DNA of 64,000 nucleotides from Tuwongella immobilis (lineage in GTDB: Bacteria; Planctomycetota; Planctomycetia; Gemmatales; Gemmataceae): positions 1,216,920-1,280,919 of the forward strand of contig NZ_LR593887.1 of the NCBI RefSeq assembly GCF_901538355.1, in the 5' to 3' direction. Positions 1 through 64,000 of the stretch are shown here, one piece after another. Below the pieces are notes generated by a model. The model saw only the letters and a program-made list of their open reading frames with translations. It did not search any database and was not told the DNA's origin. The translations under genes and the position numbers were made by a program. How positions within the stretch are numbered: position 1 is the stretch's first letter; every line of letters begins with the position of its first letter.

Positions 1-999
1 GTGCCGACCGTATTTGCCGTCGTGTCGGTGTCGCCGCTCGAAACGCGCATCCTGCGGCGTGGGGCGATCGACAAGCCGGACGCTGTCGTGACGCCGCGAG
101 CGCTGCCGCTGTTGGGGCACCGTCCGCCGGAACTCGATGTCACCCCCGAAATGACCGATGGACAACGCCGATTGAAGCTGGCGGAATGGATCAGCGATGA
201 ACGCAACCCGTTGCTATGGCGGGTGATGGCGAATCGCGTGTGGCAATGGCATTTTGGCGCGGGAATCGTCGCCAGTTCCAGCGATTTTGGCCGCATGGGG
301 GAGCCGCCCAGCCATCCGGAATTGCTCGATTGGCTGGCCGGTGAATTGCGTCGGAGTGGCGGAAGTCTCAAATCGCTGCATCGGCAGATTGTCACTTCGC
401 AGACATACCAGCAAACCGCGACGGAATCGCCGCAAGCCCGCGCGAAAGACGCCGAGAATCGACTGCTGAGCCGATTCCGTCCGCATCGGTTGGAAGGGGA
501 GGCGGTTCGTGATTGCATTCTGGCCGTGAGTGGCCGCCTCGATGCGACGCGCGGCGGGCCGAGCATGCAGCCGTTCCAAATCGAGCAGTTCAACGCATTT
601 TTCTATCGCATGTTTGAGAAAGATGAGCCGCAATGGAATCGCCGCAGCATCTATCGCATGCAGGTGATTTCGGCACGCGAACCGGTGCTGGAGACGTTCG
701 ATTGCCCCGAGCCGAGTGTTCGCACGCCGCGCCGAGTGCCCACGACCACACCACTCCAGGCACTGGAATTGATGAACGGTGCCCTGGTGCAACAGCAATC
801 CAAGCGATTGGCCGAACGCATCGCCCGAGAAGCGGGGCCGACCCCGCGCGAACAGGTGCGTCGGGCCTTCGCGCTGGCGTTGAATCGCTTGCCCAGCGAT
901 GCCGAACAGACCCAAGCCGAGACGCTGCTGAAGACGCATGGCGGGCATGCGCTGGCATGGGCGTTGTTCAATTCCAGTGAATTTCTCACCGTGCGATAA
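1..999 (+). CDS. DUF1553 (PSD1-type) protein, C-terminal part
   Basis: This is the last 332 residues of a protein whose start lies before the window; the GTG at base 1 is only the window edge. The text matches the DUF1553 domain of planctomycete PSD1 proteins: an early segment RRLKLAEWISDERNPL, then NRVWQWHFGAGIV, HPELLDWLAGEL, SLKSLHRQIVTSQTYQQ and the late TPLQALELMNG. Full-length relatives usually carry a signal peptide, often a cytochrome c-like PSCyt domain, and DUF1549 upstream of this part. They are exported, and their biochemical role is poorly defined. It ends 27 bases before a DUF1501 gene, the standard partner in planctomycetes, so the two are probably co-transcribed. Confidence 0.9.
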   Translation: MPTVFAVVSVSPLETRILRRGAIDKPDAVVTPRALPLLGHRPPELDVTPEMTDGQRRLKLAEWISDERNPLLWRVMANRVWQWHFGAGIVASSSDFGRMGEPPSHPELLDWLAGELRRSGGSLKSLHRQIVTSQTYQQTATESPQARAKDAENRLLSRFRPHRLEGEAVRDCILAVSGRLDATRGGPSMQPFQIEQFNAFFYRMFEKDEPQWNRRSIYRMQVISAREPVLETFDCPEPSVRTPRRVPTTTPLQALELMNGALVQQQSKRLAERIAREAGPTPREQVRRAFALALNRLPSDAEQTQAETLLKTHGGHALAWALFNSSEFLTVR

Positions 1000-1026
1000 G
1001 GTTGAGGCCAGAAAGGATCGACGATC

Positions 1027-2469
1027 ATGATGGAATCGACACCGCAACGCCGGGAGTTTTTGCATCAATTCGGTCTGGGGGGAATCGCGCTGACTTGGAT
1101 GCTGCATCAGGAACGCGGCTTGCGTGCGGAGTCGCCCCCGAAACCGCGTGCGACTCCGACTCCGACTCCGACTGGGCTGCATTTCCCGGCGAAGGCCAAA
1201 CGGGTGATTCAGATTTTTTCGCCCGGTGGTGTCAGTCATTTGGACACGTTCGACTACAAGCCGGATCTGAAGAAATACGAAGGTCAGCCGCTGCCGAGTG
1301 ATCGCAAAATCGAGACATTCTTCAATCGACCGGGCCGGTTGATGCCGACGCCGTTTCGCTTTGCGCAACATGGGCAATCGGGCCGATGGGTGAGCGAGCT
1401 GTTTCCGGAATTGGCGAAGCATGTGGATCGTCTGACGTTCATCCAAAATATGCAGGCGAAAAGCAGCAATCACACCCCCGCCGCGTTCCAGATGAATTCC
1501 GGCACACTGTTCAACGGCTTCCCGTGTATGGGGGCGTGGCTCAGTTACGGATTGGGGACGATGAACGCCGATCTGCCGACGTTCCTGGTCATGCCCGATC
1601 CGCGTGGGTTGCCGGCGGGCGGGGCGGTGAATTGGACCAGCGGATTTCTGCCAGCACAACATCAAGGCGTGACCCTGCGAAACGGGCCGGAAGCGGTGCG
1701 GAATCTGCAAACGCCGCCGCAAGTCAATCCGCAAGAACGCACGGATTCGCTGGCGATGTTTCGCACCTTGGAAGAGGGATTCGCCGCCACCTTGCCCGGC
1801 GACGATGCGCTCCGCGCGCGATTGCGCAGCTACGAATTGGCCGCCCGCATGCAAATGCGAATTCCCGAAGTCACGAGCATCGATTCCGAGCCCGAGCGGA
1901 TTCGCCGCATGTACGGCCTGGAGCGTCCCGAGACGCGAGGCTTCGGTCGCAACTGCTTACTGGCACGGCGGTTCCTGGAAAAGGGCGTGCGATTTGTGCA
2001 GCTCTGGCATGGTGGGGCGTTCGGGTCGCCGCGGATCAATTGGGATGCCCACGAGGATATTGTCGACAATCACCGCACACAAGCAGCGAGTCTGGATCAA
2101 CCGGTGGCCGCCCTGCTCACCGACTTGCAGGAACGCGGCATGCTGGACGATACGTTGGTGTTGTGGACAACCGAGTTTGGCCGCACCCCCATCACCGAGG
2201 GAATCGGCCGACCCGGACGGGATCACCATCCCACGGTGTTTACGATCTGGATGGCCGGCGCGGGGTTGAAGCCCGGCACCGTCTACGGCGCATCCGATGA
2301 CCTCGGCTTCGGCCCGCAGGACGATGAAGCGACCACGATCTACGACTTCCACGCCACGGTGCTGCATCTGTTGGGGATCGACCACACGAAGTTGACCTAT
2401 TACCACAACGGAATCCGCCGCCGCCTCACCGACGTCCATGGCGAAGTGATCGAAGACATTCTGGCATAA
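1027..2469 (+). CDS. DUF1501 family exported protein (partner of DUF1553)
   Basis: A 480-residue DUF1501 protein, part of the alkaline phosphatase/sulfatase-like superfamily. The N-terminus has RREFLHQFGLGG, a Tat-like signal, followed by a short Pro-Thr repeat (residues about 40-46) that looks like a linker. Family hallmarks are GGVSHLDTFDYKP near residue 70, FGRNCLLARRFLEKGVRFVQ, and the late FGRTP plus GRDHHP segment. The start is the first ATG of an ATGATG pair; the second, at 1030, is equally possible. It follows the DUF1553 gene closely. DUF1501 proteins are abundant in planctomycetes and lack an established enzymatic role. Confidence 0.93.
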   Translation: MMESTPQRREFLHQFGLGGIALTWMLHQERGLRAESPPKPRATPTPTPTGLHFPAKAKRVIQIFSPGGVSHLDTFDYKPDLKKYEGQPLPSDRKIETFFNRPGRLMPTPFRFAQHGQSGRWVSELFPELAKHVDRLTFIQNMQAKSSNHTPAAFQMNSGTLFNGFPCMGAWLSYGLGTMNADLPTFLVMPDPRGLPAGGAVNWTSGFLPAQHQGVTLRNGPEAVRNLQTPPQVNPQERTDSLAMFRTLEEGFAATLPGDDALRARLRSYELAARMQMRIPEVTSIDSEPERIRRMYGLERPETRGFGRNCLLARRFLEKGVRFVQLWHGGAFGSPRINWDAHEDIVDNHRTQAASLDQPVAALLTDLQERGMLDDTLVLWTTEFGRTPITEGIGRPGRDHHPTVFTIWMAGAGLKPGTVYGASDDLGFGPQDDEATTIYDFHATVLHLLGIDHTKLTYYHNGIRRRLTDVHGEVIEDILA

Positions 2470-2499
2470 CGAGATGCGCCTCCCGACCCCCGATCAATC

Positions 2500-2529
2500 G
2501 CACTCCCGCCACGCACCCAGCGGGAGCGC
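2500..2529. terminator. Hairpin between convergent genes
   Basis: Ten-base arms (2500-2509 and 2520-2529) flank a 10-base loop. On the minus strand all pairs form with one G-U; on the plus strand one pair is mismatched. It sits between the convergent ends of the DUF1501 gene and the TolB-like gene. There is no T-run, so intrinsic termination is only inferred. Confidence 0.4.
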
Positions 2530-2543
2530 ATGATTGTACCCGG

Positions 2544-3356
2544 TTACAGGGGCAGTTGGACGATGTCGGTGCGGCCGCGGAGGAGGCGGACGTAGAGGAG
2601 CGCGGGTTGATTGGGGAGGAAGCAGGGGTAGTCGTCGCGTTCGCTTTCTTGGGTGAGAATCGCGAAGTCTTTGCCATCCGGGCGGATTCGGGCGATGCGG
2701 TAGATGCCTTCGCGGTTGATGGTGAAGGCGATCCATTTGCCGTCGGGGGACCACGTGGGGCGTTGCTTCAGACCGACTGGCGTTTTCAGCAGCGTCAGCG
2801 CTTTGGTGGTGGCGTCCCAGAGGTACAGTTCCAGCGTTCCACTGCGGCTGGAGATCAGCGCCAGCGATTTGCCATCCGGCGACCAGGCGGGGCTGGTGTT
2901 GATCGCGCCTTCGATCAGTGGCTGGCGATCTTCGCCCCGTCGGTTGACGGTGATGATCGACTGGCCACCGTTGGGCATTGGCACGCTCAGGGCAATCCGT
3001 TTGCCATCGGGGTGGAAGGCCGGGCGGCGAAGTCCCGCGAAGCCGCCACCGGGAGTGAACGCGTAATCTTGCTTCGTATTGGCGTCGCGGATAACGAGTG
3101 ACAGGGAGAGATTGCCGCGATTTTGGACAAATGCGTAAGCGGAACCATCGGCGGCATACGATAGTTCGTATTCCGATGTATTCGCAGCCGGATGCAGCGG
3201 TTCGATGCGGCCGGTGCGCAGATCCAACCGCATGAGACGCAGCAGGGCGGGCGTTTCTTGCAGGGCGTAAATCAGAGAATGGCCGTCAGGGGCGACGGTG
3301 GGATCTTGTTTGAGTCGGCCGTCGCGAGTGATCGCACGAAAATCAGAAGAGTTCAT
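2544..3356 (-). CDS. TolB-like beta-propeller (PD40 repeat) protein
   Basis: A 270-residue protein built of WD40-like PD40 repeats. The signature blade sequence recurs as FHPDGKRIAL, WSPDGKSLAL and WSPDGKWIAF, as in the propeller of TolB. No signal peptide is visible from the chosen start, so location is unclear. The start at 3356 (MNSSDF) is preferred over an upstream ATG because it overlaps the previous gene by only 14 bases, which suggests translational coupling. It is the last gene of a minus-strand operon with two DUF1501 genes. Such propellers usually bind proteins; the partner here is unknown. Confidence 0.8.
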   Translation of the reverse strand: MNSSDFRAITRDGRLKQDPTVAPDGHSLIYALQETPALLRLMRLDLRTGRIEPLHPAANTSEYELSYAADGSAYAFVQNRGNLSLSLVIRDANTKQDYAFTPGGGFAGLRRPAFHPDGKRIALSVPMPNGGQSIITVNRRGEDRQPLIEGAINTSPAWSPDGKSLALISSRSGTLELYLWDATTKALTLLKTPVGLKQRPTWSPDGKWIAFTINREGIYRIARIRPDGKDFAILTQESERDDYPCFLPNQPALLYVRLLRGRTDIVQLPL

Positions 3357-4656
3357 GGATGACTCGTCCTTGGGGCAACACGCGATATTCGGCCCGTGCT
3401 TGGGCATCGACGCCGGCGAGTTCGAGCATGGTGGTGCCGACCATGGCGGGGGTGATGGGGTCGGTCAGCGGATCTTCGCCGCGTGGGTCGCTTTCGCCAA
3501 TCACGCGACCACCCAGCACACCGGCACCCGCCCAAATCGACGAATAGACCCGCGGCCAGTGATCGCGGGAGGCTTGGCCATTGATGCGGGGCGTGCGACC
3601 GAATTCGCCCATCGCCACGACCAGGGTATCCTCCAACAGACCGCGTTCGTCGAGATCGTCGAGCAGCGTCGAATAGACCCGATCGAGAATCGGCCCGTGT
3701 CGGTCCATGAGCATGTCAAAATTGAAAATGTGGGTATCCCAGCCAAAATCGCATTGGGGCGTCATCGCCTCAACATATTGCGACCAATTGACTTGGATGT
3801 ACGGAACCCTGGCTTCGACCAATCTGCGGGCGAGCAGACAGGCCTGGCCGAAACTGGTCTGCCCGTAGCGTTCGCGGGTCTGTTCGGATTCGCGGCTCAG
3901 GTCGAGGGCTTGTCGCGCTTCGGGGGAGAGGAGCAGGGCGTAGGCACGCTCGCGGGATTGATCCCACTTCTGCTGTGCGGTTCGATCGATGGCACGCTGC
4001 AATCCGTCGAGTTCGCCGAGAAGGGTTCGCCGTTCGGTCAGATGATGCGGTGTCAACCCGTCGAGAATTTTCAGGGCCGGAACGTCGGTCTCGCCGGTAT
4101 CCGCACAGGAGACGAGAAAGGGGTCGTATGTTCGTCCCCAGGTGCCACCGCCGTAGCCTTTCATCGGCCCGGTGACATCGCGTGGATTGCCACGCCCGAT
4201 GGCCATGAATCCGGGCAGATCGCCGCGACCCCGATGGCGAGCCAGCACCGAGCCGAAGTTTGGCGCGGTCGTGCTCAGGTCGGTTTCGCCGGTCAGCCCA
4301 ATGGTGCCACCCTTGAGGTGATCGGCGTCGAAATTTTTATGCGAACGAATCAGTGCGAATCGATTCGAGCGAGCGGCCATTTTCGGGAATAGCTCGGTGA
4401 ATCGAACGCCGGGAGTGCGCGTGGGGATGGTGCCGAACGGCCCACGGAACTCGCTGGGGGCATTGGGTTTGGGATCGAACGTGTCGAGGTGACTGGGGGC
4501 ACCCCAGAGCCACAACAGCACGACCGACTTGGCACGATGTGGGGCAGCCGATGCGCCGCCGGGCATCAGAAACGGGGCAAGCATCCCCGCCGTCACGAAG
4601 GATCGGCGAGTGATGCCAGCACATAATTGCGACCGAAACGAGCCGACGTGCATCAT
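3343..4656 (-). CDS. DUF1501 family exported protein
   Basis: A 437-residue DUF1501 protein. Its N-terminus has a Tat-like signal (TRRSFVTAGMLAPFL) ending around ASAAPHRAK. Diagnostic segments follow: LWLWGAPSHLDTFDPKPNAP, FTELFPKMA, FGQACLLARRLVEARVPYIQV, GEFGRTPRING and RDHWPRVYS. It starts 30 bases after the preceding DUF1501 gene and overlaps the following propeller gene by 14 bases, so all three form one transcription unit. A GGGG stretch lies 8 bases before the start codon. Confidence 0.93.
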   Translation of the reverse strand: MMHVGSFRSQLCAGITRRSFVTAGMLAPFLMPGGASAAPHRAKSVVLLWLWGAPSHLDTFDPKPNAPSEFRGPFGTIPTRTPGVRFTELFPKMAARSNRFALIRSHKNFDADHLKGGTIGLTGETDLSTTAPNFGSVLARHRGRGDLPGFMAIGRGNPRDVTGPMKGYGGGTWGRTYDPFLVSCADTGETDVPALKILDGLTPHHLTERRTLLGELDGLQRAIDRTAQQKWDQSRERAYALLLSPEARQALDLSRESEQTRERYGQTSFGQACLLARRLVEARVPYIQVNWSQYVEAMTPQCDFGWDTHIFNFDMLMDRHGPILDRVYSTLLDDLDERGLLEDTLVVAMGEFGRTPRINGQASRDHWPRVYSSIWAGAGVLGGRVIGESDPRGEDPLTDPITPAMVGTTMLELAGVDAQARAEYRVLPQGRVIHELF

Positions 4657-4686
4657 GGCGATGCCCCAAAAGACGCAGCCAACGGA

Positions 4687-6030
4687 TCAGATCAATTCGC
4701 GCATTGCCGAGTCTTCCACCAAGTGGGTGGGGCGTCCGGTGGGGTCGTTGACGGTAGCCGTGGCGGGATTGATGCCCAGTGTGTGATACAGGGTGGCAAT
4801 CACTTCGCCGAAGGTGGTCGGGCGGTCCTTGGCATATTCGCCGAGTCGGTTGGTCGATCCAACGACTTGCCCGGTCTTGAGGCCACCGCCGGCCATGATG
4901 GCGCACGACACTTGCGGCCAGTGATCGCGGCCTGCCGAGGCGTTGATGCGCGGCGTGCGACCGAATTCACCCCAAGCGATGACGGCGACATCGTTGAGCA
5001 TGCCGCGAATTTCCAAATCTTCCACCAGGGCCGACAAGCCTTGATCGAGTTTGGTACCGTGATCGCGCACGAGGTCGAAGTTCTTGCCGTGACTGTCCCA
5101 ACGACCGTATGATAAAGTGACCACTCGCACGCCAGCTTCGACCAGCCGACGAGCCATCAGCAGTTGATCGTTGACCGTGGGGGCACCATCGTACTGATAT
5201 TGGTACGGTTTGCCATCGCCGTAGCGGGCACGGACGCGGGGATCTTCTTTCGAGAGATCCAACGCTTCGAGCAGCTTCGACGAGGTGAGCACGTTCAGGG
5301 CACGCTCGGTAACGCTGTCGAAGGCGCGAATCTGCCCGGTGGCATCCACACTGCGATTCAGGGCGTCGAAACCGGCGAGGAGTTGGCGGCGGTCGCCGAG
5401 TTGCTCCTTGTTGACGCCGGAAAGCAGCATGTTGGCCATGTCTGGGCCGGATGGTTTGAACGCAGCAAATGAGGAGCCAAGGAAGCCGGGCGTGCCCGGA
5501 TCGGACCACGGGCCATGCGCGGTGCGGTCGGCCAAACCCACAAACGGCGGCACCGACGGATCAACCGTCCCTTGCAGGCGAGCAACCGCAGCCCCGAGAC
5601 TGGGCCGACCACCCATATTCCGCATCGAATCGCCCGGCCAACCGCTCATGCACTGGATGGCATCGTGGCCACCGCGAGCGCCGACGATCGAACGAATGAT
5701 GGCGAATTTGTCCATCATCCGGGCAATCCGCGGGAAGCATTCGCCGATTTGGATGCCGGTCACATTCGTGGCGATCGGCTTGAATTCCCCGCGAATTTCC
5801 GCTGGGGCATCGGGCTTGAGGTCAAACATGTCTTGGTGCGGCGGGCCACCACCCAAGAAGATGTTGATGACCGCCTTGTGCGAACTGGTGCGGCCGGTGA
5901 ATTGCTCGGCCCGCAGAATATCCGCCAGCGTCAGGTTGGCGGCACCGAAGCTAAACGCGCCAATTTTGAGGAAGCTGCGACGGGAGACGCCATCGCACAT
6001 GCGATCGGGTTTACCGAGAATGGAGAGCAT
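4687..6030 (-). CDS. DUF1501 family exported protein
   Basis: A 447-residue DUF1501 protein and first gene of a three-gene operon. The start at 6030 (MLSILGKPDRM) is chosen because it places the Tat-like SRRSFLKIGAFSFGAAN signal close to the N-terminus; a start at 6135 would add 35 low-complexity residues. Family motifs are GGGPPHQDMFDLKPDAP, FPRIARMMDKFAIIRS, NDQLLMARRLVEAGVRVVTL, WGEFGRTPRIN and RDHWPQV. It is clearly paralogous to the gene that follows it. Function within the family is not established. Confidence 0.93.
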   Translation of the reverse strand: MLSILGKPDRMCDGVSRRSFLKIGAFSFGAANLTLADILRAEQFTGRTSSHKAVINIFLGGGPPHQDMFDLKPDAPAEIRGEFKPIATNVTGIQIGECFPRIARMMDKFAIIRSIVGARGGHDAIQCMSGWPGDSMRNMGGRPSLGAAVARLQGTVDPSVPPFVGLADRTAHGPWSDPGTPGFLGSSFAAFKPSGPDMANMLLSGVNKEQLGDRRQLLAGFDALNRSVDATGQIRAFDSVTERALNVLTSSKLLEALDLSKEDPRVRARYGDGKPYQYQYDGAPTVNDQLLMARRLVEAGVRVVTLSYGRWDSHGKNFDLVRDHGTKLDQGLSALVEDLEIRGMLNDVAVIAWGEFGRTPRINASAGRDHWPQVSCAIMAGGGLKTGQVVGSTNRLGEYAKDRPTTFGEVIATLYHTLGINPATATVNDPTGRPTHLVEDSAMRELI

Positions 6031-6159
6031 GAGGTCAATCCTCGCGGTGAGTCGGTGTGAGAGCGCGATGGTCCGTTCGTCTGGAACCAGGTGGGTAGCT
6101 GGGTTGGGGGATGCTCCTTCTCCCCCAGCCATCAATCACGAATCCGTCCGATTGACTAC

Positions 6160-6189
6160 ATTCTATGCGTGCCAATTCGACCATTGCAA
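6160..6189 (-). promoter_or_regulatory. Candidate sigma-70-type promoter for the DUF1501 operon
   Basis: Read on the minus strand, TTGCAA (6189-6184) is followed after 18 bases by TAGAAT (6165-6160). Transcription would start roughly 120 bases before the DUF1501 start codon. The spacer contains TTGGCACGCAT, which also appears upstream of the porin gene. Confidence 0.4.
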
Positions 6190-6329
6190 GGCAATCGGTT
6201 GTGGTGATTTAGGAAAGGCTACGCTCACGACGCCGATCGACGCAAGCGAATTTCTTGGACCGGAATCGATTTTTTCAAAAATGAGAATGTCTTGGTGCCC
6301 AAATGCCGATTTCCCCGCCCCGGAAATGC

Positions 6330-6357
6330 TTGCAAGTGCGCGATGGCCCGCTAGCAT
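6330..6357 (+). promoter_or_regulatory. Weak candidate promoter for the YCII-like gene
   Basis: TTGCAA (6330-6335), a 16-base spacer and TAGCAT (6352-6357) lie about 60 bases before the GTG start. The match is modest and unsupported by anything else. Confidence 0.25.
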
Positions 6358-6418
6358 AATCCGCAGGTTTCTTGGCCGATCGACCCGCCCGATTCGGGGC
6401 GTTTGGGGAGAGCGAATC

Positions 6419-6709
6419 GTGAAGTACGCCGCGGTGATTGAATATCTGCAAGACGCCGAAGTCGTGAATGCCCATCGCCCCGCGCATCGTGCGTATCTGG
6501 CAGGACTTCTGGCGGAAGGCAAACTCGCGGCATCTGGGCCGTTCGTGGATGGCTTCGGGGCGTTGATTGTCTACGAAGCGGACTCATTGGAAGCCGCCGA
6601 AGCCCTGATTCAAAACGACCCGTTCAAGGCCGCTGGCGTGTTTCTGCGCTGGACCGTGCGGGAATGGAAAGTGGTCATCAGCAGCCCCACTGCAATGACG
6701 GTCGCCTAA
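6419..6709 (+). CDS. YCII-related domain protein
   Basis: A 96-residue protein of the YCII (YciI-like) fold, a ferredoxin-like alpha-beta domain found in small putative enzymes and sigma-factor neighbours. The text has the usual layout: a first strand (KYAAVIEYLQD), the HRPAHRAYLAGLLAEGKLAASGP core with its conserved His, Gly and Pro, then EAADALI-like helix text and FLRWTVREWKVV at the end. The start is GTG at 6419, preceded by a GGGGAGAG ribosome site; the open frame runs further upstream but lacks a comparable site. The substrate is unknown. Confidence 0.82.
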   Translation: MKYAAVIEYLQDAEVVNAHRPAHRAYLAGLLAEGKLAASGPFVDGFGALIVYEADSLEAAEALIQNDPFKAAGVFLRWTVREWKVVISSPTAMTVA

Positions 6710-6725
6710 TCGAGTGAGGATCGGG

Positions 6726-6983
6726 ATGGCACGACGCGAATCGTGGAATCGAGACGATGATGAGGACGATTTCGACGATGAGTCGGAAGATGCCGAGCCG
6801 ATCGTCTGTCCGAATTGTCGTCGGCACAATGATCCGAATGCAGAAGCCTGCCGATATTGTGGGTACTTTTTGGATGATGATTTGGAGTCGGACGAACTGC
6901 CGCCACGCACCAGCCAACCGATGTGGGTGGTGCTGACGGCGTTGGTCTTACTCGGACTGATGTTATGGGGATTATTGTTCTAA
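6726..6983 (+). CDS. Small zinc-ribbon protein with C-terminal membrane anchor
   Basis: An 85-residue protein with three parts. An acidic N-terminus (RDDDEDDFDDESED) is followed by a four-cysteine zinc ribbon, CPNC then CRYC, and then by one C-terminal transmembrane helix (MWVVLTALVLLGLMLWGLLF). The ribbon should face the cytoplasm with the tail in the membrane. ATG at 6726 is preferred to GTG at 6714 because GAGGA lies just upstream. It starts 16 bases after the YCII gene and is probably co-transcribed. No specific role can be assigned. Confidence 0.75.
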   Translation: MARRESWNRDDDEDDFDDESEDAEPIVCPNCRRHNDPNAEACRYCGYFLDDDLESDELPPRTSQPMWVVLTALVLLGLMLWGLLF

Positions 6984-6988
6984 GCGGA

Positions 6989-8503
6989 TCACGGAATCCG
7001 ATTCGACAGATTCTGTTGCAGGATCCGCTCCAATTCCGGCATCGAATTCGGATGACCCCGCCACACTTGATTCCCCATCGAATCGACGAGAATCAGTGTG
7101 GGATACCCCGTCACCCGAAAGAAGCGTTCCATTTGCCCCGGTTGACGATCATCGGTCAACACAATCGTGTAATTCAGATTGTTCTGCTGCACCCGATTCT
7201 TGACGCGCTTCACCCGAGGTGCCCACCCCCCTGGATCGGGCGGATCACACGCAATGCCAACGACTTCCAGCCCGGCAGCTCGCCACCGAGCGGAAACCCG
7301 CTTCATCTCCGGCATCGCCTGGAGACACGGCAAGCAATTGGTCGTCCAAAAGTCCAACAGGACGTACTTCCCGCCAATGTCCGCAAGCGATAACGGTTCG
7401 CCGTTCAGATCCAACACCATCTGATTTTGCAGACGGTGACTGGTCGATTGGCTCGATCGCGGGGCCGCCACGGGAGGAGGTGGAGTACCACCCGAAGTGG
7501 AGCCGCCGAAATCGTCGCCGCCGTTGGGACGATTGTTCGGGGACCGGTTGCTTGGTGGCGCTGCCGCAGGCGGCGGAAGCATCGGGTTGGGGATGTTCGC
7601 CAGTGGAGTCGGTCGGCCTGGCCCGGCAATCCGTTCGGGACTGGGGCGAACCGTTGGCCCAAACCCGTTGCTGCCTTCATCTTCCGGCGCAGCGGCAGGC
7701 GGTGGCAACGTCCGGCGACCCGGCACGTACGCACCATCATCGTCCGCAATTGGCTCCGCTTTCATCTCACGCGAGGTCGCGTCGCCGCCGATCTCATTCA
7801 GTGATGAATCGGGATCAGGCGTCGTCATCGGCGTCGGATCGGGTTCGGGAGCCGACGAATTCCGCGATCCGGAACCGCCGTTGGATGGGCCCCCTTGCAG
7901 GGGATCGGCTTCCTTCTGCGGTGATCCCAGCGGCGTCTGCCGACTTCCCGAATCGCCACCGGATGACGGCGGTGCTGCCGCTGGGGGCGGACCTTCGGTA
8001 ATCGCCGAGACATTGTCTTCGCTCAATCGGATGAGCAGGCGGGTATTTGGCGGTCGAACTTGAATCACGCCCGCAATGCGCTTGCCGGATTCCGCCCCGC
8101 GAGCAACCAATTCGTAGGTTTGATTGGCCTTCAAATTTTGCACGAGAAAGTAGCCATCACGATCCGCTCGCGCGGGAATCGGCTGCCCGAAATTCCCACG
8201 GGAATCGATCGGACGCACGGAAATGTTCCCGTTCGCGATGAACTGATCGTTGGGATCGACCAGCCGACCCGCCAAGACGCCATCGATTTCTTGACTGCTG
8301 CTCGTCTGTAAGGCGTTCTTGGAATCATCCTTGGAGCGGGATTTCGGGGCCGATGTCGATTTTGGATCCGCCCAGAATGGCTCCGATGAGGGCAGGGGAC
8401 GCGACTTCCCATTGTCGCCATTCGCAGGAGCCGTTTTCGCTCCGAACGATCGGCAACCGACGAGCAGCACGCTGAGCAGCAAAAGCCAGCTCGCACGACG
8501 CAT
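6989..8503 (-). CDS. Lipoprotein with TlpA-like thioredoxin domain and Pro/Ala linkers
   Basis: A 504-residue protein predicted to be lipid-anchored. A signal with lipobox LLVGC puts Cys17 at the mature N-terminus. Residues about 75-162 resemble a carboxypeptidase-regulatory-like beta-sandwich. Residues about 165-350 are a disordered Pro/Gly/Ser linker with four PPPAAAP-like blocks. Residues about 363-504 are a TlpA/AhpC-type thioredoxin domain with FWTTNCLPC, active-site cysteines 390 and 393, and the cis-Pro segment TGYPTLILVD. It is likely a disulfide reductase facing outside the inner membrane. The start at 8503 has GGGGA eight bases upstream; an upstream ATG at 8512 lacks a site. It converges with the zinc-ribbon gene. 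Confidence 0.85.
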   Translation of the reverse strand: MRRASWLLLLSVLLVGCRSFGAKTAPANGDNGKSRPLPSSEPFWADPKSTSAPKSRSKDDSKNALQTSSSQEIDGVLAGRLVDPNDQFIANGNISVRPIDSRGNFGQPIPARADRDGYFLVQNLKANQTYELVARGAESGKRIAGVIQVRPPNTRLLIRLSEDNVSAITEGPPPAAAPPSSGGDSGSRQTPLGSPQKEADPLQGGPSNGGSGSRNSSAPEPDPTPMTTPDPDSSLNEIGGDATSREMKAEPIADDDGAYVPGRRTLPPPAAAPEDEGSNGFGPTVRPSPERIAGPGRPTPLANIPNPMLPPPAAAPPSNRSPNNRPNGGDDFGGSTSGGTPPPPVAAPRSSQSTSHRLQNQMVLDLNGEPLSLADIGGKYVLLDFWTTNCLPCLQAMPEMKRVSARWRAAGLEVVGIACDPPDPGGWAPRVKRVKNRVQQNNLNYTIVLTDDRQPGQMERFFRVTGYPTLILVDSMGNQVWRGHPNSMPELERILQQNLSNRIP

Positions 8504-8573
8504 GGGAATCATCCCCGTGACAAGAACCACAAAACCAATGGCATCCGTACAAAGCCTGCAATCCATTCAATCG

Positions 8574-8594
8574 GATGTCTGAAAAGCAGACATC
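8574..8594. repeat. Perfect inverted repeat in the leader of the thioredoxin lipoprotein
   Basis: GATGTCTG (8574-8581) and CAGACATC (8587-8594) pair perfectly around a 5-base loop, about 70-90 bases upstream of the minus-strand start codon. It could be an operator or an RNA hairpin; nothing in the sequence decides which. Confidence 0.45.
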
Positions 8595-8840
8595 AGAATA
8601 CCACGACTGGATTCTTCCCGACTCGAAGATTTCCGTCAAGGGCATTCCGACCCGAAAAACCGGGAAGATCGCAGAAATCTGCGTGAAATTCCTGATGCAT
8701 CGGCCAATCCGATCGATTCGATCGCAAGATTCTCCAGGCGAATTCCGATGAAAGGCAATTGATGGGCGACGGAGCAGTTTCGCGGATTCTCACGAATTGG
8801 GGTATTTTTCCCGGAAAGTGGATTTTTGGGAACAATCGAC

Positions 8841-8869
8841 TTGCATGGATGCGACCGCGCGTTTAGACT
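8841..8869 (+). promoter_or_regulatory. Weak candidate promoter for the small secreted protein
   Basis: TTGCAT (8841-8846), a 17-base spacer and TAGACT (8864-8869) lie 30 bases before the ATG at 8900. The spacing is ideal but each hexamer is only a partial match. Confidence 0.3.
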
Positions 8870-8899
8870 CCAACCATCCTTTCTCTCAAGGTGATTCCG

Positions 8900-9298
8900 A
8901 TGGTGCGTCGATTCCTCACCCTTCATCGACCATGGCTGACCGGGCTTTTGCTCGCGTTGGCGTGGCTGTTCTGGGCCGATCCGGCTCAGGCGGGGTGTGG
9001 TGATTACGTTCACATCAACGGACAACCAATGCATGGTCCGCTGCATGTGGACGGTGATGGACCGCTCCCCGCCGCACCCATGGCACCTTGTCATGGGCCC
9101 AATTGTTCCAAAGCTCCCAAACCGCAACAACTTCCGCCTTCCACCATGACGCCCCCCTCCGCGCCACGCGATTGGGGAATCCTCATGGTCGATTGGAGTT
9201 TGGGCGATCCACTGGCCCAATCGTGGGACCGCGTGGAATCTGTGGGAACTAGCCAGTCTCTACCGCAAGACCGCGATCCACCTCCGCGACTCGTCTAA
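8900..9298 (+). CDS. Small secreted Cys-containing protein of unknown function
   Basis: A 132-residue protein I do not recognise as a named family. It has an N-terminal signal (a basic start, then GLLLALAWLFW, with likely cleavage after AQA). The mature part begins GCGDYVHINGQ and continues to a PCHGPNCSK segment, giving three cysteines in the first half. The remainder is Pro-rich and ends PPPRLV. ATG at 8900 is preferred over GTG at 8891 because AAGGTGA lies correctly upstream. It stands alone between divergent and tandem neighbours. A metal or heme-binding role is conceivable from Cys/His content but is not shown. Confidence 0.7.
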   Translation: MVRRFLTLHRPWLTGLLLALAWLFWADPAQAGCGDYVHINGQPMHGPLHVDGDGPLPAAPMAPCHGPNCSKAPKPQQLPPSTMTPPSAPRDWGILMVDWSLGDPLAQSWDRVESVGTSQSLPQDRDPPPRLV

Positions 9299-9528
9299 TT
9301 TCAACCCTCGATTTCCTGCGATTTTCCAGGCATTTCCATCGCATTTGTAGCGTGGGCATGTGATTGGTACGCATTCGCTGGCGATTTTCCGCCCCGATGC
9401 GAACCTTTCCATCCACTCCGCAAGGTGGCATCCTCGGCTCATCGCAGATCACAATCATCCCTCGGTGTTGAAATCATTTCAGAATTACAAGACGAATGCG
9501 CCCCAATTGGTTTGGGGGAGGTACGGTC

Positions 9529-10497
9529 ATGGCTGTGCAAATCCGTCGGCGAGGTTTTACGTTAATTGAATTGCTCGTGGTGATTGCGATTATCGCCATT
9601 TTGATCGGTCTGCTGCTGCCCGCCGTGCAAAAGGTGCGTGAAGCGGCAGCTCGAATGCAATGTCAGAACCAAATGAAGCAACTGGCGTTGGCGACTCATA
9701 GTTTTCATGATGCCAACAATGCCTTTCCGTCCAGTCGAGATTCCAATAGCATCTCCGCGCACGCTTATTTACTGCCTTATATTGAACAAGATAACGTCTT
9801 CCGAACGGTGAATTTCACGGTTTCTTGGAATAACGCGCTGAATGCTACCCCTCGTGGAACCAACATTAAAACCTTTTTGTGCCCATCGGATCCGGTGACG
9901 TCGGTACCTGCTGGGTGGGCTGGCAATAACTACCGGGTGAATCAAGGTAGCGGGATTCTCTGGGGGCTGCCGCCGACCGATCCGAGCAATGTGAACTATG
10001 GAATGCCCGCACCGAATGGGCCATTCTTCCTGAATAGCAAGATCACATTCACAGGCATCACGGATGGGACTTCGAATACTGCCGCTTGGAGTGAGCATCG
10101 CAAGGGCGATTTTAACAACGGAGTCGCCTCGGAATCCGATACGTTATATTTGGGTCAAGCGGCAGGATATTATCCGGCCACACCCGATGAATCCGTGAAC
10201 TTCCAGACAACGTTAGACTGGCGAAATCTCACATTCCAAGGGATGTCGGACGTCGGCGCTCCGTGGTTGTATGGTTATCACTCGACAACGATTTATTTCC
10301 ATGTCTCGCTGCCGAATACGCGGTCGGCCATGTATCCTCCCGGTCGAATCTCCACCACCGCCGATAGCAATCACACCGGTGGTGTGAATGTGGCCATGTG
10401 CGATGGGTCGGTTCGATTCGTTTCGAACACGGTTCCGTTGAATGTCTGGCGTGCGATCGGCTCGCGAGACGGCGGGGAATCGCTCACACTTCCGTAA
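9529..10497 (+). CDS. DUF1559 prepilin-like protein
   Basis: A 322-residue member of the planctomycete DUF1559 (SBP_bac_10) family. It begins with a type IV prepilin signal, [20 protein letters not shown], where cleavage after Gly would expose Phe with Glu at +5. The family segment [24 protein letters not shown] follows, and [19 protein letters not shown] near the C-terminus is the usual end signature. The start is set by GGGGGAG eight bases upstream of 9529. It heads a tight three-gene run with a lipoprotein and an AhpD-like protein. Planctomycetes encode many such genes; the proteins may be pseudopilins or extracellular structural proteins. Confidence 0.93.
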
Positions 10498-10510
10498 CGA
10501 GAAATCTGAC

Positions 10511-10924
10511 ATGAGTTACCGGCAGCATCGATCCCAAGCAGGGGCATTCCTCCTGCTCGGGGCGGTGCTCGTTTGCAGCCTCGTCGGCTGTGGCGAGCCC
10601 GCGCCGTTGGGAATGGCCACGACTCCCGAAGAGTCATTGGCAGCGTTGAAATCGGGTTTAGATGCCTGGAAATCTGGACAATCTCAGGCCGATTTACGGT
10701 CGAAAGTCCCAGCTGTCTTTTTTCAAGACGACGATTTTACACGTCAACGAAAATTGATTGATTTCCAACTTCAGGAACCCGGGAAAGTCGTTGGAATCGG
10801 TTACAGTTATCGCGTCACTCTCACGCTACAAGAGCCGGGAAAATCACCCATCAAGCGGCAGTTAGCCTATCGTGTGGTCACGACCCCGGTTGTGAATATC
10901 ACGCGTGAGGAGGGAATTCCATGA
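10511..10924 (+). CDS. Small lipoprotein of unknown function
   Basis: A 137-residue predicted lipoprotein. The signal ends in the lipobox LVGC and the mature part starts CGEPAPLG. The rest is a small soluble domain of alternating strands, with no motif I can name. It starts 13 bases after the DUF1559 gene and its stop codon overlaps the start of the next gene in an ATGA arrangement, so the three genes are almost certainly one operon. DUF1559 genes in planctomycetes are often followed by short lipoproteins. Confidence 0.8.
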   Translation: MSYRQHRSQAGAFLLLGAVLVCSLVGCGEPAPLGMATTPEESLAALKSGLDAWKSGQSQADLRSKVPAVFFQDDDFTRQRKLIDFQLQEPGKVVGIGYSYRVTLTLQEPGKSPIKRQLAYRVVTTPVVNITREEGIP

Positions 10925-12168
10925 TGATGAATTGGGTCTTGCTGGTCAGTTGTTGTGCTGCGGCAGATGCACCGAGCAGCGATCCCGTGCCGGTCCCCGA
11001 GACACGCGAAGATGTCAAAAAAGGGCTCGAAGCGCACAAAAAAGCCACTCCCCGACTTCCGAATCCGCCCGCTGGTGGAGACAATCGGTTAGCACGGGTG
11101 AATAACGGTCGGTTTCGGGCCTATTATCTGCCATTTACCGCGACAGATATGGTAGCAAGCCGCGAACCCGATCCCGCGATGACGCTGGATAACACGTTTA
11201 AGGTGAAATTGTTCTGGATCACCTCACGCATGAATCATTGTATTTATTGCCTGGGGCATCAAGAACATAAACTCTTGGCGGCTGGGGTCGATGATGATGG
11301 GATCGCGGTCCTCGACGGCGATTGGGCTGCCGCAAAGCCGGAAGAGAAGGCGGCGTATGCGTTTACTCGCAAGTTGACCATCTCGCCGGATCAGATCACC
11401 GAAGCCGATCTTCAATCGCTTCGGGCATTTTATACCCCCACCCAGGTGTTGGAAATCATTGTGACCGTGGCGGGGTATAACGCAACCAATCGTTGGACGG
11501 GTGGACTCAATATCCCGGCGGAGGAAGATGGCGGATTTTTCCGGAAGCCGGATTCTCCGATTCGCTTGGATACCTTCCTCACGCCGACATCGCCGAAGTA
11601 CGCCAAGATGCGGTCGCAAATCGCGTTGCTCGAAGGGCCGCCGACGCGAGCCGCACGCGAGCCGCGAGATCGAATCGAGGCGGCGCTGGCGGCAGCCAAA
11701 ACGCGGAAGCCGCTGCTGCCCATGGCTGATGGAGAGGGATCCAACTGGGAAAAGTTGTTGCGGACATTCCCCAAAGCGGGGGAAGGCCGGATTCGCAGTC
11801 TGAAAAATTTGGAAAAACAGGGGAAGCTCTCCGCGAAACTGCGTGCCCAGATTGCCTGGATTGCCGCGCGACAAGATCGTGCCTGGTATGCCCTGGCCGA
11901 TGCCCGCAATCGGTTGCGTGCGCTGGGGATGTCGGATGCCGAGATTGAGGCCATCGACGATCCGCAAGCCAAACGCAGTGAAGCAGATGCGGCCGTTTTG
12001 AACCTGACGCAAAAGCTGACGGCAATGCCCACGAAGGTCTCGGATGCGGATGTCGCGGCGGTGCGGAAGCACTTCAATGACTTCGAGACGGCCGAGGTGG
12101 TTTACACCATCTGCAACGCCGCGTTTTTCGACCGCGTGACCGAGGCGGCCCGATTGCCGTTGGATTGA
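10921..12168 (+). CDS. Exported AhpD/carboxymuconolactone decarboxylase-like protein, two repeats
   Basis: A 415-residue protein with a short signal-like N-terminus (MMMNWVLLVSCCAAADA). Residues about 65-195 resemble the AhpD/CMD all-helical fold, with the redox centre NHCIYCLGH placing Cys107, Cys110 and His113 in a CxxC-xx-H arrangement. Residues about 250-412 look like a second, diverged copy (ending FETAEVVYTICNAAFFDRV) that has lost the CxxC pair. AhpD-type proteins reduce peroxidase partners or act as hydroperoxide reductases. The start codon overlaps the stop of the preceding lipoprotein gene by four bases. The exact substrate cannot be read from the sequence. Confidence 0.75.
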   Translation: MMMNWVLLVSCCAAADAPSSDPVPVPETREDVKKGLEAHKKATPRLPNPPAGGDNRLARVNNGRFRAYYLPFTATDMVASREPDPAMTLDNTFKVKLFWITSRMNHCIYCLGHQEHKLLAAGVDDDGIAVLDGDWAAAKPEEKAAYAFTRKLTISPDQITEADLQSLRAFYTPTQVLEIIVTVAGYNATNRWTGGLNIPAEEDGGFFRKPDSPIRLDTFLTPTSPKYAKMRSQIALLEGPPTRAAREPRDRIEAALAAAKTRKPLLPMADGEGSNWEKLLRTFPKAGEGRIRSLKNLEKQGKLSAKLRAQIAWIAARQDRAWYALADARNRLRALGMSDAEIEAIDDPQAKRSEADAAVLNLTQKLTAMPTKVSDADVAAVRKHFNDFETAEVVYTICNAAFFDRVTEAARLPLD

Positions 12169-12335
12169 CGTTGTCAAGAATCGCCTACAATTCCTTTCGG
12201 GAGCGCGAATCTGGGTTGCGAAAAAAATCCAGATTCGCTAATTGCCTGTTGCCAAATGTCCGTGGCCGAAATGGTGTCGACGGTTGGCATGGGTGGAATT
12301 CGGGCGCTGGATTAACGCAGTCGAAGGCAATCGCC

Positions 12336-12968
12336 ATGAAACAACGTTCCTTTCGCTGGTTACTGCTGAGTCTGGCCATTGTCGGATTTGTCGGCGATCA
12401 AGCCAGCAAATATGGTGTGTTTCGTTGGCTGTATAACGACGGTTTCGGCGATGCTCGGGAAGTCGTGCCAGGGTGGTTTCGATTGTTGGCCCAGTTTGAT
12501 CCGACTCGACCCGCAAGTACTTGCCCACTCGTGACTTGGGGCGGAGAAATTCCCCCGCGAGTGAATTACGGGGCACTCTTCGGATTGGGCGGAGAGCATC
12601 AAGGACTGGCGAACGGATTCTTTGCCGTGGTCAGCGCATTGGCTGCAGTTGCCATTTTAATCTGGGGACTGCGAGCGACGACCGCTCGAGATGGGTGGCT
12701 ATCCGCAGCGTTGGGACTCATCCTGGGGGGCACCTTAGGGAATTTCTACGACCGCGTCGTATTCCAAGGGGTGCGTGATTTTCTGCATTTTTATTATATC
12801 GATTGGCCGGTATTTAATATCGCGGATTGCTGCTTGGTGGTGGGGGCGATTATGCTCTTGATCCAAGCATTCTTCATGGCGGAACCGGAAGCCCAGCCGA
12901 GAGTTGCGGCAACTCCCGCAGATGCAGCAACTTCGGCCGCACCAGCCCCAACCGATGTGCCGAAGTGA
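12336..12968 (+). CDS. lspA: Signal peptidase II (lipoprotein signal peptidase)
   Basis: A 210-residue membrane aspartyl protease that cuts the signal peptide of prolipoproteins after lipid attachment. Family boxes are present: DQASK at residues 21-25, VNYGALFGL (the usual NxGAAFG box with Tyr and Leu variants), GNFYDRVVFQGVRDF with catalytic Asp139, and FNIADCCLVVGA with catalytic Asp164. Four transmembrane segments can be traced. The Ala/Pro-rich tail after residue 183 is longer than usual. ATG at 12336 is chosen over an in-frame upstream ATG because AAGG precedes it and the first helix then begins at once. Several lipoproteins in this window would be its substrates. Confidence 0.92.
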   Translation: MKQRSFRWLLLSLAIVGFVGDQASKYGVFRWLYNDGFGDAREVVPGWFRLLAQFDPTRPASTCPLVTWGGEIPPRVNYGALFGLGGEHQGLANGFFAVVSALAAVAILIWGLRATTARDGWLSAALGLILGGTLGNFYDRVVFQGVRDFLHFYYIDWPVFNIADCCLVVGAIMLLIQAFFMAEPEAQPRVAATPADAATSAAPAPTDVPK

Positions 12969-12972
12969 TTGG

Positions 12973-13419
12973 TTACTGACTCCGGGAGACGATCCAGACT
13001 CCAACCAAGATGAGTGTCACACCAATTCCACGCATGATGGACGCCGGGCGAACAGGGATACCCAATAATCCATAATGATCAATCACAAGCGATGTGATCA
13101 CTTGCCCGGCAATCACGGTTCCAACTGTCGCAGCAACACCCAATTGGCGGGCCGCAACAATGCTCGTGCCCAAATAGAAGACGCCGAGCAACCCGCCGCC
13201 CCAGGCCCACCATGGGGCTTTCGCTAATTCGCTCCAGGCCGGCCAACGGTATTGGGCAATCACGCAGAATCCAATACAGGCCGTTAATCCGATCGTAAAT
13301 GAGATGAGCGTGGCCTGCATGGGCGAGCCAACGAACAATTTGAGTTGCGAATTCACCGCGACTTGAATCGCAATCGCAATCCCGCCCACCAGTGCAACCA
13401 GCAGATAAACCCAGTTCAT
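12973..13419 (-). CDS. DMT superfamily transporter, YdcZ/DUF606 type
   Basis: A 148-residue membrane protein with about five hydrophobic helices. It matches the YdcZ/DUF606 branch of the drug/metabolite transporter superfamily: the N-terminal GGIAIAIQVAVNSQL segment, the central WWAWGGGLLGVFYLGTSIVAARQLG, and GQVITSLVIDHYGLLG are typical. These half-size transporters probably function as dimers in the inner membrane; the substrate is unknown. It converges with lspA with a 4-base gap. It begins only 7 bases upstream of the GH10-like gene's end, but that gene lies upstream on the same strand, so both could be on one transcript. Confidence 0.88.
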   Translation of the reverse strand: MNWVYLLVALVGGIAIAIQVAVNSQLKLFVGSPMQATLISFTIGLTACIGFCVIAQYRWPAWSELAKAPWWAWGGGLLGVFYLGTSIVAARQLGVAATVGTVIAGQVITSLVIDHYGLLGIPVRPASIMRGIGVTLILVGVWIVSRSQ

Positions 13420-13426
13420 GAACTCG

Positions 13427-14917
13427 TTATCCGAGAAAAGTATCCCGCACCTGCTTCAGTCGGGCGAGCGCGGGTTTGGGGCGATTCTGCATATCGAGAA
13501 GCCCACCGTGAGGCGTCAGGTGCGGCTCGCTATCGCACAGATGGTCCCAGGTCACTCCCCAAACCGCCGGTTTGGCAAGCGCCAACGCCGAGAAATGGTA
13601 CGCCCATTCGGCCTGGACATCGGGAGTGAAGCCTGTGTGCCAATAGCCCGCACCGGCAAGTTGCTGATGTGGATCGGCATTGGGATCGATGGCGCGAGAC
13701 GACGGATAGCTGAGTGCCACTTGCAACGGAACCCCAAGCAGGGCAAAGAGATCCAATTGCCGCGACGCTTCGAGCAGATCCCGACAGAAGCTGCCACGAG
13801 GCGAACAACCCATCAGCCATTCTAATTCTAATGCGGATAGTTGTAACCCGGCGCGCAGCAGCGTATCCGCAAACACAAACGGGGAATATGTGTGATCTTC
13901 GCTGGTCATATAATCACCCCATGGTTGGGCGATTCCCAGCACCAGTTGCAGATCGGGATCGATATTCATGGCCGCTTCAACGACTCGAGCCGTCAGGCGG
14001 ACTTGATCGTCGTCCGATAGTCCAAGTACTTCACTGCTATTGCCTGCGGAAATGAGCGTGAATCGGCGAATGCGATCGCGATACCGATGAATCACTGTCT
14101 CAACGTAATCGCAAATGAAACTGGTCAGACTGCCATAATCACCACGCCAGGCGAGTAACCATTCTGGCAATCCGGAGACCGATAGATCGATCAGTGGCCC
14201 TGCCGAGATCGGCATCTGATGGGTGGTCGCCCATTCAACGATGGCGTCCGCAGTGGTCCAATTGAAATTGTATTCAGAAGGTTCGATCGTCTTCCAGGTA
14301 AACGGAACATTCACCGCATTCAGGGTTTGCGTCAACTGCGGGGTAATCGTCGGATTGGGGACCGATCGGAGTCGCGTGGCGATCACGGAATCCAGTTTCG
14401 GTTGCCGTTGGCGGCGGACATCGAACAACTGATGCACATACAGATTGATGAGCAATTCCGCTGTCCGAAAACTCTGTTTCATCGAGTTCATGGCGAGCAC
14501 ATCCGCTTCGGCAGACGGCGCACACAGGACCGCTTTCCCAAAAAAGTTGATTGCCTGTTTGAGCGATTCATCCATTTCGGGGGAGGTTTGCAGGCCGACG
14601 TGTTTCCATTCTGAAACTTGGTTGCGGACTTGATTGAGTTTGCCGCGTGCCAACTCCACCTGCAATTGATACGGCGTCGGTCGGTCCATCAACGTGGCGG
14701 TTGAATTCATCAACAGCCCGGCTCCCTCAATGAGCCAAGGTGTTTGCAGATAACCACTTTCGTCTAATTCCCGCGAGACGGTCAGCCGTTCATTTTGAAT
14801 GCGGACCTGCGTCGGGCTGGGAGTGTGGTCGTACCCTCCCGCGATGCAGGCATACCGGCAAGCGTCACTGGCGAGTGTGGATAGCTCCCGTGGGAGGTGA
14901 AAGCTCATCATGCCCAT
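13427..14917 (-). CDS. GH10-like (endo-xylanase-like) protein, probably catalytically altered
   Basis: A protein of about 496 residues. An N-terminal region (1-165) of unknown fold precedes a segment (about 200-490) resembling a GH10 xylanase barrel: VPFTWKTIEPSEYNFNW, DAIVEWATTHQMPISAGPLID, then helix-strand text to the end. The usual GH10 acid/base motif (VNE) is replaced by TLISAGN near residues 287-293. A Glu pair in LELEW (364-367) sits where the nucleophile strand would be. No signal peptide is apparent. The start is uncertain: 14917, 14911 and 14908 are all ATG and none has a strong ribosome site. Related proteins are common in planctomycetes and usually labelled xylanase without proof. 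Confidence 0.65.
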   Translation of the reverse strand: MGMMSFHLPRELSTLASDACRYACIAGGYDHTPSPTQVRIQNERLTVSRELDESGYLQTPWLIEGAGLLMNSTATLMDRPTPYQLQVELARGKLNQVRNQVSEWKHVGLQTSPEMDESLKQAINFFGKAVLCAPSAEADVLAMNSMKQSFRTAELLINLYVHQLFDVRRQRQPKLDSVIATRLRSVPNPTITPQLTQTLNAVNVPFTWKTIEPSEYNFNWTTADAIVEWATTHQMPISAGPLIDLSVSGLPEWLLAWRGDYGSLTSFICDYVETVIHRYRDRIRRFTLISAGNSSEVLGLSDDDQVRLTARVVEAAMNIDPDLQLVLGIAQPWGDYMTSEDHTYSPFVFADTLLRAGLQLSALELEWLMGCSPRGSFCRDLLEASRQLDLFALLGVPLQVALSYPSSRAIDPNADPHQQLAGAGYWHTGFTPDVQAEWAYHFSALALAKPAVWGVTWDHLCDSEPHLTPHGGLLDMQNRPKPALARLKQVRDTFLG

Positions 14918-15047
14918 AGTCGTGCCAGAAAGAGAATGCCAGCATCGCTGCTGCCCGGAAAACCGTACGGATCGCTCACCAATGAGCGTTTGGAGCATTT
15001 ATACCCGATCGCTCACCGAAAGGCGGATGGTTTTTTGGGGGATCTTG

Positions 15048-18000
15048 TCAAGATTCCAAATCTTCGTCCGCTTCCAATGGACTATCCCAATTCGTTAGCT
15101 GCTCATTGAGTTCTTCCAGGGTGAGTTTCCGAATCGGAAGGGATTCGAGATCGAATGGCTGTTCGGCTGCCAGTTCGTCACTTGGTTTGCTAATGGATTC
15201 TCGCACTTTGCGGACGGTTTGTTCGAGCTGCCGCAACCAATGCGGAGTTTCCAATCCCGTGCCTGGGACGGCCGCCTCAAACGGACGCAGTTGTTCTTCA
15301 AAGCGTTGGAAGGCATCCTGTTCCGCCGCGACATCCCCCACCGCCTTCATCGCGGGAGCAATCAACGCACAGAGCCGATCCAAGAGCAACGGTTGCACAA
15401 ATCGTTCGTCGATTCGGTCTCGAATCGTCCGAAGTTTAATCCCATATTGACTTTCGAGCTTGGCAAGTTCTTCATGCAATTCGTTGCTCAGCCGCAGCGT
15501 GAAGTCCCGAATACTATCCCGCCAGCGGTCCGCCGTCGCATCATGCCCACGCCGACAGAGGATTTCATGTGCCAGCACCATGGGACGCAGCCGCCACGCA
15601 TAGCGTTCGTAACGAACCTTCAACCGCAGAAAATCGAGCAGTTGAAACAAATTATCACCGTAATCCGATTGGGCCGTCGTCGCATTATAATCTCGGTATT
15701 CATCGTAATGTTCGACCAATGCCGAAATCACGGTTTCGAGCGGACGTGCGGCTTCGTTGATTCCGATGCGATTGGCTTCCAAATCCTGAAGCAACCGCGA
15801 TGCCGGCGCTTGATCGATCTGGTCGAGCATCCGTTCCAGGTGGGCGACCACCCCGCGAGTGAGGATGCCGCGCAGATTCGCCAAAGCAAGGAACTGAACG
15901 GTAAACAAATCTCGGCCGTATGTTTTGATGAATGTTTTGAGCCGTTCCCAATCGCCGTTTTCGCTGACGCTTTCCAAGACGGATAATCGCAGGGTTTGGC
16001 TGTGCGCCATCCACAGGGTCAGGAACGAATCTGCAATCCTGCGAAGGAGTTCCGTCAATTGCCGAGACTGCTCGGATTCGTCATCGTGCTGCCACGACAC
16101 CGCGCTGGCAAGAAGCGATTCGACAACCGATTGCAACGCAATGCGAAAGAGGCGATCAAATTCGGTGACGCGCCGACCTTGCGTCGTTTCGTTTTGTTCC
16201 ATCTGTCGAGCGACTTTCACCAGATGGAATGTTTCGCGGAGCAGGCCCAATCGCGGGAGTCGTTCCAATAAAAATCGCAAGAACGATTGGGCGGTGCGGG
16301 CACGCAAGATCGGTTGCGGCGCTCCCCCGGCGGCGAGAGGGACAAACAGCAGCGGTTCGCGGGAGAATGCGATCCGCCATTGGCCCAATAGTCTGCGAAC
16401 CGATGGAACATCACCGCGCAAAATCGCCGATTCCAATCGGAGGGCTAACTCGGTCCAATTGGCCTCATCTGCCAGCGGGGCATCGGGTTGCGATCGAAAT
16501 TGAAGTGCCCCCAAGGCGCGTTCGGCTTGGCGCATTTGCACGCAAGTGTGCAAGGCCATATCGATCACGCTCTCTTGAATGGCTCGACGACGATCATACT
16601 CGACGACTGCCTCGAATCCACCCAACGGTTCCGGGACTGGGACCGAATGCAGATCCTGAATCAGGGCAACGAGTTTCGACTGCAAGCGCGACGCCGTGCC
16701 CCACCAATCCGCAATAAACGGATACCCACCATCGGGTTGCGGTTGCTGATAAAGATAGCTTGCGGCACGTTGCCAGAGGATGGCCACGGTGCGAATAAAT
16801 TCTAGCCGTCGTTCGAGATTGGCCGCTTCTTCTTCCAGCGGGAATTCCGTTGGACTGATCGGCCCATCTCCGGCCAGCGAACTATCGTTGCCATCGTCGG
16901 TGCTGTCACGATAGATCATCGACTCGTAAGCAGCCCCGAACATATCCTCGTCACCGTCCTCATCAACCTCGGCATCGGTGTCGGGATTGTCTGGCGATGA
17001 TTTGTTATTTCGGCGTGGCTTCGAACCTTGAAATTCCGGCACTTGCCAGAGGATGTCGGCATTGGCTTCGAGCAATTCGAAGATTCGGGCGATGGTCAAT
17101 CCCTGGCGTTCGAACGCGGTCGCAGGTTGTGCGGTGAATCGCGTAAACCATTGCAAAATCAGGATATGGAACGACGTCTCTGCTTCTTCAAGCGGGAGCG
17201 AATCGGATTCGCTCAGCCAGGTCATCAGCAGGGCAAACGCGGCCGGGAGTTCCTGATGTTGGAGCATGGCCTCGACGACTTGGGCGAACGCGGCCGTCGA
17301 CCGGAACCCGTCGCGCTGGCGTCGCCAGAATTGCAAATCGTTGGTGCCTGCGGGCCGATTCTGCCAATCTGCCAGTGCCTGAGCCACTCGCAGGGCGGCC
17401 TCGATCCGCTCGCCACCATGCACACGGGGCAGATCGGAGACTTCGGGAGTCGCAAATTGATCCCACCACGTCGCCAATTGCTCCATGGCACGCGTGGTTG
17501 TACTGCGCAGTTGGACATCGTCGCCGGATCGCAAGGCAAGTGCGGCGATGGTTTCGGCATACAGACTGAATTGTCGGCCGATTAACGTGATCAGTTCTTC
17601 GTGGCGTGTGTCACGCACACTATCTTCGCGTGAGCTAAACAGCGGGAATAACCCTTGGAATCCGAGGATATTCCAGGGATCGGGGAGTGCCCCACATGCA
17701 ATGCCACGTTGCAGATACTGCTCGATTTCAGCAAGAATCGCGGGGACATCGCGGGCCTGATCGCGTTCCAGTGCGAGTCGAGCGGCGGTCTGGCGGAGAT
17801 AAATTTCGGAGAGAATGCGCACCGATGCGGTCGGGATTCGGGCGGCACGCTCCCGACTGGCGGCCGGGTAGCCCATTTCGGCAAATAACAGAGAAAGAAC
17901 CCGTTCCTGCAATTGGTACGCACGCTGTTGGGCTAATGCCTGATTGAGATGGGCACGCACCCCTGCAAATGGCTGCCGCAACTGCTTGGCTTCTTGGCGT

Positions 18001-19106
18001 AACCGATCGAGATGCGCTCCGGAGAATGTCTCCAGAATGTGAGCATAAAATCGATCGCGATATCGGGCAATTTTCGGGACTAATTTGGTGAGTGTGACAT
18101 TGGAGTCATAATTCGTTGGCCCACTCCCACTCACACCGGCCGCCATTAACAAAATCGCAACGAGGACAACGGCGGCTTCGTCAAATTTTTCGGAATATTG
18201 CGGATGAGTGGTTGCGGGTAGCCATTGTAACATGGCATCTAATGTATTTTGCCGCAACACAAACCGGCGATATCGTCCTTGTGAATCAATCGCGTGCGGG
18301 TCCCATTCTCCAAACAAATAGTTCGGCCGACGATTGGCTGGATGTTGATGATCGTATGCGCGGGGGTCTAACGCAATTTCTTCGAGTTGGTCGATCGGAA
18401 AACAGGCTTCTTGAAGCAAATCAGGTGGCGTTCGCTTGAGAATTTCCATCGCCCGTGTGATCAATTCGTCATAGCGACCCGCGCTGACCCCTGCTTTGGG
18501 GATCATCAATGGGATGGGGCGGACTTTCTCATGCGGGTAAAATTCGGTCTGTTGCCGCGTTTCTAACATCGCAATGGGGCGATGGCCCACGAAATCGTTG
18601 AGTCGTTGAATGGCACCCGTTACAATTCGCTTTGTCTCATCCCAGGGGCCACCTTGTGCCAGCACCGCTTCGCAGGCACGTGCCAAAAACAGGGGTGTCA
18701 ACAACACGGCATCCTGTTGATGCGCGAGCAAATCGCGGTGATGCTGTTGGTATTGGGGAATGAGAAGATTGAACGTAATCTGAATGACTGCTTTGACTTG
18801 CGTACTATCTCGAAAGGCGGCATTCCCGGCGGCTTCAAGTCGCAGACATTCGCTCAGCAGCCAACGCGGGATCGACTGCCAGGGAGCGGGATCGCCGCTT
18901 TCCAAAAATGCTCGATAAACATCGTTTATTTGTGCTTGCCAACGATGATCGGGGCGACCATCCGAGAAATTGAGGTAACCCAGCAAGCTGGAGACCGGAA
19001 TTCGAGCGAGTAACGATTCTAACAACGAGTCCATTCCGATCGGTCCCCAATCGTCAAGGTCGTCTCCCGAGAGCGGGTCGGGCAACGCCTCGCCTGCCAT
19101 TAGCAT
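15048..19106 (-). CDS. Large (1352-residue) protein of unknown function
   Basis: I do not recognise this gene. From the start at 19106, preceded by GGGGGGAA at good spacing, it encodes 1352 residues without signal peptide or transmembrane helix, so it should be cytoplasmic. The composition is mostly helical, with many Leu/Ala/Gln/Arg-rich stretches. A distinctive acidic, probably disordered break (NPDTDAEVDEDGDEDMF) lies near residue 720-740. A compact motif near residues 255-280 (DPRAYDHQHPANRRPNYLFG) looks conserved in style. The C-terminal 150 residues are rich in charged helices and end EADEDLES. It is divergent from glpK across only 60 bases. It could be a scaffold or helical-repeat protein; that is a guess. 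Confidence 0.75.
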   Translation of the reverse strand: MLMAGEALPDPLSGDDLDDWGPIGMDSLLESLLARIPVSSLLGYLNFSDGRPDHRWQAQINDVYRAFLESGDPAPWQSIPRWLLSECLRLEAAGNAAFRDSTQVKAVIQITFNLLIPQYQQHHRDLLAHQQDAVLLTPLFLARACEAVLAQGGPWDETKRIVTGAIQRLNDFVGHRPIAMLETRQQTEFYPHEKVRPIPLMIPKAGVSAGRYDELITRAMEILKRTPPDLLQEACFPIDQLEEIALDPRAYDHQHPANRRPNYLFGEWDPHAIDSQGRYRRFVLRQNTLDAMLQWLPATTHPQYSEKFDEAAVVLVAILLMAAGVSGSGPTNYDSNVTLTKLVPKIARYRDRFYAHILETFSGAHLDRLRQEAKQLRQPFAGVRAHLNQALAQQRAYQLQERVLSLLFAEMGYPAASRERAARIPTASVRILSEIYLRQTAARLALERDQARDVPAILAEIEQYLQRGIACGALPDPWNILGFQGLFPLFSSREDSVRDTRHEELITLIGRQFSLYAETIAALALRSGDDVQLRSTTTRAMEQLATWWDQFATPEVSDLPRVHGGERIEAALRVAQALADWQNRPAGTNDLQFWRRQRDGFRSTAAFAQVVEAMLQHQELPAAFALLMTWLSESDSLPLEEAETSFHILILQWFTRFTAQPATAFERQGLTIARIFELLEANADILWQVPEFQGSKPRRNNKSSPDNPDTDAEVDEDGDEDMFGAAYESMIYRDSTDDGNDSSLAGDGPISPTEFPLEEEAANLERRLEFIRTVAILWQRAASYLYQQPQPDGGYPFIADWWGTASRLQSKLVALIQDLHSVPVPEPLGGFEAVVEYDRRRAIQESVIDMALHTCVQMRQAERALGALQFRSQPDAPLADEANWTELALRLESAILRGDVPSVRRLLGQWRIAFSREPLLFVPLAAGGAPQPILRARTAQSFLRFLLERLPRLGLLRETFHLVKVARQMEQNETTQGRRVTEFDRLFRIALQSVVESLLASAVSWQHDDESEQSRQLTELLRRIADSFLTLWMAHSQTLRLSVLESVSENGDWERLKTFIKTYGRDLFTVQFLALANLRGILTRGVVAHLERMLDQIDQAPASRLLQDLEANRIGINEAARPLETVISALVEHYDEYRDYNATTAQSDYGDNLFQLLDFLRLKVRYERYAWRLRPMVLAHEILCRRGHDATADRWRDSIRDFTLRLSNELHEELAKLESQYGIKLRTIRDRIDERFVQPLLLDRLCALIAPAMKAVGDVAAEQDAFQRFEEQLRPFEAAVPGTGLETPHWLRQLEQTVRKVRESISKPSDELAAEQPFDLESLPIRKLTLEELNEQLTNWDSPLEADEDLES

Positions 19107-19166
19107 AGCGAGTTCCCCCCGCCAGGGGAAGATGGTACCCCGCGAACCAGTCCAGGAGCCATGTTC

Positions 19167-20693
19167 ATGATGCCATATGTGCTTGCGATCGATCAAGGGA
19201 CAACCAGTACCCGAGCGATTTTGTTTGATGCGCGGGGCGCGGTGGTGGCATCGGCGGCGCAGGAATTAACCCAGTATTTTCCGCAACCTGGCTGGGTGGA
19301 ACATGATGCGGAAGAAATCTGGGCGGCAACGGCGTCTGTGGTTGCTGGTACGCTGGCACGCGCGAACTGTTCGCCGCAACAAATCGCCAGCATCGGCGTG
19401 ACCAATCAGCGCGAAACGGTGGTGATTTGGGAGCGGGCCACGGGGCGTCCGGTGGGGCGGGCAATTGTGTGGCAGGATCGCCGCACCACCGAGTTTTGCC
19501 GCCGACATGCTGCGGATCAACCCTGGATTCGAGAACGGACTGGATTGGTTCTCGATCCGTATTTTTCGGCCACAAAGCTCCAGTGGCGATTGTCGCAAGA
19601 TCCAGCCCTACTACCACTTGCGGAACGCGGCGAGATTGTTGCCGGTACGATCGATAGTTATTTGATTGCTCGTCTCACCGGCAGTGTGTCCCACGTCACC
19701 GATTATACCAATGCCTCGCGGACGATGCTGCTCGATCTTCGCCGATTGGAATGGGATCCCGAATTGGCGGCGTTTTTCGGCGTTCCGCTGGCGATGCTGC
19801 CAAAATGTTTGCCAAGTGCGGCGGATTTTGGCGTTACGCATGGGCTGAGTTTTCTGCCCGATGGAATTACGATTTCCGGAGTCGCTGGCGATCAGCAGGC
19901 AGCGTTATTCGGTCAAGGGGCCTTCACGGCAGGCGAGGCGAAGTGTACCTACGGGACCGGTGCGTTCTTCCTGGTGCATACCGGAAGCCGCGCCATTGTG
20001 TCGCAAAATCAATTGATATCAACGGTTGCGGCAATGACGGATTCCACTCCCCAATATGCGCTGGAAGGGAGTGTGTTTGTCGCGGGATCAGCCGTCCAAT
20101 GGTTGCGAGACGGTTTGCGGATTATTTCCGAAGCATCGGCTACGGAAGAACTGGCGGCTCAATCCAATCCGCAAGAACCGGTCATTTTTGTGCCAGGATT
20201 CGTGGGACTTGGGGCACCATATTGGGTGCCGGAAGCTCGCGGGGCAATCTTCGGGCTGACTCGCGGGACTCAGCCCGCCGATTTGGCACGAGCAGCCTTG
20301 GAAGGGGTGGCATTTCAAGTCGCGGATCTCATTGATGCGGCAAGTCACGATTTAAATGCCACACCATTGGATTTGCGAGTGGATGGAGGAATGGCCAATA
20401 ATCGTTGGTTTCTCCAGGCGCAATCGGATTTGTTGGGATTGCCGGTTCGCCCCGCGTTGTGTGCCGAGTCTACAGCACTCGGTGCCGCGTTTTTGGCCGG
20501 ATTGCGTGTGGGCGTCTGGAAAAATCTCGACGAATTGCGGGCACAATTGGGCCAATCGCAGCAATTCTCACCCGCTATGTCTCCATCTGACCGACAACGC
20601 CGACTCCGAACGTGGCGTCGGGCGGTGCGTGCGGTCATGGTATTTGCGAAAGAGACGGAATCGGATTCATCGTTGATCGACGATGGGAATTGA
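19167..20693 (+). CDS. glpK: Glycerol kinase
   Basis: A 508-residue FGGY-family kinase converting glycerol and ATP to glycerol 3-phosphate in the cytoplasm. Diagnostic text includes the phosphate-binding DQGTTSTRAILFD at the N-terminus, GWVEHDAEEIWAA, TNQRETVVIWERATG, IVWQDRRTTEFC, the second-domain GVAGDQQAALFGQG, CTYGTGAFFLVHTG, and the adenosine motif RVDGGMANNRWFLQ. Length matches the family (about 500). AGGAG lies 8 bases before ATG 19167, so that start is preferred over 19161, where the spacing would be only 2 bases. No glycerol transporter or dehydrogenase gene is adjacent. Its last codons form one arm of a perfect inverted repeat. Confidence 0.96.
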   Translation: MMPYVLAIDQGTTSTRAILFDARGAVVASAAQELTQYFPQPGWVEHDAEEIWAATASVVAGTLARANCSPQQIASIGVTNQRETVVIWERATGRPVGRAIVWQDRRTTEFCRRHAADQPWIRERTGLVLDPYFSATKLQWRLSQDPALLPLAERGEIVAGTIDSYLIARLTGSVSHVTDYTNASRTMLLDLRRLEWDPELAAFFGVPLAMLPKCLPSAADFGVTHGLSFLPDGITISGVAGDQQAALFGQGAFTAGEAKCTYGTGAFFLVHTGSRAIVSQNQLISTVAAMTDSTPQYALEGSVFVAGSAVQWLRDGLRIISEASATEELAAQSNPQEPVIFVPGFVGLGAPYWVPEARGAIFGLTRGTQPADLARAALEGVAFQVADLIDAASHDLNATPLDLRVDGGMANNRWFLQAQSDLLGLPVRPALCAESTALGAAFLAGLRVGVWKNLDELRAQLGQSQQFSPAMSPSDRQRRLRTWRRAVRAVMVFAKETESDSSLIDDGN

Positions 20694-20715
20694 TCATCAA
20701 TCGTCGATCAACGAT
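20669..20715. terminator. Perfect 16-bp inverted repeat ending glpK
   Basis: Arms 20669-20684 (ATCGTTGATCGACGAT) and 20700-20715 are exact reverse complements around a 15-base loop that contains the glpK stop codon. The right arm ends 8 bases before the convergent PmoA-family gene. There is no T-run on either side, so it is either a bidirectional termination or transcript-end structure, or a protein-binding palindrome. Confidence 0.55.
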
Positions 20716-20723
20716 CGATGCGG

Positions 20724-21716
20724 TTATTTCCCGGAAAACTGGGTATACACTTCGTTCACTTTGGCGGCGTTCGTGTCGCCATCGTGAGCGTAGATTCCAT
20801 ATCGCACGGTCAGCGATTGACCTTTCGCCAATTTCACGAGATCCTTTTTGCCCTTCTGCCCCGGGAATCCCGATTTCTCACGACCAAACGGATTGGCTGC
20901 CATAAGGCCATAGCCGCGAGCGTGCCAATACGCGGGATGGGGATTCTTCGGGTGATCCAAAACGGCGATGCCTGCAGTCTGATTATTGACCTTGCCAACG
21001 TAATCGCACCACGATGCCGATTTGCCCCAAATCGAAGCCTCACCAGTATTTCCGAGCGAATTGGTGAATTGGCCCCCGCCCGGTTTCACGGCAATTGCAT
21101 CCGAAACGCGGACGCCGAACGCGCCTTCTTTGGTATCGCCGAACGTGATATTCGTGACATCGGCTGTTAAGGTCGATTCCATGATTAACAAGGAACCCTG
21201 ATCCAATGCTTGAAAGTGAATGGTGCGGAGTTCGCTCATAATCGGTGTGCCATCGGCCGTTTTCCAGACGTTTTTCGTGACAACGGTACCGTGGTTATCC
21301 TTGACAGTGGGACTTTGAATTTCCACGCAGACAATCTTGCCATGTCCTGGTGTTTCCGACCAAAAGTCGATCCCTTCAACATGAGGGATTTTCTTGCCGG
21401 ATGAAATTCCTTCAGCAATCACATCCCCATGGCAGAACCATGCCGATTTTTGATGCACATGGTCGGTCGTTTCACCTTTCATCCCTTTTTCCATGGGCCA
21501 AGCGCGTGTCACCGGGACACCCTTGGGCGTGAGAATCGGCCAAAAATAGGGTTTGGCAACTTGCGGCCCCGCGTGATAGGTCGTGACTAATTTTCCATCA
21601 GCCTTGAAGGAAAGTTGATGATTCTGGAATGTAATTTCAACTTTGTGTGGTTCCGCATGACTCAACAGCGGAGTTGTAAGCCACATCACACAGGATATCC
21701 AACAGATTGTCCGCAT
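20724..21716 (-). CDS. PmoA-family (DUF6807) secreted protein
   Basis: A 330-residue protein with a signal peptide (MRTICWISCVMWLTTPLLSHAEP). It matches the planctomycete PmoA-family/DUF6807 group: PYFWPILTPKGVPVTRAWP, DHVHQKSAWFCHGDV, EGIDFWSETPGHGKIV, and YWHARGYGLMAANPFGREKS near the end are typical. The name methane oxygenase PmoA attached to this family is historical; nothing here shows oxygenase activity. Conserved His/Asp residues in the DHVHQKS segment suggest a binding or catalytic site. ATG 21716 has AAGGA seven bases upstream and places the signal at the N-terminus. It converges on glpK through the inverted repeat. Confidence 0.85.
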   Translation of the reverse strand: MRTICWISCVMWLTTPLLSHAEPHKVEITFQNHQLSFKADGKLVTTYHAGPQVAKPYFWPILTPKGVPVTRAWPMEKGMKGETTDHVHQKSAWFCHGDVIAEGISSGKKIPHVEGIDFWSETPGHGKIVCVEIQSPTVKDNHGTVVTKNVWKTADGTPIMSELRTIHFQALDQGSLLIMESTLTADVTNITFGDTKEGAFGVRVSDAIAVKPGGGQFTNSLGNTGEASIWGKSASWCDYVGKVNNQTAGIAVLDHPKNPHPAYWHARGYGLMAANPFGREKSGFPGQKGKKDLVKLAKGQSLTVRYGIYAHDGDTNAAKVNEVYTQFSGK

Positions 21717-21761
21717 CCGATTCGTCCTTTTCGTTAGAGTGGAAATCATGGCTGGACTCAC

Positions 21762-21790
21762 ACTATCAGCGATGCGATTGGCTCTGTCAA
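21762..21790 (-). promoter_or_regulatory. Sigma-70-type promoter for the PmoA-family gene
   Basis: On the minus strand a perfect TTGACA (21790-21785) is followed after 17 bases by GATAGT (21767-21762), about 45 bases before the start codon at 21716. Confidence 0.55.
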
Positions 21791-21797
21791 GTATCGA

Positions 21798-21812
21798 GAT
21801 CGGATCCCGATC
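21798..21812 (-). terminator. Short GC hairpin after the MfnF-like gene
   Basis: GATCGG and CCGATC pair perfectly around a 3-base loop, just downstream of the MfnF-like stop codon and just upstream of the next promoter. The T-run is missing. It may separate the two minus-strand genes. Confidence 0.3.
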
Positions 21813-21834
21813 CATCGCTGGTGATTGGGAGCGA

Positions 21835-22854
21835 TTATTCCCATTGCTCTTGGGCTAAGATCGCCAGCGCGGCCGCCGGTGCAACCAAAGAGCGTGCTTC
21901 GCCCCAATGATCGCTCAATCGGAGCAGTGTTGTCGGAGTGGCGGGCGAGAAGGGTTGTTGGGCGTGATAGTCGATCCACGCGGCTTGTGCGAGAAATTCA
22001 CCCGCTCCCGACAGAATCACCGACTCGGGAGCGACGCCATACCGGGCAACGATGGTATGCAACGCCGCGACAATCATGGCACGCTGCTGGCTGTAGGTGT
22101 CGAGTGCAAGTTGTTGTATTTGTTCGGGTTGGGTCAATTCGCCATCGCCCCCGAGCATCCGGGCCAAGCGAATTGCAGCGAATGCGCGAGTCGCCGGGCG
22201 ACCATCGGCTGTGTCCGTATCATCGGGATCATCGGGAAGTTCGCCTAACCATTGATAGACATCCTGAGTGGTGGCGAACCGTTCGGCCATGACGCGCGCC
22301 CCCATCAGAGCCGCGACCGGAGTTCGGCGGACTCCCGTATAGACTAACTCCTGGCTGAGCATTCGATCCATGTCGGTTCGCCCAACCGCATTCGGGACAC
22401 CGTTCAGCAGCGGAATCAGATCCGTGGTTGTGCTCCCAATATCCAACAATAAGCCGAACCCGTGAGGGATCAGGCGACCGACGTAAGTTGCGAGAGCGTG
22501 CCAATTTGAGGCGGCCGCTTCCAAAAATCGTGTGCGTGCCTCGACTGTACTGACCAGTTCACCCGAGGTTAACCAGATCCCAGTCGGCCGACCTTCAACC
22601 GCCCACTCGACTGCATCGATAATCGAGTTGACGCCTTCTCGCTTGCTTAGATAGCAGTCGCATAGTTCGCCGGTCATGGTGACCGCAACCGCATCGAAGC
22701 CCGTACTTGCGAATTGCTGAAGCCAATCTCGCAACACGGCCGCCAATTCGTCGGGTTTCTGCCACAATGGGAAGGGGAGTTGGCCCGCGAACCCGTCCAC
22801 GGTTGCCGCCTTGAGATTGGCCCCGCCAATATCCAACGCCAGTACCAAACTCAT
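21835..22854 (-). CDS. MfnF-like protein of the H4MPT-linked C1 pathway
   Basis: A 339-residue ASKHA/hydantoinase-like protein matching the one-carbon pathway family that includes MfnF, which joins a furan phosphate to a glutamylated tyramine during methanofuran synthesis. The N-terminal LALDIGGANLKAATVDG is the first phosphate loop, the central LLLDIGSTTTDLIPLLNG the second, and SVILSGAGEFLAQAAW resembles the late adenosine segment. TVTMTGELCDCYLSKREGV-like text (VTMTGELCDCYLSKREG) is typical of the family. Planctomycetes are known to carry tetrahydromethanopterin-linked C1 genes, usually scattered, and no other member of that pathway is in this window. Activity on the bacterial cofactor is inferred. 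Confidence 0.85.
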   Translation of the reverse strand: MSLVLALDIGGANLKAATVDGFAGQLPFPLWQKPDELAAVLRDWLQQFASTGFDAVAVTMTGELCDCYLSKREGVNSIIDAVEWAVEGRPTGIWLTSGELVSTVEARTRFLEAAASNWHALATYVGRLIPHGFGLLLDIGSTTTDLIPLLNGVPNAVGRTDMDRMLSQELVYTGVRRTPVAALMGARVMAERFATTQDVYQWLGELPDDPDDTDTADGRPATRAFAAIRLARMLGGDGELTQPEQIQQLALDTYSQQRAMIVAALHTIVARYGVAPESVILSGAGEFLAQAAWIDYHAQQPFSPATPTTLLRLSDHWGEARSLVAPAAALAILAQEQWE

Positions 22855-23108
22855 GCATTCTCACTTTCGGGGTAGTCAAGACAGGCAAAGGCTGCGGGGT
22901 TTTTCGGGCATTTGTCTTGCTTGAAGCAATCGCTTCCCTTCATACTAGAGAAAGCGTTATCCACGCGAACGCCCGAAACGATGCAACTCTCTACTCCGAT
23001 TTTCTTTCGGGGCATCGGATCGGGGCGAGTATCTGGTCGAACCCCTCGCACCCGAGTGTCGGGTTGCTCCGATTCCGTGAACCATGGATCACGATGGAGA
23101 TTGTCGTC
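22855..23108. other. Divergent intergenic region before the pilus-type locus
   Basis: This 254-base region separates the MfnF-like gene (minus) from the first GspE/PilB gene (plus). I found a small GAAGC/GCTTC hairpin near 22924-22937 but no convincing promoter hexamers. The reading frame of the ATPase is open across much of it, without a good earlier start. Confidence 0.45.
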
Positions 23109-24824
23109 ATGGCCAAAGGACGCGGTGATTTCACCGATCTGTTAATTCGCAACAAAGTGCTCGGGGCCGAGCAGTTGGAAGAAGCTCGTGCCTATGCCAA
23201 CTCGACCGGGTTGAAACTTCAAGAAGCGATTGTGAAATCGGGCTACGCTTCTGTCAAGGAAGTGATGTCCGCCGTCGCCGAATTTAATAATCTTCAGTTC
23301 GTTGACATGAATGAGGTGGAAATCCCCAAGTCGGTCATCGAATTGGTGCCCGAATCGGTCGCGCGCGAAAACGTGGTCATCCCGCTCGCTTTGGAAGGGA
23401 ACGTTCTCAAGATTATTACGAGCGATCCTTCGAATTACGAAGCGATGCAAAAGCTGCAGTTCATTCTGAACAAAGACGTGCAGCCCGTGCTGGCCGATCA
23501 TGAGCAAATCCGCGAAGCGATCAACCGACAATATGGTCAGAATGAGACCGAGTCGGTTGACTCGATGCTGAGCGAGTTCACCGATACGGCCATTGACAAT
23601 ACCAACCTCGAATCTGCAGTCGCACATTCGGCAGTCGATGAAAGCGATGCGCCGGTCGTGAAGCTCTGCAACCTGATCATTCAGGAAGCCGTTTCCGCCC
23701 GAGCTTCCGATATTCATATCGAACCGTTTGATGATCGTGTTCGCGTGCGATATCGGATCGATGGCGTGTTGACCGAGCGCGATGCCTGCCCCCGTCGTCT
23801 GTTGCTGCCGATGCTGTCTCGCTTCAAGATTATGTCGAATATCGATATTTCTGAAAAGCGACGTCCGCAAGACGGTCGGATCAAGATGTCGATCAGCGGT
23901 AGACACTATGATTTGCGTGTGAGCATGTTGCCGACCGTCCATGGCCAATCGGCGGTCATGCGGATTCTGGACCGCAGCAACATTCAAGTCGGCATCAAAG
24001 ACTTGGGCTTCTATGAGGAAGATTATCAGAAGTTCCAACAAGTCATCAAGCGACCGAACGGGATTTTCCTGGTGACTGGTCCGACCGGCTCGGGGAAGAC
24101 CACCACGCTTTACGCGGCGATGAACGAACTGAATCGCCCGGATCGCAAGATCATCACGGCCGAGGATCCGGTGGAATACTACCTACCTGGAATCAACCAG
24201 GTGGAAGTCAAGCACCAGATCGGTCTGAACTTTGCACGAATTATCCGCGCGATGCTCCGCCAAGCTCCCAACATCATCCTGGTGGGAGAAATTCGCGATA
24301 AAGAAACTGCAGAAATTGCTGTGCAAGCCTCCTTGACGGGACACTTGGTATTCAGCACACTGCACACGAACGATGCGCCCTCTGCTGTGACACGCTTGGC
24401 CGATATCGGTGTTGCTCCGTTTTTGATCGCATCCTCCGTGATTGCGATCATGGGGCAACGATTAGTGCGTGTGAATTGCTCAAAATGTAAACAGCCGTAT
24501 ACTCCGCCTGCACATGAACTGCGCGCCGCTGGCATCACCCCCGAGATGGCTGCCAAAGCCAACTTCATGCGGGGCGTCGGCTGCAGTCACTGCCGGGGCA
24601 ACGGATTCCGCGGTCGATTGGCCATTTTCGAGATGCTCAAGATGAATTCTCGAATCCGAGAAATGACCTTCGCTCAAGAACCCGCGCAAACCCTGCGAAA
24701 GGAAGCCCGCAAAACTGGGATGCGCACACTGCTGGAAGATGGGATTTCCAAAGCACTTAAGGGCTTGACCACGGTGGATGAAGTGCTCGACACCTGCCAT
24801 GCAGAAACCGAAGTGGGCGCGTAA
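23109..24824 (+). CDS. GspE/PilB-type assembly ATPase
   Basis: A 571-residue secretion/pilus ATPase. An N-terminal GspE-N (MshEN-like) domain occupies residues about 5-150. The catalytic core follows: SARASDIHIEP, Walker A GPTGSGKTTTLYAA (Walker lysine near 330), the Asp box, the Walker B segment ILVGEIRDKETAEIA, and His box GHLVFSTLHTNDAPSAVTRL. A tetracysteine zinc motif (CSKC near 457 and CSHC near 490) is typical of extension-type GspE/PilB enzymes. It powers assembly of a pilus or pseudopilus at the inner membrane. ATG 23109 has GGAG nine bases upstream. It is followed after 313 bases by pilT. Confidence 0.95.
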   Translation: MAKGRGDFTDLLIRNKVLGAEQLEEARAYANSTGLKLQEAIVKSGYASVKEVMSAVAEFNNLQFVDMNEVEIPKSVIELVPESVARENVVIPLALEGNVLKIITSDPSNYEAMQKLQFILNKDVQPVLADHEQIREAINRQYGQNETESVDSMLSEFTDTAIDNTNLESAVAHSAVDESDAPVVKLCNLIIQEAVSARASDIHIEPFDDRVRVRYRIDGVLTERDACPRRLLLPMLSRFKIMSNIDISEKRRPQDGRIKMSISGRHYDLRVSMLPTVHGQSAVMRILDRSNIQVGIKDLGFYEEDYQKFQQVIKRPNGIFLVTGPTGSGKTTTLYAAMNELNRPDRKIITAEDPVEYYLPGINQVEVKHQIGLNFARIIRAMLRQAPNIILVGEIRDKETAEIAVQASLTGHLVFSTLHTNDAPSAVTRLADIGVAPFLIASSVIAIMGQRLVRVNCSKCKQPYTPPAHELRAAGITPEMAAKANFMRGVGCSHCRGNGFRGRLAIFEMLKMNSRIREMTFAQEPAQTLRKEARKTGMRTLLEDGISKALKGLTTVDEVLDTCHAETEVGA

Positions 24825-25137
24825 CCGAATGATCTGATGGCTAGTTGTGTGTGTGTGGATTGTCCCTGGCTGAGTTCGGAGCCGGATTCCGTTGGGGATC
24901 GTGTTGGCTTGTGAATAGAATCTTGCGAGTTTTTGGGGGATCCATCGGCATCACCTCAAAAAATGACAGCGATGATCGGTTTTCGGTTGCGATCATCAGA
25001 CGAATCCGAAAATGATTGTCATGCGGAGTTGGAACCTTTTTGGGCAGATTGCAACCACGCCGTACCATAAACGTGTCAAGGAGCTTGGCACAATTCCGGG
25101 ATGTCGTGGGACATGATAGCCGTACGAGGAAGATACC
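24825..25137. other. Intergenic region between the two ATPase genes
   Basis: The 313 bases hold a short TG-repeat (24846-24856) and a perfect 8-bp hairpin (24971-24997). A weak promoter-like pair for pilT also lies here (TTGGGC at 25040, TACCAT at 25063, 17-base spacer). No gene recognised. Confidence 0.5.
24971..24997. terminator. Perfect 8-bp hairpin between pilB-like gene and pilT
   Basis: GATGATCG and CGATCATC flank an 11-base loop. It lies 147 bases beyond the stop codon of the upstream gene and has no T-run, so termination is only one possibility. Confidence 0.3.
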
Positions 25138-26274
25138 GTGGCTTCTGTTCAGATGGAAAAGTTGCTCGCGACCATCATTCAGCTCAAAGCGAGTGACTTG
25201 CATATCACTGTGGGACAGCCCCCCGTGGTGCGGCATCACGGTCGGATGAAGCGGCTGGAAACCAAATCGTTGGATAACGACGATACCACCGCGCTGATGA
25301 AATCGATCACCCCCGACCGATGCCAACAAGAACTGTCGGAAAAAGGGGGGAGTGACTTTGCGATCGAATATATTAACGGGTTTCGCTTCCGGGTCGCCGT
25401 GTTTAAACAACGCGGTAGTATCGGGATGGTTTTGCGACGGATTCCCAGCCAGTTCCTCACCTTCGAGCAACTCCATATGCCCGAGGCGATCCGATCGTTG
25501 ATCGTTCGCCCACGCGGTTTGTTGCTCGTGACTGGTCCGACCGGCTCAGGGAAAACCACCAGCTTGTCGAGCATGATTAACTTCTTAAATGATAATTATG
25601 ATCGACATATCATTACCCTGGAAGACCCGATTGAGTATTATCACAAACATAAAAAATGCACGGTGAATCAACGCGAAATCGGCGTTGATGTGCCGGACTT
25701 CAAGGAAGGGATTCGTCGCGCGTTGCGGATGGACCCCGACATCATTCTCGTCGGTGAAATGCGTGACTTGGCCACGATTCACGCGGCTATCGAAGCGGCG
25801 GAAACCGGTCACATTGTGTTCGGAACCCTGCACACTTCAGGTGCGGCCAGCACAGTGAACCGAATCATCGACGTGTTCCCCAAGGATCAACAAGACCAGG
25901 TGCGAACGCAGCTGTCGACGGCTCTCATCGGAGTGCTTTCTCAGGCGCTATTGCCGAAGAAGCCAGAAGGTGTGATCGCCGCCTATGAAATGATGGTCGT
26001 GACGCCTGCGATTCAGAACCTGATTCGTGAAAATAAAACATTCCGAATCAACTCCGCCATTCAAACCGGGCGGAAACACGGGATGTTTTTGTTAGACGAT
26101 TCGTTATTCCGGCTCTGGAAAGAAGGGCTATGCGATAAGGAAGAAGTGCTGCAAAAAGCGGCGAATCCTGCAGAATTGTCCGTGAAAATTGGTGCTGCTG
26201 AGAAGGGCATCCTCGATCCGGATGAAATGGACGATGATGATGACGACGATGATTACGATGATGATGATGATTGA
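25138..26274 (+). CDS. pilT: PilT-type retraction ATPase with acidic tail
   Basis: A 378-residue PilT-like ATPase, which depolymerises type IV pili. Motifs are LKASDLHITVGQPPVVR at the N-terminus, Walker A GPTGSGKTTS at 133-142, LEDPIEYYH, the Walker B segment ILVGEMRDLATIHAA, ETGHIVFGTLHTSGAA and the PilT signature AIQNLIRE (canonical AIRNLIRE). The last 14 residues are almost pure Asp, which is not normal for PilT. The start is GTG at 25138 with GAGGAA six bases upstream. A hairpin follows before the next gene. Confidence 0.95.
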   Translation: MASVQMEKLLATIIQLKASDLHITVGQPPVVRHHGRMKRLETKSLDNDDTTALMKSITPDRCQQELSEKGGSDFAIEYINGFRFRVAVFKQRGSIGMVLRRIPSQFLTFEQLHMPEAIRSLIVRPRGLLLVTGPTGSGKTTSLSSMINFLNDNYDRHIITLEDPIEYYHKHKKCTVNQREIGVDVPDFKEGIRRALRMDPDIILVGEMRDLATIHAAIEAAETGHIVFGTLHTSGAASTVNRIIDVFPKDQQDQVRTQLSTALIGVLSQALLPKKPEGVIAAYEMMVVTPAIQNLIRENKTFRINSAIQTGRKHGMFLLDDSLFRLWKEGLCDKEEVLQKAANPAELSVKIGAAEKGILDPDEMDDDDDDDDYDDDDD

Positions 26275-26326
26275 TCGTTAATTCCGAGAGTCGCAACTGA
26301 CTCTTGCCTAACGATTGTTTTCATGG

Positions 26327-26358
26327 CCGGCGGGAGCGAGGAAATCGTGACCCGCCGG
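26327..26358. terminator. GC-rich hairpin after pilT
   Basis: CCGGCGGG (26327-26334) and CCCGCCGG (26351-26358) pair perfectly around a 16-base loop, 53 bases after the pilT stop and 47 before the next start. No T-run follows. Confidence 0.35.
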
Positions 26359-26404
26359 GGACCGTTTCCGAAGTACCCATCGAATCAATGAAAGTATAGT
26401 CGTC

Positions 26405-28375
26405 ATGGCGAATCCACCGAGTCCGTCCAATCCCAATCCGATGAAAAAACCAGCGGTGCCTGGCGCTACTCCGCCGTCGAAACCGACTGCGGCATCTGGA
26501 GTTCCGGCAAAGCCGCCAGTCGCCGGTGCCCCACGTCCGGCCGCTCCTGGAGCGAAACCCGGCGTTCCCGTCGCAGGAGCGAAACCGGCTGTTGCAGGTG
26601 CCAAACCAGCGGTTGCCAAGGCGGCAGCACCAGTCAAGAAGAAGCCTTCTCGCGAATCGAGCGGGCCGCGACGAATCGACCAAGTGTTAGTCGATCTCGG
26701 GTTCTTAGATGAACTCCAACGAGAAGAATTGTTAGACGAATCGCGAACGTCTGATACGAGTTTCGAACGCGTCGCGTTAGACCGTGGGTTGGTCAACGAA
26801 GATCAATTGCTTCAGGCCACCGCTGAATTGCATGGAATGAAGCTTGCGAATCTTGATGAACTGAAGCCGTCAGAAGCGGCATTAAAGCTCGTTCAAGAGC
26901 CAATGGCAAACCTGTATAAAGTTTTGCCGTTATCTTATGAAAATGATGTGCTGACCGTGGTTCTTGGCGATCCCAACAATTCCCAAGCACTCGACGAAAT
27001 CCGGAACTTTCTCGGCATTCGACAAGTGACCGCGTTGTTAGCTCCGGTGCGTGTGTTAGAGGAAGCACTTCAGCACGCCTATGCTGGCAAACAAGAGTCG
27101 ATCACCGATCTGATTGCCTCGCTCGAAGCGGATACCAGTCTGGGGTACGCCGGTGGTCGAGCGAACTCGATTGATATCTCCTCATTAACGGAAATTGCGG
27201 ACGCTGCACCAGTGCGGAAGCTCATTAACATGGTGCTTCTGATGGCGATCCGCGACCATGCATCGGATATTCACTTCGAACCATTTGAAGATGAATATAA
27301 GATGCGGTATCGATGTGATGGCGTGTTATATGAGATGGTGCCACCGCCGCGTCACTTAGCCATGGCGATTGCCTCACGGATTAAGGTGATGGCGAACCTC
27401 GATATTGCCGAACGGCGGTTGCCGCAAGACGGTCGGATCGAGTTGAACCTGGGTGGCAGCCCGGTGGATATGCGTGTGAGTGTGCTGCCGACAATGTTTG
27501 GTGAGAGCGTGGTTATCCGCGTGCTCGACCGAACCGTTGTGAATCTCGATTTGGATAAGATCGGGATGGAATCGGAATTGCTGGCGAAATTCCGCCAACT
27601 GATCCGCAAGCCGAACGGGATTACGCTGGTGACCGGACCGACTGGTGCCGGAAAAACCACGACATTGTATTCCGCGTTATCGGAATTAAACCAAATCACA
27701 GATAAGCTCATCACAACCGAAGATCCGGTTGAATACGAAATCGATGGGATTATTCAGTGCCCGATTAACGCTGAAATTGATCTCACATTTGCCGCGGCGC
27801 TTCGCGCGATCCTCCGTCAAGATCCAGACAAAATTCTCGTGGGAGAGATTCGTGACCTGGAAACGGCACAAATTGCAATTCAGGCCGCGTTAACGGGACA
27901 CATGGTGTTCAGCACGCTCCACACGAACGATGCGCCAAGTACCATTACCCGACTGCGAGATATGGGTGTTGAGCCATATCTGATCACGGCTACGGTGGAA
28001 GGGATCTTGGCTCAACGGTTGGTGCGGAAGATTTGCCCGGTTTGTCGAACCCAATATGAGCCGAGTCGTGAACAACTCATGGAATTAAATCTGACTGCCG
28101 AACAAGGCCGTCAAATGAAATTCTTTTATGGGGAAGGGTGCAACCGCTGTAACAACTTGGGCTTTAAAGGCCGCTTAGGTATTTATGAACTGGTTGTGAT
28201 GGATGATGCGATTCGCGACATGATTTCTCGCGGTGCATCAACCGATCAACTGCGGGTGTTCTGTCGAGGGCGTGGTTTCGGAAGCCTTCGAGATGCAGGG
28301 TTACGAGCCTTAAACAATGGGATGTCCACCATTGATGAAATCGTTCGTGAAACTGTGTTGGAAGATGAAGGTTGA
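26405..28375 (+). CDS. Second GspE/PilB-type ATPase with Pro/Ala-rich N-terminus
   Basis: A 656-residue paralogue of the first assembly ATPase. Residues 1-80 are a disordered Pro/Ala/Lys segment with repeated GAKP units, absent from the first copy. The GspE-N domain (about 95-235) and catalytic core follow: Walker A GPTGAGKTTTLYSA near 411, TTEDPVEYE, Walker B segment ILVGEIRDLETAQIA, and GHMVFSTLHTNDAPSTITRL. The zinc tetracysteine motif is CPVC and CNRC. It begins 130 bases after pilT and ends 26 bases before the GspF gene, so it is probably the ATPase dedicated to the downstream pseudopilin genes. Confidence 0.95.
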   Translation: MANPPSPSNPNPMKKPAVPGATPPSKPTAASGVPAKPPVAGAPRPAAPGAKPGVPVAGAKPAVAGAKPAVAKAAAPVKKKPSRESSGPRRIDQVLVDLGFLDELQREELLDESRTSDTSFERVALDRGLVNEDQLLQATAELHGMKLANLDELKPSEAALKLVQEPMANLYKVLPLSYENDVLTVVLGDPNNSQALDEIRNFLGIRQVTALLAPVRVLEEALQHAYAGKQESITDLIASLEADTSLGYAGGRANSIDISSLTEIADAAPVRKLINMVLLMAIRDHASDIHFEPFEDEYKMRYRCDGVLYEMVPPPRHLAMAIASRIKVMANLDIAERRLPQDGRIELNLGGSPVDMRVSVLPTMFGESVVIRVLDRTVVNLDLDKIGMESELLAKFRQLIRKPNGITLVTGPTGAGKTTTLYSALSELNQITDKLITTEDPVEYEIDGIIQCPINAEIDLTFAAALRAILRQDPDKILVGEIRDLETAQIAIQAALTGHMVFSTLHTNDAPSTITRLRDMGVEPYLITATVEGILAQRLVRKICPVCRTQYEPSREQLMELNLTAEQGRQMKFFYGEGCNRCNNLGFKGRLGIYELVVMDDAIRDMISRGASTDQLRVFCRGRGFGSLRDAGLRALNNGMSTIDEIVRETVLEDEG

Positions 28376-28401
28376 TCCGGAATTCATAATCGGAGGATGC
28401 G

Positions 28402-29649
28402 ATGCCGACATTTAAGTTTGAAGCCCTCGATACTCAGGGCGAAGAAGTCAAAGACCAAATTGAGGCAACCAACGAAGAAGAAGCCCAGCAGAAAATTAAG
28501 CAGATGGGCTACTTCGTGACCAAACTCACCGCCGTGGGTTTGGAAAAGAAGGGGAAGAAGGGCAAAAAGAAGGGACCCGCCGGGAAGAAGCAAAAAACCT
28601 TCACCCTGGGCGGTGTCTCCAACAAGATGCTTTGCACCTTTACCCGACAGTTTTCCACGCTGCAAGATGCCGGTTTGCCGGTGCTTCGCAGCCTGCGAAT
28701 TCTGGAAAATCAGATGAAACCCAGCGCATTGAAAAATGCGTTAATCGATGTGGTCGACGATGTCGAATCCGGGACAACGCTTTCGGATTCGTTAGCTCGT
28801 CACCCGAAATGTTTTGATCGTCTGTATGTGAACATGGTCCGCGCTGGGGAGGCCGGCGGTGCGTTGGAAATTATTCTTCAACGTCTCGCCGACTTCAAAG
28901 AAAAAGCCCAGACCCTGAAACGGAAAATCGTCGGCGCGATGGTATATCCGAGCGTCGTGATCTTCGTGGCCGTCGGGATTTTGACCTTTATCATGGTCGC
29001 AATTATCCCGAAGTTTAAGAAGATTTTCGACGAATTCGGAATGAAACTCCCCTGGGCTACCCAGGTGCTGATCGACACATCCAACTGGTTTGCCGCCTAT
29101 TGGTGGGTGATTCCGCTCTTTCCCATGGGGATATTCTTCCTGCTAAAACTCATACGCTTGAGTAGAGCCGGGAATTATGCGTTAGACAGGATCACGCTCT
29201 GGATACCCGTGGTGGGCAAACTCGTTGAAAAAACGATTGTTGCCCGCACCATGCGAACACTTGGGACCCTGGTTAGTTCCGGCGTGCCGATTCTAGAAGC
29301 GTTAGCGATCGTTCGAGAAACTGCCAATAATGCTGTCTTCGAACGGGCATTCCAGCGCGTTTATGAGTCGATTCGGGAAGGGGATACGATTTCCGAACCG
29401 CTTCGTGAGAGCCGCTTAGTCGATGACATGGTTGTGAACATGATCGAGGTCGGCGAAGAAACCGGTGACCTGGATACCATGTTATATAAGATCGCGGATT
29501 TTTATGATGAAGAAGTGGATACATTGGTGAAGAGCTTAATTAGCTTGCTCGAACCAATCATGATCGTGGTGCTCGGTTTTATCATCGGTGCCATCGTGAT
29601 TTCGTTGTTCTTGCCGTTGATTAAGCTGCTGGAAGGCTTGAGTAAGTAA
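28402..29649 (+). CDS. GspF/PilC inner-membrane platform protein
   Basis: A 415-residue polytopic protein that couples the assembly ATPase to the growing pseudopilus. The cytoplasmic N-terminus starts MPTFKFEALDTQGEEV. A Lys-rich linker (KKGKKGKKKGPAGKK) precedes the first GspF domain (LCTFTRQFSTLQDAGLPVLRSL), and a second copy follows later (ARTMRTLGTLVSSGVPILEAL). Three hydrophobic segments can be traced, the last being IMIVVLGFIIGAIVISLFLPL. Length fits the family (about 400). GGAGG lies upstream of the ATG. A hairpin sits between it and the first prepilin gene. Confidence 0.96.
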   Translation: MPTFKFEALDTQGEEVKDQIEATNEEEAQQKIKQMGYFVTKLTAVGLEKKGKKGKKKGPAGKKQKTFTLGGVSNKMLCTFTRQFSTLQDAGLPVLRSLRILENQMKPSALKNALIDVVDDVESGTTLSDSLARHPKCFDRLYVNMVRAGEAGGALEIILQRLADFKEKAQTLKRKIVGAMVYPSVVIFVAVGILTFIMVAIIPKFKKIFDEFGMKLPWATQVLIDTSNWFAAYWWVIPLFPMGIFFLLKLIRLSRAGNYALDRITLWIPVVGKLVEKTIVARTMRTLGTLVSSGVPILEALAIVRETANNAVFERAFQRVYESIREGDTISEPLRESRLVDDMVVNMIEVGEETGDLDTMLYKIADFYDEEVDTLVKSLISLLEPIMIVVLGFIIGAIVISLFLPLIKLLEGLSK

Positions 29650-29664
29650 CCCGTCGATGTGATT

Positions 29665-29711
29665 CCGGTGGATCTGGGTGGGTTCTACCTGCTCACATCC
29701 AGATTCACCGG
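29665..29711 (+). terminator. 13-bp hairpin after the GspF gene
   Basis: Arms 29665-29677 and 29699-29711 pair across 13 positions with one G-U in the plus-strand RNA; the loop is 21 bases. It lies 16-62 bases after the GspF stop and ends 39 bases before the next start, and could set the ratio of platform to pilin transcripts by partial termination. Confidence 0.4.
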
Positions 29712-29749
29712 CGGTTCCTGTCGTTCGTTTTCTCGTGAGGGAGCTTGTG

Positions 29750-30568
29750 ATGCGGACAACATTGCCAACCCGATCCCATCGATTGGGCTTTACGCTGATT
29801 GAGTTGTTAGTCGTGATTGCGATTATCGGCATTCTCATGGGGCTGACCCTTGCCGCCGTCCAACAGGTTCGAGGCAAGGCGAATGATGTGAAAGTTCGTG
29901 AAGAAATCGCGCAAATCGAAAGTTCGATTGCTGCGTTCAAGCAGCATTTTGAAGTGGATTATCTCCCCAACGCATTTTTGTTAGCTCCCAACTATGGTGA
30001 TCCTTCGTTGGCCGGGAACCCGCTTGCCGCCGCGAGCCAAGCTTATCTCCGTCGAATGTTTCCGCGGATGAATCTGGCTTCAACTGGCTTGCCCGCAACA
30101 ACACTCAACGGCAACCAATGCTTGGTCTTTTTCTTAAGCGGTGGACCGATTACGAATTTCTCAGGATTTTCTTCCAATCCTTCGGCTCCGTTTGCAACGG
30201 GTGGGACCCGCATGGGACCACTGCTCGAATTGAACGCGAAACGGTTGAATGCAAATAACGAATTAATTGACCCATGGGGGAACCCATACGTCTATTTCAC
30301 CGCCATTAATCGAGGATACAACAGTCATCCGTTAAATCCCACAACTGCTACTCCGACCGGGGTTTCGATGACCTTTTTCTCGCAATCAATTAACGGTGGT
30401 GCACCCAAACCGTTGAATGCGACTGGGTTCCAAATGATTTCTGCCGGGAATAACAAAGCGTTCGGTCCAGGCGGATTATGGGCACCTGGCGGTGGTGTCT
30501 ATGGAGGGGCATCCCCCGGCGCAGATGATGTGGCGAACTTCCATCCGCGAGTGTTAGGCGCGCCTTGA
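29750..30568 (+). CDS. Prepilin-like protein, GspG-like position
   Basis: A 272-residue prepilin-like protein. The signal is [20 protein letters not shown], with processing after Gly and Glu at +5. The helix continues as LAAVQQVRGKANDVKVREEIAQIESSIAAFK, close to major pseudopilins, but the globular part is about twice their length. The C-terminus contains PWGNPYVYF (compare the DPWGNPY motif of GspG), supporting the GspG assignment. ATG 29750 is set by GAGGGAG six bases upstream. It is the first of six consecutive pilin-type genes. The extended length is odd for a major subunit. Confidence 0.88.
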   Translation: MRTTLPTRSHRLGFTLIELLVVIAIIGILMGLTLAAVQQVRGKANDVKVREEIAQIESSIAAFKQHFEVDYLPNAFLLAPNYGDPSLAGNPLAAASQAYLRRMFPRMNLASTGLPATTLNGNQCLVFFLSGGPITNFSGFSSNPSAPFATGGTRMGPLLELNAKRLNANNELIDPWGNPYVYFTAINRGYNSHPLNPTTATPTGVSMTFFSQSINGGAPKPLNATGFQMISAGNNKAFGPGGLWAPGGGVYGGASPGADDVANFHPRVLGAP

Positions 30569-30589
30569 TCGAATTTGGAGGAGAGTATC

Positions 30590-31480
30590 ATGAAGGTTCA
30601 TTCCAATTCTTCCCGTCGATCAGGCTTCTCATTAATCGAGTTGCTCGCGGTTCTCGCGATTATCGGTGTGATTGCTGCCATTTCGGTCGGGGTGTTATTT
30701 CGAGTGTCCGGCAGTTCCCAGGTGCGAACTCAGGAAAAGAATCTCCAGAAAATTGATACGCTGCTCCAACAGCATATCAAAGCCGTTGTGGATATGGCGC
30801 GAGATGAGACGATTCCCCCCGTCGTGATTGACCAACTCGCACGTGGGAATCGGGTGCGGGCGCGGGTGATCTGGACGAAGATGCGGCTGCGATCGGAATT
30901 TCCAACGACATATGCCGAAGCGAACGATTCAAGCTCGCCATCGGTGAAATCTAGTTATTGGCGATCGTTGCGGTTGCGAGATAGCACGCCGCCGCCGGTG
31001 TTCGCCGGGGTTCCCATGGAATCTGCGATTCTGCTTAACCTGGCACTTCGTGAGAGCCGTCGAGGGATTTCGACTACGTTAGATGATGTGCTTGGTGCCA
31101 ATACCTGTGTGACCTGGAATGTTGGGAACCGTCAAGGGCTTGTAATTCCTGATATTTGGGGACGGCCATTATTGTTTATTCGCTGGCCGTGGCCGGCTGC
31201 TGTTCAGGCGGCGTTGGCTGCCGAACTGAATGCACCGCCGTTTGCATTAAATGCCGGGAAACTCGATCCGTTCGATCCTGAGAATTGGCTTTCTCAAGGC
31301 TGGAATGGAGCCGCTCCGAGCGGAGCCGAGTTAATCGCATTAACGAATGCAATTGGCCATCCGTTACCCAGCCAAAATTATACTCCGTTTGTTCTCTCAG
31401 CGGGACCGGATCGTGAGTATTTTACCGGTGACGATCTCCTAAGTTTCCGGCTGCGTGAGAGCGGTCAACGGGGGAATTAA
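30590..31480 (+). CDS. Prepilin-like protein
   Basis: A 296-residue protein with prepilin signal RRSGFSLIELLAVLAIIGVI, Glu at +5. The following helix leads into a globular domain with DIWGRPLLFIRWPW, resembling the GspG-type WG-P motif, and ending with a PDREYFTGDDLLSFR segment. GGAGGAGA lies six bases before the ATG at 30590. The gene starts 21 bases after the previous one and is followed after a single base by the next. It may be a second GspG-like or a divergent minor pseudopilin. Confidence 0.85.
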   Translation: MKVHSNSSRRSGFSLIELLAVLAIIGVIAAISVGVLFRVSGSSQVRTQEKNLQKIDTLLQQHIKAVVDMARDETIPPVVIDQLARGNRVRARVIWTKMRLRSEFPTTYAEANDSSSPSVKSSYWRSLRLRDSTPPPVFAGVPMESAILLNLALRESRRGISTTLDDVLGANTCVTWNVGNRQGLVIPDIWGRPLLFIRWPWPAAVQAALAAELNAPPFALNAGKLDPFDPENWLSQGWNGAAPSGAELIALTNAIGHPLPSQNYTPFVLSAGPDREYFTGDDLLSFRLRESGQRGN

Positions 31481-31481
31481 C

Positions 31482-32333
31482 ATGCGGACCCATGCGAGGA
31501 TTCGTCCGGGGTTCACCCTGGTTGAATTAATTGTGGTGATTAGCATCATTGGCACCATCGCCGGTGCGGTGTTGCTCATGGTGCCGTCGTTAGACCGACA
31601 AGGTCGCGCGGCACGCGGAGCCGACCAACTCCAAGGCTGGTTGTTAATTGCGAAGCAACAAGCGCTCCGCGATCAACGTCCTCGTGGGTTGCGAATGATC
31701 ACCGATCCTTCCAACCCGGGGCGGATCACGCAATTGGAATATATCGAAGAGCCAGAGCCGTATGTTCCTCCGAAGGAAGCGATTTTGTCGTTATTCTTTC
31801 AAGGCGGACAATATCGAGGGACGCTATCAAATCCAACAACTCCAGGTATTTCGATGGCTCCTGAAGTGGTTTCAGCACTTCAGCCAGGTGATTGGTTAGA
31901 AATTCAATTATCTGGGACGATGTATCGAATTACCGCCGTTGATGCAGCAAGTGGATTGATCTCGTTTGAATCCAACTCAAAATTGGATGAAATCCCAACT
32001 AATGGGAAAGCGATGGTGTTGTCGAATGGGTTTCAATTCATTCGCGCACTACGCCCAATGGTTGGAGAAGATCCGTTAACACTTCCAAAGGGAGTGTTTA
32101 TCAACATGGCCACTTCACAAATGCCTGCGAGAGATATTGTTTTTTCTCCATCGGGACAATTGGTTGGTCAATCTCTTGGGCGGACAATTATTTGGGTCCA
32201 GGATGAAGAAGATTCTGGCCCGCCAACGTTGATTTGTATCTATGGGCGGACTGGTCAGATTGCGGCACATCCGGTGAGTTCGTCTGGTGATCCCTACGAG
32301 TTCACTCGAGATGGGAAAAGCTCAGGGCTGTGA
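31482..32333 (+). CDS. Prepilin-like protein, GspH-like position
   Basis: A 283-residue protein with prepilin signal RPGFTLVELIVVISIIGTI and Glu at +5, followed by ARGADQLQGWLLIAKQQAL, the ARxxxxxLxxxLxxA-type helix seen in GspH/FimT-like minor pseudopilins. The C-terminal globular part is all-beta in style (SPSGQLVG, IICIYGRTGQI). It begins one base after the previous stop codon, with GGGGGA upstream inside that gene, so translation is probably coupled. Confidence 0.87.
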   Translation: MRTHARIRPGFTLVELIVVISIIGTIAGAVLLMVPSLDRQGRAARGADQLQGWLLIAKQQALRDQRPRGLRMITDPSNPGRITQLEYIEEPEPYVPPKEAILSLFFQGGQYRGTLSNPTTPGISMAPEVVSALQPGDWLEIQLSGTMYRITAVDAASGLISFESNSKLDEIPTNGKAMVLSNGFQFIRALRPMVGEDPLTLPKGVFINMATSQMPARDIVFSPSGQLVGQSLGRTIIWVQDEEDSGPPTLICIYGRTGQIAAHPVSSSGDPYEFTRDGKSSGL

Positions 32334-32356
32334 GAATTTCTGAGGAGATTGTTGCG

Positions 32357-33388
32357 ATGAAGGCCCAACGATTTCGCCGAGACGGGTTTTCCCTCACCGA
32401 GGTATTAATTGCCATCTTTGTGATGTCGATTGGGCTTATCTCGTTGATGGTGTTATTCCCGTTTGGGGCGTTGCAGATGGCGAATGCGATCAAAGATGAT
32501 CGCACTGCCGCAATTGCTGATAATGCTCACGTTTGGCTGAAAACGATGTGGAGACGAACGTGGGTTAATGAAAATAATGTTCTACGAGACACTGCTTCTG
32601 CGGAGTTGATTCAACCATTTATATCGGATTTGAAGGCAGTTTCGCCATCGTTTGAGAAGGAGCCTAGTCGTCCGGTGTTATTGGATCCGATTGGAGTTTT
32701 TTCACGAATTGCTCAGCCACCTGCAATTTCTGGGTGGGTTGCTGGCGAGGCGGGGGAACAACGAATCCATCGGCGTAACATTAATCTGTACACAACGGCG
32801 ACACCGCTCCCACAACTTGCACAGTTGCTACAAAATTTTAGTATGCAGGATGATATTAATTTCAGTCAGTCTGGCTCGACGTTTATTCCAACATCTCCTG
32901 CGACTGAGCGATATGGGACTTACAATTGGTCATATTTAGTGAGACGCGAACGAGAGTCTCGCAACTACGAAATGCGTGTCTGGATCATGGTGTTTCAGCG
33001 ACGCGCTCCAGATATTCTTAATCAAGAATCTGCAGTCACTGCAAACATTGTGCGTGGCGATCCGTTAATTCAGTTGTTGAATCCCTCACCAAGCATTCCT
33101 CTCCGAAAAGGAGCGTGGGTTCTCGACGCAAGCCGGCTTCAAACTGGAACTGCAACAAACCCGTATTTCCTGCAACAGACGGCTTGGTATCGCATCATGA
33201 ATATTTCAGATGATGGGAGTCAGATTGAAGTAGATCCTCCACCACAATGGTCGGCTCCTAATGCATTATCCAATCCCCCATCGCCTGAACCAGGTATGCT
33301 GTATATTTTCGATACGATTGAACAAGGGCGGATGGTTGAAGTGTTTGATCGTGGTGTGATTACCCCGTTTTCGCCACCTGTGCCGTAA
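32357..33388 (+). CDS. Prepilin-like protein, GspI/PilV-like
   Basis: A 343-residue protein with prepilin signal RRDGFSLTEVLIAIFVMSIGL. The SLTEVLIAIFVMSIG helix is characteristic of GspI/PilV, which have a Thr before Glu+5 and a conserved Met-Ser-Ile-Gly. The rest is long for the family, about 120 residues being typical. Within it IADNAHVWLKTMWRR continues the helix. ATG 32357 has GAGGAG 10 bases upstream; an earlier GTG at 32330 would overlap the previous gene. Base composition here and in the next gene looks more AT-rich than in the flanking genes. Confidence 0.87.
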   Translation: MKAQRFRRDGFSLTEVLIAIFVMSIGLISLMVLFPFGALQMANAIKDDRTAAIADNAHVWLKTMWRRTWVNENNVLRDTASAELIQPFISDLKAVSPSFEKEPSRPVLLDPIGVFSRIAQPPAISGWVAGEAGEQRIHRRNINLYTTATPLPQLAQLLQNFSMQDDINFSQSGSTFIPTSPATERYGTYNWSYLVRRERESRNYEMRVWIMVFQRRAPDILNQESAVTANIVRGDPLIQLLNPSPSIPLRKGAWVLDASRLQTGTATNPYFLQQTAWYRIMNISDDGSQIEVDPPPQWSAPNALSNPPSPEPGMLYIFDTIEQGRMVEVFDRGVITPFSPPVP

Positions 33389-33417
33389 TCGGAACGATGA
33401 TTTGTGGAGACTAATTC

Positions 33418-34764
33418 ATGTATTTGAAACAAACATTCTCATCGAAACGGTCAGGTTTCACCCTTGTTGAGCTCATGGTCGCCGCTGCGATCAGTATCAG
33501 CATTATGGTGATTTTGTCCGAAGCGTTTACCGCAGGGATCGATACGTTTCGAAAGTTAAAGACGATCGGCGACCAGCAAGAATTGTTGCGATCCGCCTCG
33601 ATCATCTTACGTCGAGATCTTGCAGCAGAACATTTCGGTGAGGCAACCGAAAGTTGGAACGGACCGTTTCTGAGTGATCAACGGTTGGATCTTTCTGACA
33701 ATCCAACCCCCCCAATGTTGCCGTCAACGATTTACTCGGAACCAAATGGTTGGCGGCCACCGCCACGCGGTTTCTTTCGGTTTGTTCAATCCACGCCGAA
33801 GGTGCCATTTAACCTTGGCAATATTGTATCGGCTGGATATTCCGATGAACCAGTTGATTTTGATCTGTTGCCGTCGTCAATTGCACGGGATCATCTCTTG
33901 CATTTTACGGTGAAATTGCCAGGGAACCGTGTTCATCAGTTGTTTCAAACAAGCCGAATTCCACCTGCTTATATTGCTGTCAGTCCTCCAGGATTTCAGG
34001 GAGATGGGATTTTCTACTCTCCTTGGGCAGAAGTGGCGTATTGGATGGAACCTAGTGGCGAACGTTCGAGTGGTGAAGATGGTTCGCCAGGATTGCCACT
34101 CTACACTCTGCATCGTCGTCAACGATTGTTAGTCGATACTCCGTTGAACAAAGGCACCGGATTTCCTCCGGGCCATCCTCTGAATGTGACAAGCGATCCG
34201 AATCTTACGTTTCCGGACGTGAGTTGGCATCAACGGTTGGATGGTAGCACTGTTTCGTGGGAACCGAACACACCGGAAACAATTACGAATCCTGCTCGTC
34301 GTGGTTTGATCGGTGAGGGGTTCCCTGGGACACTTTCGGTTGTCCCTAGGCCAGCGACTTTGCAGTTTCCAGTCGCTCTTGAGCCTTCTCCAACCGGAAC
34401 CCCGATTCGAAGTGGCGATGATATTCTCTTGACGAATGTGATCTCGTTTCAGATTCGAGCGTGCTATGATACCGTCCCGACAACGCCTCCAACGCCAGCA
34501 ATTGGCTCACCTGAATTCCGAGATCTTCCGAGCCCTGGTTTAAATGCCTTGTATAATGCTTGGGGAGCTCGGGTATTCGATACTTGGACACGAACCGAAG
34601 AGCCGTTCCGGTCTCGTTGGTTTTCGTATGGGAAGACGACCCCTGAGATCACAATTGCCACGTTGCCGTTACGAATCCGAATTAAAGCATTTGAGATTCA
34701 AATTCGGATCTGGGATACAAAGCATCAAGCCACCCGTCAGATGACAATTCTCCAAGACGTTTGA
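33418..34764 (+). CDS. Prepilin-like protein, GspJ/PilW-like
   Basis: A 448-residue protein with prepilin signal KRSGFTLVELMVAAAISISIM. The following helix (LSEAFTAGIDTFRKLKTIGDQQELLRSASIILRRDLAAEHF) resembles GspJ/PilW, where an early Arg-Arg-Asp segment precedes the globular domain. The C-terminus ends in a strand-rich RIRIKAFEIQIRIWDTKHQATRQ segment. Length is about twice that of a classical GspJ. GGAG lies upstream of the ATG. It is followed by a strong stem-loop and the giant GspK-like gene. Confidence 0.86.
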   Translation: MYLKQTFSSKRSGFTLVELMVAAAISISIMVILSEAFTAGIDTFRKLKTIGDQQELLRSASIILRRDLAAEHFGEATESWNGPFLSDQRLDLSDNPTPPMLPSTIYSEPNGWRPPPRGFFRFVQSTPKVPFNLGNIVSAGYSDEPVDFDLLPSSIARDHLLHFTVKLPGNRVHQLFQTSRIPPAYIAVSPPGFQGDGIFYSPWAEVAYWMEPSGERSSGEDGSPGLPLYTLHRRQRLLVDTPLNKGTGFPPGHPLNVTSDPNLTFPDVSWHQRLDGSTVSWEPNTPETITNPARRGLIGEGFPGTLSVVPRPATLQFPVALEPSPTGTPIRSGDDILLTNVISFQIRACYDTVPTTPPTPAIGSPEFRDLPSPGLNALYNAWGARVFDTWTRTEEPFRSRWFSYGKTTPEITIATLPLRIRIKAFEIQIRIWDTKHQATRQMTILQDV

Positions 34765-34798
34765 TTCAAGTCGATTGAATGATCCTTGTTTGTTAGGT

Positions 34799-34823
34799 GA
34801 ACCGACGGTAAATCCGTCGGTTC
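34799..34823 (+). repeat. Perfect 10-bp stem-loop before the giant GspK-like gene
   Basis: GAACCGACGG (34799-34808) and CCGTCGGTTC (34814-34823) pair perfectly with a 5-base loop. The AGGAG ribosome site of the next gene starts two bases after the stem. It may be a partial terminator, a mRNA-processing site or a REP-like unit; the short loop and lack of T-run leave this open. Confidence 0.55.
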
Positions 34824-34836
34824 TAGGAGACTTTCC

Positions 34837-37800
34837 ATGTTGAGGAAACGATTGCTCCCAAAAACATACCAACGACAAGGGGTAATCCTCCTTGTGGTCG
34901 TGGTAATGCTCGCATTGTTCGCCGTGATCGGGTTGTCGTTTGTACTCTATTCGGAGTCGGAAGCGAATGCTTCACGACTCTATCGCGAATCACAGTCGTT
35001 CGCCACTCGTGGGACGGCACCAGATCCAACTGCGATTTTTAATCGTGGTCTCGGAGACATTATTTATGATGCTCCAGACGACGAGACGGGTGTTTATAAT
35101 GCCGTGCGCGGTCATAGTCTCTCACGAGCAGTTTATGGTTTTAAGTACGATTTTACGAAATTAGGCGCAACGAACCGCTGGACCATTAACGGTGCGGATA
35201 ACCGAGTTCCCTTCAACGGGCTTGGGATGATCACCAATGGCCAACCCTCTTTGAGTGGATACGATCATCAGACTCGGATCAACTACTCATATTTTCCAGG
35301 TGATCCAACTGTAACTCAAATGCTGGACCCGGAACGGCTGGCTCCCCGTGCCCCGTTTGCTGCTCCAAGCAATATCTACATCGGGAAGAACGCAGGGTAT
35401 ACCTATCCCGATCTCAACAATGCTTACCTGGGGGCGATTCGTGCGAGCGATGGCCGCGTGTTGATTCCGTCATTCCATCGACCCGATTTGTTTAATTACA
35501 ATGACGCGAATCCAACGGTACCTCATCCACAAGCGTTTAACGATCCAGCCCATCCCAACTGGACGAATGTTATTGGGAAGTATCGAACTCTGCGTCCACG
35601 ACCGGAAGATCAGAAACTGAATGCGACCGATACGCCGACATTTCCCTATCCGGTGGATATTGGCGGGGATGTGAAGAACGTTGAAGGCTCACTGGGGTTC
35701 AACGGTACGCCGGACGGAATGGATTCAATTTGGGTTGACCATGATTATCCAGTTCGAGATTGGAACGGCCGACTTTATAAGCCGTTATTCGCATGGTTTA
35801 TTGCGGATCTCGATGGGCGTGTGAATTTGAATACGGCCGGGAATATTCGGTATGCGTCGAATCAAGGTTGGGGTGGCTGGGAAGTGAATCCCGCCTATGT
35901 GTTGAATCGTAGTGGGGCGGAATATCAACAATTGTTGGCCAGCACTGGGACGGTGATTGGTCGTTATGGTCGTGCGGATGCGCTGGACGGTCAGTTTCGG
36001 CCGCGTTCGGTGACCGGTGCCAGTTTGGCGACCCCGGGTACTGCCCCCCGTGATTATGCTCGGGTCGATTATGATTCGGGTGATAAGTCCGCTGCGTTAG
36101 CCGCTGGCACTGGATTTGGACTCCCCGCTTCGGGTGATAATCGATTATATCCGGCATTCGATGCCCGTTATGGCGATGGCAATGCGATCGAACGGACCGA
36201 TCATCCTTCGGTGCATTCAAGCTATTTCAATCCTGATTTCACACCAACCGGGATGCCCAATTGGAAGAACCGAATTTTCTCGATTGCTGATATGCGACTG
36301 CTCAACTGGAAATACACTGGTGATTCGACTGTCTATCAGGAATCTGATCTCGGCAAACTACTTCCCAACAATCTCGGTTCGAATATCACCACTGGGTTGA
36401 ACCCGCGATTTGCGACGACGACGGTGAGCAGTGACTTCGCATTTCCGGGGATAAAGCCGTTTCTTTCGTCTTTTGCAGGAACGGAACGTCTCTCCTATAC
36501 CAGCGGGGCGATTCCGAATTATCCATCGCCTGTTTCCGGGGCGGGCTATAACGCCGCTCCAAGCTTTATTGCCAATCAGCCGCCGATTCAATCGGGTGAT
36601 GTCCGCGGGTATGATGCGTTGAATGGCTCCGCGTTACCGACGGATTGGCGATCGACCGCGTCCGCTTGCAGCATTCCAGGGTATGAATATGTGGGGGCGT
36701 TGAATTTAAATCGCCAGCTCACGGATTATCGAATCGATCCCAACGCCGCGTTTGATGCGGGGGCCAATGCGAATTTGGCGACGAACACGGCTCATGTGCA
36801 GCGAGCGGAACGTGAACGTCAAGAAATGGCGTTGGAAATCTATAAGCGGCTGATTATCACAACCGGTGTGAATTATGCTGCTACCAAGGCGGCCCAACCC
36901 AATGAATGGAATGCCAAGCGTTGGATGGCTCAATTGGCGGTGAATATCGTTGATTATATTGATAATGACGATGTGATGACGCCGTTTGTTGCCTGGACTC
37001 GGATCCAGCCGAATCGCCCTTCAACAGATTCGGTGCCTTCTCCAGCTGATCCAAACATGCTCGTGCCAAATGAGGATGATCTAACGGAAGTGGTTTGGGG
37101 CACGGAACTTCCGCGATTGGTGTTGAATGAGGCGTATGCGGAAGTCCGCAACCATCCGGATGACACCAATCCGACGCCTGATCCCATGGATATGAAGAAA
37201 CGCCCGACTAAAGATTTTCTCATGAATTTTTGGGTGGAGCTGCATAATCCGTTGGCTCCGGATTCGACCGCTGCGGATAACGGTGCGGCGCGTCTGGTGA
37301 ATTCGGCGGGGCAGGCGGTCTACCGGCTGCAAATCATCCAACCCACGTTGCTCACCAATCCGAATTGGTTGACATCGCTGCAAAATAATCGCGGCAATGT
37401 GAATAACGATTATGATGCCGATGACGGGACGACTCCCTTTCCGCCGCATGTGAAATTGGAAGTGAGCAATTGGAACATGGCACCGGCTCCGATCAATCCG
37501 ATGCCTCCTCCGGCGACGGATACGAATATCGTGTTGCCGGCCAATCACACGTATGCGGGCGTGGATAACGCGAATAATGGATTTTATGTGGTGGGGCCGA
37601 ATTTCAATTTGGGCCCGGCTCCGGCTGGCATGGATAATCAGCCGATGCGCTGCACGCTCCGCAAAGAATATAACGAGATGCAGCCCCCAGATTCGGTTGT
37701 GAATCGTACCGCGATGACCTATCCGGTCGAGCGTGGGAATAAGGACACGAACGCGAACATCCCAGCAGCTCATGATGTGGTGTTGCGTCGATTGGCGAAT

Positions 37801-39552
37801 CCGTATTTGCCGTATCAACCGAATCAGACGATGCCGTTATATAACCCGTATATCACCGTGGATGTGATGCGGGATGTCCGCACGCAAGATGGGTTGGCAT
37901 ACGACCAGAACGGCGAGCGGATGGCTCCGATCCAGGTGGCGGATCGCGTCGCGTATGGCAAGCGGTCGCCCTATGGCAGTGCGTTCGATGCGAATCCGGC
38001 AAATAATCAGATTGTGGAGCAAGATCCGGCGACGCAACGTCCGGGTGAGCCGAAAACGACGTTCTTCCGGCACAACGGTCGGCAAGATACTGGTCCAACG
38101 AATTCGGCAGGCGATACGTTGGACACGCCGTTTGAGTGGTTGGTGCATCTGGATCGGCAGCTGATTAACATTTTTGAAATTCAGCATGTGTCCGCATTTA
38201 AACCGCATCAACTCACGCAAGAGTTTAAGCGAACTCAGGGGACACCGCCGCCGGGATTGAGCCATCGTCATGTGGCGCCTTGGTTGCGTGATCCGACGGC
38301 CGCGAATACCCTGGCATTTGCTCCCTCGACGCGGTTGTACCGTGCGTTGGAACTGCTGACCACGGCGAGCCGCACGGAATATCAAGGCAATCTGGCGCGA
38401 GTGCCAGGGAAGATTAACATTAACACGATTTATGATCGTGAAGTGTTGCAAGCGTTGATTGACCCGCAGCAATCGAATAGCTTCCATCAGTCAACGAATT
38501 ATTCCACGGCGACGACGAATGATTTGCTGCCGCTTTGGGATCGAATTCTGCAAGTGCGTTCCCCGGCGTTGGTTACCGCGAATCCGAACCCGCGAATCAC
38601 CGCCCAGGATCAGCCGTTCATGAGTTTCGGCGAACCATATATTAACGATGGAACGCCGACCGATCATGTGGGGCGAACACTGGTGCGAACCATCGGTGGA
38701 AACGCGACTCCGGATTTGGCGATGAATAACTCGATCTTTGAGGATTTATCGCAAACCAATAGCTATGTGCGCGATGAGATGTTGCGGAAGATGCAGAATA
38801 ACATCACGACGCGGTCTAACACATTTGCGGTTTGGTGTACGGTGGGTTATTTTGAAGTGCGTGGGTATAACGCTCAAGGGCGTCCTTGTTTGGGGACGGA
38901 AATTTCAGAATTGCCGCGAAATCGCTTCTTTGCGATTGTGGATCGCACCAATCTGTCGCTGGCGGTGGTGCAAACCCCGGCTCCTGCGACGCCGGGCGAG
39001 CCACGAGTGGGCATGAATCGAACTCCGGGACCGAAGCCGTGCTTCTTTAAGATTGAGCAAATGGAAATTGATCCGGCGACAACTCCGGACAATCGATTTG
39101 CGACGGTGGTGGTGCCGGTGAGCGAGTATCAAATCTCGGGTCAGCCGGTGAATACGCCGCCGACCACTGTGTCGATCGATCAGCGATCGACCACGCCCGG
39201 CCTTGTGGTGAATCGTGTGGAAGGGGTGTACGATGGCCAGGAATGGTCGGTGAGTGTGAATACCCCGTTCTATGTGATGGGCCTTGGGAATTCGGTGGCG
39301 GGTTCGATTCCTGCCGATGGAACGGTGATTGCCCCGATTCAAGTTTACGGGCCGCCGGTGGGGGCACCCGCTGGGGCGATGGGGGTTGCGGTCTTCAAGG
39401 TGCGTTTGGCGAATGAAGTCACGGTGCCGAATTTGTCGCCGGGCGATAGTTTCTCGAATGTGCCGTTGGGGAACCCGGGGCCGCAGAAGGACTTTAATGT
39501 GGCTTCTCCGGTGTATTCGGGCGTGGTGCCGTTGGCCGTGCAGGTGCGTTAA
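34837..39552 (+). CDS. Giant GspK/PilX-like minor pilin-type protein
   Basis: A 1571-residue protein with an N-terminal prepilin-like helix, RQGVILLVVVVMLALFAVIGL, lacking the Glu at +5; absence of that Glu is characteristic of GspK, the tip pseudopilin. GspK proteins are usually about 300 residues, so this is roughly five times longer. The mature part is rich in Asn, Pro, Asp and Tyr, with few cysteines. A GspK-like helical section may lie near residues 1170-1240 (RVPGKININT, then DREVLQALIDPQQ): KININTA-like text is typical of GspK. It closes the GHIJK-ordered cluster. The end is marked by a strong terminator. Confidence 0.85.
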   Translation: MLRKRLLPKTYQRQGVILLVVVVMLALFAVIGLSFVLYSESEANASRLYRESQSFATRGTAPDPTAIFNRGLGDIIYDAPDDETGVYNAVRGHSLSRAVYGFKYDFTKLGATNRWTINGADNRVPFNGLGMITNGQPSLSGYDHQTRINYSYFPGDPTVTQMLDPERLAPRAPFAAPSNIYIGKNAGYTYPDLNNAYLGAIRASDGRVLIPSFHRPDLFNYNDANPTVPHPQAFNDPAHPNWTNVIGKYRTLRPRPEDQKLNATDTPTFPYPVDIGGDVKNVEGSLGFNGTPDGMDSIWVDHDYPVRDWNGRLYKPLFAWFIADLDGRVNLNTAGNIRYASNQGWGGWEVNPAYVLNRSGAEYQQLLASTGTVIGRYGRADALDGQFRPRSVTGASLATPGTAPRDYARVDYDSGDKSAALAAGTGFGLPASGDNRLYPAFDARYGDGNAIERTDHPSVHSSYFNPDFTPTGMPNWKNRIFSIADMRLLNWKYTGDSTVYQESDLGKLLPNNLGSNITTGLNPRFATTTVSSDFAFPGIKPFLSSFAGTERLSYTSGAIPNYPSPVSGAGYNAAPSFIANQPPIQSGDVRGYDALNGSALPTDWRSTASACSIPGYEYVGALNLNRQLTDYRIDPNAAFDAGANANLATNTAHVQRAERERQEMALEIYKRLIITTGVNYAATKAAQPNEWNAKRWMAQLAVNIVDYIDNDDVMTPFVAWTRIQPNRPSTDSVPSPADPNMLVPNEDDLTEVVWGTELPRLVLNEAYAEVRNHPDDTNPTPDPMDMKKRPTKDFLMNFWVELHNPLAPDSTAADNGAARLVNSAGQAVYRLQIIQPTLLTNPNWLTSLQNNRGNVNNDYDADDGTTPFPPHVKLEVSNWNMAPAPINPMPPPATDTNIVLPANHTYAGVDNANNGFYVVGPNFNLGPAPAGMDNQPMRCTLRKEYNEMQPPDSVVNRTAMTYPVERGNKDTNANIPAAHDVVLRRLANPYLPYQPNQTMPLYNPYITVDVMRDVRTQDGLAYDQNGERMAPIQVADRVAYGKRSPYGSAFDANPANNQIVEQDPATQRPGEPKTTFFRHNGRQDTGPTNSAGDTLDTPFEWLVHLDRQLINIFEIQHVSAFKPHQLTQEFKRTQGTPPPGLSHRHVAPWLRDPTAANTLAFAPSTRLYRALELLTTASRTEYQGNLARVPGKININTIYDREVLQALIDPQQSNSFHQSTNYSTATTNDLLPLWDRILQVRSPALVTANPNPRITAQDQPFMSFGEPYINDGTPTDHVGRTLVRTIGGNATPDLAMNNSIFEDLSQTNSYVRDEMLRKMQNNITTRSNTFAVWCTVGYFEVRGYNAQGRPCLGTEISELPRNRFFAIVDRTNLSLAVVQTPAPATPGEPRVGMNRTPGPKPCFFKIEQMEIDPATTPDNRFATVVVPVSEYQISGQPVNTPPTTVSIDQRSTTPGLVVNRVEGVYDGQEWSVSVNTPFYVMGLGNSVAGSIPADGTVIAPIQVYGPPVGAPAGAMGVAVFKVRLANEVTVPNLSPGDSFSNVPLGNPGPQKDFNVASPVYSGVVPLAVQVR

Positions 39553-39584
39553 GCATCGATCACGGATCGATTTGGAATGAAAAT

Positions 39585-39626
39585 CACTCCGCCCGGTGTC
39601 GATGTGAGTCGATGCCGGGCGGAGTG
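39585..39626. terminator. Strong bidirectional terminator hairpin
   Basis: Perfect 12-bp arms (39585-39596, CACTCCGCCCGG, and 39615-39626) enclose an 18-base loop. It lies 33 bases after the giant gene and about the same distance from the convergent gene's end. TGATTATT follows on the plus strand and TTTTCATT on the minus strand, which supports termination in both directions. Confidence 0.7.
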
Positions 39627-39658
39627 TGATTATTGGGTGTGAGTTTCATGGGGTGATG

Positions 39659-40390
39659 TTAATCGTCCCAATCATCATCCCAATCGTTGGCCTGGTGATA
39701 ACTCGGGCCGTGTTGGTGATACCATTTCCGGTTGGCATCATATCGAAACCAAGCGGCATCTTTGGCAGACCAATATAACCAACAACGAAGGTTGCGATCG
39801 TATTGTTCGTGAGTCCACTTGGGGTGGTTGTTGGCCGGGTAACCGCGTGCACCCCATTGCATCCGTTGGTTGCCGTCATCGATGATGATCGAATTGCCGA
39901 TTCCCTGCCGGCTATTTTGGATGATCGTTCGACTGGTTCCATTGGCGGAATCGATCACCAATTTCCGACCGACACCGTTGGCGGCACCATCGATTCGGAC
40001 TTCGCGTGGGGCGGCCGGTTGTGCCACGGGCGGCAGTGGCTGGGCTGGCACTTCAGGGGCTACCTGCGGCACCGCTTCGGGGGTAACTTCGGGTGGAGCA
40101 ACGGGTTGTGGCTCCAGCGGGGCGACATCGAGCGGCGGTGGCGGCGGTTGCTCCCGTGGGAGTTGAGGCAGCGGCGGCAGCGGTTCTCGAGGCGGTGGTG
40201 GTGCCGGTTGCGGCGTGATTTCGGTGGGATTCCAGCGGATGACTTGGCCGTTGACGATGACCATTCCGCGTTCCACGTCCACCAACACACCGGGCGTTTG
40301 CACAATCGGGGCCACCGGGGGCGGCACAGGCACTTCGGGAGTGCCCATGCCCAACACCAGCGATGGCAGATGAAGCCAGAGCGACATCAT
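39659..40390 (-). CDS. Secreted Pro-rich protein with ANGxG repeats
   Basis: A 243-residue protein of no family I recognise. A short hydrophobic N-terminus (WLHLPSLVLGMG) may be a signal. A small domain follows (VLVDVERGMVIVNGQVIRWNP), then a Pro-rich linker (about 60-125) with PPPPREPLPPLPQLP. Residues 130-175 hold three diverged repeats in which AANGVGRKLVI, SANGTSRTII and RQGIGNSIII align with the repeats of the next gene upstream. A C-terminal domain rich in Trp, Tyr, His and Asp ends in NDWDDDWDD. GGGAGA lies eight bases before the ATG. It follows the repeat protein gene by 42 bases, probably in one operon. Confidence 0.7.
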   Translation of the reverse strand: MMSLWLHLPSLVLGMGTPEVPVPPPVAPIVQTPGVLVDVERGMVIVNGQVIRWNPTEITPQPAPPPPREPLPPLPQLPREQPPPPPLDVAPLEPQPVAPPEVTPEAVPQVAPEVPAQPLPPVAQPAAPREVRIDGAANGVGRKLVIDSANGTSRTIIQNSRQGIGNSIIIDDGNQRMQWGARGYPANNHPKWTHEQYDRNLRCWLYWSAKDAAWFRYDANRKWYHQHGPSYHQANDWDDDWDD

Positions 40391-40432
40391 GGAAATCGTC
40401 TCCCGTTGGGATAAATCGTTGGTCGGTTGGAA

Positions 40433-40978
40433 TTAACGATTCCGAATTCGCCCACTGTTGCCGACACCGTTGAAGCTATCGGTAATGACGTTGACGTTAA
40501 TTCCGTTGGAAGTCCGATTCCCCAGATTGATGCTGTTGCCCGCACCGTTGGCGCTATTGGTAATGACGTTGATGTTGATTCCACCGACACCCGGAATCCC
40601 ACCGGGGAAGCCCGAATGAACCGGCCGGCCATTGTGAATCCCAATGTGATTGCCGATTCCGTTGGCACTGTTGTGGATATGATTGTGATTCACACCGCCC
40701 GGAGCGAATCCGCCCGGATGGAAGCCGTTGTGGGGGAATCCGCCCTGATGGAATCCACTCTGAGGAAATCCACCGTGAGGGAAGCCGCCGGGGACGAAGC
40801 CACCGGGGAAATATCCGGGGAAGCCGGGGCGAGAGCCGTTATTCACAATAATCGAGTTACCAACACCGTTGGCACTATTATTGATCCGTGTTCGTGACGT
40901 TGGAGATTGAGCCGACGCATTGGAGTTGAAGGTCAGGAACGCACCCATCACAGCCAACACCAGAAGAAGACGCTTCAT
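40433..40978 (-). CDS. Secreted protein with four ANGxGNxI repeats and Gly-Phe-rich core
   Basis: A 181-residue secreted protein of unrecognised family. The signal peptide (MKRLLLVLAVMGAFL, cleavage after ASA) is clear. Four repeats follow the form INxSANGxGNxI: near residues 32-48, 101-117, 139-155 and 165-180, the last diverged to SFNGVGNSGRI. Between the first two lies a Gly-Phe core (about 51-95) with a five-residue period such as PGGF and PHGGF. The repeats resemble curlin-type units in spacing of Asn, Gly and hydrophobic residues but lack the Gln ladder. ATG 40978 is chosen so the signal is at the N-terminus. It is divergent from the peptidase gene. Confidence 0.75.
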   Translation of the reverse strand: MKRLLLVLAVMGAFLTFNSNASAQSPTSRTRINNSANGVGNSIIVNNGSRPGFPGYFPGGFVPGGFPHGGFPQSGFHQGGFPHNGFHPGGFAPGGVNHNHIHNSANGIGNHIGIHNGRPVHSGFPGGIPGVGGININVITNSANGAGNSINLGNRTSNGINVNVITDSFNGVGNSGRIRNR

Positions 40979-41201
40979 CGGAGTCCATCCTATTTTCAAG
41001 TTGAAAATCGTTGGGAAGTCAGGATTCGGCGGGTGTTATGTCTCGTCGTCCTGTTCGCCAGGGGAATCGGGAAGGGGGGAGAACTTGCGCGTCCGAAAAT
41101 GGGAAAAAATCGGATGGCGGGAGAAAAGAAGTCAACGATTCGATTGAGAATGCCGAAGGCGACCGCTTGCGACAGGCCGATGCGGTCGGTATGCTGCAAT
41201 C

Positions 41202-43478
41202 ATGAAACGACTCCTTGGAATGATGCTTCTTGCGCTGGTGCTGGCGACTGCTCACCAGATTCGCGCTGAATCCACTCCTGAAGCGAAGGGGAAGCCCCTG
41301 GACGCTGCGTTCATGCGATTATTTGCGGAAACTCGCGGATTTCTCAGCGGGCGACCGGTGAAAGCCAAGCCCTCTCCCGATGGCCAATCGGTGCTGTTTC
41401 TGCGGGGCGAAGCCAAAGGCGGGAAGCTAAAATTATATGAATTCCGTCTCGCAAATCGGGAAACCCGCGAACTGTTGACTCCCGAAACCGTGTTGCAAGG
41501 GGCCGAGGAGACGCTCTCCGCCGAGGAACGGGCCCGTCGAGAACGGATGCGCTTGGTTGCCGGCGGATTCACGGATTATCAATTTGATCCCACCAATGGC
41601 GATCAGTTGTTATTGCCGTTATCCGGAAAATTATATTTATTCACACGATCGACTCGCAAAGTCCGGGAATTAAAGACCGGGCCAGGAGTGTTGATCGATC
41701 CGAAATGGTCGCCCACGGGCAAGCAAATTGCCTATGTCCGCGATCATGATGTGCGCTTGTACGATCTTGCCAGCGATCAAGAATGGACCGTCACCACCGG
41801 CGGCACCGAAGCCAAACCGCACGGGGAGGCGGAGTTTGTCGCGCAAGAGGAGATGGGGCGATTGACGGGCTATTGGTTCTCGCCCGATGGAACGCAAATC
41901 GTGTTCGAGGAATACGATACGGCCGGTGTGGAGACTTGGTATGTGGCCGATGCCAGCAAGCCGGATCGGGCTCCACAGACGCAATTTTACCCCCGTCCGG
42001 GCAAGGCGAATGTCCGGGTGCGGGTCGGCATCGCCGATCTACCCACCGCCGAAGACCTCACCAGCAAAGCCCCGAAGTGGATCGAATGGAACACGCTGCC
42101 CGGCGAAGAAGGGCAGACCTTCCCGTATTTGGCCAACGTGATTTGGTCGAAGCATGGCCCGTTGACGTTGGTGCTGCAAACGCGGCGGCAAGATCGTAAG
42201 CGATTTGTGAGTGTCGATCCCAAATCGGGAGCATTGGCCGTTTATGATCGGTCGCATACGGATGCGGCATGGACCAATTTGCGCAGTGACGAGCCGCGAT
42301 TTCTGCCCGGCGGAACCTATCTGCATGTGTTGGAAGTTGCCAATGGCGATGAACTGCGTGAGTCCAAGATCACTGGCGAGCATCGACCGATTGTGCCGGC
42401 GACGTTGGGATTGCACGAAATTGAAGTCGTCGCGGTTCGTGGGGAGCGGATCTTTTTCCAAGCGACAAAATCGCCGGGACAAATGCACCTGTTCCAGGTG
42501 ACTCGCCCCACGAATTGGAGCGAGTCGGCCGCCACTCCCACTCCCTTGTCGCACGGCGAGGGGATGTTTGGCATGACGCTCAGTAAAGATGCGTCGTTCT
42601 GGGTCGAATCCTGCACCACGCTGCGGCAAATGCCGACCTTGACTGTTCGCAACGCCGATGGCACCGCGTTGGGAGTGCTGCCATCGGTGGCGATTGAACC
42701 GCCGTTTCAGCCAAACGTGACCGTCCAAAAATTGGGCGACGGTTTGGGGTATTATACGGCAATCGTGCGGCCGCAGAATTTCCAGTCGGGCAAGAAATAT
42801 CCGGTGTTGGTGGATGTGTACGGTGGTCCGCGGCATATCACCGTGCTGCACGGGATGCGTGCGTGGCTGCGCGATCAGTGGCTGGCCGATCAGGGATTCA
42901 TCGTTGTGGCGGTGGATAACCGCGGCACACCGGGCCGGGGGCGGGATTGGGAGCGGGCTGTCTATCGCAAGTTTGGTTCGGTGCCGTTGGAGGATCAAGT
43001 CGCGGGGCTGGCTGCGCTCGGTAAATCCTTTCCGGAATTGGATTTGCAGCGGGTGGGCATCGTCGGCTGGTCGTTTGGCGGTTACATGTCGGCACAGGCA
43101 GTGTTGAAGCGGCCCGATGTCTTCCATGCGGCCGTCGCCGGGGCACCGGTCACGGATTGGGAAGATTACGATACGCACTATACCGAGCGGTATATGGGGC
43201 TGCTTCCGGAGGATCAGGCGGCGTATGCGGACGGCTCGCTGTTGCCGGCGGCCAAATCGTTGAAACGACCGTTGCTGTTGGTCCACGGGACGGCGGATGA
43301 CAATGTCTATTTCCGGCATTCGCTGCGGTTGGCCGATGCGCTGTTTAAGAACGGCCAAGATTTTGACGTGCTTCCCCTGGCTGCCCAAACCCACATGGTT
43401 GCCGACCCGTTGGCCACCGAACGACTGTGGATTCGCATTAGCCAGTTTTTCCGCAAGCAGTTGGGAGAACCGAAGTAA
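41202..43478 (+). CDS. Dipeptidyl peptidase IV-type S9B serine protease
   Basis: A 758-residue exported serine exopeptidase. A signal peptide (MKRLLGMMLLALVLATAHQIRA) precedes the N-terminal DPP-IV propeller (about 50-480) and the alpha/beta hydrolase domain (about 510-755). The catalytic serine is Ser624 in GWSFGGYMS; the Asp lies in HGTADDNVYF (699-700) and His731 in AQTHMV. The paired Glu of the DPP-IV substrate pocket is seen in EFVAQEEMGRLTGYWFS. The enzyme should remove N-terminal dipeptides, preferably after Pro or Ala, in the periplasm. It is monocistronic or leads the kinase gene 115 bases downstream. Confidence 0.95.
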   Translation: MKRLLGMMLLALVLATAHQIRAESTPEAKGKPLDAAFMRLFAETRGFLSGRPVKAKPSPDGQSVLFLRGEAKGGKLKLYEFRLANRETRELLTPETVLQGAEETLSAEERARRERMRLVAGGFTDYQFDPTNGDQLLLPLSGKLYLFTRSTRKVRELKTGPGVLIDPKWSPTGKQIAYVRDHDVRLYDLASDQEWTVTTGGTEAKPHGEAEFVAQEEMGRLTGYWFSPDGTQIVFEEYDTAGVETWYVADASKPDRAPQTQFYPRPGKANVRVRVGIADLPTAEDLTSKAPKWIEWNTLPGEEGQTFPYLANVIWSKHGPLTLVLQTRRQDRKRFVSVDPKSGALAVYDRSHTDAAWTNLRSDEPRFLPGGTYLHVLEVANGDELRESKITGEHRPIVPATLGLHEIEVVAVRGERIFFQATKSPGQMHLFQVTRPTNWSESAATPTPLSHGEGMFGMTLSKDASFWVESCTTLRQMPTLTVRNADGTALGVLPSVAIEPPFQPNVTVQKLGDGLGYYTAIVRPQNFQSGKKYPVLVDVYGGPRHITVLHGMRAWLRDQWLADQGFIVVAVDNRGTPGRGRDWERAVYRKFGSVPLEDQVAGLAALGKSFPELDLQRVGIVGWSFGGYMSAQAVLKRPDVFHAAVAGAPVTDWEDYDTHYTERYMGLLPEDQAAYADGSLLPAAKSLKRPLLLVHGTADDNVYFRHSLRLADALFKNGQDFDVLPLAAQTHMVADPLATERLWIRISQFFRKQLGEPK

Positions 43479-43523
43479 GGTCGATTGGCGTTGACATGAT
43501 TTCTCGGATTCTCGTTACCAAGA

Positions 43524-43553
43524 TTGCAGACCCATCCCGGAAGATTCTATAAT
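43524..43553 (+). promoter_or_regulatory. Sigma-70-type promoter for the kinase-SUMF1 gene
   Basis: TTGCAG (43524-43529), an 18-base spacer and a perfect TATAAT (43548-43553) lie 40 bases before the ATG at 43594. Confidence 0.55.
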
Positions 43554-43593
43554 CGCGGGGTGGGTGGATGTCATTCTCTTGAGGGAATTCCGG

Positions 43594-45300
43594 ATGCTTG
43601 CGAGTGATTCGACGGAAGGCCCGACCAATCCATCCAAACCGATTGATGAATCGCTCACGACGTTGCATTATCCCAATGCAGGGCGATTGTTGCGGCAGAA
43701 AGCCCATGAGCCAATCCCCGGTTACACGCTGGTCGAACGACTGGGGCGGGGCGGATTCGGCGAAGTCTGGAAGGCATTGGGACCGGGCGGAGTCCCTGTT
43801 GCGTTGAAATTCGTGCGATTGGACGAAGGCGCCGCCGCCCGCGAAGCCCGCGCGTTGGAATTCATGAAATTCGTGAGTCATCCCCATCTCATGACTCATT
43901 TCGGAATCTGGAATGATGATGATCTGTTAATCATCGGCATGGAGTTGGCCGATGGCACACTGCATCAACGTCTGAAAGAATGCCAAGCGCAGGGCGATGA
44001 GGGGATTCCCTTTTCCGAACTCATTGATTACATGCGCGAGGCCGCTCAGGGAATTGATTTTCTCAACGAATCCCAACATACGTTAGACGGCCGCGAAGGG
44101 GTGAGTATCCTGCATCGGGATATTAAACCGCATAATTTGTTATTATTCGGCGGCAGTGTGAAAGTCGCGGATTTCGGGTTGGCCCGAATTTTGGAGCGGT
44201 CGGTATCCAACAAGACCGGCGGGCTAACGGTGGCATATGCGCCACCGGAATTCTTCCAAGGGGAAGTCACCCGGCAATCGGATCAATACTCCCTGGCGGT
44301 GTCATACTGCCAACTTCGCGGCGGGCGGACGATCTTTGAAGGCACGCCGTTGGAAGTGATGGCCGGGCATTTATCCAAATCGCCCGATTTGACCATGTTG
44401 CCGGAAGATGAGCGGCCGATCGTCGCCAAGGCGTTGCAGAAATCGCCTCGGGATCGCTATGCCAGTTGCCGCGACTTCGTGGAGGCGCTTCGGAATCGCG
44501 CCATTCGCTTGCGTCCGCAAATTGGCATGCCGGAACTGCCGCGATTGGTGCATAACAGCCTGGGCATGCAATTGGTGCTGATTCCCGCCGGGAGTTTCCT
44601 GATCGGTGCCCCACCGACCGAGCCGCAGCGACAAGCCGACGAGGCACCGCTGCATCGCGTGGAAATTACCCGCTCGTTTTACATGAGCATGTTTCCGGTC
44701 ACGCAGCAGCAATATCAGATGGTCATGGGGCAAAATCCCAGCCAATTCAACCTGCGTGCGGGGGGATCGCCATCGCATCCGGTGGAAAGTGTGAGCTGGT
44801 TTGATGCGATGGAATTCTGCCGCCGATTGTCCCAACGCTACGAAGAACGACAATTCCGGCGTGAATATCATCTCCCAACCGAAGCCGAATGGGAATACGC
44901 TTGTCGAGCCGGGACCGAATCTCCGTTCGGACTGGGGGAAACACTTTCCCGGTTTGAAGCGAATTTCGATTGGACCGAACCCTATGGCCCGGTTCCACTT
45001 GCGGAGCCGCTGGCGATGACCAGCATGGTCGGCAGCTATGCGGCCAATGCCTGGGGCGTCTACGATCTGCATGGCAATGTTTGGGAGTGGTGCGCGGATT
45101 GGTATTCGTCGCAAGCGTATCAGACCAACCCCGAACGCGATCCGCTGGGACCACGCTGGGGAACCAAGCGCGTTATTCGGGGTGGGGCGTGGGATTCGCC
45201 CGGTCGGCATTGTCGCAGCGCGAAACGCAATGCGGATGTTCCTACTGCGGTCACGCCGACGATTGGCTTTCGGGTGGTGATGTTGCCTCAGATCGCGTAG
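43594..45300 (+). CDS. Ser/Thr protein kinase fused to a SUMF1/FGE-like domain
   Basis: A 568-residue fusion. A Hanks-type kinase domain spans residues about 44-303: Gly loop LGRGGFGEVWKA, catalytic Lys72 in VALKFV, HRDIKPHN with Asp176, and DFG at 193-195. A SUMF1/formylglycine-generating-like domain follows (about 319-567), starting NSLGMQLVLIPAGSFLIG and ending RVIRGGAWDSPGRHCRSAKRN. The two catalytic cysteines of aerobic FGE are not both present: only one Cys lies in the final motif. The domain more likely binds a ligand or protein. No transmembrane helix is seen, so it is cytoplasmic. GAGGGAA precedes ATG 43594. Such fusions are frequent in planctomycetes. Confidence 0.93.
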   Translation: MLASDSTEGPTNPSKPIDESLTTLHYPNAGRLLRQKAHEPIPGYTLVERLGRGGFGEVWKALGPGGVPVALKFVRLDEGAAAREARALEFMKFVSHPHLMTHFGIWNDDDLLIIGMELADGTLHQRLKECQAQGDEGIPFSELIDYMREAAQGIDFLNESQHTLDGREGVSILHRDIKPHNLLLFGGSVKVADFGLARILERSVSNKTGGLTVAYAPPEFFQGEVTRQSDQYSLAVSYCQLRGGRTIFEGTPLEVMAGHLSKSPDLTMLPEDERPIVAKALQKSPRDRYASCRDFVEALRNRAIRLRPQIGMPELPRLVHNSLGMQLVLIPAGSFLIGAPPTEPQRQADEAPLHRVEITRSFYMSMFPVTQQQYQMVMGQNPSQFNLRAGGSPSHPVESVSWFDAMEFCRRLSQRYEERQFRREYHLPTEAEWEYACRAGTESPFGLGETLSRFEANFDWTEPYGPVPLAEPLAMTSMVGSYAANAWGVYDLHGNVWEWCADWYSSQAYQTNPERDPLGPRWGTKRVIRGGAWDSPGRHCRSAKRNADVPTAVTPTIGFRVVMLPQIA

Positions 45301-45331
45301 CCCGATCCGACGGTGATTCAGGAATAATCAT

Positions 45332-45376
45332 GCGATCGTGTGGGGTGAGTTGGAATGCTCACTCCCGCACGATCGC
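45332..45376. terminator. Terminator-like hairpin between convergent genes
   Basis: GCGATCGTG and CACGATCGC form a 9-bp base stem, continued by GGGTGAG pairing with CTCACTCCC through a wobble and a one-base bulge, with a short loop. It separates the kinase gene from the end of cstA, and TTGCGTTT follows on the plus strand. Confidence 0.55.
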
Positions 45377-45383
45377 GTTGCGT

Positions 45384-47672
45384 TTATCGATCGCTGATGA
45401 TCGTTTGCGGCGGGGTTGGCGGCTCGTCCAATTTCGTGGGGACGAACTTGCCGATGACGGCGATCCAGCGCACCGCAGCCATGACCACCACAGCCATCAC
45501 GGAGGTGATGACAAATAGCGTCAGCCCAATGTTGAGGTAGCCGGTGAACTTGGACATCACCCCGGCTGCCATGCGTGCGGGGAACGTCTGCGTAATCAGG
45601 GTGGTGCCCGCGGTGAGGGTGGTGGTCGTCACGAACAGCATCGGTAGCACCGTCACCCACATGTAGCGAGCGCGACCGCGATTGACAATCAGGGTGGTGA
45701 CAATCGCAAGTGCCATCACCGCAAGGAGTTGGTTGGCGATGCCGAACATGGGCCAGATGCTATCGATGGAGCCGCTGGAGATCAGCACGCCGTAGCCGAT
45801 CGAGATGGCACCGGAACAGAGCAGGGCACCGGGCAGCCAGTTGGTGCGGGCAAACGGCGGACTGACGCGGCCGACGGTTTCCTGCATCAGGAATCGAGCG
45901 ACGCGGGTGCCAGCATCGATGGTTGTGAGAATGAACAACGCCTCGAACATGATCGCAAAGTGGTACCAATATTTCATCAGCGATTCGAGATTAGCGTCGG
46001 CCCAACGGAAGGCGTCGGTGAGAATCATGGCCATGCTGACGGCCAGCGTGACGGCTCCACCGGTGCGACCGCGAAGCGATTCCCCGCCGACCATGGTTTC
46101 GATTTCGCCGAGGTTGAGATTGTGCAAATCGCGGACGCCGGCGGCGTGCATCGGATCTTGGGCACCGGGGAGTGTCCCCAGTCGGGTGTGCATTTCCTGG
46201 AGTCGCTGCTCGAAGGCGGGGAGCCGATCGAGATCGACATTAATGTCGTAATACAACGTGGGTGGCATCGACGCGGCGGCGATGAGTGCGACTAGCCCCA
46301 CCAGCCCTTCCATCAGCATCGCTCCGTAGCCAATCGGGCGAATGTCGCGTTCGCGGGTAATCATCTTCGGCGTCGTGCCGGAACTCACCAGGGTGTGGAA
46401 GCCGGAAATCGCCCCGCACATGATGCAGATGAACACGAACGGGAAAATGTTGCCGTCCAACGTCGGGCCACCATTGAGGAAAGTCTCATTGATCGGCGGG
46501 GATTTGAGCGTTGGGTTGGCCAGCACGACCCCCACGACCAGCAGCAGAATCGTGCCGATCTTCAGAAAGCTGGACAAATAATCGCGCGGCCCCAGCAACA
46601 ACCAGACCGGCAGCACCGACGCGACAAAGCCGTAACCGCAAAGTGCCCATATGGTTGTGTCGCGGTCCATGGAGAAATACGGTTCCAGCGCCGAGCCGGG
46701 AATCCATGCGCCTGCGACGGTGGCCAGCAGCACCAGGGCCACGCCAATGGCCGAGGCTTCGATGATTTTGCCAGGCCGAATGCGGTACATCCACAGGCCG
46801 ACCAGCAGGGCGATTGGAATGGTGCTGACGATGGTGAAGGTGCCCCACGAACTGCCGGGGACAATCTGCTTGCACCCCTTGGGCAGGGTGATGGTGCGGT
46901 TGGCGTCGGGGGTGAGCGGCTGAGTGCGATCGTCGCCGGGCGCATCGGCGGGTTTGGCCGGGACTTCGATCAGGAACGATTCCGGTCGCGGATTCACCGG
47001 GCGACCTTCCGAAAAGCGAATGCCACAACCGGCTGGCAGACGAACGCGGGTGGCTCCGGTGGGCAGGGTTTTTTCCAGCGTGGCGACCTGATCGGCGGGC
47101 AGCACAATCTGCATCGCCGCGGGGAGTTTCACCGATTCACCGCCTAATGCCTTGACGATAATCATGCCAAGGCCAGCCAGGGCGATCACCACAATAAAGA
47201 GAATGGCGACGGAGACAATCATGACGGATCGCGGGCCGATTTCGCGGCGGGCGATTTCGGCGAGCGATTTGCCGTCGTTGCGGACGGAAGCGGCCAGCAC
47301 GAGCATGTCCTGGGCGGCACCGGCGAGACAGACGCCGATGACCAGCCAGAGCAGTCCCGGTGCGTAACCATATTGAATGGCCAGCACCGGCCCAATCAGC
47401 GGACCGGCCCCGGAAATGGCGGCGAAATGGTGGCCAAACAGCACCCACTTATTCGTGGGGTGGTAGTTCTGCCCATCGTTGAGCCGATGGGCGGGCGTGA
47501 CTCGGGAGTCATCCAGCGCCATCACCTTCGCTGCCAGAAACGCACTGTAGTAGCGATAGGCGATGGCCAGGATGCAAAGCACACCCAGCATGATGGGCAT
47601 GGCGTGGTAGAGCGTGCGTTGGCTTACCGGGTCAATCTCGTACCAAATGCCCGCAAACATGCTGGCCAGCAT
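45384..47672 (-). CDS. cstA: Carbon starvation protein A, peptide/pyruvate-type transporter
   Basis: A 762-residue multi-spanning inner-membrane protein of the CstA family, which takes up peptides or pyruvate when carbon is scarce. Diagnostic text includes VTPAHRLNDGQNYHPTNKWVLFGHHFAAISGAGPLIGPVLA, DYLSSFLKIGTI, GAISGFHTLVSSGTTPKMI and MLMEGLVGLVALIAA. About 18 hydrophobic segments are traceable. An extra soluble loop near residues 195-265 (VATLEKTLPTGATRVRLP onward) is longer than in enterobacterial CstA. It lies 41 bases downstream of the pyrophosphatase gene on the same strand, and may share its transcript. Confidence 0.95.
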   Translation of the reverse strand: MLASMFAGIWYEIDPVSQRTLYHAMPIMLGVLCILAIAYRYYSAFLAAKVMALDDSRVTPAHRLNDGQNYHPTNKWVLFGHHFAAISGAGPLIGPVLAIQYGYAPGLLWLVIGVCLAGAAQDMLVLAASVRNDGKSLAEIARREIGPRSVMIVSVAILFIVVIALAGLGMIIVKALGGESVKLPAAMQIVLPADQVATLEKTLPTGATRVRLPAGCGIRFSEGRPVNPRPESFLIEVPAKPADAPGDDRTQPLTPDANRTITLPKGCKQIVPGSSWGTFTIVSTIPIALLVGLWMYRIRPGKIIEASAIGVALVLLATVAGAWIPGSALEPYFSMDRDTTIWALCGYGFVASVLPVWLLLGPRDYLSSFLKIGTILLLVVGVVLANPTLKSPPINETFLNGGPTLDGNIFPFVFICIMCGAISGFHTLVSSGTTPKMITRERDIRPIGYGAMLMEGLVGLVALIAAASMPPTLYYDINVDLDRLPAFEQRLQEMHTRLGTLPGAQDPMHAAGVRDLHNLNLGEIETMVGGESLRGRTGGAVTLAVSMAMILTDAFRWADANLESLMKYWYHFAIMFEALFILTTIDAGTRVARFLMQETVGRVSPPFARTNWLPGALLCSGAISIGYGVLISSGSIDSIWPMFGIANQLLAVMALAIVTTLIVNRGRARYMWVTVLPMLFVTTTTLTAGTTLITQTFPARMAAGVMSKFTGYLNIGLTLFVITSVMAVVVMAAVRWIAVIGKFVPTKLDEPPTPPQTIISDR

Positions 47673-47713
47673 ATCCCGAATCCTTCCGCCAATGGCGAGT
47701 GTGGCTGTGGCTG

Positions 47714-50452
47714 TTACGCCTTCGTCTGAGCAGCAGCAATGGCCTGGGCTTCTTCGGCATCGAAGTCGGCGTCAATGGCCCGCTCGGTTGCGGACATGCG
47801 CTTCGATTGCCACCACGCCCAAGCGACTGCCAGGAATGCCACCGCAGCGACGGTTAGACCGATCCGCGGGGTTTTTCCATGATCGACGAGATTGTACGCC
47901 AACACCATCGGCAACGCCAGCAGGCTTACCATATTCATCACTTTGATGAGCGGATTAATTGCAGGCCCGGCGGTGTCCTTGAGCGGATCGCCGACCGTGT
48001 CGCCGGTCACGCTGGCTTTGTGCTTCTCGGAGCCTTTGCCGGTCTTCGCCGATTTCGGCTCATCTTCGATCATCTTCTTGGCATTGTCCCAGGCACCCCC
48101 GGCATTCGACATGAACACGCCGATGAGTTGGCCGCAGACGATCATCCCCGCCAAGAATCCGCCCAGGGCATACGGTCCCAGTAGGAAGCCGACAATCAGC
48201 GGAGTGCCGATCGCCAGTAGCCCCGGCCCGATCAGTTCGCGCTGAGCGGTGCCCGTGCAGATATCCACGACGCGGCCGTAATCGGGCTTCTTGCTGCCGT
48301 CCCAAATTGCCGGGTCGCGGAACTGCGTGCGGCATTCATTGATGATGAGATACGCCGCCCGACCGACTGCCCGGATGGTCATGCTGCTAAACAGGAACGG
48401 CACCGCGCCGCCAATGAGCATGCCAATGAACACCAACGGCTCGGCAACGGTCAGCTTCGCTTGCCCCGTGCGAAATTCTAACGCCGTTAATTGGCCAATC
48501 TTCTCTTCGGCTCCAGTAATCAGCACGGCGACGAAACTGGCGAACAGCGACACCGCCGCAATCACCGCCGACCCGATGGCAATCCCCTTGGTGATCGCCT
48601 TGGTGGTATTCCCCACCGCATCGAGATCCGTGAGAATTTGTCGGGCCTTGTCGTTGGCTTCGGGCGTGAGGTAATCCGGGTGATCGCTGGGCAGTGGTTG
48701 ATTTTGCCCGTCGCGGTTGAAGCCCATTTCGCCGATGCCGCTGGCGTTGTCGGCGACCGGGCCAAACACGTCCATGCTGATGGTATCGCCGGTTAAGGTC
48801 AGCATGCCGATGCCGCACATGGCGACGCCGAAGGCGATGAAAATGGGCGAGTTCGTATCATTGTACAATAGCACTGCGCCGATAATCGCGCCGGCAATGA
48901 GCAGCACTGCCCAGACCGACGATTCGTATCCCAACGACAGGCCACTGATAATGTTGGTGGCGTGCCCAGTTCGGCAGCTCTTGGCCACCGATTTCACCGG
49001 AGCATAGTCGGTACTCGTCCAATACTCGGTGCAGAAGTTCAAGGCGACGGCCAACAGAATGCCAAACAAGCAGGCAAACGCTGCTCGCATATCCAACCCG
49101 GGGACAATCGGCACCAAATCCTGGGCCAGTGGCAGCAAGGTCGTGGCGATTTCCGTCTGACGTTCTTCGGGGAGTTGGTGCCAGGCGGCCTTGGCTTCCT
49201 CGCCGGGTAGGGCCGATTCCCAGCCCAGTGTCTGACGCACGGCTTCTTGTTTGCTCAAGCCGCGTCCCAATGCTTGGCCGACGATCATATTCGCATCGAA
49301 TTGCAGATACAACGCGCCCAGTGCGAGGAATCCGACGGTGCTGAGCGCGGCCGATCGCCAGAATCCGCGATTGATGGCGGTCATCGCTTCGTGCGAACTG
49401 CCGGTGATGCCCATCTTCTTGCCGACAAGATTGGTCGAAACCATGCTGGCGAGGATGCCAATGGCTTGCACAATCAGCGGAAACAGCATGCCGGTGGGGC
49501 CGAGGGCGGCATAGCCGAGAATCGCGGCGGCCACCATGGTGACGGCGTAACTTTCAAACACATCGGCGGCCATCCCGGCGCAATCCCCGACATTGTCGCC
49601 GACATTGTCGGCAATCGTGGCGGCGTTGCGGGGATCATCTTCGGCGATATTCGCTTCGACTTTGCCCACCAAGTCGGCACCCACGTCCGCGGCCTTGGTG
49701 TAAATCCCGCCACCGACCCGCATGAACAGCGCCAGCAGCGATCCGCCAAAGCCATATCCCAGAAGGACTTCCGGCGCTTTTTCGCCGAAGTACATCACGA
49801 TCAGGGTGCCGCCTAACAGTCCCAGTCCGGCGGTGAGCATGCCGGTGACGGTGCCGGTGCGGTAGGCCAATCGGAAGGCGGGGCCGAAGCCATCTCGCGC
49901 AGCAGCGGCGACTCGCAGGTTGCCCATGGTGGCGAGCCGCATGCCGAGAAATCCGACCATGCCGGAAAAAATCGATCCCAGCAGAAATGCGACACCGCGA
50001 CCAATGGCGATTTGCTTGGCGACGGCGGCTGCCGGGTCACCTTCGGCGGCGTTCCAGGGCCACTTCACCAGAATGAGCAGCGTGAGAATGACGACGATCA
50101 TCAGGCCCAGTGTGGTGAACTGGCGGCGCAGGTAGGCATTGGCCCCTTCGCGCACGGCCTGAGCGATCATCTGCATGGTGCTGGTGCCGGTGCCCGCGCC
50201 GCTGACGAGTTTGGCGAGAATTCGGGCATACACCAGACCGCCAATGGCGATCAGCAGCGTGACAATCAGCCCCACTTTTTCCAGGAGGTTGGTTTCGTGA
50301 CCGCTAAGCAGTTGAAAGGGCTGCCAAGTGGGTGACTCGCTGCCGGTCTCCGGTGCGGGAGTGTCGGCGGCCATGAGAGCAAAGCACGCGACTGCCACCA
50401 GGGCGAGCATCGGCGTGGAAAACCAGCGGGAGGAGAGTTTGAATCCAAGCAT
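47714..50452 (-). CDS. hppA: Membrane proton-pumping pyrophosphatase
   Basis: A 912-residue integral membrane pyrophosphatase coupling PPi hydrolysis to ion export. The catalytic DVGADLVGKVE (near residue 254) and the Mg/PPi-binding DDPRNAATIADNVGDNVGDCAGMAADVFESY are intact, as is a second Asp-rich site DTVGDPLKDTAGPAINPLIK. The potassium determinant region reads GNTTKAITKG (near 613) with Lys where K+-dependent enzymes have Ala, so K+ independence and proton pumping are expected. It is longer than typical enzymes (about 680-770), with added loops such as SKQEAVRQTLGWESALP. ATG 50452 begins a signal-like helix; a GTG at 50527 is an alternative. Confidence 0.95.
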   Translation of the reverse strand: MLGFKLSSRWFSTPMLALVAVACFALMAADTPAPETGSESPTWQPFQLLSGHETNLLEKVGLIVTLLIAIGGLVYARILAKLVSGAGTGTSTMQMIAQAVREGANAYLRRQFTTLGLMIVVILTLLILVKWPWNAAEGDPAAAVAKQIAIGRGVAFLLGSIFSGMVGFLGMRLATMGNLRVAAAARDGFGPAFRLAYRTGTVTGMLTAGLGLLGGTLIVMYFGEKAPEVLLGYGFGGSLLALFMRVGGGIYTKAADVGADLVGKVEANIAEDDPRNAATIADNVGDNVGDCAGMAADVFESYAVTMVAAAILGYAALGPTGMLFPLIVQAIGILASMVSTNLVGKKMGITGSSHEAMTAINRGFWRSAALSTVGFLALGALYLQFDANMIVGQALGRGLSKQEAVRQTLGWESALPGEEAKAAWHQLPEERQTEIATTLLPLAQDLVPIVPGLDMRAAFACLFGILLAVALNFCTEYWTSTDYAPVKSVAKSCRTGHATNIISGLSLGYESSVWAVLLIAGAIIGAVLLYNDTNSPIFIAFGVAMCGIGMLTLTGDTISMDVFGPVADNASGIGEMGFNRDGQNQPLPSDHPDYLTPEANDKARQILTDLDAVGNTTKAITKGIAIGSAVIAAVSLFASFVAVLITGAEEKIGQLTALEFRTGQAKLTVAEPLVFIGMLIGGAVPFLFSSMTIRAVGRAAYLIINECRTQFRDPAIWDGSKKPDYGRVVDICTGTAQRELIGPGLLAIGTPLIVGFLLGPYALGGFLAGMIVCGQLIGVFMSNAGGAWDNAKKMIEDEPKSAKTGKGSEKHKASVTGDTVGDPLKDTAGPAINPLIKVMNMVSLLALPMVLAYNLVDHGKTPRIGLTVAAVAFLAVAWAWWQSKRMSATERAIDADFDAEEAQAIAAAQTKA

Positions 50453-50623
50453 GGCAGAAACGCGAGTCCTTCGATTTCGGGCGGGCGATGGTTCCACCAA
50501 TTGAGGGCGAGTCGTTGGCGGATTCACAAGCCATCACGATACCTGCCCCCCTTCGGGCTGTCTAGTATTCCGTCTGGATGAATCATGAGAAATGGATGAA
50601 TTGATATTCGGCAGGGGAATGGA

Positions 50624-51577
50624 TTAGGAGCGGGGGGCGGCGTCCAAGATTTGCTGCCGCATATCCAGGCCAATGCGGTCGGTCCATGCCCGCATCAGGC
50701 GCGTCGTGATTGGCCCAGGATGCGGGAGCGGGGTGCCCAAGAGCCGCGATACCCCAGCGATTCCAAATGCAGTGCCCACGAGCAAGGCTTCCTGCACACG
50801 GTTGCGGCATTCCTCGGCATGAATGGGGCGTTCGCAGATCGGAATGCCACATTCTTGGGCAAGTGATCGCACATGCTGCAACATGATTCCATCTAAAATC
50901 ATATTTGATGGTGGAATGGTGAGCGTCTGATCGATCACGAATGCGACTGTGGCAATGGCGGTTTCGGTCAGGTGCCCGGTGGTTGTCTGAAGAATTGCCA
51001 AGGAGTGAGGCAATCGCTCGGGAAGTGTGCGCAGTTTTTGGTCAGCGAGCCACCAATGGAGACGGCTTCGATGTTTGACCATTGGATTGATCAGTCCGCC
51101 GGGAATTTCCCCGAATGGCTCGATCGGGCCAATGGCGACAAGGTCTGCACCGTGCTGAAGAATTGGGCAATACCGATCGAATGGCAGCGGAAAGCAGTGC
51201 ATCCCCAAGGTCGGACGCGAAATCGGGCGGTTTTCTAGGTGCGCCGTGTAAAATGAAATCGGGCCCGGCGTGGCAAAGGTGATGATCGCCCACTCGAAGC
51301 TGTCGGAATCCTTACGGGAAAGTAATCCATTTTGATTGAGCAACGACGTGGCAATTTCCGAGAGATCCTGTGAAGTCTCGGTGAACGGAATGCCGATGGA
51401 ATGAGCATCACGGCACAATCGCTGTGCATGTGCTGAAAAATCGAATAACTGCCCACGAACTGTGCGGCAAAAGTCGGTAACGGTGGCACCAAAGACGAAT
51501 CCCGAATCCCAACAGCCAATTTGTGCTTGGGATAACGGCACAAACCGACCCGAAAGGTATGCAACAGGTTCCGACAT
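50624..51577 (-). CDS. Class IV (fold-type IV) PLP aminotransferase-like protein
   Basis: A 317-residue PLP enzyme of the branched-chain aminotransferase / aminodeoxychorismate lyase / D-amino acid aminotransferase superfamily. WDSGFVFGATVTDFCRTVRG near residue 23 is the typical N-terminal motif. The PLP Lys is probably Lys168 in NPMVKHRSRLHWW, and TGHLTETAIATVAFVID is the late Glu-containing cofactor motif. Substrate class cannot be decided from these motifs alone. ATG 51577 (MSEPVAYLSGRF) is chosen over an upstream ATG. It lies between the porin and pyrophosphatase genes on the same strand. Confidence 0.88.
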   Translation of the reverse strand: MSEPVAYLSGRFVPLSQAQIGCWDSGFVFGATVTDFCRTVRGQLFDFSAHAQRLCRDAHSIGIPFTETSQDLSEIATSLLNQNGLLSRKDSDSFEWAIITFATPGPISFYTAHLENRPISRPTLGMHCFPLPFDRYCPILQHGADLVAIGPIEPFGEIPGGLINPMVKHRSRLHWWLADQKLRTLPERLPHSLAILQTTTGHLTETAIATVAFVIDQTLTIPPSNMILDGIMLQHVRSLAQECGIPICERPIHAEECRNRVQEALLVGTAFGIAGVSRLLGTPLPHPGPITTRLMRAWTDRIGLDMRQQILDAAPRS

Positions 51578-51600
51578 GATTAACCACCCGCCCCACAATT

Positions 51601-51634
51601 CCCGAATGACGACTGATGACAGCCATCATCCGGG
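51601..51634 (-). terminator. Candidate terminator after the porin gene
   Basis: Read on the minus strand, an 11-bp stem (51634-51624 with 51611-51601) forms with two G-U pairs around a 12-base loop, just downstream of the porin stop. The pairing is incomplete on the plus strand, which favours minus-strand function. No T-run follows. Confidence 0.4.
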
Positions 51635-51668
51635 ATGGGCGCGGATTGGTCAATCCGGCGACTGGCGA

Positions 51669-52916
51669 TTACCAGCGGAGGATCACGTCGATCGCTGCGG
51701 TGAACAGATCGCGTTCGCCTTCAAACGGGCGGCTTTCGCTGTTGTAGTCGTAGCGGAGTTCGGGGCGGATGATCAAGCCCGGGACTGGCTTGATGTTGAA
51801 GCCGCCGGTGATGGCGGTGTACAGCCCTTCATAGCCGGTACGATAGCCTTGGAAGTCGTCGAAGAATTCCAAGCGAGCGACGCCTTGGATGCTATCCGTC
51901 CATTGGTAGAACAGGTAGTTGGCAATGCCGAGCCAGTGAGCGGTTTCGGTGGTGCCACGGGGCAGCGGGCTGTCGTTCTGATAGCCGTAGATGGTTTCGA
52001 ACGAGTAGCTCGCCTTGTCGTTGAACTTGTGAGCCCAGACGAAGTCGAACACGTTGATGTTGTTGACGGCTTCCGCAGCGTTGTAGCTGCCTTCGCCGAA
52101 CGACGTGCCGAACGTGAAGGTGTCATCCCCTTCGTTCGGGGTGTACGACAAGGTACCGATGAACCGGAGTTGTTGGCCGGGGCCAAAGAAGATGTCGTTA
52201 CCGACGGCCAAACCGGCTTGAGCGGTCAGCCCTTCGCCCAGATTCATGGTCGCCAACGCACCGGTGTGGGTGAACGGCGGGGCCCAGTTGAAGCTGTACG
52301 AGCGCGACACCAACGGCGTGCTGACGGCTTCCAGGCTTTCCACGCCGAACGGGGTGAACCAGCGACCGAACTTGATTTCGGTGCCACCCAGGAGGCCGGG
52401 CAGGTACGCATTCACATAGAAGGCGATGGGATCGAAGCCGTATTCGCCGGTTTGGTTTTCCCAAATGTTGCGGGCGCGGCTGAATCGGTAGTCGGTCCCG
52501 TACAGCATATCCATGCGGAAGCCGAAGGTGATGTCATCCGCTTCCGGATCGATCGCTCGCTCGAATCGCAACCAGGCTTGTTGCATGAGGTAACGGTTGG
52601 CGCGATCGTTCCAGGTCACCGGCAGGTTGCTATCATTCGCCGAGCTGGCGGTGTACGATTGGGCAACCCAACCAGAGAGCGACAGGCGTTGTTTCGCCAT
52701 GAAATCGCCGACGGAGGTGCCATCGACCAAGCTCATGAACAGGTAGGTCGGGGTATCGTTGGCCGCTTCGGCTTCTTCACGAGGTGAGTAGTTGCCCGGC
52801 AGATAATACGATTGAGCCGGGGCAATCGCCGCAGGCGTGGTCGGTTCAACAACCACGGGGGCGGGGGCGGCTTGGCCGAGGGTCAATGTGGCGCCAAGCA
52901 GGAACGATTCGAGCAT
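51669..52916 (-). CDS. Outer-membrane porin, BBP2/OmpL-like
   Basis: A 415-residue putative beta-barrel porin. A signal-like start (MLESFLLGATLTLGQAAPAP) leads into a Pro/Ala linker. A chain of amphipathic strands follows with typical FGFRMDMLYGTDYRFS, FGRWFTPFGVESLEA and aromatic girdle residues. The last residues, DLFTAAIDVILRW, end in an aromatic residue as outer-membrane barrels do. The layout matches the planctomycete BBP2 porin family (Pfam putative beta-barrel porin-2). GAGGAA lies upstream of the ATG. It is divergent from amt over a 563-base region, so it may respond to related signals. Confidence 0.88.
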   Translation of the reverse strand: MLESFLLGATLTLGQAAPAPVVVEPTTPAAIAPAQSYYLPGNYSPREEAEAANDTPTYLFMSLVDGTSVGDFMAKQRLSLSGWVAQSYTASSANDSNLPVTWNDRANRYLMQQAWLRFERAIDPEADDITFGFRMDMLYGTDYRFSRARNIWENQTGEYGFDPIAFYVNAYLPGLLGGTEIKFGRWFTPFGVESLEAVSTPLVSRSYSFNWAPPFTHTGALATMNLGEGLTAQAGLAVGNDIFFGPGQQLRFIGTLSYTPNEGDDTFTFGTSFGEGSYNAAEAVNNINVFDFVWAHKFNDKASYSFETIYGYQNDSPLPRGTTETAHWLGIANYLFYQWTDSIQGVARLEFFDDFQGYRTGYEGLYTAITGGFNIKPVPGLIIRPELRYDYNSESRPFEGERDLFTAAIDVILRW

Positions 52917-53199
52917 GGGTTCCTCTCTCTCGAGTACCGTCGTTTGGGGAGTTGCATCCTGCCGAATCTCAAGGGGACTCAGCTCATTTCAGACATCCGC
53001 CGAGAAATCGTTTCTGACGAATGCGATGCGTGCCAATAGGATCGGTCAATTCTCAAGAACTCGATGAAGACAACTACCCAAATTGTCGAGCTTTCCCCAT
53101 CGGGTTATAACGGTTGTGACAGCCTCGTTGAAATCGCCTTAGCGCGCGGCAGAGATGCCCGGAAATTGGGCGAACGATTCGGTAGCTGTTCCAATAAAT

Positions 53200-53216
53200 T
53201 GCTTCAATGTTAAGCA
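53200..53216. promoter_or_regulatory. Candidate NtrC-like enhancer site
   Basis: TGCTTCAATGTTAAGCA is a 17-base dyad with TGC at one end and GCA at the other, matching the TGC-N11-GCA frame and length of NtrC sites (consensus TGCACC-N5-GGTGCA). It lies about 155 bases upstream of the sigma-54-like element, a usual enhancer distance. The inner bases of each half-site do not match the consensus well. Confidence 0.35.
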
Positions 53217-53355
53217 TTGCTGCGCAGTAGTTGAGCAGAAAAACCGCGATAATTCGGATGTGGATTAGTTCAATTCGCAGGTGGGTCGATCTTTTTTCTG
53301 CCGTAACCTAAGATTTTCACACGGTTTAGCAGTTCTGCCGCATTTTTATTTCGCA

Positions 53356-53371
53356 TGGCCTGAGAGTTGCT
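53356..53371 (+). promoter_or_regulatory. Candidate sigma-54 promoter of amt-glnK
   Basis: TGGCCTGAGAGTTGCT matches the sigma-54 consensus TGGCACGNNNNTTGCW at ten of twelve fixed positions, including the invariant GG and GC at the exact spacing. It faces amt, 109 bases before its start codon. Ammonium transporter-PII pairs are classic sigma-54/NtrC targets in Proteobacteria. Confidence 0.55.
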
Positions 53372-53479
53372 TCATTTCGCGCATTGTGACGCGAAAGGAT
53401 CAGCAGTCGAGCCATTCGACTCCTCTCCAATCGCACCCCTACTCGATTCGGACTTTTCCGTTGTGCGGAGGTGGACCAC

Positions 53480-55258
53480 GTGAGGCATTTGCAAGTAGGA
53501 GCATGGCTCCTCGGGGCGTTGTTGCTGTGGGCCTGCACGGGCGCGACCGTGTATGCAGATGAAGCGGCTCCGGAGAAAACTCCAGTCGAAGTGGCCCAAG
53601 CAACCGGTGATGCGGCCAAAGTCAAAGCCGACACCGCTTGGATGCTGGTTTCCTCTGCGTTTGTGTTGCTGATGGTGCCCGGCCTGGCACTGTTCTATGG
53701 TGGGATGGTTCGCTCCAAGAACATGCTCACCACGATGATGCACTCCGCAGCGGCACTCTCCGTTGTGGGTGTCTTCTGGGTGGTTATTGGGTACTCCCTC
53801 GCATTCGGCGCTCCGTGGATCGGCGCTCCCGCAGAAGGCGTCGCCAACGCCGATTGGGGCGGCTCGTACCTCGGCTTCAGCCCGGAACTGGTGTTCCTGA
53901 GCGGTGTCGAAGCCACCAAACCGTTGCCTGGCTACGGCTACCCGATCTACCTGCACGTCATTTTCCAAGGGATGTTCGCCATCCTGACCCCGGCGCTGAT
54001 CTCCGGTGCCTTCGCCGAACGCGTGCGATTCGTCCCCTACTGCGTGTTCATCCTGCTGTGGGTGACGCTGGTGTACTGCCCGTTGGCTCACTCGGTTTGG
54101 TCGCTGGACTTCTTCACGGCGCTGCCCGGAGCGGAAGGTCCGACTGGCGCGTCATCCACCGGCTTCTTGGGTAAGATGGGTGCGTTGGACTTCGCCGGTG
54201 GCACCGTGGTGCACATCGCCGCTGGGTTCGCTGGTTTGGCCGCTGCGGTGGTGCTCAAGAAGCGCTCGGGCTATCCCCAACATCCGATTCATCCGTCGGG
54301 CGTGGTGCTGACCCTGATTGGCGCGATGTTCCTGTGGTTTGGCTGGTTCGGCTTCAACGCCGGTAGCGCCTTGGGTTCGTCCGAAAACGCCGTCGCCGCC
54401 TTCGCTTCCACGCAAGCCGCCGCTGCGGGCGCGGGCCTGACCTGGATGCTGTCGGAATACATTCACAAGGGCAAGGCCACCGCACTGGGTCTGGCCTCGG
54501 GCTTCATCGCAGGCTTGGTCGCCGTTACCCCGGCTGCGGGCTTCGTGACCATGGGCGCGGGCCTGATTATCGGTCTGATCGCCGGCGTGGTTTGCTATCT
54601 GGCTGTGGTTGCCAAGACGATCTGCGGCTATGACGATTCGCTGGATGCCTTCGGCGTTCACGGCATCGGCGGTCTGCTCGGTGCGTTGTTGACCGGCTTG
54701 TTCTGCACCACCACCGTGGGCAACATTCTGGTTACCGAATCCAACACCGGCGTTCTGGTCGGCGGAAACATGGATCAATTCGTGATCCAAGCCAAGGCCG
54801 CGGGCATCTCGGTGGTCTATGCGTTCGTGGTCAGCGCCATTCTGTTGGTCATCATGGACAAGGTCTTTGGTCTGACTGCTTCGAAGAAGGAAGAAGTGGA
54901 CGGCCTGGATCGTTCGCAACACGGCGAAGCCAGCTTCGACTTCAGCAGCGAAGGCGCGGTCACGATGTCGAGCAGCGAACCGCGTCCGGCAGTGGTGCCG
55001 CCCAACGGCCGCAACCGCTTCACGCTGGTGGTCGATGGGGCCGATGCCACCGTGCTGGCCAAAGTTTGGGCCGATCTGTGCCAACCGGGTGGAATCCCCG
55101 ACGCCGAATTTTCTCGCATCTACCCGAACTTGACCACCGTGAGCGGCAACCGCTTCCGCTTCAAGACGGGCGACGCCAAGGCCAGCGCGGCGGCTCTGCA
55201 ATCGCTGCTGCAAAAACGCCTGGGCAAGGCTTCCATCGCCGTCCGGGTTGAGGCCTAA
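53480..55258 (+). CDS. amt: Ammonium transporter with C-terminal extension
   Basis: A 592-residue Amt-family ammonium channel. A signal-like N-terminus precedes the channel core (about 50-450) of 11 membrane segments: MVPGLALFYGGMVRSKNML, GFAAPAL-type helices, DFAGGTVVHIAAGFAGLAAA with the first pore His, and DAFGVHGIGGLLGAL with the second. Residues about 450-505 are a regulatory tail. Residues about 510-592 (NRFTLVVDGADAT to IAVRVEA) form a further alpha/beta domain I cannot name. The start is GTG at 53480, eight bases after GGAGG; a GTG at 53471 would overlap that site. It is followed after 38 bases by glnK. Confidence 0.94.
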   Translation: MRHLQVGAWLLGALLLWACTGATVYADEAAPEKTPVEVAQATGDAAKVKADTAWMLVSSAFVLLMVPGLALFYGGMVRSKNMLTTMMHSAAALSVVGVFWVVIGYSLAFGAPWIGAPAEGVANADWGGSYLGFSPELVFLSGVEATKPLPGYGYPIYLHVIFQGMFAILTPALISGAFAERVRFVPYCVFILLWVTLVYCPLAHSVWSLDFFTALPGAEGPTGASSTGFLGKMGALDFAGGTVVHIAAGFAGLAAAVVLKKRSGYPQHPIHPSGVVLTLIGAMFLWFGWFGFNAGSALGSSENAVAAFASTQAAAAGAGLTWMLSEYIHKGKATALGLASGFIAGLVAVTPAAGFVTMGAGLIIGLIAGVVCYLAVVAKTICGYDDSLDAFGVHGIGGLLGALLTGLFCTTTVGNILVTESNTGVLVGGNMDQFVIQAKAAGISVVYAFVVSAILLVIMDKVFGLTASKKEEVDGLDRSQHGEASFDFSSEGAVTMSSSEPRPAVVPPNGRNRFTLVVDGADATVLAKVWADLCQPGGIPDAEFSRIYPNLTTVSGNRFRFKTGDAKASAAALQSLLQKRLGKASIAVRVEA

Positions 55259-55296
55259 TTGTTCCGCAACCCACCATACGAAAGGAAGACTCGCTC

Positions 55297-55641
55297 ATGA
55301 AGATGATCGTCGCTGTCATCCGCCCCGAACAACTGGAGGCGGTGCAAGAAGCCCTCAACCACGCCGACGTCTATTTGATGACCGTCACGGAAGTCAAAGG
55401 CTGCGGTCGGCAACGTGGCTACACCGAAGTGTATCGCGGCACGGAAATTCAAGTGAAGCTCCTGCCCAAGGTGAAGCTCGAAATCGCCGTCAACGACGCC
55501 TTCGTCGAAGCCGCCGTCGAAGCGATTGTCCACGCCGCCCGAACCGGCCAAGTCGGTGATGGCAAGATCTTCGTGCTCAACCTCGAAGATTGCGTCCGCA
55601 TCCGCACCGGCGAACGCGGCAGCCCCGCCATCGGCCCATGA
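55297..55641 (+). CDS. glnK: PII signal-transduction protein (GlnK/GlnB)
   Basis: A 114-residue PII protein that binds ATP, ADP and 2-oxoglutarate and would gate the adjacent Amt channel. The PII signature text is present: VTEVKGCGRQRGYTEVYRG, the T-loop, LPKVKLEIAV and ARTGQVGDGKIFVLNLEDCVRIRTGE. At position 51 of the T-loop, where uridylylated PII proteins have Tyr, this protein has Ile (RGTEIQV); Tyr46 (EVYRG) remains. So classical GlnD uridylylation at Tyr51 cannot occur. It lies directly after amt, the usual GlnK arrangement, and a strong terminator follows. Confidence 0.96.
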   Translation: MKMIVAVIRPEQLEAVQEALNHADVYLMTVTEVKGCGRQRGYTEVYRGTEIQVKLLPKVKLEIAVNDAFVEAAVEAIVHAARTGQVGDGKIFVLNLEDCVRIRTGERGSPAIGP

Positions 55642-55688
55642 TTCCATTCGGATTCTTGCCTCACGCAGAATCCATCTGAACCCGCACA

Positions 55689-55724
55689 CCGCCCCCGGTT
55701 GGCTCCATGGCCGATCGGGGGCGG
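55689..55724 (+). terminator. Strong terminator after glnK
   Basis: Arms 55689-55703 and 55710-55724 form a 15-bp stem (outer nine pairs GC-rich, CCGCCCCCG with CGGGGGCGG, plus two inner wobbles) with a 6-base loop, 48 bases after glnK. The downstream side reads CGGCATTTCC, a weak T-tract. Confidence 0.6.
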
Positions 55725-55961
55725 CGGCATTTCCCACCTGCACATTCCAATCGGCGAAATCGGATTGATTCACCTCGCACCCATCGCCGCGAATTTTGCT
55801 ATCGCGTTCGTTTAGTTGTGATTGCAAAGCTGGGTAATGTCTCTTTTGGTGCCCGTCGAAATGTCCCCTCTGCGCGGCCTAAGATCCGAGTAAGTTCCCT
55901 TCAATTGCCGAAGTTTCGAGGGGAAATTGCCAAAAATCGGACCCAAACCCATCAACATCGC

Positions 55962-55989
55962 TTGACCTGAAACAGTTGTTTGATATGCT
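55962..55989 (+). promoter_or_regulatory. Promoter of the TetR-exporter operon
   Basis: TTGACC (55962-55967) and TATGCT (55984-55989) are separated by 16 bases. The spacer is exactly one 16-base operator copy, so bound repressor would block RNA polymerase. It lies 51 bases before the TetR start codon. Confidence 0.55.
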
Positions 55990-56009
55990 CGTTTCATACA
56001 ACTGTTTGA
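55968..56009. promoter_or_regulatory. Paired inverted operators of the TetR regulator
   Basis: Two 16-base sites lie in opposite orientation: 55968-55983 read on the minus strand is TCAAACAACTGTTTCA, and 55994-56009 on the plus strand is TCATACAACTGTTTGA. They agree at 14 of 16 positions. One occupies the promoter spacer, the other starts five bases after the -10 element. This is a typical layout for TetR-family autorepression. Confidence 0.6.
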
Positions 56010-56039
56010 AACGGCCGCTTGACAGGGATAATCGGTTCC

Positions 56040-56714
56040 ATGGTCGAAACGCTCTCCGATTCCGCAACTCCCGATTCGACTCGAAAGCGGCTGATTGATG
56101 CCGCAGAGGAGGTGTTTGCCGAGATGGGGTACGAGGCGGCGTCCATTCGTGCGATTTGTACCCGAGCGGATGCCAATGTTGCGGCCGTGAATTATCACTT
56201 TGGCGATAAGCGTCGGCTGTATCTGGAGGCGCTCAAGCATGCGGTCGCTGATAGCACCGCGGGCATGCGAAACGCTCCGCCGATGCCGCCGGAAATGCCG
56301 GTGGAAGCTCGACTTACGGCGTTCATTCATGGGCTGGTGTGGGGGATGCTGTCCAACTCGCGGCAATCGGCCATTTCGCTGATGATGCGGGAAATGGTCG
56401 ATCCGACTCCCGAATATCGCATGGTCGTTCAGGAATTCATCGGCCCGTTGTGCCATCAATTGTTTGGAATCATCCAAGAAGTGTTGCCGCATGCCGATCG
56501 GCAGCATGTCATCATGACTGCGTTCAGTATTGTCGGACAGGCATTGTATTATCGGCAGAATCAAGCGGTCACCATCGTGCTGGTCGGTGGCGAAGAGGCT
56601 TACGAATCATTGACGTTGGATCGGATTGCCCAGCACATTGTGGATTTTTCCCTGGCAGCGTTAGGATTGCGTCCATCTCGCCTGATGGCGGATTTCGGAG
56701 AGTCCCCGAAATGA
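56040..56714 (+). CDS. TetR/AcrR regulator, CerR/CecR-like
   Basis: A 224-residue TetR-family repressor. The N-terminal helix-turn-helix reads RKRLIDAAEEVFAEMGYEAASIRAICTRADANVAAVNYHFGDKRRLYLEAL. The C-terminal domain (about 80-210) resembles the DUF1956/CerR type. E. coli CecR (YbiH) is a relative that controls an adjacent ABC exporter of HlyD-ATPase-permease type, and here too the neighbours are permease, ATPase and HlyD-type adaptor. ATG 56040 is preferred to a TTG at 56019. Its last codon overlaps the permease start in ATGA. It probably binds the two operators upstream. Confidence 0.88.
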   Translation: MVETLSDSATPDSTRKRLIDAAEEVFAEMGYEAASIRAICTRADANVAAVNYHFGDKRRLYLEALKHAVADSTAGMRNAPPMPPEMPVEARLTAFIHGLVWGMLSNSRQSAISLMMREMVDPTPEYRMVVQEFIGPLCHQLFGIIQEVLPHADRQHVIMTAFSIVGQALYYRQNQAVTIVLVGGEEAYESLTLDRIAQHIVDFSLAALGLRPSRLMADFGESPK

Positions 56715-57883
56715 TTTGGATTGCCTTGAAAATGCTCACCGGAGATCGCGCCAAATACTTTGGCATCGTCTTTGGTGTCGCCTTTGCGTCCCTGCTGATG
56801 GGGCAGCAAACTTCGTTGTTTATCTCACTTCTGGGGCGGACCGTCAGCCAAATCCGCGATTTTCGAGAAGTGGATATCTGGGTGGCCGATCCCAAAGTGC
56901 GCTACATTGATGAGCCATTTGCACTGGCGGAAACCGATGTCGCACGCGTTCGCAGTGTGCCCGGCGTCGATTGGGCGGTGAAACTCTTTAAGGGCAACCT
57001 GCGAGCGCGGCTGGCGGAACCCAGCGATGGCGATTCCAAGGGCGATTTCCGCACCGTGCTGCTGTTGGGGGTGGATGATACCACACTCATGGGCGTGCCC
57101 CGCGAGTTTATCCCCGTCGATGGGAAAGTGCCTTCGCCGTTGGATTTGAAGCAGCCCGACGCGGTGTTCATCGATGAGCCAGGGTATACGTATCTGTTTC
57201 CGGGCCAACCGTTTCAGTTGGGCCGCATGTTGGAAATGAACGATCGCCGAGCGAAAATCGTCGGCATCTGCAAAACGGGGGCCCCATTTACATCCGTCCC
57301 CGTGGTTTACGCTCGTTATTCGCAGGCGATGCAATTTGCGCCGCCGGAACGCCGGTTGTTGTCCCTGATTCTGGTGGGTCAACAACCGGGAGCCGATCCC
57401 GCTCAAGTGTGTGAGAATATCCGTCAACAGACCGGATTGGCCGCGTACACCACCGAAGAATTCAAATGGAAGACCATCCAGTTCTTCTTGGATAACACGG
57501 GGATTCCGATCAACTTTGGCATCACCGTCATGCTCGGGTTCATCGTCGGGGTCGCCATCGCCGGGCAGACGTTCTATCTGTTCACGCTCGAAAATCTCAA
57601 GCAATTCGGCGCACTCAAAGCCATGGGCGTCAGCAACTTACGCATCGTGGGGATGATTATCACCCAGGGCGTGGTGGTGGGCGTGGTTGGCTACGGGATT
57701 GGCATGGGCATGGCGGCGATGTTTTTCGAGAACACCAAGGATGTCATTGCCCTGCAAGGCTTTGCGATGTGCTGGGAAGTCCTGGGTGGCTCGGCGCTGG
57801 CGGTGTTGGCCATCGTCACCTTCGCCAGTCTGTTCAGCATTCGCAAGGTGATTGTGCTGGAGCCAGCGGTGGTGTTCCGATGA
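56711..57883 (+). CDS. FtsX/DevC-type ABC transporter permease
   Basis: A 390-residue inner-membrane permease of the MacB/FtsX superfamily, DevC-like. A first helix near the N-terminus (FGIVFGVAFASLLMG) is followed by a large periplasmic domain (about 45-255) starting REVDIWVADPKVRY. Three more helices then form the FtsX core (ITVMLGFIVGVAIAGQTFYLF, VVVGVVGYGIGMGMAAMFF, VLGGSALAVLAIVTFASLF). The start overlaps the TetR stop by four bases, and its own stop overlaps the ATPase start the same way. Confidence 0.92.
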   Translation: MIWIALKMLTGDRAKYFGIVFGVAFASLLMGQQTSLFISLLGRTVSQIRDFREVDIWVADPKVRYIDEPFALAETDVARVRSVPGVDWAVKLFKGNLRARLAEPSDGDSKGDFRTVLLLGVDDTTLMGVPREFIPVDGKVPSPLDLKQPDAVFIDEPGYTYLFPGQPFQLGRMLEMNDRRAKIVGICKTGAPFTSVPVVYARYSQAMQFAPPERRLLSLILVGQQPGADPAQVCENIRQQTGLAAYTTEEFKWKTIQFFLDNTGIPINFGITVMLGFIVGVAIAGQTFYLFTLENLKQFGALKAMGVSNLRIVGMIITQGVVVGVVGYGIGMGMAAMFFENTKDVIALQGFAMCWEVLGGSALAVLAIVTFASLFSIRKVIVLEPAVVFR

Positions 57884-58692
57884 TCCCCTCGGAGAATTCG
57901 ACCATGGATGCGTTGCGAATCAACTCGGCATTCCCCGAAAGCGATCGTCGTTCCCCCGTTGGAGTTGAGCCGACTGCGGTGGCAATTCGCTGCGAAGGGG
58001 TGACGAAGGACTTCGGCCAGGGCGAAACTCGCGTGCAGGTGCTGCAAGGCATCAACGTCGAGGTTCCGTATGGCGAAATGACCCTGCTGGTGGGGCCATC
58101 CGGTTGCGGCAAGACGACGTTGATTTCGATCATCGCCGGCCTGCTGGATGCCACCCAGGGGCGGGTGACTGTGCTGGGCAGCGAGATTTCGGCGTTCTCT
58201 GGCGGCAAAAAGACGAAATTTCGCCTGGCGAATGTCGGCTTTGTCTTCCAGCAATACAACCTGCTGCCCGCATTGACGGCGGCGGAGAATGCCGCGGTGC
58301 CGCTGATTATCGCCGGGATCAATCGCCGAGAAGCGGTCGATCGCGCGGGCGAGATGCTCGAAAAAGTCGGACTGGGAAACAAGCGAAAGTCGCTGCCCTC
58401 GCAGCTTTCCGGTGGGCAGCAGCAACGGGTGGCCATTGCTCGGGCGCTGGTGCATGGGCCGCGATTGCTGGTGTGCGATGAGCCGACTGCGGCGTTGGAC
58501 GCCAAGAGCGGTCAGACGGTGATGCAACTGCTGCGTGAGTCGGCCTGTCGGCCCGATCGAGCGGTGATCGTGGTGACGCACGACAATCGAATTTATCACT
58601 TCGGCGATCGCATCATCAGCATGAGCGACGGTCGCGTGGAATCGGTCCATACCGGCGAACAAGTCAAGCACTTCACGCACGGAGGAGAATGA
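57880..58692 (+). CDS. ABC transporter ATPase, MacB/LolD/DevA type
   Basis: A 270-residue ABC ATPase. Walker A GPSGCGKTT is at residues 72-80, followed by the Q-loop FVFQQYNLLPALTAAENAAVP, signature LSGGQQQRVAIARAL, Walker B LLVCDEPTAALD and H-loop VVVTHDNRIY. About 30 residues precede the usual start of the domain. Two starts are possible: ATG 57880, overlapping the permease stop in ATGA, or ATG 57904, which has GGAG nine bases upstream; the coupled start is listed. It powers the FtsX-type permease next to it. Confidence 0.93.
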   Translation: MIPSENSTMDALRINSAFPESDRRSPVGVEPTAVAIRCEGVTKDFGQGETRVQVLQGINVEVPYGEMTLLVGPSGCGKTTLISIIAGLLDATQGRVTVLGSEISAFSGGKKTKFRLANVGFVFQQYNLLPALTAAENAAVPLIIAGINRREAVDRAGEMLEKVGLGNKRKSLPSQLSGGQQQRVAIARALVHGPRLLVCDEPTAALDAKSGQTVMQLLRESACRPDRAVIVVTHDNRIYHFGDRIISMSDGRVESVHTGEQVKHFTHGGE

Positions 58693-58693
58693 C

Positions 58694-59776
58694 ATGCGCG
58701 GGAAAATGATTCTGCCCATTCTGGCGCTCGGAATGTTAGGCTTCGCGGTGATGCATGTGGTGCGAGCCAACCAGGAGAAGCCACGTCCGGAATTGGTCGT
58801 GGAACCAGCCCGTTCCAGCTACGAAACGACGCTTGCGGGGACGGGGATTGTCGAGCCGCGGAGTGAAAATATCGCCATCGGTTCGCCATTGCCGGGTGTG
58901 GTGGATGAGGTGATGGTCCGCGTGGGCGATGCGATTCAGGGACCGGATGCGGGGAAGCCCGGAACGCCGCTGTTTCGGCTGGATGATCGGCAACTGCGCG
59001 CGGAATTGCGACTCCGGGAAGCGAATTTGGCCGCCGCCAAAGCCAATCTGCGCAAACTGGAGATGCTGCCGCGACCCGAAGAAGTCCCCGCCATTCGGGC
59101 ACGGGTGACCGAAGCCAAGGCCAGCATGGATGAATTGACCGATGCCTATGAGCGGGCCAAAAAGTTATTCGCCGGTCGTTCGATTGGCGAAGAAGAACTC
59201 ATCAGCAAACGCCAAGCGATGCTCAACGCGCAAGCCCAACTGGCGCGGGCGGATGCCGATTTGGCCTTGCTGCTCAAAGGTGCCTGGGAGCCGGATTTGG
59301 CCATCGCCCGCGCTGCCGTCGAACAGGCGGAAGCGCAACGCAGTCAAACCCTTACGGAACTGGAACGACTGACCGTGCGGGCACCCATTAGCGGCCAAGT
59401 GATTCAACGCAACATTCGCCCCGGTGAATTTGTCGGCACTCCGCCCAGCCAGGCGCTGCTGGTGGTGGGAGATGTCAGCGTGTTGCATGTGCGTGTGGAT
59501 ATTGATGAGAACGATATTCCCCGCTTCCGCTCTGGTGTGAAGGGGCATGCGGTGCCGCGAGGCAATGCCCAGGTGAAATTGCCGATGCAATTTGTGCGGG
59601 TGGAACCGTATGTGGTGCCGAAAAAGTCGCTCTCCGGTGCCAGTTCGGAACGGGTGGATACCCGCGTGCTGCAGGTGATCTTCGCTCTGGATACCGGGAC
59701 GCCGGATGTCTACGTCGGGCAGCAAGTGGATATCTTCCTGGATACCTCGGAGAAATCTGCGGGTTCGTCGAAGTAA
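58694..59776 (+). CDS. HlyD/DevB-type membrane fusion (adaptor) protein
   Basis: A 360-residue periplasmic adaptor. An N-terminal anchor (MILPILALGMLGFAVMHVV) is followed by a lipoyl half-motif (GTGIVEPRSENIAIGSPLPGVV), a long coiled-coil hairpin (about 95-215, REANLAAAKANLRKLE to AAVEQAEAQRSQTLTELERL), the second lipoyl half (VRAPISGQVIQRNIRPGEFV) and a beta-barrel domain. It starts one base after the ATPase stop codon and completes the exporter of this operon. A tripartite route would need an outer-membrane channel not encoded here. Confidence 0.92.
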   Translation: MRGKMILPILALGMLGFAVMHVVRANQEKPRPELVVEPARSSYETTLAGTGIVEPRSENIAIGSPLPGVVDEVMVRVGDAIQGPDAGKPGTPLFRLDDRQLRAELRLREANLAAAKANLRKLEMLPRPEEVPAIRARVTEAKASMDELTDAYERAKKLFAGRSIGEEELISKRQAMLNAQAQLARADADLALLLKGAWEPDLAIARAAVEQAEAQRSQTLTELERLTVRAPISGQVIQRNIRPGEFVGTPPSQALLVVGDVSVLHVRVDIDENDIPRFRSGVKGHAVPRGNAQVKLPMQFVRVEPYVVPKKSLSGASSERVDTRVLQVIFALDTGTPDVYVGQQVDIFLDTSEKSAGSSK

Positions 59777-59783
59777 TCCGGAC

Positions 59784-59812
59784 TTGCCAAATCGGACGCT
59801 CCTTCGTGGAAT
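59784..59812 (+). promoter_or_regulatory. Candidate promoter of rpe
   Basis: TTGCCA (59784-59789), a 17-base spacer and TGGAAT (59807-59812) lie 31 bases before the rpe start codon. The -35 box matches at five of six positions and the -10 box at four of six. Confidence 0.4.
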
Positions 59813-59843
59813 ACCAGCATTGCGAACCCGAAGGAGTTGTCCG

Positions 59844-60515
59844 ATGACCATTGCCGTTGCCCCCTCCATTCTCGCAGCCGATTTTTCACGCCTGGGCGAA
59901 CTGGTTCGCACGGTGCAAGACGCGGGTGCGGATCGTATCCATGTCGATGTCATGGATGGGCACTTTGTGCCGAATCTCAGCATGGGGCCGGTGGTGGTGA
60001 AGGGGTTGCGGCCCATCACGTCGATGCCGTTGGAAGTGCATCTGATGGTGGAACGGCCCAACGACTTTATCCCCGCGTTTGTCAGCGCGGGGGCCAACTC
60101 GTTGATTATCCATGAAGAATCCGCCGATGATTCGCTCAGCATTATCCGAGATATTCGCGCTCGCGGCGTGAAAGTCGGACTCGCCATCAAACCCCGCACC
60201 CCCATCGACGTGATTGTGCCCTACCTGAATGAATTGGATCTGGTGCTGTGCATGACGGTGGAGCCCGGCTTTGGCGGACAGGCATTTCTGCCGGAAAGCA
60301 TTGAACGCATCCTGAACATTCGCAAACTCATCGAACAGAATAACCCCACCTGCGAATTGGAAGTCGATGGCGGAATCGATGCCCGCACGGCGATTCTGGC
60401 GGTGAAGGCCGGTGCCAACGTGCTGGTCGCTGGCACGGCCATTTTCGGGGCGGAAGATGGTCCCGCAGCCGCAACCCGCGCCATGCGTGACACTTGCATC
60501 GCGGCCCAAGCCTAA
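59844..60515 (+). CDS. rpe: Ribulose-phosphate 3-epimerase
   Basis: A 223-residue TIM-barrel enzyme interconverting ribulose 5-phosphate and xylulose 5-phosphate in the pentose phosphate pathway. Motifs are APSILAADFSRLGELV with the metal/phosphate region, HVDVMDGHFVPNLSMGP with metal-binding His and Asp, HLMVERPNDFI, MTVEPGFGGQAFLP, and EVDGGIDARTA followed by ANVLVAGTAIFG. Length is typical (about 220). ATG 59844 has AAGGAG seven bases upstream. An inverted repeat could hide this ribosome site in transcripts running through from the exporter operon. Confidence 0.96.
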   Translation: MTIAVAPSILAADFSRLGELVRTVQDAGADRIHVDVMDGHFVPNLSMGPVVVKGLRPITSMPLEVHLMVERPNDFIPAFVSAGANSLIIHEESADDSLSIIRDIRARGVKVGLAIKPRTPIDVIVPYLNELDLVLCMTVEPGFGGQAFLPESIERILNIRKLIEQNNPTCELEVDGGIDARTAILAVKAGANVLVAGTAIFGAEDGPAAATRAMRDTCIAAQA

Positions 60516-60661
60516 GCCCATGCCCACGCCGAATCGCCCGCCCCGGTCGCTCGATTCCACCGGCGAGAATCGGCTGAACCGGCTGCTCTCCCTGGTTGTC
60601 CCTGAAGACGGATTGCTTGTGCAAATCCTGTCAATCACAACACTTCGGGGAGACTGGGCGA

Positions 60662-61474
60662 ATGGACGTTCCGCGACTGGCATTCATCGGGTTTGATGCG
60701 TCGGAATTGGCATTTCTTCGGGAATCGTTGCCGGCGGATGTTCCGGTGATGGCGTCGGAGATGCTGCCTCGCATCCGCCTGATGGACGGTCGTTTGGAAA
60801 TGGAATCGCCGTTGCGAGACCGATTGGTCCCCATTTCTGCCGTGGTTTTCCACGGAATCTTCGAGCACGACCTCGATTTTCTCGCTGCCTTGGTGCTGTG
60901 GGGCGGCCCCTGTTTCCCGGCACCTCAAGCCATGCTCGATTGCCGATTGCGACTCCCCGGATTGGTCCGCGCCTTGGCCATCTCCCGATTCGCGGGGCCA
61001 CCGCGAGGGTTTCTGTCGCCCGGCGTTAGCGTCGCGCCAACCACACCCCAGGTGGCCAAGTGGGGCAACTGGCATTGCGGCGAAAACAAGGAACGCATCG
61101 ATTCCCCCTGGACCGCCCACGAGCCAACCTTGGTGGAGCCGTTCTTCGCCGGGGACGCGGTGCGAGTGCTGATGCTCGGCGAGCAGATGTGGCAGATTCG
61201 CTTGACTGGCACCGATTGGCGCAAGTCGGTGCATGGCCCCGGAGCGGCGATGATGCCCATGGATGCCGAACTCGCCGACGATACTCGCACCATCCGCGAC
61301 GCCTTGGGGCTGAGCATTCTCGCCAATGATTATATGGTCACCCCCACCGGCGAGCGTCGCTTGTTGGAGGTCAATCATATTCCCAGCGTCACCTGTTTCC
61401 CCGAAGTCTGGCGGGCCTACCGCGATGTCGTGCGTGATTGGCTGATGCGCATGGTAATTCCGACGTTTCGATAA
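60662..61474 (+). CDS. ATP-grasp-like protein of unknown function
   Basis: A 270-residue protein. The first 130 residues are an alpha/beta region (PRLAFIGFDASELAFLRE) I cannot assign. The second half resembles the ATP-grasp fold of RimK-type ligases: VEPFFAGDAVRVLMLGEQMWQIRL, TDWRKSVHGPGAAMM, LGLSILANDYMVT and the final LLEVNHIPSV, where Glu and Asn are the usual metal ligands. The N-terminal P-loop-like ATP strand pair is short or lost. The start at 60662 has GGGGAGA eight bases upstream. Substrates are unknown; neighbours give no clue. Confidence 0.68.
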   Translation: MDVPRLAFIGFDASELAFLRESLPADVPVMASEMLPRIRLMDGRLEMESPLRDRLVPISAVVFHGIFEHDLDFLAALVLWGGPCFPAPQAMLDCRLRLPGLVRALAISRFAGPPRGFLSPGVSVAPTTPQVAKWGNWHCGENKERIDSPWTAHEPTLVEPFFAGDAVRVLMLGEQMWQIRLTGTDWRKSVHGPGAAMMPMDAELADDTRTIRDALGLSILANDYMVTPTGERRLLEVNHIPSVTCFPEVWRAYRDVVRDWLMRMVIPTFR

Positions 61475-61591
61475 TGGTTTGCGTGGTGAGTCGGGCGGTG
61501 AGTCGGGCGGATTCGGACTCGAGACTGGCGATGCGTTCTCGGGCGTGGTACGCTGCCGGGGTGAAACTCTCGCCTTTCTGGGGATTTAGTC

Positions 61592-62947
61592 ATGCGGAAG
61601 CTGCTGTTTTCGGCGGTTCTGATGCTGGTGGCCAGCGTGGGAATCGCCTCGGCCGCCGATCGGCCCAATTTGCTCATCATGATGACCGACGATCAGCGTG
61701 CCGATGCCCTGAGCTGCGCGGGCAATCCAGTGCTGCGCACGCCAAACCTCGACCGCATCGCGGGGGAGGGGGCGCGGTTCCGCAACATGTTTGTTACCAA
61801 TGCGTTATGCGCTCCCAGCCGCGCGACGCTGCTTACCGGGCTGTATTCGCATTCGCACGGGGTCACAGATAACCGCGGTCGAATCGTGCCGCAATCGATT
61901 CCGATGGTCTCCGATCTGCTTCGGAAAGCGGGATACGAAGTCGCGTTCTGCGGGAAGTCCCACCAGGGCAACGCCTTGCGCGATCGGGAATGGGATCACT
62001 ACTTCGGCTATCGCGGTCAGGGGAATTATCTCAAGCCGATGGTTGCGGAAGGCACCAAAGGCAAAGACCTGCCGCGGGATGGGTGGATGGACGATGTCAT
62101 CACCGACGATGCGATTGCCTGGATGAAGCAGCCGCACGAAAAGCCGTTCGCCATGTTCCTGTTCTTCAAAGCGCCGCATCGCAGTTGGACGCCGCCGCCG
62201 CGCCACAAGGATTTGTTCAACAATGTGACGATTCCGCTGCCGAAATTGTGGGATGCAGACCGCAACGCCAAGACGCAAGCCTTTGCGAAAGCGGATAATC
62301 GCATCGGCGACTTTGCCGATGTCAAAGATTTTCAATCCTACGTCAAAGACTACTACCGCACCATCGTCGGTGTGGATGACAACGTGGGGAAAGTGTTTGC
62401 CGCCCTGGAAGCGAACAAGCAGCTCGATTCGACCGCGATTCTGTTCACCAGCGATAACGGATTTTTCCAGGGGGAATGGAAAGCGTTTGACAAGCGGTTC
62501 ATGCACGAACCGTCGATTCGGGTGCCGCTGTTGATGCGCTATCCGGCGAAAATCAAAGCTGGCTCGCTGATCGATCCGATGGTTCTGAATGTGGACATTG
62601 CCCCGACGCTGCTCGATTTGGCCGGACTGCCGGTGCCGGAATCGATGCAGGGCCGCAGTGTGGTGCCATTGTTCGCGGGCACTCCCGCCGATTGGCGGAA
62701 AGATTGGCTGTACGAATATTTCGAATATCCCGCCGAACACAATGTCCGCAAGCATCGCGGGGTGCGAACGGACACCCACAAGCTGATCCATTATTATGAA
62801 TCGCCTGAAGAATGGGAGTTGTACGACCTGTCGAAAGACCCGGACGAGTTGCATAATCTCTACAGGAAGCCCGGCATGGAAGCGTTGACGACGCAGTTGA
62901 AGCAGCGCATCGTCGATCTTCGCAAGCAGACCAACGACCGCGACTGA
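61592..62947 (+). CDS. Type I sulfatase
   Basis: A 451-residue exported sulfatase of the alkaline phosphatase superfamily. A signal peptide (MRKLLFSAVLMLVASVGIASAA) precedes NLLIMMTDDQRADAL with metal-binding Asp residues. The key motif is CAPSRATLLTG at residues 73-83; Cys73 would be converted to formylglycine by an FGE. Other sites are GKSHQGN, VDDNVGKVFAAL and TSDNGFFQGEW with the metal-binding Asp-Asn. It would remove sulfate from sugars or polysaccharides. Planctomycetes carry many such genes. No glycoside hydrolase or transporter gene accompanies it here. Confidence 0.94.
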   Translation: MRKLLFSAVLMLVASVGIASAADRPNLLIMMTDDQRADALSCAGNPVLRTPNLDRIAGEGARFRNMFVTNALCAPSRATLLTGLYSHSHGVTDNRGRIVPQSIPMVSDLLRKAGYEVAFCGKSHQGNALRDREWDHYFGYRGQGNYLKPMVAEGTKGKDLPRDGWMDDVITDDAIAWMKQPHEKPFAMFLFFKAPHRSWTPPPRHKDLFNNVTIPLPKLWDADRNAKTQAFAKADNRIGDFADVKDFQSYVKDYYRTIVGVDDNVGKVFAALEANKQLDSTAILFTSDNGFFQGEWKAFDKRFMHEPSIRVPLLMRYPAKIKAGSLIDPMVLNVDIAPTLLDLAGLPVPESMQGRSVVPLFAGTPADWRKDWLYEYFEYPAEHNVRKHRGVRTDTHKLIHYYESPEEWELYDLSKDPDELHNLYRKPGMEALTTQLKQRIVDLRKQTNDRD

Positions 62948-63011
62948 GCGGATGCGTGGGGATGGGATCGTCGCCCGCATTGGTACCCAATTTTGCAACA
63001 AGGATGAGACA

Positions 63012-64000
<989 letters not shown>

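What the first reader, a model, noticed from the sequence alone, without database searches (positions are those of the whole stretch)
39659..40978. Two-gene secreted ANGxGN-repeat system
Seen: adjacent minus-strand genes encode exported proteins sharing repeats of the form SANGxGNxI. One has a Gly-Phe core, the other a Pro linker and a Trp/Tyr/Asp-rich end. The repeat spacing recalls curlin units, which stack into amyloid, but the Gln ladder is missing. I know no family with this repeat. A cell-surface or matrix polymer with a companion protein is a reasonable guess, and this is my best candidate for an undescribed system.
Basis: partly seen in the sequence, partly recalled or inferred. Interest (0 to 1): 0.7.

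Follow-up and report, generated by a model that had tools for sequence, protein, structure and literature searches.

The report
Curli-like two-gene fibre system, Gemmataceae
Two neighbouring genes in this planctomycete encode secreted proteins built from the same short repeat, the pair is kept together in several related bacteria, and it looks like a home-made version of the protein fibres other bacteria use to stick together, though this has not been tested.

Summary
Gene A (40433-40978, minus; 181 aa) has four copies of a repeat like N-x-T/N-V-I-x-N-S-G/A-N-G-x-G-N-x-I-x-V-x-N. Gene B (39659-40390, minus; 243 aa) has two degenerate copies, a Pro linker and a Trp/Tyr tail. Pfam, NCBIfam and PDB sequences gave no convincing relative.

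The pair is not an orphan. Ten of 102 genomes of the order have it, all in one family. A precedes B on the same strand in all 8 genomes with both on one contig; in the other two the contig ends where the partner should be. Samples of the class (397) and phylum (392) found none outside the family. Eleven of 12 A-type proteins have four repeats; the nine B proteins aligned have two, 23-24 residues apart.

The repeat can be mapped onto the curlin kernel with Gln replaced by Asn and a longer first arc. Curlin and CsgF models do not match; CsgG gives only a fragment. The AlphaFold model of A is low-confidence (pLDDT 47) but gives four strand-turn-strand units; the nearest PDB chain, not significantly, is the CsgA fibril.

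Best reading: a curli-like beta-solenoid fibre, A the main subunit, B nucleator or anchor, probably convergent. Fold likely; polymerisation inferred.

The parts
40433..40978 (-). Gene A: exported protein of 181 aa with four repeats; proposed main fibre subunit
   Evidence: family
40910..40978 (-). A: signal peptide (residues 1-23, K/R start, hydrophobic core, ending A-S-A)
   Evidence: read by eye; no predictor was run
40838..40897 (-). A: repeat 1 (residues 28-47)
40694..40831 (-). A: Gly/Phe/Pro-rich spacer (residues 50-95), variable or missing in orthologues
   Evidence: modelled as coil, pLDDT 33-36 over most of it
40631..40690 (-). A: repeat 2 (residues 97-116)
40517..40576 (-). A: repeat 3 (residues 135-154)
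40439..40498 (-). A: repeat 4 (residues 161-180)
   Evidence: position listed; unit left out of the column counts because it is too near the end
39659..40390 (-). Gene B: 243 aa, companion with two degenerate repeats; proposed nucleator or anchor
   Evidence: family
40010..40219 (-). B: Pro-rich linker (residues 58-127); of nine aligned B proteins only this one has a long linker at this place
39947..40006 (-). B: repeat 1 (residues 129-148, AANGVGR)
39875..39934 (-). B: repeat 2 (residues 153-172, SRQGIGN)
39707..39820 (-). B: Trp/Tyr tail module (38 residues), shared with other Gemmataceae secreted proteins
39585..39626 (.). Palindrome between B and the convergent gene 34837-39552; possible two-way terminator
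   Evidence: one search lists it on the + strand only (19 pairs, G-T allowed), and terminator-like sites there are no more frequent than in shuffles (2 found, mean 2.1); that it also ends A-B is my reading of the T-rich minus-strand tail

Best explanation
A and B are the main and minor subunit of a lineage-specific, curli-like surface fibre. Each repeat folds as strand, tight Asn/Gly turn, strand; repeats stack so that I/V residues fill the core and Asn/Ser residues form hydrogen-bonded ladders where curlin uses Gln and Asn. A, with four repeats and open ends, would add head to tail into a fibre after Sec export. B, with two copies of the same rung and a Trp/Tyr tail, would hold the first rung at the cell surface and start or anchor the fibre. 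Shown here: the genes, the repeats, their near-constant number, the conserved pairing and order, the lack of CsgF and curlin-model matches. Inferred: the solenoid fold (about 0.7), polymerisation (about 0.45), B as nucleator or anchor (about 0.35); the route through the outer membrane is unknown. Confidence was lowered from 0.42 to 0.40 on checking, because the unit-level curlin similarity rests on columns that were used to pick the units.
For: Pair conserved A then B, same strand, in 8 of 8 genomes with both on one contig, gaps 31-196 nt; in the other two of ten pair genomes (G114, G078) a contig ends where the partner should be. Repeat number: four in 11 of 12 A-type proteins (G112's A has two), two in 9 of 9 aligned B proteins (two false regex hits in P0013, one in P0010 and the extra SANGTSR in window B discarded by eye). 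Spacing exactly 23 in all 9 intervals of three A paralogues, 23-24 in 9 of 9 B, against 23 +/- 5 for curlin (PMC10192328, passages). In the MAFFT alignment of 12 A-type proteins the columns conserved in 90% or more are, signal region aside, almost all Ser, Asn, Gly or Ile of the repeats. Over the 59 units listed, I/V/L stand at -3 in 56 and at +8 in 56, places not used to pick the units. AF2 of A: eight strands, a pair in each repeat; blocks of repeats 2-4 at pLDDT 53-61, repeat 1 at 42-49, Gly-rich spacer 33-36. Foldseek on PDB: of 7 matches with E<=10, ranks 1 and 3 are the CsgA fibril and FapC, none significant. VIA second look: CsgA Z 7.8 (rmsd 8.8, 85 aligned), next a SufB-SufC-SufD chain Z 5.9 (2.8, 107). 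Unit profile against 12 E. coli CsgA/CsgB units: hhalign score 10.4 against 5.7 +/- 1.4 for column shuffles, 1 of 200 reaching it. Fimbriae are reported for Tuwongella immobilis, the likely source (PMC5845749, passage).
Against: AF2 confidence is low (best of five models pLDDT 47.4, the others 30.6-41.0; pTM 0.39; two-row alignment), far below the mean of 83 reported for 2,686 curlins (PMC10192328, passage). The structural matches have E 2.7 and 3.4 and TM-scores of 0.14-0.21; FapC has Z 2.7; VIA warns that Z under 8 may be only a common arrangement. B's model is poorer still and hits nothing meaningful. Whole-protein profiles of A and B against CsgA/CsgB do not match (probability 0.4 and 0.2%). 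The unit-level match has probability 10%, covers 6 columns (GxGN and its neighbours), and both sets were picked by patterns that fix a G-x-x-N, which the column shuffles do not correct for. No dedicated secretion or chaperone gene was recognised beside the pair, by eye. Spacing in this window's A is irregular (69, 38, 26), so spacers must loop out. Positions -4 (42 of 59) and +9 (36 of 59) are also V, I or L (+9: V or I), so the in-out alternation is less clean than in curlin. The pair is patchy, also within genera, so it is dispensable.
Confidence: 0.4

Rival explanations
1. A and B are non-polymerising beta-solenoid surface proteins, for example adhesin-like or ligand- or ice-binding proteins, in which the repeats are a scaffold and the spacers or the B tail do the binding.
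For: Antifreeze and ice-binding proteins and a putative adhesin are among the weak structural matches; [quoted passage not shown] Three paralogues have charged residues in and after the repeats and C-terminal extensions.
Against: The repeats are alike from end to end with no obvious cap (by eye); a two-protein pair sharing one rung fits subunit and starter better than two separate binders (inference).
Confidence: 0.29
2. A and B are matrix or cell-wall proteins that stay largely disordered and condense or cross-link (Gly-Phe spacer, Tyr/Trp tail), with the repeats as weak stickers.
For: Gly/Phe/Pro-rich spacer in A, Pro linker and Trp/Tyr/Asp tail in B; low pLDDT. Phase separation of an extracellular protein is described for the anammox bacterium Ca. 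Brocadia sinica (PMC7482068, abstract and outline).
Against: The spacer is missing in G032, G116 and the paralogues while the four repeats stay; strict 23-residue spacing in the paralogues points to an ordered stack.
Confidence: 0.19
3. The proteins are true but very divergent curlins (the degenerate class), descended from CsgA/CsgB.
For: The kernel can be mapped position by position; unit-level similarity reached by 1 of 200 shuffles, with the caveat on unit choice; degenerate curlins with arc insertions and lost N/Q exist (PMC10192328, passages).
Against: PF07012 in 0 of 59 genomes, three of them pair genomes, and not among the Pfam matches of 12 A-type and 9 B proteins; CsgF over its cut-off in 0 of 10 pair genomes; no CsgG match in G005 and G032 and only a 50-of-210-position fragment in the window's genome; matches found only in one bacterial family.
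Confidence: 0.12

Closest known systems
Curli (CsgA/CsgB, Pfam PF07012 Curlin_rpt)
   Same: Adjacent genes for two exported repeat proteins sharing one unit; about 23-residue unit; Gly and Asn in the first arc; hydrophobic core positions.
   Different: Mostly Asn or Gly instead of Gln at the ladder positions; first arc two residues longer in my register; A before B (csgB precedes csgA in E. coli); two repeats in B, not five; Trp/Tyr tail; no CsgF and no curlin-model match; no csg gene recognised beside the pair.
Fap fibres (FapC/FapB)
   Same: Imperfect repeats separated by long variable spacers; conserved Asn; main subunit plus nucleator.
   Different: Four and two repeats instead of an almost universal three (PMC12822426, passage); one arch per unit in the low-confidence model rather than a Greek key.
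Gemmataceae secreted proteins with the same 38-residue tail (unnamed; e.g. L109, L111, L112)
   Same: Tail module aligned with B's tail: shared W, YW, Y and mostly C.
   Different: The six read in full lack the ANGxGN repeats.

Membership tests
Curli (CsgA/CsgB) | Match to the curlin repeat model PF07012 | tested here: not met
   0 of 59 genomes at E<=0.1, three of the ten pair genomes among them (E. coli control over the cut-off); no curlin among Pfam matches of 12 A-type and 9 B proteins at E<=10
Curli (CsgA/CsgB) | Gln at kernel positions 7 and 18 (Gln ladder) | tested here: not met
   In my register position -1 is N 31, G 14, D 6, Q 1 of 59 listed units; position +12 is N 26, P 11, G 7 of 59
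Curli (CsgA/CsgB) | Repeat length about 23 residues with Gly and Asn in arc 1 | tested here: met
   23 in three paralogues, 23-24 in B, 26-83 in A with spacers; conserved Gly and Asn columns in the alignment of 12 A-type proteins. Counts of G and N are partly built in by the search pattern
Curli (CsgA/CsgB) | CsgF assembly factor in the genome | tested here: not met
   0 of 10 pair genomes over the cut-off; one weak match in G112, E 0.09, with a stop inside
Curli (CsgA/CsgB) | CsgG channel in the genome | tested here: inconclusive
   Of three pair genomes covered, G005 and G032 have no match at E<=0.01; the window's genome has one over the cut-off (E 1.7e-5) but over 50 of 210 positions inside a 1406-aa frame
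Curli (CsgA/CsgB) | CsgE in the genome | not tested
Curli (CsgA/CsgB) | Beta-solenoid fold and amyloid fibre | tested here: inconclusive
   AF2 strand pairs in all four repeats at low confidence; CsgA fibril is the top Foldseek match but not significant; fibre formation cannot be tested with these tools
Fap (FapB/FapC) | Three imperfect repeats in both subunits | tested here: not met
   Four in 11 of 12 A-type, two in 9 of 9 aligned B
Fap (FapB/FapC) | fapABCDEF or fapBCDEF operon | tested here: inconclusive
   Neighbouring frames were listed and read by eye; no Fap model was run

The most novel reading that the evidence does not exclude
Gemmataceae evolved their own functional amyloid, independently of curli and Fap: a minimal two-gene system in which an Asn/Ser ladder replaces the Gln ladder, four rungs per main subunit and two per nucleator, with the nucleator tied to the planctomycete surface by a Trp/Tyr module that the family reuses in other secreted proteins, and with no dedicated secretion operon.
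Probability: 0.32. Interest if true: 0.75.

Novelty: new variant of a known kind. Interest (0 to 1): 0.55.

Why it matters
Fimbriae, matrix and rosettes are reported again and again in descriptions of planctomycetes (abstracts in the listing). If A and B make fibres, this gives a gene handle on such structures in Gemmataceae, and a natural test of which features of an amyloid rung are essential, since a similar architecture would have been reached with Asn in place of Gln and without the known curli export genes.

Tried and rejected
Considered and dropped: chance low-complexity repeat (shuffles; orthologues); an orphan gene of one genome; a plasmid-borne element (the compact orthologue P0013 gave no tblastn match at E<=0.01 in 72,556 plasmid records). 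Weak hits read as chance, none of them to this window's own two proteins: Pfam GldM_3rd (0.0053), ALK_LTK_GRD (0.0085), OCRE, GspH and others; NCBIfam blaCBP (0.0018), mini_HHHH (0.0022), SDR reductases, floc_PepA and others; two unnamed PHROGs; four PDB sequences for B at E>=0.61 and none for A (CsgA itself finds its own PDB entries). In the single-sequence searches matches other than the window's genome, G005 and G032 were not followed one by one, including a few at E 4e-5 to 0.01 (G017, G003, G041, G020, G027 and others); those lie mostly in the Gly- or Pro-rich stretches, and the profile searches did not recover these genomes. Foldseek matches of the B model (236 with E<=10, best 0.13) were judged meaningless at pLDDT 45. 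The promoter scan found none. Three literature listings showed, by title and abstract start, no paper on an amyloid of Gemmataceae: curli+Planctomycet+functional amyloid (4 papers), Gemmataceae+amyloid (1), Planctomycet+amyloid (91, 25 listed); this does not prove that nothing is in print, and no search for the repeat itself was made.

Limits: the phylum and class searches scored at most 8 and 9 candidates per genome, the order searches with A and B at most 33-38. The unit counts come from a pattern that demands N/D/Q, G and N/R/K at +2, +3 and +6, so conservation there is partly built in; of 46 real A-type repeats 37 are in the list, 9 being too near the C-terminus, and 3 false A units and 1 extra B unit are in it too. 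The genome-contig scan found one relative, L063, with the same match places as G114:C715, so I count them as one.

Full report
What is there. Gene A (40433-40978, minus) and gene B (39659-40390, minus) are 42 nt apart. The window is 64 kb of a single-contig genome of 6,690,754 bases; its own G+C averages about 56.5%. A begins with a signal peptide and carries four repeats and a Gly/Phe/Pro spacer; B carries two degenerate repeats after a Pro linker, then a Trp/Tyr tail. A palindrome at 39585-39626 lies between B and the convergent gene; the scan lists it as terminator-like on the + strand only.

More than chance. A's motif count of four was not reached in 20,000 shuffles (maximum two); the strict motif is absent from this window's B, whose copies are recognised through orthologues. 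Family-level profiles of A and B match each other at E 5.8e-15, signal peptides included.

Relatives. Single-sequence searches of 59 genomes gave G005 (A, E 5e-20) and G032 (B, E 7.6e-11; A, E 0.008), with the two genes side by side in both. A profile of four A proteins found 9 of 102 genomes of the order at E<=0.001, G112 among them through its B gene; with twelve proteins, 10 of 102 at E<=0.01, the tenth (G078) through its B gene. B proteins occur in the same ten genomes; the other 8 of the 18 genomes listed for B match only its tail (six) or its signal region (two). All ten are in one family. The class sample gave the same ten of 397, the phylum sample only the window's genome, 1 of 392; candidates scored per genome were capped. 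The pair is patchy: in genus g16 only G068, G069, G072 and G078 match, and in g32 and g33 some searched genomes lack it.

Gene order. Both genes lie on one contig in the window's genome, G005, G032, G068, G069, G072, G112 and G116; in all eight A precedes B on the same strand, gaps 31-196 nt. In G114 A ends about 130 bases from a contig end and B starts at the end of another contig; in G078 B starts 167 bases into its contig and no A is seen. Flanking genes differ between most genera (N-termini read by eye; exceptions in Noticed in passing). G032, G112 and G116 have an extra A-type gene (near the pair in G112 and G116, on another contig in G032) with four repeats exactly 23 residues apart and a C-terminal extension ending in S-R-R or S-R-K.

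The repeat. In the alignment of 12 A-type proteins the columns conserved in 90% or more are, outside the signal region, mostly Ser, Asn, Gly and one Ile of the repeats. Over the 59 units listed, N+2 is seen in 54, G+3 in 59, G+5 in 49, N+6 in 55 (partly forced by the search pattern), and I/V/L at -3 and +8 in 56 each (not forced). Curlin's kernel is N-$-hyd-$-hyd-$-Q-X-G-X-X-N-$-hyd-$-hyd-$-Q, 23 +/- 5 residues (PMC10192328, passages). The present repeat can be laid on it with Asn or Gly for Gln and with S-G-N-G-x-G in place of X-G-X-X; the register of the first strand is my reading. Against 12 E. coli CsgA/CsgB units hhalign scores 10.4 (probability 10%, 6 columns); one of 200 column shuffles does as well, but both sets were picked by patterns that fix a G-x-x-N, so this is weak. 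Whole-protein comparisons find nothing. I read this as convergence or a very remote tie, not as proof of descent.

Structure. AlphaFold on mature A with the L063 orthologue gives eight strands, two in each repeat; repeats 2-4 at pLDDT 53-61, repeat 1 at 42-49, spacer 33-36; mean 47.4 for the best of five models (others 30.6-41.0), pTM 0.39. Foldseek lists seven PDB matches with E<=10, none significant: CsgA fibril first (E 2.7, TM 0.17/0.21), FapC third (E 3.4, TM 0.14). VIA-align on 18 chains gives CsgA Z 7.8 with a poor rmsd of 8.8 over 85 residues, then a SufB-SufC-SufD chain Z 5.9 (2.8 over 107), FapC 2.7. This is in keeping with a beta-solenoid but does not establish it. B's model is uninformative.

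B's tail. The 38-residue module gives 23 matches in 20 of 102 genomes: eight are B proteins, fifteen lie elsewhere, five of these having been rows of the model. The five used as rows and a sixth (L114) were read in full: they begin with signal-like sequences, are mostly rich in Tyr and Cys, and have no ANGxGN repeat; two of these carriers and one B gave no meaningful Pfam match. B of G005 and of G069 lacks the module. So B is a composite: shared rung plus a module that the family uses elsewhere, a candidate for surface attachment (inference).

Not curli proper. PF07012 0 of 59; CsgF 0 of 10 over the cut-off; CsgG partial matches in 16 of 59 genomes, the window's among them, none in G005 and G032. 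The CsgG Pfam model is known to be unspecific (171 of 601 hits true; PMC3521004, passage). CsgE was not tested. Not Fap by repeat number (PMC12822426, passages).

Most likely working. A is exported by Sec, crosses the outer membrane by an unknown route, and stacks into a fibre; B supplies a matching short stack and an attachment tail. Fimbriae are reported for T. immobilis (PMC5845749, passage), with no link to these genes. Fibre formation is inferred throughout. I score the finding 0.55: a real, conserved two-gene system without a curated family, with a specific, testable analogy, but of a recognisable kind.

Noticed in passing
window 34837-39552 (+): Convergent 1571-aa gene with an N-terminal hydrophobic stretch like a prepilin or minor pilin (by eye); no Pfam or NCBIfam match at E<=1.
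   Followed up: no
window 41202-43478 (+); L089:1407-3683; L091:3232-5436: An S9 (dipeptidyl peptidase IV type) peptidase is divergent to A here; a prolyl-oligopeptidase-like protein, by eye, lies a few genes upstream of A in G068 and G072. May be coincidence.
   Followed up: no
L063 (JAIEQO010000752.1), 6250 bases: The listed frames of the contig mirror each other, with the A gene twice in opposite orientation; probably an assembly artefact.
   Followed up: no
L087:7667-8875 and L092:1774-2955: A similar 390-400-aa secreted protein, calpain-like by eye, sits next to the pair in G032 and G116.
   Followed up: no
L107, L108, L109, L111, L112, L114: Gemmataceae secreted proteins with a Tyr-rich, often Cys-rich module related to B's tail; the two put to Pfam had no meaningful match.
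   Followed up: partly
G000:C1:3879800-3879955: CsgG-like fragment inside a 1406-aa frame of the window's genome; other partial CsgG matches occur in 15 of the other 58 genomes searched.
   Followed up: no
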